IMG/VR virus record: IMGVR_UViG_3300046724_000209
Span: 1-20,253 of that record
Source of the DNA: a virus
Length of the DNA stretch: 20,253 bases
Reading direction: 5' to 3' (one strand)
Position 1 is the stretch's first letter. The number at the start of each line of letters is the position of its first letter. The position numbers and the translations under genes are program-made. Under the pieces are notes generated by a model that saw only the letters and a list, made by a program, of their open reading frames with translations, searched no databases and was not told where the DNA came from. Shown in pieces: positions 1 to 20,253 of this stretch.

Positions 1-386
1 TCAGGGTTGTCCGCGCCGCCCGCCTGCCACGTGCCACCGTTAGGTAACCGTATCGCCATCTCTGAGCGACGAACCTGCGTTCCGGGAATAGCTTCGGCGG
101 CACGCACTGCCTGATCCCATAATCCTGTGCGGGTCCACATCACGCCATACGGAAGTATATGCACGACGCGCGGGAGTGGCTTCGTTGAAGTGATGGCGAC
201 TTTCAATCCGCGCCAGAGCAGGGCTGTGGATTTGCCGGCGCGGCGATGGACGACGGCAACGATGCGCTTGGCGCGATCATCGATCAGCGGGCGTTGCCAG
301 GGACGCGGGGCAAACGGCAGGACGAGTTCCTGCTCGTCAGTCGGTGGCTTCCGCTTCGATCCAGGTGACGTTGCTGCTCTGACCAT
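1..386 (-). CDS. terL: Terminase large subunit, N-terminal part (runs off window)
   Basis: This is the ATPase/nuclease motor that packages DNA into proheads. The frame is open from ATG 386 to the window edge, giving about 128 residues. Residues ~43-52 read VVHRRAGKST, a Walker A loop in the form typical of phage large terminases. A Pro/Arg/Trp segment (FAPRPWQRPL) sits just before it, as in the adenine-binding N-terminal part of the family. The start overlaps the preceding small-subunit-like gene by 50 bases and has no clear ribosome site, so translational coupling is likely and a later start is possible. Walker B, the coupling motif and the nuclease domain lie outside the window. The position directly after a small-subunit-like gene supports the call. 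Confidence 0.85.
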   Translation of the reverse strand, partial: MVRAATSPGSKRKPPTDEQELVLPFAPRPWQRPLIDDRAKRIVAVVHRRAGKSTALLWRGLKVAITSTKPLPRVVHILPYGVMWTRTGLWDQAVRAAEAIPGTQVRRSEMAIRLPNGGTWQAGGADNP

Positions 387-762
387 TGTCGGGCTGTGGT
401 AACGCTGGCGTTGCATCGGCCCAGCGGAATGAGACATTCATCGGCCGGTTGGGATCGCCGAGCGCCGGGTCTTGCGCCTCTTTCCAGCCCATGCGCGTCT
501 TGGTCCACCAGATCTGCGCTGCGACGTTGTTGTGCTGCACGGCGTTCTGGTAGAGCGCCTTGGCGACGCGCACATTGGCCTCGATCATGCCGGTATCGAG
601 TTCGCGCCGGAAGTGCTTGTGCAGGGTCTTCTTGTCGATCTCCAGCGAGGTGGCGATTTCGTCCTGACGCAAGCCGAAGCCGGTCATGGTGAGGACGGCG
701 CGGCGCTGGTCGTCAGTTGGCTGGAACAGCCTCCCGGTGTGCGGCTTGGTATGGCGTCCCAT
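337..762 (-). CDS. Terminase small subunit-like HTH protein
   Basis: A 141-aa protein that probably recognises the packaging site and recruits the large terminase. Residues ~20-55 form a helix-turn-helix-like segment (MTGFGLRQDEIATSLEID, then KKTLHKHFRREL). A helical region with a TRMGWKE motif follows. This pattern is familiar from short alphaproteobacterial phage proteins encoded directly upstream of the large terminase. ATG 762 has GAGG a few bases upstream. The gene overlaps the methyltransferase fusion by 50 bases and the large terminase by 50 bases. It could instead be a stand-alone transcription regulator; the position before the Walker A gene is the main argument for a terminase role. 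Confidence 0.72.
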   Translation of the reverse strand: MGRHTKPHTGRLFQPTDDQRRAVLTMTGFGLRQDEIATSLEIDKKTLHKHFRRELDTGMIEANVRVAKALYQNAVQHNNVAAQIWWTKTRMGWKEAQDPALGDPNRPMNVSFRWADATPALPQPDNGQSSNVTWIEAEATD

Positions 763-1960
763 CGGGCCTCGTTGCGGTTTGTCCTGTGAACGCTTGCCAC
801 CTGAGCAGTGCCACGTCGCAGTATGTCGGCGATATCTCGATGGCGTGGCAGGTGCGGCCGGTCATTTCGGCGGCGATGATGGTGGTGCCGGAGCCGACGA
901 ACGGGTCGTAGACGGCCTGGCCTGGGGATGAGTTGTTCTCGATCGGCCGGCGCATGCACTCGACCGGCTTCTGCGCGCTGTGACCGGTTTCCGACTTCAT
1001 TGGCTTGTCGATCTGCCAGACTGTCGTCTGCTTGCGGTCGCCTTGCCAGTGGGATGTGCCGCGTACGGCATACCAGCACGGTTCGTGCTGAACATGATAG
1101 TTCCCGCGGCCAATCGGAAAATGCGACTTGGCCCAGATGATCTGCATCCGAACTTCAAAGCCGGCGGCAACCAGCGCATTGAAGTGATCGACCTGCATGG
1201 CACCCGGCGGGTGCCATGCATATACGACATCGCCGGGGAATAGCACCCACGCATCGCGCCAATCAGCGCGCTTGTCGTTGGATACTAACCCTATGGCGCG
1301 AGCGCCATAGGGCTTCCCGTTCGCTCGGTCGGCCCGGTTCCGCCAATCCGGATCGTAGTCTACCCCATAGGGCGGATCGGTGACCATCAGGTGCGGACGC
1401 ACGCCAGCCAACGCCAACGACACGTCCACCTCGCTCGTGGCATCGCCGCACACCAGGCGATGGCGCCCGAGCAGCCACACATCACCGAGTTGCGATACCG
1501 GCTCGGCCGGCGGCTCCGGCACATCGTCTGGATCGGTAAGCCCGGCGTTGGCATCGGCGAACAGCGACAGCAGCTCATCCTCGCCGAAGCCGGTGAGGGA
1601 AAGATCGAAGCCGAGATCACGCAAATCCGCGAGCTCGGTGCGCAGCAGGTCGTCGTCCCACCCTGCGTTCAGGGCAATCTTGTTGTCTGAAATCCGCAGC
1701 GCCCGCTTCTGTGCATCGGAGAGGCCAGCAAGCACGATGGCGGGCAGTTGCGGCATGCGGAGCTGCTGCGCGGCGGCGAGGCGGCCGTGTCCTGCGATGA
1801 GGACGTTGTGCTCGTCGACGAGGAGCGGATTGGTGAAGCCAAACTGCTGAATTGAGGCGACGATCTGGGTGATTTGGGCTTCGGAATGAGCGCGTGAATT
1901 CCGAGAATACGGAACGATATCAGAGACTTGCGCCATTTTCATCGGGTGGAAATCGAACAT
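713..1960 (-). CDS. ParB-like N-terminal domain fused to DNA adenine (N6/N4) methyltransferase
   Basis: A 415-aa two-domain protein. Residues ~8-95 form a ParB/Srx-type domain with IAGHGRLAAAQQL, a variant of the family's G-x-R box. Residues ~155-395 form a beta-class amino-methyltransferase: DPPY at ~195-198 (catalytic motif IV) comes before YDPFVGSGTT at ~351-360 (SAM-binding motif I). The expected product is N6-methyladenine or N4-methylcytosine; the target sequence cannot be read. This fusion is common in prophages, where it may protect phage DNA or change host methylation. ATG 1960 is used; an ATG at residue 7 or 9 is also possible. It sits 21 bases after the NusG-like gene in the same operon. 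No restriction endonuclease is nearby. Confidence 0.93.
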   Translation of the reverse strand: MFDFHPMKMAQVSDIVPYSRNSRAHSEAQITQIVASIQQFGFTNPLLVDEHNVLIAGHGRLAAAQQLRMPQLPAIVLAGLSDAQKRALRISDNKIALNAGWDDDLLRTELADLRDLGFDLSLTGFGEDELLSLFADANAGLTDPDDVPEPPAEPVSQLGDVWLLGRHRLVCGDATSEVDVSLALAGVRPHLMVTDPPYGVDYDPDWRNRADRANGKPYGARAIGLVSNDKRADWRDAWVLFPGDVVYAWHPPGAMQVDHFNALVAAGFEVRMQIIWAKSHFPIGRGNYHVQHEPCWYAVRGTSHWQGDRKQTTVWQIDKPMKSETGHSAQKPVECMRRPIENNSSPGQAVYDPFVGSGTTIIAAEMTGRTCHAIEISPTYCDVALLRWQAFTGQTATRPDGTPYQAAHREAVPAN

Positions 1961-1981
1961 ATGGCTTATGCGTTTTCCGCA

Positions 1982-2563
1982 TCAATCATGGCGTGGTGAT
2001 AGGCAATCGAGGTGCACTGAGACGTTGCGGAGGTGACCGAACATGAGGATGGCGACGCGTGCGATGGTGGCGCCTACATCGGTGACGACGGCGTCGGCTC
2101 CCTCCATAGGATGCCCTTTCCGAAGCCTACAAGGCATGCCGGGCGCCCATTGGGAGATTTGTGGGGTTGGGGTAGCCCTCAGCGCCTCGGTGGCCTGTAG
2201 CACGTCCACGGCGGCGTCTGGGCAGGTGGCTGGTTTGCCGTCGAAGCTGACCAGCGAGAAAACGCCTGGGGCGTAGGTGACGGGCGACCAGGGGCGATCG
2301 AGGCGCATGTTCACGAAGCAGTAGCCTGGGAACAGCGGGCGGGTGTGCCAGGTGCGGTCGGCCCAGCGGACGGTGATGAGTGGGAGATATGCGTGGAAGC
2401 CGACGCGGTGCAGGGCGGCGTGGGCGCGGCGTTCGGCTTGTGGGTAGGTGGCGACGACGCACCAGACGGGACGGCTACCGCTAGGCACTTGGCAGCGCTC
2501 GTAGGCTGCTGCCGCGTCCTGTTGTGGCAACGCTACTGCCTGAATTGTGGCGGCGTCAAGCAT
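1982..2563 (-). CDS. NusG/RfaH-family transcription elongation factor
   Basis: A 193-aa protein with the full two-domain plan of NusG paralogues. The N-terminal NGN domain (~30-110) contains WCVVATYPQAE, then a YLP segment, then RPLFPGYCFV, then APGVFSLVSFDG, the order seen in NusG, RfaH and LoaP. The C-terminal part (~140-190) has a KOW-like pattern: PCRLRKGHPMEGADAVV, later MFGHLRNVSVHLDCL. Such proteins bind RNA polymerase and suppress pausing or termination on chosen operons. It is encoded after the replication genes and before the methyltransferase fusion and terminase, so it may act on the late region (inference). ATG 2563 overlaps the previous gene by 8 bases and has no strong ribosome site. 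Confidence 0.85.
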   Translation of the reverse strand: MLDAATIQAVALPQQDAAAAYERCQVPSGSRPVWCVVATYPQAERRAHAALHRVGFHAYLPLITVRWADRTWHTRPLFPGYCFVNMRLDRPWSPVTYAPGVFSLVSFDGKPATCPDAAVDVLQATEALRATPTPQISQWAPGMPCRLRKGHPMEGADAVVTDVGATIARVAILMFGHLRNVSVHLDCLSPRHD

Positions 2564-3077
2564 CTACAGGCGGGCCGCGCTTGGTTTCCGTGCGGATCGG
2601 CGTGGCCGCTGCCTTGAGTGGGGGTAGTTCAGCGAAGCCAAGTTCTGCGAGTTGCTGTGCGATGGTGCGGACTGGTTTCTGGATCAGCTCATGGATTTCG
2701 TCGCGGGAGAGGCGCCCTAAGTGGCGAGGCGTCCGCTCGGGAGGCGGTGACGGTAACTGGTAGGGCTCGCGGCTTTCGGTGGCCGGCGGCCGTCCTGAGT
2801 ATTCAATCCGAAGCCGTCGCTCCTCTCGCGCTGCTTGGGCGAATGGCGCGAGCACTTCGCAGATTTCCCCGAATCCTGGGAAATATCTCAGGTGCTTCTT
2901 GGCGACGGCGCGAACTGTCGCGGCGGTAAATGCCTCGACGGGAAATTCCTCCGCGAGTGCGGGAGCGAGCAGATCTAACCGAAGCTCCACCTCCTCCTTG
3001 CCGATTCCGTAGCCGTTGATGCCGGCGAGAAGCGTCAGCCAGTCGTGGACGATGTTGGGGTCAGCCACGGCTGCCAT
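2556..3077 (-). CDS. Unknown protein, possible helicase loader-type replication protein
   Basis: A 173-aa protein of unknown family. The N-terminal half is helical and acidic, with a KKHLRYFPGFGEICEVL segment at ~60-78. The middle (~95-125) is Pro/Arg-rich and probably unstructured, and the C-terminal half has another helix (IAQQLAELGFAELP). A protein of this size directly after an initiator-like gene recalls the O/P arrangement of lambdoid phages, where P loads the replicative helicase. That comparison rests on position and general helical plan, not on a clear motif. ATG 3077 is chosen; a TTG at 3083 and a GTG at 3068 are alternatives. It overlaps the end of the initiator-like gene by 17 bases, so it is probably translationally coupled. 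Confidence 0.7.
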   Translation of the reverse strand: MAAVADPNIVHDWLTLLAGINGYGIGKEEVELRLDLLAPALAEEFPVEAFTAATVRAVAKKHLRYFPGFGEICEVLAPFAQAAREERRLRIEYSGRPPATESREPYQLPSPPPERTPRHLGRLSRDEIHELIQKPVRTIAQQLAELGFAELPPLKAAATPIRTETKRGPPVDA

Positions 3078-3798
3078 CCACAATTTTGAGGCCGGCGAAA
3101 TAGGAGTGCTCGTCGGTCAGGTCGTCGTCGTGATGTGCTTCAGCCCGCTGTCTGAGGCGGTCTGCCAGCACGGCGATGCCGCCGCTGACGAAGCCCTCCC
3201 GGCGGGCTGTGGCTCGGGGATTTGTGCCCTTTTCCCTGGGATTTGAACCATCTGCCCGCCTACCCGCCGGCGGGGTCCCTGGCGAAGCCGGGGTGCCTTC
3301 CCCCCTTGGGGGGGCGTAGGGGGGTCTTTCTTCTGACTCTAACTCTAAGTTCTTAGCATTGGGGGTCCCATTGGCTCCCCTATTGCCTACCCCACTGGCC
3401 CCCCCAATGGGGGACCCAATGGGGGACCCATTAGGGTGGCGGCTGTTCCACCGCTTGCCGGCGTGCTCCCGTCCTGCCTCTGATGCGGCAGCGTCTCTAA
3501 CCATTCGGCGGCAATAGATCGTGCCCTCGGGGGTTCGGCTGAACACGCCGGCCTCATTGAGTTCGGCGAGCAGCTTGAGGGCTTCCTTTTCGGTGACATT
3601 CGCGCTGGATGCGATCTGCCGCAGGGTTGCCGGCCTACCGTTCATAGTCAGGTGCCCGACCGGATCGCCCTCGTGCATGATGCACAGCAGCTCGACCCAG
3701 AAGCCGCGGGCCGCGATCGTGCAAGAATGCAGCGCCTTGTCGCCCGACCAGTCGCGCCAGGCGAATTTGGACCAATGGTGACCGTTGCCGTTGCTCAT
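3061..3798 (-). CDS. Replication initiator-like winged-helix protein
   Basis: A 245-aa protein resembling phage replisome-organiser/YdaU-type proteins. Residues ~1-105 contain WSKFAWRDWSGDKALHSCT, a helical LLCIMHEGDPVGHL stretch, and a winged-helix region (LRQIASSANVTEKEALKLLAELNEAGVF). Such N-terminal domains bind phage origin DNA or act in primosome assembly. The middle (~118-150) is a low-complexity Gly/Ser/Pro/Asn stretch with NGSP and SPIG repeats encoded by 12-bp DNA repeats, followed by a short acidic Leu/Glu-rich piece. The C-terminal ~90 residues are Pro/Arg-rich. The frame is open much further upstream, but ATG 3798 is the start: it has GAGGA about 8 bases upstream and sits in an ATGA overlap with the previous stop. 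Exact function is inferred from layout. Confidence 0.8.
   Translation of the reverse strand: MSNGNGHHWSKFAWRDWSGDKALHSCTIAARGFWVELLCIMHEGDPVGHLTMNGRPATLRQIASSANVTEKEALKLLAELNEAGVFSRTPEGTIYCRRMVRDAAASEAGREHAGKRWNSRHPNGSPIGSPIGGASGVGNRGANGTPNAKNLELESEERPPYAPPRGEGTPASPGTPPAGRRADGSNPREKGTNPRATARREGFVSGGIAVLADRLRQRAEAHHDDDLTDEHSYFAGLKIVDGSRG
3325..3436 (-). repeat. Iteron-like repeats beside an AT-rich tract inside the initiator gene (possible origin)
   Basis: Two perfect tandem 12-mers CCCAATGGGGGA lie at 3403-3414 and 3415-3426, followed by a partial copy CCCATTAGGG at 3427-3436. A related inverted piece, ATTGGGGGTCCCATTGG, lies at 3358-3374. Next to them, 3325-3360 is only about one third G+C and strongly strand-biased, in an otherwise GC-rich window. 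It includes a tandem ACTCTA pair at 3336-3347. The 12-bp period equals four codons, so protein repeats and DNA repeats coincide. Lambda-type phages keep their origin inside the initiator gene as iterons next to an AT-rich element, which makes this an origin candidate. A purely protein-level linker repeat is the alternative. Confidence 0.45.
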
Positions 3799-4055
3799 GC
3801 CGCGATCCTCAGGTGGCGGTTGCGGATGGTGGTGGCCCGCCGGCGCCAGTGCCCGGCAGGCAACTCGACGTAGGCCCCCTCGGCGCGTAACCGCTTGAGA
3901 TGGCGGGATACCTGGCTGCGGTCGATGCCCAGTGCCAGGCCCAGCACCCGGTATTGCGGCAGTCGGCAGCCACGTTCGGCGCAGCGCAGCACGATCGCCA
4001 GCAGCACCCGCCGGTGCTCGCGGCCACGGATATCCACAGGACGATTGGATGACAT
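3795..4055 (-). CDS. Small winged-helix DNA-binding protein
   Basis: An 86-aa basic protein. Its centre reads YRVLGLALGIDRSQVSRHLKRL, a clear helix-turn-helix with a recognition helix. The following RAEGAYVELPAGHW looks like the wing. The tail is Arg-rich. It is probably a transcription or replication regulator. ATG 4055 has GGAG about 10 bases upstream. An in-frame ATG at 4232 overlaps the zinc-finger gene's stop as ATGA and would add 59 residues, but that extension has an unusual composition and covers two DNA hairpins, so the shorter form is preferred. The stop overlaps the initiator-like start as ATGA, indicating coupled translation. Confidence 0.75.
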   Translation of the reverse strand: MSSNRPVDIRGREHRRVLLAIVLRCAERGCRLPQYRVLGLALGIDRSQVSRHLKRLRAEGAYVELPAGHWRRRATTIRNRHLRIAA

Positions 4056-4131
4056 GAAGGCATAGCTCCGGTTGACGCGGGAACCGAGGCTGTGCGAAGA
4101 ATGGCCTGCAAGGTACCATCCAGCGTTTAGC

Positions 4132-4191
4132 CCAAGCGCCAGCTTGGTTACAGATACAGCGCCGCATCCGGGGTCAGAGCCGGGTGCGGCG
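4132..4191 (-). other. Two hairpins in the 173-base intercistronic gap upstream of the winged-helix gene
   Basis: The gap 4056-4228 holds two inverted repeats. At 4160-4191 a 12-bp stem (CGCCGCATCCGG against CCGGGTGCGGCG, one G-T pair) encloses an 8-base loop. At 4132-4147 CCAAGC and GCTTGG flank GCCA. Neither has a proper U-tract on the transcribed (minus) strand. All the other genes in this operon overlap or nearly touch, so a structured gap is unusual. It may be an attenuator, an RNA-processing site or a translation control element. If the longer winged-helix start at 4232 were used, this sequence would instead be coding. Confidence 0.4.
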
Positions 4192-4228
4192 TTTGCATTG
4201 TGGCGGCTGTGGATGAGTCCCGCAACGG

Positions 4229-4468
4229 TCATGCCACGTTCCCCGGCCGAAAGAGCGGCGCCGTCGCCATCTCAGCCCGCGCGGCGTGGATCTCCCGCCA
4301 CAGCGCATCCGATAGCCGGCCGTTATAGGTGTAGCGCGGACGCGCGACGGGCGTCCGGCCCCTACAGGCACGACAACAGAACCGTGTCGTGGCATGCTTC
4401 GGCCGGAATGTCCCGCCACAGCCTGCGCACGGCCGATCGGCCAGCGTGCGGGGGCGGCCGATCTTCAT
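4229..4468 (-). CDS. Small zinc-finger protein
   Basis: A 79-aa protein with a CAGC motif at ~14-17 and a CCRAC cluster at ~31-35. This is a two-knuckle Cys4-type zinc-ribbon layout (CxxC, ~13 residues, CxxC). A GRP/Arg-rich N-terminus and a basic RGRTPVARPR linker suggest nucleic-acid binding. Its exact role is unknown; similar small zinc proteins accompany phage nuclease and replication genes. ATG 4468 forms an ATGA overlap with the stop of the VRR-NUC gene, which decides the start over an ATG ten codons upstream. Confidence 0.75.
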   Translation of the reverse strand: MKIGRPRTLADRPCAGCGGTFRPKHATTRFCCRACRGRTPVARPRYTYNGRLSDALWREIHAARAEMATAPLFRPGNVA

Positions 4469-4872
4469 GCCGCCACCGTCGCCCGCAACGGCACGCACGC
4501 CTCGCGCAGCGCCGCCTCGACCTCAGGCACCGAGCGGCAGCAGCACACCGCCGCCCCGGCATAGGTCAGCTCGCGGCACCTATCCCGTTGCGCCTGGCTC
4601 ACCACGCCTCGCGGCGCCTTCAACTCGATGAACAGCGCCCGGCCGCGAAAGCAGATGCCGATATCGGGAATCCCGGCCTTGACGCCGAGCCCCTTCATGC
4701 GGGCGGCCTCCTTCTTGCTCCGCTTGCCGCCATTGGGGATGGCGTAGGCGACGCCGTCCGGGCCTAGGGCCAGGTCGAGGTACTGGATGACCGACCGCTG
4801 CAGGTCGTCCTCCTCGTGCCGGCGCCGGGGCGGAGCAGGTAGCAGGCTGGCAGTGGCGACCGCGGCGCTCAC
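4465..4872 (-). CDS. VRR-NUC domain nuclease
   Basis: A 135-aa protein that is essentially one VRR-NUC domain, the PD-(D/E)xK-fold nuclease also found in FAN1 and in many phage stand-alone proteins. Visible motifs are E-D-D-LQRSVIQYL at ~20-32, YAIPNGGKR at ~43-51, the catalytic-type GIPDI at ~67-71, and FIELKAPRGVVSQAQRD at ~80-96, which holds the E-x-K pair. Family members cut branched or flapped DNA, so a role in replication, recombination or packaging-substrate resolution is likely. The start is a GTG in a GTGA overlap with the Cro-like stop. The protein lies on the left arm, away from the RecT-type gene on the right arm. Confidence 0.92.
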   Translation of the reverse strand: MSAAVATASLLPAPPRRRHEEDDLQRSVIQYLDLALGPDGVAYAIPNGGKRSKKEAARMKGLGVKAGIPDIGICFRGRALFIELKAPRGVVSQAQRDRCRELTYAGAAVCCCRSVPEVEAALREACVPLRATVAA

Positions 4873-5081
4873 TCGGCGGCCTGACGCTGGCGTAAGCAGC
4901 GCTTGGTCCGTGCCAGGTATTCGGTGGTCACGCCGGGGGCAAGGGCGGCGATCTCATGCCAGTAGGCCGGCGCTATGCCGCGTCGATACCAGCCCTTCAC
5001 CCGCTCTGGGTTGAGCCGCAGCAGCTCCGCGATGTGATCGCGCCCCCCCAACTTGTTGAGGATCTTGCCGTGGCAGTGCAT
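4869..5081 (-). CDS. Cro-like HTH regulator, first gene of the leftward operon
   Basis: A 70-aa protein. Residues ~8-50 (ILNKLGGRDHIAELL, then RVKGWYRRGIAPAYW, then HEIAALAPG) follow the YdaS/Cro pattern in which the recognition helix is followed by a conserved W and an I-P/A-x-x-W turn. It is divergent from the CI-like repressor and is transcribed from a promoter that carries the shared operator. This is the usual place for Cro, which limits repressor synthesis and sets lytic commitment. ATG 5081 lies only 7 bases beyond the proposed -10, so its mRNA would be leaderless or nearly so. It leads the left-arm operon, with every junction down to the zinc-finger gene overlapping. Confidence 0.82.
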   Translation of the reverse strand: MHCHGKILNKLGGRDHIAELLRLNPERVKGWYRRGIAPAYWHEIAALAPGVTTEYLARTKRCLRQRQAAE

Positions 5082-5088
5082 ATAGTGA

Positions 5089-5118
5089 AGTCTGTGGGAC
5101 TAGCCGTCCCTACGTCAA
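5089..5118 (-). promoter_or_regulatory. Leftward early promoter (Cro-like operon)
   Basis: On the minus strand a TTGACG -35 box (5118-5113) is followed by an 18-base spacer and CAGACT (5094-5089). The -10 is weak (three matches to TATAAT). The perfect operator GGGACTAGCCGTCCC fills the spacer. The spacing and operator placement match the other two promoters of this switch, which is the main support for the call. Confidence 0.6.
5096..5110. promoter_or_regulatory. Repressor operator, site 1
   Basis: GGGACTAGCCGTCCC is a 15-bp site with perfect 5-bp arms GGGAC and GTCCC around a 5-bp centre. It matches the site at 5595-5609 at all but the two central positions. It lies in the spacer of the leftward promoter, where a bound repressor would block RNA polymerase. 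Confidence 0.75.
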
Positions 5119-5136
5119 GGGGCCAAATAATAGGGA

Positions 5137-5166
5137 CTGACATCAGGGGACGCTGTGTCACATACT
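5137..5166 (+). promoter_or_regulatory. Promoter of the CI-like repressor gene
   Basis: A CTGACA -35 box (5137-5142), an 18-base spacer and CATACT (5161-5166) precede ATG 5173 by six bases. A diverged operator copy overlaps the spacer and the first base of the -10, so the gene is probably autoregulated. The predicted transcript start coincides with the ATG, as in the leaderless cI message of lambda. Confidence 0.55.
5147..5161. promoter_or_regulatory. Repressor operator, diverged site 2
   Basis: GGGACGCTGTGTCAC matches the reverse-complement consensus GGGACGGNNAGTCCC at 10 of 13 fixed positions. A further half-site, GGGACT, lies at 5133-5138. A weaker site on the repressor's own promoter fits repression only at high repressor levels (inference). 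Confidence 0.55.
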
Positions 5167-5172
5167 AAGGCC

Positions 5173-5562
5173 ATGCAGCAGTTCGAACACGAGTCTATCG
5201 CTGAACTCGCCGCCACTGTCGGCCGCCATATCAGGTGGGCGCGCGAGTTAGTCGTGCCGAACCGTAATATGTTCGCTCAACGAATGGGCGTTGACTCCTC
5301 CACAATCAAGCACATTGAGGCCGGTAAGCGCCTGCCATCGCTGCCGCTGTTCATGCAGCTCTGTCAGGAGCTAAAGATATCTCCGCAATACATTCTGCAA
5401 GGACAACTGGCTGGAGTCGACGGGGAGTTGGCCGTGCTGCTGGCGTCACACCATCCAGAACTGAAGACGTCGCCGCGAATGCCATTGCATCCAACCTCGC
5501 TCGGCACGCGGCGCAAGGGCCTCCGAGCTCACTCCACGAGACAAGACATTCAGGCCGCTTAG
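5173..5562 (+). CDS. CI-like XRE-family repressor
   Basis: A 129-aa protein with one XRE helix-turn-helix at ~18-70: RHIRWARELVV, then FAQRMGVDSSTIKHIEAGKR with the typical IEaGkR end of the recognition helix, then PSLPLFMQLCQELKISPQYIL. It is the likely lysogeny repressor that binds the GGGAC...GTCCC operators. The C-terminal ~55 residues show no S24/LexA-type peptidase signature, so the RecA-stimulated self-cleavage used by lambda CI is not expected. ATG 5173 is preferred over GTG 5155 because the proposed -10 overlaps the GTG. It is divergent from the Cro-like gene. Confidence 0.85.
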   Translation: MQQFEHESIAELAATVGRHIRWARELVVPNRNMFAQRMGVDSSTIKHIEAGKRLPSLPLFMQLCQELKISPQYILQGQLAGVDGELAVLLASHHPELKTSPRMPLHPTSLGTRRKGLRAHSTRQDIQAA

Positions 5563-5585
5563 ACGGCTTTCCCTGCTTTGTCTTC

Positions 5586-5615
5586 TTGACAAAAGGGACT
5601 TTCCGTCCCCATAGT
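5586..5615 (+). promoter_or_regulatory. Rightward early promoter
   Basis: A consensus TTGACA (5586-5591), an 18-base spacer and CATAGT (5610-5615, four matches to TATAAT) make this the strongest promoter in the window. The perfect operator at 5595-5609 fills the spacer. It should drive the accessory and recombination operon and be shut by the CI-like repressor. Confidence 0.75.
5595..5609. promoter_or_regulatory. Repressor operator, site 3
   Basis: GGGACTTTCCGTCCC has the same arms and flanking positions as the site at 5096-5110, differing only at the two central bases. It fills the spacer of the rightward promoter, about 500 bases from the other two sites, with the repressor gene between them, recalling a split OL/OR arrangement. 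Confidence 0.75.
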
Positions 5616-5620
5616 GGGGA

Positions 5621-6370
5621 ATGGAAAAGATCAACGATGTCGGCTGCGGCACGTCTTTTGCCCATTTTGCGCCCCCGAGCGGGTCCGACAGTCCTGGCGA
5701 GATAGGCGCGCCCGCGGCAAGTCTAGTCCCGCCACCACACTGCAATGCAAGCGGGCATTGCGCCCCCGACCGTAACATTGCAGTTGCGCAACCCGGTAAT
5801 TCTACGTCAATCACCGTGGTTGCGCCGGGTTACAGCCCGGTAATGTCGCGCCATCACAGCAAAAATTCTGCGCCCGTCCTCAACTTCGCACGCGCAGCGG
5901 AGGGCGCCCGTGTAGCCGCAAAGTTCTGCGCTACAAGCCCAAGCAGGAAAAACTTGGGACAGGATACAGCCCATGGCTCAGCGACCTCGCGCGGTGACCT
6001 ATGCGACAGCGATGGACGCTCTGCTCGACGCCTACCTGACATTGCGCGAACTCCTGGCGGCACCGATCAACCAGGACATCCGCGAGCCACTGGTGTTGTT
6101 GCGGGATCGGCTGGAACTCGTCGTAGCCAGGGACAACGGCCGCCGTCGCTACTAGCCGGCACCGACCGCATCGACCACGCACTTGCAGCAGAGGGCGCGC
6201 GTGAGGCCGCCCGCCTGATCCGCGCCGCGCGGCGCCGCGATCTTCTAGCTGCAATTGAAGAGTGGCGCCGCGCATCCGGCCCCGACCGCGCCTACTGGCG
6301 GAGCCATGGCGGTTACCTCATCCGCGAGTGGCGCCGGCTCTATCCGCACCACTGGGAGGCCGCAGCATGA
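5621..6370 (+). CDS. Long open frame of doubtful extent; its C-terminal third looks like a real small protein
   Basis: The frame is open for 249 codons from an ATG five bases after the rightward -10. The first ~115 codons have no recognisable domain. The middle overlaps a more convincing 60-aa gene in another frame and looks like its shadow (Arg/Gly/Pro/Ser-rich). The last ~70 residues look like authentic protein: EGAREAARLIRAARRRDLLA, then EEWRR, then YWRSHGGYLIREWRRLYPHHW. They end in an ATGA overlap with the methyltransferase start. No ATG, GTG or TTG lies close before that segment. Options are one long protein, a leaderless N-terminal gene plus a tail whose start was lost, or a -1 frameshift joining the 60-aa gene to the tail. 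Function unknown. Confidence 0.35.
   Translation: MEKINDVGCGTSFAHFAPPSGSDSPGEIGAPAASLVPPPHCNASGHCAPDRNIAVAQPGNSTSITVVAPGYSPVMSRHHSKNSAPVLNFARAAEGARVAAKFCATSPSRKNLGQDTAHGSATSRGDLCDSDGRSARRLPDIARTPGGTDQPGHPRATGVVAGSAGTRRSQGQRPPSLLAGTDRIDHALAAEGAREAARLIRAARRRDLLAAIEEWRRASGPDRAYWRSHGGYLIREWRRLYPHHWEAAA
5973..6155 (+). CDS. Small helical protein, unknown function
   Basis: A 60-aa protein with AGGA about 9 bases before ATG 5973. Residues ~14-52 are predicted amphipathic helix (MDALLDAYLTLRELLA, then IREPLVLLRDRLELVV). The composition is normal, unlike the overlapping longer frame. No family recognised. It may be joined to the downstream tail segment by a frameshift, since that tail has no start of its own. 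Confidence 0.6.
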   Translation: MAQRPRAVTYATAMDALLDAYLTLRELLAAPINQDIREPLVLLRDRLELVVARDNGRRRY

Positions 6371-6372
6371 AC
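6360..6372 (+). repeat. 13-bp direct repeat at the methyltransferase start (copy 1)
   Basis: CCGCAGCATGAAC contains the upstream stop and the methyltransferase ATG. An identical copy at 7370-7382 contains the methyltransferase stop and the next gene's ATG. The two copies bracket the cassette exactly. Confidence 0.8.
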
Positions 6373-7380
6373 CTGCTCGACCTGTTCAGCGGCATCGGCG
6401 CCTTCAGCCTCGGCCTGGAGCGCAGCGCCGCATTCCGCACCGTGGCGTTCTGCGAGTGCGACCCGTTCTGCCGGCGGGTGCTAGCGAAGCACTGGCCCGA
6501 GGTGCCCTGCTATGACGACGTCCGCACGCTCACCGCAGCCCGCCTGGCAGCAGACGGAATTTCCGTGGATGCAATCTGCGGCGGCTTCCCCTGCCAGGAC
6601 ATTAGCGTTGCGGGAAGAGGCGCCGGTATCGGCGGCGAGCGCAGCGGCTTGTGGTCCGAGTTCGCGCGCCTCATTGGCGAGCTACGACCCCGCTACGTCC
6701 TCGTGGAGAACGTCGCAGCTTTGCTTGGACGGGGGATGGGAGTTGTTCTCGGAGACCTTTCCGCGCTCGGGTATGACGCGGAATGGCAAATTATATCCGC
6801 AGCCGACATGGGCGCCCCGCACAGGCGGGAGCGGGTCTGGATTGTGGCCTACCCCGGTGGCGAAGGACGACGGGAAGTCGTTCGAGGGGCACATGGCGAT
6901 GAAGGAGCGCATGGGCCGCAACACCTGCAGCTCGCTTGCGGTGATGGCGCGCAGCGGGATGTGGCCGACGCCGCACGGCTTCAGTCCGGACGGTCGGAGC
7001 AACGGGCCGAGCGGGAACGAACTGGGTCGGGCGGTGAACCGCTCGCTGTGGCCGACACCATCGGCGCGCGACTGGAAGGGCGCCCCGACCTCTCTCGCGA
7101 CGCTGCCGACCAACAGCCGCCCGCTGAACAAAGCGGTGCGGTTCCCGACGCCGGGCGGCTCCCGCCCGCACGATACGGACGAGGTCTCGGGGAGGCTGGC
7201 GAACGAGATTGGTGGCTCGTTGAACCCGACGTGGGTCGAGTGGCTCATGGGGTTGCCTCTCGGGTGGACCGACTGCGGTCCCTCGGCAACGCGCTCGTCC
7301 CGCAAATTCCCGAAGCCATAGGCCGTGCTATCGGAGCGTCCACCGTCTCCCGCACCGCACCAACGGAAACCGCAGCATGA
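6367..7380 (+). CDS. DNA (cytosine-5) methyltransferase
   Basis: A 337-aa C5-cytosine methyltransferase. Motif I LFSGIGAFSLGL is at ~6-17. Motif IV GGFPCQDIS is at ~72-80, with the nucleophile Cys77. Motif VI is YVLVENVAALL at ~110-120, motif VIII GAPHRRERVWIVA at ~149-161, and motif X is LGNALVPQIPEAIGRAI near the C-terminus. The region ~165-290 is the variable target-recognition part and holds VADA-type repeats. ATG 6367 has GGGAGG 8 bases upstream and lies in an ATGA overlap. From 6512 to 7321 the same DNA is also open in another frame that encodes a second family-like protein. No partner endonuclease is seen, so this is probably a solitary phage methyltransferase that protects DNA from host restriction. 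Confidence 0.95.
   Translation: MNLLDLFSGIGAFSLGLERSAAFRTVAFCECDPFCRRVLAKHWPEVPCYDDVRTLTAARLAADGISVDAICGGFPCQDISVAGRGAGIGGERSGLWSEFARLIGELRPRYVLVENVAALLGRGMGVVLGDLSALGYDAEWQIISAADMGAPHRRERVWIVAYPGGEGRREVVRGAHGDEGAHGPQHLQLACGDGAQRDVADAARLQSGRSEQRAERERTGSGGEPLAVADTIGARLEGRPDLSRDAADQQPPAEQSGAVPDAGRLPPARYGRGLGEAGERDWWLVEPDVGRVAHGVASRVDRLRSLGNALVPQIPEAIGRAIGASTVSRTAPTETAA
6512..7321 (+). CDS. Overlapping second-frame protein of the 'WPTP / NPTWVEWLMG' type
   Basis: A 269-aa ORF wholly inside the methyltransferase gene, one base ahead in frame. ATG 6512 has GAGG about 9 bases upstream. It is not a featureless shadow. Residues ~58-96 read YDPATSSWRTSQLCL, then FSETFPRSGMTRNGKLYPQP. LWPTP-type boxes occur at ~111, 150, 179 and 210. 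The end contains GGSLNPTWVEWLMGLPLGWT at ~234-253. I recognise this motif set from phage ORFs that are often labelled hypothetical or methyltransferase-related; its function is unknown to me. Because methyltransferase motifs VI, VIII and the pre-motif-X segment are also intact in the other frame, both frames appear to be constrained. Confidence 0.65.
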   Translation: MTTSARSPQPAWQQTEFPWMQSAAASPARTLALREEAPVSAASAAACGPSSRASLASYDPATSSWRTSQLCLDGGWELFSETFPRSGMTRNGKLYPQPTWAPRTGGSGSGLWPTPVAKDDGKSFEGHMAMKERMGRNTCSSLAVMARSGMWPTPHGFSPDGRSNGPSGNELGRAVNRSLWPTPSARDWKGAPTSLATLPTNSRPLNKAVRFPTPGGSRPHDTDEVSGRLANEIGGSLNPTWVEWLMGLPLGWTDCGPSATRSSRKFPKP

Positions 7381-7382
7381 AC
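7370..7382 (+). repeat. 13-bp direct repeat at the methyltransferase end (copy 2)
   Basis: CCGCAGCATGAAC is identical to 6360-6372, 1010 bases apart. Here it holds the methyltransferase TGA and the next gene's ATG. A shorter relative, GCAGCATGA, recurs at the 7604 junction. Confidence 0.8.
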
Positions 7383-7607
7383 ATCGTCACCGAGGCAGAC
7401 ACCACCGGCTATGCCCCGCGTGACTGCCGCTACAGCGCCATCGACAGCGATACGTATGACGGCGCCCCCGACAGCCGGAACCGCGCGACCATTGGCTACG
7501 GGGCTACGCCGGCCGCGGCCATCGCCGACCTCATGGCGCTTCTGGCGGACGAATTGGGCCTGGACGCCGACTACCTGCTTGATCGCATGCAGAGGGCAGC
7601 AGCATGA
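7377..7607 (+). CDS. Small protein, unknown function
   Basis: A 76-aa acidic protein starting in an ATGA overlap with the methyltransferase stop and ending in an ATGA overlap with the next gene. The middle has a Y-x-A-I-D-S-D-T-Y-D-G segment followed by GYGATPAAAIADLMALLADE, which resembles the common short phage fold in which a GxGxTPxxAI(A)DL turn leads into a helix. No enzyme motif is present. It is probably an accessory early gene. Confidence 0.75.
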   Translation: MNIVTEADTTGYAPRDCRYSAIDSDTYDGAPDSRNRATIGYGATPAAAIADLMALLADELGLDADYLLDRMQRAAA

Positions 7608-7840
7608 GCGACACCACGCTGGACCACCTCCACAAGAGGCTGGCCGACTTGCGGATCGACTCCGTGATGATCCGCGGCCGGATAGAGGAGCTCGTGCAGA
7701 CCATCGAGATGCTGGAGCGCCGCCGCGGCGGTCGCCCGCGTAAAGGCTCCCAGATCGCCATTGTGCCGCAGCGGGTGGCCGGAGCCAGCGCCGAGACGGA
7801 GACGGATGAGCAGCTATTCCCGGAGGACGCAGCCCAATGA
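7604..7840 (+). CDS. Small coiled-coil protein with a GRPRK motif
   Basis: A 78-aa protein. Residues ~5-45 form a helical, coiled-coil-like segment (LHKRLADLRIDSVMIRGRIE, then TIEMLERRRGG). A GGRPRKG patch follows, resembling an AT-hook or GRP-type minor-groove-binding motif, and the tail is acidic. It may bind nucleic acid; this is inference from one motif. ATGA overlaps are at both ends, so it is translated with its neighbours. Confidence 0.75.
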   Translation: MSDTTLDHLHKRLADLRIDSVMIRGRIEELVQTIEMLERRRGGRPRKGSQIAIVPQRVAGASAETETDEQLFPEDAAQ

Positions 7841-8079
7841 CCGAGCAGGAGATGGTGCGCGCCGTGGTAGCCGAAATGCGCGCCGCGGATCTCGTGATGA
7901 CGCTGCGCCACGCGGTGGCAGGTGACGCGCACTGGCGCCTCGAGGCCAAGGCGCTGCTGGCCGATATCGACAACGGCGTGCTGCGGCCGGGCTGCAGGGA
8001 GGCGCTGCGCGAAGTGGATGCCAGGAAGCGCGCCGCGGAGATCATTGGCGATCTGTGCGATGGCCCTGATGCTGCCTGA
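7837..8079 (+). CDS. Small helical protein, unknown function
   Basis: An 80-aa, highly helical, Ala/Arg-rich protein (MVRAVVAEMRAADLVMTLRH, later EALREVDARKRAAEIIGDL). No recognised family. It starts in an ATGA overlap with the GRPRK protein. The start is clear from the overlap; the function is not. Confidence 0.7.
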   Translation: MTEQEMVRAVVAEMRAADLVMTLRHAVAGDAHWRLEAKALLADIDNGVLRPGCREALREVDARKRAAEIIGDLCDGPDAA

Positions 8080-8092
8080 AAGGAACACGAAC

Positions 8093-8416
8093 ATGCGGCA
8101 CCGTGATGGCATCGACTTAACAGGCTGCTCCACGATAGCGACTGAACGTGCGCTCAAGACCGATGGACGCGGCACAACAGTGAATAGCCTTATTCACATA
8201 CATACAGACGTTGCCGTATGTGACGATGGTTTCTTAGGTGACCGCATCATCCTCGCGCTCGATACCGATGTCCACCATGCCATCATGACGCCGATCACTG
8301 CTGTTGAAATAGCAGCACACCTGATCTGGCGAGCCCACCGACGAGGCGCACCGCTCGGCCGCGTGCGTGATGTCCTGAACCAGATCGATGCTGCGGAGCT
8401 TCCCGATGCCACCTGA
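8093..8416 (+). CDS. Small protein, unknown function
   Basis: A 107-aa protein. ATG 8093 has AAGGA about 9 bases upstream; the frame is open further back, but that part is the shadow of the previous gene. The N-terminal half is beta-like (NSLIHIHTDVAVCDDG, then DRIILALDTDVHHAIM). The C-terminal half is helical (TAVEIAAHLIWRAHRR, then VRDVLNQID). It is the only gene in this run with slightly lower GC (around 8100-8300). No family recognised. Confidence 0.65.
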   Translation: MRHRDGIDLTGCSTIATERALKTDGRGTTVNSLIHIHTDVAVCDDGFLGDRIILALDTDVHHAIMTPITAVEIAAHLIWRAHRRGAPLGRVRDVLNQIDAAELPDAT

Positions 8417-8630
8417 TGACGCGCCTCGCAACATGAAAGAAGGGGAACGATATTTAGGAGATGGGCTCTACGCAAGTTTCGACGGCTGGCAGGTCATCCT
8501 GCGCGCCCCTCGCGAGCACGGCGATCACTATGTCGCCCTTGCGCCGGAAGTGATGATGTCGTTCCGCCGCTATCTCGAAGCCCTATATCTCGAATATCCC
8601 GGTCACTTCCCGTCATGGAGCGCGCCATGA
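8406..8630 (+). CDS. Small conserved-type phage protein (YLGDGLY motif)
   Basis: A 74-aa protein. ATG 8406 has GGAG 8-9 bases upstream; in-frame ATGs at 8388 and 8451 are alternatives. Residues ~16-45 read YLGDGLYASFDGWQVILRAP, then GDHYVALAPEV, a pattern familiar from small phage proteins of unknown function that begin with a G-D-G-L-Y-x-S-x-D-G box. It overlaps the previous gene by 11 bases and the next small ORF by an ATGA. Confidence 0.72.
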   Translation: MPPDDAPRNMKEGERYLGDGLYASFDGWQVILRAPREHGDHYVALAPEVMMSFRRYLEALYLEYPGHFPSWSAP

Positions 8631-8704
8631 GCGACGCGCCTCGCAGGTGGCAAACCAATTTAATGAACCGTACACCTGGAAGCACATTACATGACTTTAT
8701 CTAA
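8627..8704 (+). CDS. Very small ORF, possible gene remnant
   Basis: A 25-aa ORF begins in an ATGA overlap with the previous stop and ends 14 bases inside the next gene. Its start (MSDAPRR) repeats the start of the previous gene (DDAPRN) through a shared 13-bp DNA repeat, GACGCGCCTCGCA (8418-8430 and 8633-8645). It may be a leftover N-terminus from a deleted duplicate, kept because it couples translation to the next gene. Confidence 0.3.
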   Translation: MSDAPRRWQTNLMNRTPGSTLHDFI

Positions 8705-9020
8705 TCTCCCCGTGCCTGACCAACTCGCTGCGACACGCGCAGAAATCAAGCGGCTAGAGACGCTGGAAATAGAGCTGCGCAACGCGCTGATCGCCAACCC
8801 CGACATCCGTGAGGGCGCCGCCTGGCTCGCCGAGGTCAAGGTATCACAGCAGGAGCGCACCGACCTGAAGGAGATGCGCGCCAACCATCCCGACATCGTC
8901 GAGCAGTTCACGTTCCCCGTGGGGATTACGCGCGTTGTGCTGTCCGGCATAACCGAGGACGGGGAGATCGTGTCCGCCCGCGCCATGCGGAGCGCCGAGA
9001 AGTCTGGAGATACACCATGA
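8691..9020 (+). CDS. Coiled-coil protein preceding RecT, unknown function
   Basis: A 109-aa protein. Residues ~8-38 are a heptad-like helix (LAATRAEIKRLETLEIELRN), and the second half is mixed beta/alpha with the segment FTFPVGITRVVLSGITEDGE. GGAAG lies about 10 bases before ATG 8691. The stop overlaps the RecT start by ATGA, so the two are translationally coupled and may work together. No family recognised. Confidence 0.75.
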   Translation: MTLSNLPVPDQLAATRAEIKRLETLEIELRNALIANPDIREGAAWLAEVKVSQQERTDLKEMRANHPDIVEQFTFPVGITRVVLSGITEDGEIVSARAMRSAEKSGDTP

Positions 9021-10078
9021 GCCAAACATTGAAATCCACTCCGATTGAGCGTGACGCAGAACCCGCCGCAGTCAGTGACGACCTGCTCGCGCGCATCGTC
9101 ACCGAAACCGAGCGACAGGTTGCCGCAAAGGCCAATCGCCCATCGCCAATCCGGCTACGCACGCTGGACGAGTTGGAGCGATTTGCCGACATCGCCGCAC
9201 GCTCAACGGCGGTGCCGAAGGATTATCAGAACAAGCCAGACAACTGTATGATCGCCATCCAGATGGGGAGCGAGCTTGGCCTCGCGCCGATGCAGTCCTT
9301 GCAGAACATCGCGGTGATCAACGGTCGCCCGGCCGTGTGGGGCGACGCGATGCCTGGACTATGCCGGGCCTCGGGAATGATGAGCTACATGCGCGAGTGG
9401 AGCGACGGCGAGGGAGAAGACCTCGCTTGGCATTGCGAGACCAAGCGCCGCGACGATCCGAACGCGATCGTGCGCGACTTCAGCGTGGCTGATGCCAAGG
9501 TTGCGAAGCTGTGGGGCAAGAAGGGCTATCAGGGACAGGATACGCCGTGGATCACCAACCCCGGCCGCATGCTCCAGATGCGTGCCAGGGGCTTCGCGCT
9601 GCGAGATGCGTTCCCCGACGTGCTGCGTGGGTTGATTTCGGCAGAGGAAGCGCGAGACATTCCGTGGGATGACACTGGATTGTCGATTGTGCCGCCGGTC
9701 GTTACCGCAGAACCGATCCGTGCCGCCGCCGCCGCTACGCCGCCCACTGAGCGCAAGGTGGACCCCACCGTCTACGAGACGCCACCAGGATCATCCACGG
9801 CCCCCGAGAAGCGCACCTGGGCGCAGTGGAAAGACGCCCTTGAGTTGGCCGTGAAGGACGCCAGGACGCCGTCAGAGCGTGGCCTGTTGCTCGCCAAGGC
9901 CGAGGTGGTCGAGATCGTGCGGCTGGCCCGGCTCGGCCCCTACAGCCCGGCAAAGGCACGTATCATCGAGCTGTACGAGGAGATCGAGAATCGCTACCTC
10001 GCCGATCCGCCCGATCCGCCGGGCGAGGAGCTGCCCGAGGTCGAAATCGCTGGGGAGGAGAAAATGGCCAGTGGCTGA
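9017..10078 (+). CDS. recT: RecT-family single-strand annealing protein
   Basis: A 353-aa protein of the RecT/Bet type, which anneals complementary single strands during phage recombination and end repair. The diagnostic part is residues ~60-115: AARSTAVPKDYQNKPDNCMI, then AIQMGSELGLAPMQSLQNIA, then VINGRPAVWGDAM. An aromatic/basic core follows (KKGYQGQDTPWITNPGRMLQ), then RARGFALRDAFPDVLRGL. From ~225 on, the sequence is a Pro/Ala-rich linker and a separate helical C-terminal extension of about 90 residues that is not part of the family core. The start is an ATGA overlap. RecT is usually paired with a 5'-3' exonuclease; none is adjacent here. Confidence 0.9.
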   Translation: MSQTLKSTPIERDAEPAAVSDDLLARIVTETERQVAAKANRPSPIRLRTLDELERFADIAARSTAVPKDYQNKPDNCMIAIQMGSELGLAPMQSLQNIAVINGRPAVWGDAMPGLCRASGMMSYMREWSDGEGEDLAWHCETKRRDDPNAIVRDFSVADAKVAKLWGKKGYQGQDTPWITNPGRMLQMRARGFALRDAFPDVLRGLISAEEARDIPWDDTGLSIVPPVVTAEPIRAAAAATPPTERKVDPTVYETPPGSSTAPEKRTWAQWKDALELAVKDARTPSERGLLLAKAEVVEIVRLARLGPYSPAKARIIELYEEIENRYLADPPDPPGEELPEVEIAGEEKMASG

Positions 10079-10307
10079 CACCCTGCTGCCCCGCCTGGCA
10101 GACGCGCTGCGCGAGTGCAGCGACAACCTCGCCGCCATGGTGTCGCGGGAATACGGTGGCACCCAGCACGGCTACGACGCCCAGCGCAGTGCGTACGACC
10201 GCGACATGGCGCCGGTGGAGCGCGCCCGGGCCCTGCTGGCCGAGCATGCAGCGAGCGAAGCGTGGCTGTGGGAGGAGAAAAGGCAACAATGGCGCGCGGG
10301 GCCATGA
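10071..10307 (+). CDS. Small helical protein, unknown function
   Basis: A 78-aa protein with a GTG start at 10071, overlapping the RecT stop by 8 bases; a strong GGGGAGGAG lies about 11 bases upstream. It is helical and charged (LADALRECSDNLAAMVSREY, then ERARALLAEHAASEAWLWEE). No family recognised. The frame is open upstream, but that part shadows RecT. Confidence 0.62.
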   Translation: MADTLLPRLADALRECSDNLAAMVSREYGGTQHGYDAQRSAYDRDMAPVERARALLAEHAASEAWLWEEKRQQWRAGP

Positions 10308-10576
10308 AGCATACGGTCGTGGTGATGGTGCAGATCGAGACCAACGACGATCGGCTAGACCCTGACCACATCCGTGTCGATACCGTAGCTGGCACGGCAG
10401 CGTTGCGGGTCGCCGTGCTGGCGAACCTCAATCGTCTGACGCGGGTGATCGCGGTCCTCCCGGTCGAGCACGCCAAGGCCCTGATGCTGTTGCACGAGGC
10501 TGCCGGCGAGATGCTGATTGGCGAGAAGATGGCTGAGCGGCCTCCGTCAGATTATGTGCCGCCGACCAGGGACTAG
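10289..10576 (+). CDS. Small protein, unknown function
   Basis: A 95-aa protein. ATG 10289 has AAGG 6-7 bases upstream; ATG 10304 is an alternative. The core alternates beta and helix (HTVVVMVQIETNDDRLDPDH, later RVAVLANLNRLTRVIAVL, then HAKALMLLHEAAGEMLIGEK). It overlaps the previous gene by 19 bases. No enzyme signature; function unknown. Confidence 0.65.
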   Translation: MARGAMKHTVVVMVQIETNDDRLDPDHIRVDTVAGTAALRVAVLANLNRLTRVIAVLPVEHAKALMLLHEAAGEMLIGEKMAERPPSDYVPPTRD

Positions 10577-10593
10577 GCACCATAGACCCGGTT

Positions 10594-10755
10594 ATGAGAC
10601 CAATGAGGAAAACCAAGGGCTTAGCGAGGGTGACAGCATGGCATCCTCGCGGACCGCTCACGACCTCGTGGTGTGAACCGGCGATCGCAGTGTGGTGCCA
10701 GCAACTCTACGAATATCTTTTGGGCGTTCCAGCCACCGTGGAGCGCAAGCAATGA
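10594..10755 (+). CDS. Short basic protein, unknown function
   Basis: A 53-aa ORF, ATG 10594 to TGA 10755, basic at the N-terminus (MRPMRKTKGLARV) and Trp-containing (AWHPRGPL, then WCEPAIAVWCQQLYEYLLG). Its stop overlaps the next gene's ATG as ATGA, the junction used throughout this operon, which is the main evidence. It has no clear ribosome site. Confidence 0.5.
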   Translation: MRPMRKTKGLARVTAWHPRGPLTTSWCEPAIAVWCQQLYEYLLGVPATVERKQ

Positions 10756-10970
10756 AGCATGCAGAGTGCATCTCAACCTGGCACTCAGCGGATTTCGGGC
10801 CGGCGGGGGGCGCTGGCGTGGTGCTCGATGCCGACGTGGACGGCGCCTTCACACTCTACGTGTTCGCAGACGGCCCGATGCGTAGTCGGCGGTTCGTCGA
10901 ACGCGGTGCGGCTGAGCGGGCATTCGCAGACGAGACAGCCACCCTTGGACCGCGCCATCCTGGCGGCTGA
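10752..10970 (+). CDS. Small protein, unknown function
   Basis: A 72-aa protein starting in the ATGA junction after the 53-aa ORF. It contains beta-like alternation (GAGVVLDADVDGAFTLYVFA) and a C-terminal RFVERGAAERAFADE helix. No family recognised. It is the last plus-strand gene before the reversed YdaS-like gene; their stops face each other 19 bases apart. Confidence 0.65.
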   Translation: MKHAECISTWHSADFGPAGGAGVVLDADVDGAFTLYVFADGPMRSRRFVERGAAERAFADETATLGPRHPGG

Positions 10971-10989
10971 ATTAATCCGCACCGAGGCG

Positions 10990-11190
10990 CTAGCGCGGTT
11001 CTGGCCCATACACGTCCGGCCGCAACCGGTGCCTCGAGATTCCGGTGAGGCGCTCGATCTCCAGCACACGCAACGGGGGCGCGCGGTTCCAGCGAATAAT
11101 GGCCGCGTGGTCGATTCCGAGTTCGCGCGCTAGGGCGCGAACACCACCAGCTAGGCGAATCGCCTCTCGCAGCACCTTGTCTTTCGCCAT
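10990..11190 (-). CDS. YdaS/Cro-type HTH regulator, reversed within the plus-strand operon
   Basis: A 66-aa protein: LREAIRLAGGVRALARELGI, then DHAAIIRWNRAPPLRVLEIE, then RLTGISRHRLRPDVYGPEPR. The 'W...(I/L)P/R...IE.LTG..R..LRPDVYG' ending is the hallmark of YdaS-like Cro proteins. ATG 11190 is chosen; a start 21 codons upstream is open but lacks domain content. Directly upstream lies a 17-bp GGTG-N9-CACC element and, beyond it, the parB promoter with a similar 17-bp site. This suggests a local regulator of the parB-like gene and of itself (inference). Confidence 0.8.
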   Translation of the reverse strand: MAKDKVLREAIRLAGGVRALARELGIDHAAIIRWNRAPPLRVLEIERLTGISRHRLRPDVYGPEPR

Positions 11191-11207
11191 GGTGAGACTA
11201 CTGCACC
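11191..11207. promoter_or_regulatory. Candidate operator at the YdaS-like start
   Basis: GGTGAGACTACTGCACC is a 17-bp imperfect dyad with GGTG and CACC arms, directly abutting the YdaS-like ATG. It shares length and left arm (GGTGA) with the element at 11271-11287. Confidence 0.4.
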
Positions 11208-11255
11208 ACTCATGGTTGATTCGACAAGCCATGTTTTCATCCGCCTCGATCATGC

Positions 11256-11284
11256 TTGACTCTCCTTGTGGGTGACCTTATATC
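11256..11284 (+). promoter_or_regulatory. Promoter for the parB-like gene
   Basis: TTGACT (11256-11261), a 17-base spacer and TATATC (11279-11284) form a good sigma-70-type promoter. Transcription would begin about 40 bases before ATG 11330, the first apparent new rightward promoter since 5615. Confidence 0.65.
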
Positions 11285-11287
11285 ACC
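11271..11287. promoter_or_regulatory. Candidate operator over the parB-like promoter
   Basis: GGTGACCTTATATCACC is a dyad (GGTGA and TCACC, 7-base centre) that covers the -10. Its position predicts repression, most simply by the neighbouring YdaS-like protein. Confidence 0.5.
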
Positions 11288-11329
11288 GTCCGTGCCACGG
11301 CAACAGTGCCATCTTTTCGGAGCACACCA

Positions 11330-12151
11330 ATGTCCAAGCTTAGAGCCATTGCCGACATTATCATCGGCAAGCGTCATCGGAATGATATGGGCGACATCGC
11401 CAAGCTGGCAGATAGCATCCGCGAAGTCGGACTGCTGCACCCGGTAGGCATCACCCATGACGGTGAGCTAATCTTCGGCTTGCGACGCCTTCGCGCATGC
11501 GAGTCGTTGGGTTGGATCGAGATTCCAGTAACGGTCGTCAACATCGCTATGGTTGCTCTTGGAGAGCGCCACGAGAATGAGGAGCGCAAGGATCTTACTG
11601 TCAGCGAGCGCGTCGCTGTCATGGAGACAATCAGTCGCAAGGTAGTCGGCAGGCAATGGGCAAATTCTAATCGGAAAGATCTTCCCAATAAGGAGCAAGT
11701 AGCCAAGAGCGCTGGCTTCGGCAATCCTACAAGCGCTCGCGAGGCTAGAGTTATTGTCCAGCAAGGTATCCCCGCACTGGTCGAGGCGGTTGATCATGGC
11801 GTGATTGCGATTGAGCCGGCCTTCGCCATCGCCAGACAGCCGCCGGAGCGGCAGGCCGAGATTGTCAGTCTGCCGCTAATGGCGCGGCGAGCCGCCGTGC
11901 GTGAGTTGGACCGGCCCGGCAAGAACGTCGGCTCGTCAAAGCAGCAGGCCAAGCCTGCAAACGATAAAACGGTCGCCGTGTCTGAAGTGATCGAAGCACT
12001 CCGCCCACTCGTGAAACGGATCAAAGAACAATCGCGGCAGCATCCCGCAATGGTGATCGCCATGCTCGGGAACACAATCACGATGAGTTACCAGCTCGGG
12101 CAGACGATCGGTCGGCTTGATGTACTGATCGACAGGGTGAGCCTCAAGTGA
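11330..12151 (+). CDS. ParB-like nuclease/partition domain protein
   Basis: A 273-aa protein. Residues ~5-75 form a ParB N-terminal domain: DIAKLADSIREVGLLHPVGI, then GELIFGLRRLRACESLGW, where GLRRLRA matches the family's CTP-binding GERRxxA box. The middle (~80-190) is helical with HTH-like spacing (NKEQVAKSAGFGNPTSAREA, then GVIAIEPAFAIARQP). The C-terminus (~215-270) may mediate dimerisation. It could act in plasmid-prophage partition or as a transcription regulator; no ParA partner is in the window. ATG 11330 has GGAG 9 bases upstream and is preferred to a GTG eight codons earlier. It has its own promoter. Confidence 0.88.
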   Translation: MSKLRAIADIIIGKRHRNDMGDIAKLADSIREVGLLHPVGITHDGELIFGLRRLRACESLGWIEIPVTVVNIAMVALGERHENEERKDLTVSERVAVMETISRKVVGRQWANSNRKDLPNKEQVAKSAGFGNPTSAREARVIVQQGIPALVEAVDHGVIAIEPAFAIARQPPERQAEIVSLPLMARRAAVRELDRPGKNVGSSKQQAKPANDKTVAVSEVIEALRPLVKRIKEQSRQHPAMVIAMLGNTITMSYQLGQTIGRLDVLIDRVSLK

Positions 12152-12218
12152 TCGGGTTCCGCCAGTGGACGTTGACGCGACGCGACTAGCCGGAACCGCG
12201 CCGCGTTTCCCTCCCGGC

Positions 12219-12234
12219 ATTAGGATACAGCTAT
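12219..12234 (+). repeat. 16-bp direct repeat carrying a ribosome site (copy 1)
   Basis: CATTAGGATACAGCTA supplies the AGGA before ATG 12233. An identical copy lies at 12523-12538 before the next small ORF. Confidence 0.8.
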
Positions 12235-12481
12235 GAAATTCGCCGCTTTGATCGCTGCTGCCATTACCATAGCCGCGCACGCCGCTTCGGCTCAGATACC
12301 CTTCGTGCCGGTTCCCAACGCTGTGCAGCCTTATCAGCCCCAGCCGGTTCCTGGCTATCGACCGTATCAGGCGCCCCAGGTTGACTACTCCGCTCAGAAT
12401 AACTTCGGCGTACCTCGCCCGCCGCCTGGCCCCGTCCTCGTCGTTCCGCATGGCGGCGGTTATTATTCGTTCATCCAGTGA
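12233..12481 (+). CDS. Secreted Pro-rich small protein
   Basis: An 82-aa protein with a signal peptide: a Lys at position 3, a hydrophobic stretch FAALIAAAITIAAH, and an ASA-type cleavage site near residue 20. The mature part is Pro/Tyr/Gln-rich (QPYQPQPVPGYRPYQAPQ) and ends in Gly/Tyr, consistent with an unstructured periplasmic or outer-surface protein. AGGA lies 7 bases before ATG 12233. An export signal is unusual among these cytoplasmic accessory genes, so it is a candidate lysogenic-conversion or lysis-related gene (inference). A GC hairpin follows the stop. Confidence 0.75.
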   Translation: MKFAALIAAAITIAAHAASAQIPFVPVPNAVQPYQPQPVPGYRPYQAPQVDYSAQNNFGVPRPPPGPVLVVPHGGGYYSFIQ

Positions 12482-12487
12482 TGCAAA

Positions 12488-12515
12488 GGGGCGCCGGCCT
12501 GACCGCTGGCGCCCC
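12488..12515 (+). terminator. GC-rich hairpin after the secreted-protein gene
   Basis: GGGGCGCC (12488-12495) pairs perfectly with GGCGCCCC (12508-12515) around a 12-base loop, seven bases after the stop. No U-tract follows, so it may be a weak terminator or an mRNA-stabilising hairpin instead. Confidence 0.4.
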
Positions 12516-12522
12516 ACACCTC

Positions 12523-12538
12523 CATTAGGATACAGCTA
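12523..12538 (+). repeat. 16-bp direct repeat carrying a ribosome site (copy 2)
   Basis: CATTAGGATACAGCTA is identical to 12219-12234. Here it precedes a GTG-initiated 36-aa ORF. Confidence 0.8.
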
Positions 12539-12540
12539 GC

Positions 12541-12651
12541 GTGCGGCCTCCAAAGACTCATTGCAGCAAGTGCCTGGCGCCATGCCAGCCAGAGGATTTC
12601 GCGAGCTATATGGCCCGCGATCCGCGTCTATGCGCCCCACTTCGGAGATGA
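12541..12651 (+). CDS. Very small Cys-rich ORF
   Basis: A 36-aa ORF from GTG 12541, with the AGGA of the repeated leader upstream. It has four cysteines: HCSKCLAPC then a later C (RLCAP), a possible zinc knuckle. Its TGA overlaps the ATG cluster of the next gene, so it could couple translation. The GTG start and small size keep confidence low. Confidence 0.45.
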   Translation: MRPPKTHCSKCLAPCQPEDFASYMARDPRLCAPLRR

Positions 12652-12653
12652 TG

Positions 12654-12923
12654 ATGACTGACGAGGAGACGAAATACTGGGACGGCCGAATGGCTGAGAT
12701 CAACGACAAGATGGAACGCATTCTTAACCGGATGACGGTGACGGAAGGCGAAGTGAAGAACCTCGGCATGAAGACCGACGTTGCGCGAGAGTTCAGCTTC
12801 CGCGTTCCTAAGCTGGTCGTAGAGGCGCTAGAGGCCGGGCTGCTGCCGCGGCTTCGCGGCATCGAAGATACACTAGCCGCTATCGTTGCGCGGCTCACGG
12901 CGATTGAAGGGAAGCTGCCATGA
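12654..12923 (+). CDS. Coiled-coil protein, unknown function
   Basis: An 89-aa protein beginning at the third of three tandem ATGs (12648, 12651, 12654); GGAG at 12644-12647 best serves the third. Residues ~5-45 (YWDGRMAEINDKMERILNRM) and ~65-87 (RLRGIEDTLAAIVARLTAIE) are heptad-type helices separated by a short linker. No membrane segment. It might be a small structural or adaptor protein; no family recognised. Confidence 0.72.
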   Translation: MTDEETKYWDGRMAEINDKMERILNRMTVTEGEVKNLGMKTDVAREFSFRVPKLVVEALEAGLLPRLRGIEDTLAAIVARLTAIEGKLP

Positions 12924-12958
12924 CGCACAACCCGCTGATTCTGGCAACGCCATGCTGA
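12920..12958 (+). CDS. 12-codon linking ORF
   Basis: ATG 12920 overlaps the coiled-coil gene's stop as ATGA and the 12-aa ORF ends at 12958, seven bases past the next ATG at 12952. It probably carries ribosomes across to the membrane-protein gene rather than making a functional peptide. Confidence 0.3.
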   Translation: MTHNPLILATPC

Positions 12959-13152
12959 TCCTGCTCGGCATCTTCATTGGCCTGCTATGCCTTGCCGGCC
13001 TTATTCCAACCAAGTCGCGCCGAGTATCCCGGCTTTCGGAGGAAGAACGCCACGCATGGCTGGAGCGCGACCGACTTGCTGAGTTCGAGAAAGAACGACA
13101 AGCCAAGGCGTCACCAGTTTACGAGCCTGGTGGTTTTTCTATGGACGATTGA
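12952..13152 (+). CDS. Small single-span membrane protein
   Basis: A 66-aa protein with one N-terminal membrane segment (MLILLGIFIGLLCLAGLI) followed by a basic stop-transfer patch (KSRRVSR) and a charged cytoplasmic helix (EEERHAWLERDRLAEFEKER). It lies last in the rightward operon. It could be a lysis accessory or superinfection protein; the sequence does not decide. ATG 12952 is inside the overlapping 12-codon ORF. Confidence 0.65.
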   Translation: MLILLGIFIGLLCLAGLIPTKSRRVSRLSEEERHAWLERDRLAEFEKERQAKASPVYEPGGFSMDD

Positions 13153-13194
13153 GCGCATTCACTCCCGCCGCAGTGCCAGCTACCGTTCGAGGCA

Positions 13195-14964
13195 TTACGG
13201 AGGCTGTTGCAGCGGGTTGCCGCCCGTCACCAGGGGCGCGCCTAGCACAAACGGCGATGGGAGCGGCGGCTTGAGGGCGTTCTGCGTCACCTGATTGGCC
13301 AGCCACCCGCTGCGGAGATAGGCGCCCCCGTAGCGATTTGCGGCCAGTCCGACCGGCACAGTGGCCGCATAAGCTGGGTTCATAAATAGCGGCGCGCCAG
13401 TTCCACCAAGAGCCAGAAGATTGATCAGCCCGCGATCTGCTGTGCCGGTTTGCGGCGGGGTGCGCATCAATTGCCCAATCCTAGACAACTCACCAATGTT
13501 TCCACCCCCTGTGTAAGCAACGCCGCCGGTCGGCGCGTCGAATTTCCGTGAGGCAGATAGCACTTGCTGCCTGAAGCCCTCCGGCGTGATGTTACCATCG
13601 CGCGACTTGGCGGCTAATTGATCCACCGTCCGCATGATGCGGTATTGATACTTTGCCTGTACCAAGGCGGCCTGATCGGCCGGGGCAGCAGAGCGTACGA
13701 ACGCATCATCCAGAGCGTCCCTGATCTGGCCAGCTACGTGGCGGACATTGGGATCGGCGCTGCGCTCAGCCAGATCGAGCGGGGCGTTCTTCCGCGTAAG
13801 TGCCTGATAACTGGTCCCGCTGATCGTGCCACCCTGCTTGCTTGCTACATCGATGATATTATCCAGTTGTGCCTTCATCTTGGGTAACTCGTTGGTCGGC
13901 AAGACCATGTTCATGTCCCGCTCGACCGTCGCGAGGTCACCGACCATGGTGTTAACGCTTGGTGCATCGATGCTCGTGGTTCTAGCCACGCGATCAAATT
14001 CGCCACCAATGCGCGTTTTCGCTCGATCCATTACCTCTGGGGTGAACGCCGTAGCGTCCTCTCCCATCTCTTTCGCTATGGCTCCTTGCCATGCGCTTTG
14101 TTTGGCATCCGCCGCAGCCTTGGCGCCGCTGAATGGCAACTTGGACGCCTGATCTGCGGCAATCCGATAGAGTGAATTACTACTGAGATCGTTGGCGTCA
14201 ATTGGTATCTGGTATTTATCTCGGGCCGTTTGCCCGAGCGCTGCATCCGCAGCAGAGACATCCGTCACGGCCCCTCGTATCGTCCGCTGCGCTGCCGTGC
14301 CCACACCAGTTGCCCCAGCCCCGACGACATTGCCTCCCAGCTCGGCGCCAGGCTTCAGCCAGTCCGGCACGTTCTGTGCTGCCACGTTGCCGACAACACC
14401 ACCGACGCCGCCCGCAACGGCTGGCGCGATCCCCCTAGGCCCAAGAGCCGCAGCGGTTGCAGCACCTCCGACCCCAGCCCGCACGGCCTGCTCGACCGGC
14501 GTGGCCGTCACCTTGCTAGGGTCTGCACCAACCGCCTGCCCGATGGCGCTGATTGCTCGCGTGCCGGGCTGTGCGCCGAAGTCCTCATAGAGCGCGTTGC
14601 GGGTCTCGGGAGACATACGCTGGCCACCGAGCATCGGCGCCAGGAAGTCATATACCGTCGCCCCAGCCGTCAGCGCCGGGCGCCCAACGAGGTTTGCATA
14701 CGGATCGGACAGTAGATTGATGACATTGCCGGCGGCGTCCGTGACCCCGGCGGCGGCGTTGCGCGCCACCCCTCGCCATGTCCAGCTCGGCGGCTGATCC
14801 GCTGTTGTCGAAGTCGCGGCGGCGGTTGTAACCGGAGGCGCAGTCGCTATCGCGCGGCCGGCCGCAATGTCGGGGTCTTCCGTGGTTGTGGATGGCACCG
14901 GTTTCTTGCCGGCAGCAATCTCACGGCCAGCCTTGATGTCGGGATCTTCGCTGTCGTCTGCCAT
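13195..14964 (-). CDS. Large internal virion/ejection-type protein (P22 gp16-like position)
   Basis: A 589-aa protein. The N-terminus has two copies of a DPDI-x-AGR-x-IA motif (~6-16 and ~31-41), followed by a Pro/Thr linker and WTWRGVARNAAAG. A long Gly/Ala/Val-rich region (~150-240) may interact with or cross membranes. The second half is helical and charged. The C-terminus holds another hydrophobic stretch around GLINLLALGGTGAPLF. This plan, and its place at the end of the late operon after two other ejection-type genes, fit a protein expelled with DNA into the host envelope. The start is ATG 14964 in a TGATG overlap; a GTG one codon earlier is possible. Confidence 0.72.
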   Translation of the reverse strand: MADDSEDPDIKAGREIAAGKKPVPSTTTEDPDIAAGRAIATAPPVTTAAATSTTADQPPSWTWRGVARNAAAGVTDAAGNVINLLSDPYANLVGRPALTAGATVYDFLAPMLGGQRMSPETRNALYEDFGAQPGTRAISAIGQAVGADPSKVTATPVEQAVRAGVGGAATAAALGPRGIAPAVAGGVGGVVGNVAAQNVPDWLKPGAELGGNVVGAGATGVGTAAQRTIRGAVTDVSAADAALGQTARDKYQIPIDANDLSSNSLYRIAADQASKLPFSGAKAAADAKQSAWQGAIAKEMGEDATAFTPEVMDRAKTRIGGEFDRVARTTSIDAPSVNTMVGDLATVERDMNMVLPTNELPKMKAQLDNIIDVASKQGGTISGTSYQALTRKNAPLDLAERSADPNVRHVAGQIRDALDDAFVRSAAPADQAALVQAKYQYRIMRTVDQLAAKSRDGNITPEGFRQQVLSASRKFDAPTGGVAYTGGGNIGELSRIGQLMRTPPQTGTADRGLINLLALGGTGAPLFMNPAYAATVPVGLAANRYGGAYLRSGWLANQVTQNALKPPLPSPFVLGAPLVTGGNPLQQPP

Positions 14965-15452
14965 CACTGCGTCGCCTGTTGCGAGGGTTGCGGAGGCCGT
15001 CGCACCACAAGGCTCTGCGCCGGCTCCCAGCTATACGCCACCTTGCCGTTCAGATTGCCCGACTGCATCAGAACGTAAGTCTGTCCATTGCCCTCGGCGA
15101 TGTGGCCGGTGGCAATCCCGACATGACCACCGATGCCACCTGCCGGATGTCCTCGCGGCTGCACCAGCACGTCGCCCGGCTGCAGCTCGCCATCTGCCGG
15201 CGTGCCCCAGTTCAGGAAGCCCGTCGCTATATTCTTGCCCGGCCCCGTCGTGCCCTCAACGCCATTGGCATTGAGCACGCCATTAACGAAGGCCGCACAC
15301 CAGTTGGCGCGCATCGGATCGAGGCTCTGCCCTGTCTGGCGCAGGAAGGGGCTGATCGTAGCTGCATTGTTGCCGACGAGATGACTCGCCGTGGACGCAA
15401 TGGCGTCACCGACGGGAGGCGGTGAATCGTCTGGCTGATCGTTCGTCGGCAT
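14964..15452 (-). CDS. Virion-type cysteine peptidoglycan hydrolase (NlpC/P60-CHAP-like)
   Basis: A 162-aa protein. RANWCAAFVNGVL at ~48-60 carries the nucleophile Cys, GDVLVQPRG follows, and GGHVGIATG at ~108-116 carries the catalytic His. This is the WCA-x-FVN / GD..V / GHVG order of the small CHAP-like amidase/endopeptidase family. No signal peptide is present. Its place among ejection-type genes suggests it is packaged in the virion to open the cell wall locally during DNA entry; it could also be the endolysin, since no other lysis gene is visible. Start ATG 15452; the upstream stop is at 15453. Confidence 0.82.
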   Translation of the reverse strand: MPTNDQPDDSPPPVGDAIASTASHLVGNNAATISPFLRQTGQSLDPMRANWCAAFVNGVLNANGVEGTTGPGKNIATGFLNWGTPADGELQPGDVLVQPRGHPAGGIGGHVGIATGHIAEGNGQTYVLMQSGNLNGKVAYSWEPAQSLVVRRPPQPSQQATQ

Positions 15453-17228
15453 CTAACCCGACATCATAAGGGGGTTTGGTGCGGGGCCAGAAGGAGCAAG
15501 AAAGGACTGTTTCTGCGGCGCTGGCGACGGCGGCATAAGCCCCGGTATCTGCAGCTTCAGCCGGTTCGCCATGCCGATCGCCTTGTGCAGCTTGGCCGCC
15601 GCGTCTGGGTTTTTGTCCACCTCGGCATTGATCTTCGCCTGCTCCTCTGGCGAGTAGAGGTTCCAGACAAATCCCCGAGGATCTGTGGTGTCCGCCACCT
15701 TCGCGCGGTTTGCCAGATAGCCGGCGCCCCCAGAATTTGGATCGTGGTCCTTATAGGCAGCCGCGGTCTGCAACGTCTTACCCATATCGTTGCGCATTAT
15801 TTCGAGATTGGCTGGCGTGGAAAGTAGCGTGCCGGCATTCGCCTGTTCCTGCATGCGTTTCCCCATGTCGGTGCTGCCGCCGCCGGCTGCGTCGATCATC
15901 GCGCGCTCAGTGTATTTGTGGACTATCTCGAAGAGCTTCTGCTCGTCCACTGCGCCAGGCGGCGCGATACCTAGTGTCTGCGCCCAACTCCGCAGGTTGT
16001 TGATCCCTTCCGCGCCCCTGCCGGTAGCAGACTTGAGTTGCTGCAGCGCGTCGTAGGCATGCGCCATGTTCTGCGCGCGCGTCTGGACATCTGGCTGCGC
16101 TGCCTGGTCTGCCTTGTACGCCCCGATATCGGTTTCGGTGGCTTTCTCCGCCCCGGTCGGCAGCCCGGTGACGACACCGGCGATTGGCGAACGCGCGGCC
16201 GGAGCCGGCGCTGGCGGCGTCGCAGGGCTACCGGGACCGCGCAGCGTCGGCGATGTGCTAACCAAGGGCGGCGCAGCCAGGACCGCTGCCGGTGGAGGGG
16301 TAGCCGCATTCGAGGCCGGAGCCGCAGTCCGTGGCTGAAAGACGCCGCCCCTGAGCACCATACCGGCAGGCAGCGGTGGAGCGCCCGGAGGGAGACCGCC
16401 TGAAGGCGGGGGAGGGCCACCAGGGCCACTGCCTGGAGGACCACCGACGCTGCCAGGCGGCGGCATGCCGAACGCAGGGCCGCGGGGAACATCGCGAGGC
16501 ACCGAGCGAACTGCCTTGGTCGGATCGTTGGTTGGCTGCCCGTTGGCATCGAGCATCATGGGGCTCTGCTGCGGAGCGTTGTAGGTCGCTGGGTCTACTG
16601 TGTGCGCAACGCCGCCGCCAACAGCCATACCGCCAGGTCCGTACGGCGTGGCAGGGGTTATGGTAACCGGCGCCGACGTTCCGCCAAATTGCGTAACTGT
16701 TGGGGTCGGGAAGCCCCCCGCTGCCATCCGATGCTGCGCGTCCATCATGGACAGAGTGTGCTGGTATGCCACAGCGCGCCGCTGTGCCGGGTCTTGGATG
16801 CTCTTGATCCTGTCCAATTCGGCGAGAACCTCGGGAGGCGCCCCTGACGTTCTTAACCCCGCTTCTACGTTGTCGATGTTCGCATCCGATGGATCGTTCA
16901 TCAGCGATGCCGCCGCAGTCCCGGCCATGTTGTAGATGGCGCTGGCCTTGGCGACTTGCGCTGTCCCGGCGGTGGCCTGCGCCCCAGCCGCCTGCCCCTG
17001 CTGCTGCATGAGCGCGCCGGCATTCCACGCACCAGGCCCACGCGCTATCAGCGCGTTGTACTTCGGTACGTCGACCTGACCCGTCGCCGGATCGGTGGAC
17101 TGCCGATAGGCGTCCGCAGAAGCCTGCTTAGCCTGCTGGTCCCGCAGCGCGTTGAGGTTCTCGACGCCCTGCTTCCAGAAGTTCGGGTCCGCAGTGACCG
17201 GCGCAGGCAATGGGACATAGCCGCTCAC
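15453..17228 (-). CDS. Large ejection-type protein with Pro/Gly-rich centre
   Basis: A 591-aa protein. The N-terminal ~180 residues are helical and Gln/Ala-rich, including FWKQGVENLNALRDQQAKQA and repeated Ala-rich helices. Residues ~245-360 are an extreme Pro/Gly-rich, probably unstructured region (PPPGSVGGPPGSGPGGPPPP). The last ~200 residues are helical and charged and include YDALQQLKSATGRG and NLYSPEEQAKINAEVDKNPD. No enzyme motif. The composition and operon position match podovirus DNA-ejection proteins such as P22 gp20, but this is an argument from context. The start is a GTG in a GTGA overlap with the preceding stop. Confidence 0.7.
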   Translation of the reverse strand: MSGYVPLPAPVTADPNFWKQGVENLNALRDQQAKQASADAYRQSTDPATGQVDVPKYNALIARGPGAWNAGALMQQQGQAAGAQATAGTAQVAKASAIYNMAGTAAASLMNDPSDANIDNVEAGLRTSGAPPEVLAELDRIKSIQDPAQRRAVAYQHTLSMMDAQHRMAAGGFPTPTVTQFGGTSAPVTITPATPYGPGGMAVGGGVAHTVDPATYNAPQQSPMMLDANGQPTNDPTKAVRSVPRDVPRGPAFGMPPPGSVGGPPGSGPGGPPPPSGGLPPGAPPLPAGMVLRGGVFQPRTAAPASNAATPPPAAVLAAPPLVSTSPTLRGPGSPATPPAPAPAARSPIAGVVTGLPTGAEKATETDIGAYKADQAAQPDVQTRAQNMAHAYDALQQLKSATGRGAEGINNLRSWAQTLGIAPPGAVDEQKLFEIVHKYTERAMIDAAGGGSTDMGKRMQEQANAGTLLSTPANLEIMRNDMGKTLQTAAAYKDHDPNSGGAGYLANRAKVADTTDPRGFVWNLYSPEEQAKINAEVDKNPDAAAKLHKAIGMANRLKLQIPGLMPPSPAPQKQSFLAPSGPAPNPLMMSG

Positions 17229-18193
17229 AGCAGACCTCCCGTCTGAGCGCCTGGCGCATAGTTGGCGGGGTCAATGGGGTTCGGCGGCTGGTAGTAATTG
17301 CCCGAGCCGCTGAAGTAACTCCCTAGGCCGCTGAAGCTGTTGAAGATGCCGCCGCCGGTGACGCTCTGGTTGTTGGCATTGGAGCCGCTGCCCGTCAGCA
17401 GGTTCTGGACGCCTGGGCTGTTGAGGGTGCCGGCCAGCGCATTGCCAGCCTGTGCGATGCCTGCTCCCTGATACTGGCCGGCGGTCTGCGCCGCAGCCCC
17501 GATGTTCTTCGCCGCGTCCGTCCCGGAGGTGGCTTGCCCGGCTGCTGCGGCCTGCCCAAGCTTGGCGAGGTCATAGTAGTTGCTGAAGGACTTGTCCTGA
17601 TTGCCCCAATAGTCGTTGAACTGGTTCTGGAATTGGGTTCCTTGGGCCTGGTAGCCGGCGATCTGCTTGCCGTATCGGTCCAGCCCCACGTTATAGGTGT
17701 CGAGCGCATTCTTCAGTTGCTGGTCATAGGTCTTGCTCGCCAGGCCACCGGCATAGTCCGCCGCCCCTCGCATCGCCGCTCCCGACATCCCGAGGCCCCG
17801 CGCCGCCGCGCTGCTCTGGGTCGCTCGCAGTCCCTGGTCCAGCGTGAACTGATAGCCCGGCGTCTGTGCCAGGCCCTCCATCGTCGGGTTCCAGACGAAG
17901 GGTCCGGGAGCTTGCGGCGCCTGCCCAGCGGTCGGCATACCGGAGAGATCCATCGGCGTGCCAAATTGGCCGCTCTGCAGCCCAGCCTGGAGCGCGTTCG
18001 TGGCGTATTGCCCAGCGCCGATGAAGGGCGCCGTGTTGGCAATGTTCTGGTTCATCTCCAGCGCCTGGAGATACTGCGACTGCCCCGCGCCGCCGGCCGC
18101 CTTATTGCCGCCGATCAGCGAGCCGGCAGCGTTTGCCACGCCGGCGACCCCGCCAGCGATGCCCGCGATGGCTCCTGCGGCTGCCAGGCCCAT
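17225..18193 (-). CDS. Ejection/DNA-transfer-type virion protein (P22 gp7-like position)
   Basis: A 322-aa protein. The N-terminus is a Gly/Ala-rich hydrophobic stretch (AAAGAIAGIAGGVAGVANAA). Its centre carries TPGYQFTLDQGLRATQSSAA followed by ARGLGMSGAAMRGAADYA and a TYDQQLKNALDTYN helix. I recognise the 'PGYQF.LDQG...SAAARG...SG' pattern from podovirus virion proteins in the DNA-transfer region. The C-terminus is Gly/Asn/Tyr-rich. ATG 18193 has GGAGG 8 bases upstream; the open frame beyond it is a shadow of the GNAT gene. Confidence 0.78.
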   Translation of the reverse strand: MGLAAAGAIAGIAGGVAGVANAAGSLIGGNKAAGGAGQSQYLQALEMNQNIANTAPFIGAGQYATNALQAGLQSGQFGTPMDLSGMPTAGQAPQAPGPFVWNPTMEGLAQTPGYQFTLDQGLRATQSSAAARGLGMSGAAMRGAADYAGGLASKTYDQQLKNALDTYNVGLDRYGKQIAGYQAQGTQFQNQFNDYWGNQDKSFSNYYDLAKLGQAAAAGQATSGTDAAKNIGAAAQTAGQYQGAGIAQAGNALAGTLNSPGVQNLLTGSGSNANNQSVTGGGIFNSFSGLGSYFSGSGNYYQPPNPIDPANYAPGAQTGGLL

Positions 18194-18194
18194 A

Positions 18195-18662
18195 TCAGTT
18201 TCCTCCCAGCATCTTGCTGTAAAGTGTCTCGAACGGCCGCATGCCGACCGCCTCGAGCAGCCGCCCGCAGTCCCTGTGGTGCTTGGAACTAGCCACCCAG
18301 CGCACCACACCACGCCGCCGCAGCTCGGCCTCGACGGCACGGAACAGACGCCGCCCGCCCATGCGTCCGCGATGCGATGGCGCGACCCAGAAGATATCGA
18401 TGGTGGCATGCAGCGTGCTGCCGTAATGCAGCCCAGGCGCCACGACCAGCCAGCAGTAGCCGACCAGTTGCCCGCGCTCGCGCAGCGTCACCAGCAGCAG
18501 CTTGCCCTGGTCATAGAGCGCACGGTAATCGCTCCAACGTGGGTCGAGCGGGATCTGCTCCTTGTCGAGCGCAAGTTCCTGCCAGTGCTGCGGGAGCATC
18601 GGCTGCATCTCCGGCAACGCCGCGAAGAAGTCTTCTTCAACCTGCGCGCTTAAGTGGATCAC
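18195..18662 (-). CDS. GNAT-family N-acetyltransferase
   Basis: A 155-aa protein. LVGYCWLVVAPGLHYGSTLH (~66-85) is the central beta hairpin, IDIFWVAPSHRGRMGGRRLF (~88-107) contains beta4 and the acetyl-CoA-binding R/Q-x-x-G-x-G/A loop in the form HRGRMG, and LLEAVGMRPFE is the C-terminal strand region. The acetyl acceptor is unknown. GNAT genes recur in late operons of podoviruses. The start is GTG 18662, with a poor ribosome site. The stop is two bases before the next start. It is separated from the upstream late gene by a 196-base region that holds a plus-strand mini-ORF. Confidence 0.85.
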   Translation of the reverse strand: MIHLSAQVEEDFFAALPEMQPMLPQHWQELALDKEQIPLDPRWSDYRALYDQGKLLLVTLRERGQLVGYCWLVVAPGLHYGSTLHATIDIFWVAPSHRGRMGGRRLFRAVEAELRRRGVVRWVASSKHHRDCGRLLEAVGMRPFETLYSKMLGGN

Positions 18663-18690
18663 GGCGCGGCGACCCTGTAGAAACGGTAAC

Positions 18691-18715
18691 GCCGGCCAGG
18701 GTGGTCCTGACCGGC
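18691..18715. other. Hairpin upstream of a plus-strand mini-ORF
   Basis: GCCGGCCAGG and CCTGACCGGC form a 10-bp stem with one mismatch around GTGGT. It lies inside the 18663-18858 gap of the late operon. No U-tract follows on either strand. A second dyad, AGCCGG-AGTTG-CCGGCT, lies at 18822-18838. Confidence 0.5.
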
Positions 18716-18736
18716 ATCACCGAAGGAGCACCTACG

Positions 18737-18823
18737 ATGGCTCGTACCCGTCGAAGGCTCCGGCTGCGTATCGTGGTGATCCTGACGCTTTTCGTCAAGG
18801 TCACAGTCATGCGCGGAAAGTAG
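18737..18823 (+). CDS. 28-aa basic/hydrophobic mini-protein, antisense to the late operon
   Basis: ATG 18737 has AAGGAG with an ideal 8-base spacing, one of the best ribosome sites in the window. The peptide has an Arg-rich head (MARTRRRLRLR), a hydrophobic middle (IVVILTLFVKVTVM) and a basic tail. That layout suggests a membrane-associated or membrane-active mini-protein. It is the only supported plus-strand gene in the 13195-20253 region and sits between two hairpins in a gap with no minus-strand gene. No promoter is evident. Function unknown; it might regulate late mRNA by being transcribed across it, or be a lysis or toxin-type peptide. Confidence 0.5.
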   Translation: MARTRRRLRLRIVVILTLFVKVTVMRGK

Positions 18824-18858
18824 CCGGAGTTGCCGGCTCAGCAATGGGCCGGCGCTCC

Positions 18859-19404
18859 TCATCCGCGCACCAGATCGACCATGAGATGCACGCGGTCATC
18901 GGCCGAGTTGTTTTCGATGTGGTGAACCTCCCGGTGCTGGAACCACCACACGCCGCCCGTGAGCATCTGCGTGGTCTCATCGCCACAGTGATACAGGCTA
19001 CCCGGCAGTCCCTGGATCGCCACATGAAGCCGCATCACGTCGGGCTGTTCGACATAGGCATTTCCAACGTCCGCGTGCGCGGCGATCCGGCCGCCAGGCT
19101 TCAGCCTGCTGATGATGACGCGGCCGAGCGTCACGGCCTCCATGCGCCGCATCAGGTCGAACACGATCGGCCGCACCTGCGGCAATTCCTGCCACGCCGG
19201 ATACGCCACCGGGGCGGTATCGTTGTCGTTGTTGTCCAGCCGCTCCGGCGCGGTATAACGCAACAGGATGTCATCAACCTCCGTCATGGCCGAACCGGGC
19301 CGCCTGGTGCGGAAGGTGTGCTGGTTCCAGAGTTGCGGGCGCATCTGTAGGGCCACCGCGAGCGGCAGCACATCGCACGAACCCACCTGCATGAAGTTCC
19401 GCAT
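18859..19404 (-). CDS. Aspartyl/asparaginyl beta-hydroxylase-like Fe(II)/2-oxoglutarate enzyme
   Basis: A 181-aa protein. The C-terminal half shows ISRLKPGGRIAAHADVGNAY with the H-x-D iron ligands, then RLHVAIQG, then GGVWWFQHREVHHIENNSAD and DRVHLMVD. These carry the distal His and the Arg expected to bind 2-oxoglutarate, as in Asp/Asn hydroxylase (cupin-fold) enzymes. The substrate may be a virion or host protein side chain; none can be named. ATG 19404 lies in a TGATG overlap with the preceding stop; upstream open frame is shadow. Neighbours are virion genes and a GNAT, so a protein-modifying pair is possible. Confidence 0.87.
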   Translation of the reverse strand: MRNFMQVGSCDVLPLAVALQMRPQLWNQHTFRTRRPGSAMTEVDDILLRYTAPERLDNNDNDTAPVAYPAWQELPQVRPIVFDLMRRMEAVTLGRVIISRLKPGGRIAAHADVGNAYVEQPDVMRLHVAIQGLPGSLYHCGDETTQMLTGGVWWFQHREVHHIENNSADDRVHLMVDLVRG

Positions 19405-19823
19405 CAGTAGCCGCTGACGATCCAGCCGAACGTCACACCAGGCTGCACGACGCTGCTCGGCGTCGGATACAGGTTGTCGGTGGTGCTCAGCGTGCCGGTG
19501 TAGCTGCTCAGCGTGATGGTCGTCGGCGCGACGATGCCGCCAGGATATACCGGGTCGGTGGTCGAGATTGTCAGGCTCCTGAAGACGCTGGAGAACGCCG
19601 GCCACGAGGCGGTGAACACACCGCTGCCATCGGTGGTCGAGGTGCCGGTGTACGTGGTAGCGCCGGCCCCAGGCAACTGCGCCTCGATCACTCCCAGGCG
19701 TCTCCATAGCTCAAACAGAAAGCGGAAACTGAGCGGCGTTGGCGTGCTGTCAGGGGCCACGAATGGCGCCCCTGGCGAGATAATGCCGATGTCTGAAGGG
19801 GCTGTCGGGATGCTGCCGCTCAT
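19404..19823 (-). CDS. Virion/tail-associated protein, unknown
   Basis: A 139-aa protein, Ser/Thr/Gly/Pro-rich. A helix (FRFLFELWRRLGVIEAQL) at ~33-50 separates a disordered N-terminus from a beta-rich C-terminal part (TTYTGTSTTDGSGVFTASW, later TTITLSSYTGTLS) that resembles short virion beta domains. No recognised family. The start is an ATGA overlap with the preceding gene; the end overlaps the hydroxylase by one base. Confidence 0.72.
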   Translation of the reverse strand: MSGSIPTAPSDIGIISPGAPFVAPDSTPTPLSFRFLFELWRRLGVIEAQLPGAGATTYTGTSTTDGSGVFTASWPAFSSVFRSLTISTTDPVYPGGIVAPTTITLSSYTGTLSTTDNLYPTPSSVVQPGVTFGWIVSGY

Positions 19824-20253
19824 GTTCCGGCTGGCTCCAGTTCAACCCACGCGCCATTCAGCGCCGTCTCGCCGGTCGCCGTCCAACTCAACTCATACAC
19901 CCGGTCCCGCGCCATCCCGAGCCTGCGCCATGAGTACTGCCCATTGCTAGCGTTGTTGGTGGTCTGCACGACCGGCGTCCCAAACGTCTGGCCGCCGTCG
20001 TCGCTCCAGCGCAGCGAGACCTGATCCGGCGACAGGCTGGTACCCGACATGGCTGTGACGAACTGGTGATGGCTGACGCGCTGCTGGCCGGACTCCGTCT
20101 TCGTCCCCAACTGCGTATAGGCGCCGGGAAGCACATGCGGCCACGAGCGCAGCCGCGTGATCGGCACGCCGTTGTCGGTATAGACGTTGCGCTCCAGCGT
20201 GTAGAGCTTCGCCACGGCGCTGTCTCCGGCCACCACCGAGTTGGTGAGCGACA
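19820..20253 (-). CDS. P22 gp10-like DNA-stabilisation/tail accessory protein, C-terminal part
   Basis: The frame is open to the window edge, so the N-terminus is missing; about 144 residues are seen. GTG codons at 20236 and 20233 are more likely internal. The visible part reads LYTLERNVYTDNGVPITRLR, then SWPHVLPG, then VSLRWSDDGGQTFGTP, then YSWRRLGMARDRVYELSW. The order 'Y-T-D-x-G-x-P-I-x-R ... W-S-D-D-G-G ... R-R-L-G-x-A-R-D-R-V' is what I know from the C-terminus of P22 gp10-like packaged-DNA stabilisation proteins, which plug the head/tail neck. It is first of the visible late genes. Confidence 0.78.
   Translation of the reverse strand, partial: SLTNSVVAGDSAVAKLYTLERNVYTDNGVPITRLRSWPHVLPGAYTQLGTKTESGQQRVSHHQFVTAMSGTSLSPDQVSLRWSDDGGQTFGTPVVQTTNNASNGQYSWRRLGMARDRVYELSWTATGETALNGAWVELEPAGT

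Follow-up and report, generated by a model that had tools for sequence, protein, structure and literature searches.

To our knowledge, the arrangement in which the two subunits of one enzyme are read in two frames was previously known from one or two enzymes. In a 1995 report on M.EcoHK31I, the small chain is said to be encoded in another frame inside the gene of the large chain. M.EcoHK31I (YGGCCR) is a natural two-polypeptide cytosine-5 (C5) DNA methyltransferase with motifs I-VIII and X on the large chain and motif IX on the smaller one, and its recognition domain is predicted in the large chain (PMC3404938). M.AquI (CYCGRG) is composed of two polypeptides as well, its small chain comprising motifs IX and X and half of the variable region (PMC3404938). 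A search of the open-access literature found no report of the two-frame phage methyltransferase family described here.

The virus record IMGVR_UViG_3300046724_000209 (20,253 bases; this whole stretch of DNA is called the window below) contains a locus that probably encodes a two-subunit C5 DNA methyltransferase of the M.EcoHK31I kind, both subunits (here alpha and beta) being read from one DNA stretch in two frames. Sequence comparisons show selection on both frames, the division of the motif content between them and the resemblance to single-chain enzymes. Compared by published motif layout rather than by sequence, the window enzyme resembles M.EcoHK31I in having motifs I-VIII and X on the large chain and motif IX on the small one. 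The nested gene reportedly present in M.EcoHK31I also has its counterpart here, as beta (6512-7321) lies in the +1 frame within alpha (6367-7380) and is selected. However, the constrained recognition region of the window enzyme is in the small chain, whereas that of M.EcoHK31I was predicted in the large one; furthermore, M.EcoHK31I is part of a restriction-modification system, whereas the window gene is found in a virus record. With M.AquI the locus shares the natural split into catalytic and recognition chains, and the versions of phages Sebastisaurus and Kampy, in which beta has motifs IX and X, match it; in the window, by contrast, a nested beta is combined with an alpha that has motif X. 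M.HhaI-type single-chain enzymes have motifs I-VIII and X in the same order, and a single-chain member of the family models onto M.HhaI, but the window enzyme is divided between two frames.

The locus and the proposed enzyme

Features of the locus are as follows.
6354-6359 (+), Shine-Dalgarno-like site of alpha, GGGAGG, 7 nt upstream of ATG 6367 (from sequence)
6367-7380 (+), alpha, putative large subunit of the C5 methyltransferase, 337 aa; ATG 6367, stop 7378-7380; motifs I-VIII and X, without motif IX
6379-6399 (+), alpha motif I, DLFSGIG; columns invariant in alignment A4
6499-6504 (+), Shine-Dalgarno-like site of beta, GAGGTG, a 6-base match 7 nt upstream of ATG 6512
6512-7321 (+), beta, 269 aa, +1 frame within alpha; ATG 6512, stop 7319-7321; WPTP units (putative recognition region) and motif IX
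6580-6600 (+), alpha motif IV, GGFPCQD, with the catalytic Cys; invariant in alignment A4
6674-6841 (+), dual-constrained segment, alpha motifs VI-VIII over beta residues 55-110 (SYDPATSSWRTSQ..SGMTRNGKLYP); both frames above shuffles, drop of the third-position rate
6845-6856 (+), beta WPTP unit 1, VAYP in the alpha frame (from sequence)
6856-7206 (+), putative target recognition (TRD) region selected in the beta frame, the alpha frame being a shadow; fixed-beta shuffles and codon-position rates
6962-6973 (+), beta WPTP unit 2, VADA in the alpha frame (from sequence)
7049-7060 (+), beta WPTP unit 3, VADT in the alpha frame (from sequence)
7142-7153 (+), beta FPTP unit 4, VPDA in the alpha frame (from sequence)
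7220-7273 (+), beta motif IX, LNPTWVEWLMGLPLGWTD; motif IX HMM and hhalign, both on homologue sets
7261-7332 (+), alpha motif X, RVDRLRSLGNALVPQIPEAIGRAI; motif X HMM

The initial annotation had described both open reading frames, the overlaps of their motifs and a repeat at four positions (about 6845, 6962, 7049 and 7142), and all of these are correct on the sequence, as are the ribosome sites that it placed at both starts. Alpha ENVAALL (from 6706) is opposite beta RTSQLCL (6707-6727), alpha GAPHRRERVW (6811-6840) is opposite beta WAPRTGGSGSG (6809-6841), and at 7217-7252 WWLVEPDVGRVAHG is opposite SLNPTWVEWLMG. Elsewhere in the window, an open reading frame on the minus strand (713-1960), inspected by eye, has a ParB-like N-terminus followed by an N6/N4-type DNA methylase and would be a second methyltransferase of the virus record.

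We propose that alpha provides the catalytic and AdoMet-binding part of the enzyme (motifs I-VIII, a spacer and motif X). Beta would be translated from the internal ATG at 6512 with its own ribosome site and would form the small-domain part, made up of a new N-terminal segment opposite motifs VI-VIII, of WPTP units in tandem as the variable recognition region, and of motif IX. Binding of the two chains would give the equivalent of one M.HhaI-like enzyme. Such a heterodimer would be active, would methylate a specific site, with the WPTP units reading the DNA, and methylation would probably shield the phage DNA from host restriction.

Division of motifs between alpha and beta

Both proteins were searched against databases separately, a check suggested by the initial annotation. 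The match of alpha to PF00145 is limited to residues 1-163, the part with motifs I-VIII (E 2.5e-41), and alpha also matches phrog_363 (E 4.1e-82). Beta matches phrog_1008 (E 1.6e-33); no family was found for it in Pfam or NCBIfam, and no PDB sequence was matched by its profile. Both phrog families are labelled DNA methyltransferase, but these labels are silent on the common origin of the two proteins from one DNA stretch; phrog_1008 also spans the C-terminal part of single-chain enzymes.

Alpha has motifs I, IV (PCQ), VI (ENV), VIII and X in one chain, as C5 methyltransferases (PF00145) do. Motif IX, present in the same chain in enzymes of the single-chain type, was absent from alpha when sought with the canonical motif IX HMM, and the alignment of the alpha profile with ordinary enzymes was confined to residues 1-165. 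Ordinary relatives end, in one frame, with RRLTPLECERLQGFPDGWTE (motif IX) followed by RYRMLGNAVCVPVAEWIG (motif X), and near the C-terminal end of beta the consensus is GGxLNPTWVEWLMGFPxGWTDL. HMMs for both motifs were built from the motifs of ordinary relatives and applied to 118 alpha/beta pairs with a cut-off of at least 5 bits. The motif IX HMM found 66 of the 118 beta proteins but none of the 118 alpha proteins and no shuffled sequence, the window beta being weak (1.5 bits); the motif X HMM found 67 of the 118 alpha proteins (window alpha weak, 3.2 bits) and no beta. When the beta profile was compared with canonical methyltransferases (hhalign), the motif IX region was aligned with E 5.8e-4 and a probability of only 29%, so that the profile match of beta to motif IX is statistically modest, and weak for the window protein itself. 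M.AquI-type small chains with motifs IX and X can be recognised by eye in relatives (e.g., Sebastisaurus gp35), whereas the window beta lacks this combination.

The initial annotation had regarded beta as a second motif-rich protein. Its frame is indeed a real, selected one, but, judged from the sequence, beta is not an unrelated protein: it carries the motif IX and the variable recognition region that are missing from alpha. A separate function of beta, for example as a regulator or an anti-restriction factor, with alpha being active alone, would fit the N-terminal segment of beta (SSWRTSQ..SGMTRNG), for which no counterpart is recognised in classical methyltransferases and which is conserved in single-chain relatives. 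We nevertheless consider this improbable, since alpha would then have to work without motif IX and without a constrained recognition region, while beta holds exactly these missing parts and resembles single-chain enzymes in the corresponding region. When modelled alone, beta gave a poor model (pLDDT 60, pTM 0.30); a chain that needs its partner for folding would behave in this way, but the poor model is no proof of it.

Start of beta

In a set of 51 homologues that were retrieved by alpha, not by beta, a start codon with a ribosome site was present at the beta start in 16 (4.0 expected). The position of the start drifts among the homologues; 30 of the 51 have an ATG at one of the two likeliest positions, versus 20.4 expected. 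Instead of starting on its own, beta could be produced as an alpha-beta fusion by a programmed +1 ribosome shift during translation of alpha. Indeed, the upstream part of alpha has no +1 stop in 12 of the 51 homologues, the frame being open far upstream, and the catalytic part and the recognition region are joined in single-chain relatives. However, beta is constrained across motifs VI-VIII, a segment that would be lost or never translated in a fusion made there, start codon and ribosome site are enriched at its start, and split two-gene versions exist. A shift of this kind is therefore unlikely, and internal initiation of beta as part of a two-subunit enzyme remains the reading that we prefer.

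Selection on the second frame

The initial annotation had proposed true dual coding of about 800 bases, and had named many stops or missing constraint in the second frame of homologues as evidence that would speak against it. The opposite was found. Across 126 distinct homologues from viruses, 423 stops were counted in the +1 frame, half of the 857 expected from synonymous-codon shuffles, whereas the +2 frame is not depleted (1768 versus 1665 expected). The longest +1 open reading frame has a mean of 237-281 codons in viral homologues (G+C content as low as 45%), compared to 85-155 expected. Similarly, 69 bacterial-genome loci have 144 stops in the +1 frame versus 367 expected. The length of the open frame in the window alone was dropped as evidence for dual coding: its 279 codons lie within the range of synonymous shuffles of the window gene (mean 175, maximum 336) and are not significant because of the G+C content of 68%.

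We then kept the alpha protein constant, shuffled its synonymous codons and rescored the similarity of the second frame to the window beta. In the 51 homologues the median similarity decreased from 120 to 44 bits, with a drop in all 51, and each of three segments (beta residues 55-110, the PTP region and motif IX) scored above shuffles in most of them. The +2 frame also exceeded its shuffles (121 versus 72 bits). This is expected because two constrained frames fix all bases, and the shuffle margins therefore exaggerate the +1 effect. For the same reason the +2 frame was dropped as a negative control for similarity, and the region upstream of beta and ordinary C5 methyltransferases were used instead. 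Upstream of the beta start, no excess was observed in the +1 frame of the 51 homologues (21.6 versus 20.4 bits in shuffles). Ordinary C5 methyltransferases (with conserved motifs VI-VIII and motif IX in one frame) had 13-25 bits of +1 similarity, near their own shuffles; in the overlap set the median was 55. The +1 frame at 6512-7321 within the alpha gene is thus confirmed, at the level of sequence comparison, as conserved and under selection, and stop depletion, protein-preserving shuffles and the pattern of substitutions over codon positions support true dual coding.

Substitution rates at the alpha codon positions 1/2/3, obtained from 51 independent homologue pairs, differ along the gene. 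Upstream of beta they show the ordinary wobble of alpha (0.155/0.107/0.449). Over motifs VI-VIII the third-position rate falls from 0.449 to 0.274 (0.190/0.086/0.274), and similar values are seen over motifs IX/X (0.192/0.099/0.255). In the recognition region (0.320/0.104/0.074) the free position is the third position of beta, and therefore beta is the protein selected there. With beta held fixed, the similarity of homologues over alpha residues 166-280 was no higher than in shuffles (18.5 versus 16.9 bits). As the substitutions follow beta, VADA/VAYP in alpha are a by-product of WPTP in beta. The view that the repeats serve both proteins is thus not upheld. Of the claim that both frames keep family motifs, the part on motifs VI-VIII and IX/X stands, these being the only segments with constraint in both frames, whereas the recognition region is selected in beta only. 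It had also been considered that the WPTP protein might be a frame-shadow of methyltransferases; the reverse was found, VADA being the shadow of WPTP.

A second frame that only mirrors the methyltransferase, with no protein product, would be in line with the high G+C content and with the unexceptional length of the window frame. It is very hard to reconcile with a two-fold depletion of stops in the +1 frame only, even at 45% G+C, with recognition-region substitutions that track the beta frame, with the loss of beta similarity on shuffling and with the little or no such +1 similarity of ordinary C5 methyltransferases.

Distribution and layouts

The initial annotation had assumed that such a gene would be rare. 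On the contrary, of 50,697 phage records at least 441 contain the overlap arrangement or a relative of it, as do more than 590 viral stretches and 313 genome stretches; it occurs in hundreds of phages, in E. coli prophages and in the genomes of bacteria from many phyla. By sequence, the two-frame arrangement is common in phages and prophages, and mostly overlooked by annotation. Decay of a single-chain enzyme through two compensating frameshifts is suggested by the resemblance of alpha plus beta to one chain with two frame changes and by broken alpha frames in phage Llama and a few other loci, but is hardly credible for a layout that hundreds of diverse sequences have retained and in which both frames are under selection.

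Three layouts can be distinguished. In the window, in E. coli prophages and in most of the loci from viruses and bacterial genomes, beta is nested and lacks motif X. In Sebastisaurus (34/35), Kampy (78/77) and Samy (49/50), two genes are annotated that overlap or adjoin each other, the second having motifs IX and X; high early transcription was observed for the Kampy pair (PMC4626039). The third layout consists of the single chains of actinophage relatives (e.g., Saroj gp68), with motifs I-VIII, PTP units, an IX-like segment and motif X in one frame. Their profile was aligned with the PTP and motif IX parts of beta with a probability of 98%. The short motif HMMs found neither motif IX nor motif X in these relatives, so the assignment of both motifs rests on the alignment and on a model. 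In this model, made for one single-chain relative (pTM 0.77), the match to M.HhaI spans the whole protein (257 aligned residues, Z 21.9, rmsd 4.2). Single-chain relatives keep a +1 open reading frame over motifs VI-VIII (45 versus 19 bits in shuffles, 44 of 44), although their motif IX is in the catalytic frame, so the N-terminal segment of beta seems to have a role beyond the two-subunit model. In the single-chain loci L166 (1037-1402), L169 (1184-1495) and others (L176-L230), this conserved frame over motifs VI-VIII contains one or two PTP units and has its stop just upstream of the place where the catalytic frame starts reading PTP units.

More tentatively, and with rather more doubt than confidence, these layouts may represent a phage-wide C5 methyltransferase family that was split into two subunits without a split of its DNA. 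Exchangeable WPTP units and motif IX would reside in the nested beta, and the same units in the catalytic frame of single-chain relatives; units that can be swapped between frames and subunits would let phages change their methylation specificity fast. In M.EcoHK31I-type enzymes, the recognition region would be located in the small rather than in the large subunit.

In the RefSeq/GenBank records examined, alpha alone is annotated in the nested type. The public records checked list a single gene for about 800 dual-coding bases whose conservation extends over hundreds of phages and prophages. When an annotated methyltransferase is cloned, beta would be carried along unnoticed; codon optimisation or recoding of alpha would ruin beta and might result in a dead enzyme. 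The family also offers a large natural set for the study of long overlapping genes, as within one gene the constraint first affects a single frame, then both, and further on only the other one, and it suggests the place where such phage methyltransferases hold their DNA specificity.

Several loci deviate in annotation or structure. In Microcystis phage Mwe-JY08 (L161, 392-652), part of the beta frame is annotated as a 'hypothetical protein', and the overlying methyltransferase frame is unannotated. In Mycobacterium phage Llama (L163, 2194-2953), a frameshift splits alpha into two annotated genes, gp74 and gp75, with beta unannotated in the next frame; gp74/gp75 were considered as alpha and beta, but this was rejected, gp75 being the second half of the frameshifted alpha. 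L020 and L068 have an in-frame alpha stop near motif IV or VI, with the nested beta frame open. Three E. coli prophages (L336, L338, L339) and a Citrobacter plasmid (L175) form a divergent group. The N-terminus of their alpha differs (YYNEIDP precedes motif I), the nested +1 frame ends in QLNPAHSRWLMGLP, and alpha alone is annotated. An M.EcoHK31I-like restriction system was sought in E. coli genomes; the four loci examined sit among phage genes, with no adjoining annotated restriction enzyme.

A second protein in another frame is also known from out-of-frame HNH insertions in a phage DNA methylase gene (PMC11855218); these, however, are inserted homing elements and not, as proposed for the window beta, an enzyme part. 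Insertions resembling them are present in L155 and L021, where HNH-like endonuclease sequences (recognised by eye) have been inserted downstream of the beta stop, between motifs IX and X; they are read in the +1 frame, and alpha remains open. In L008 (about 2302-3000), a LAGLIDADG-like sequence, also seen by eye, shares the frame of beta and lies between motifs IV and VIII, and the alpha frame is open there too.
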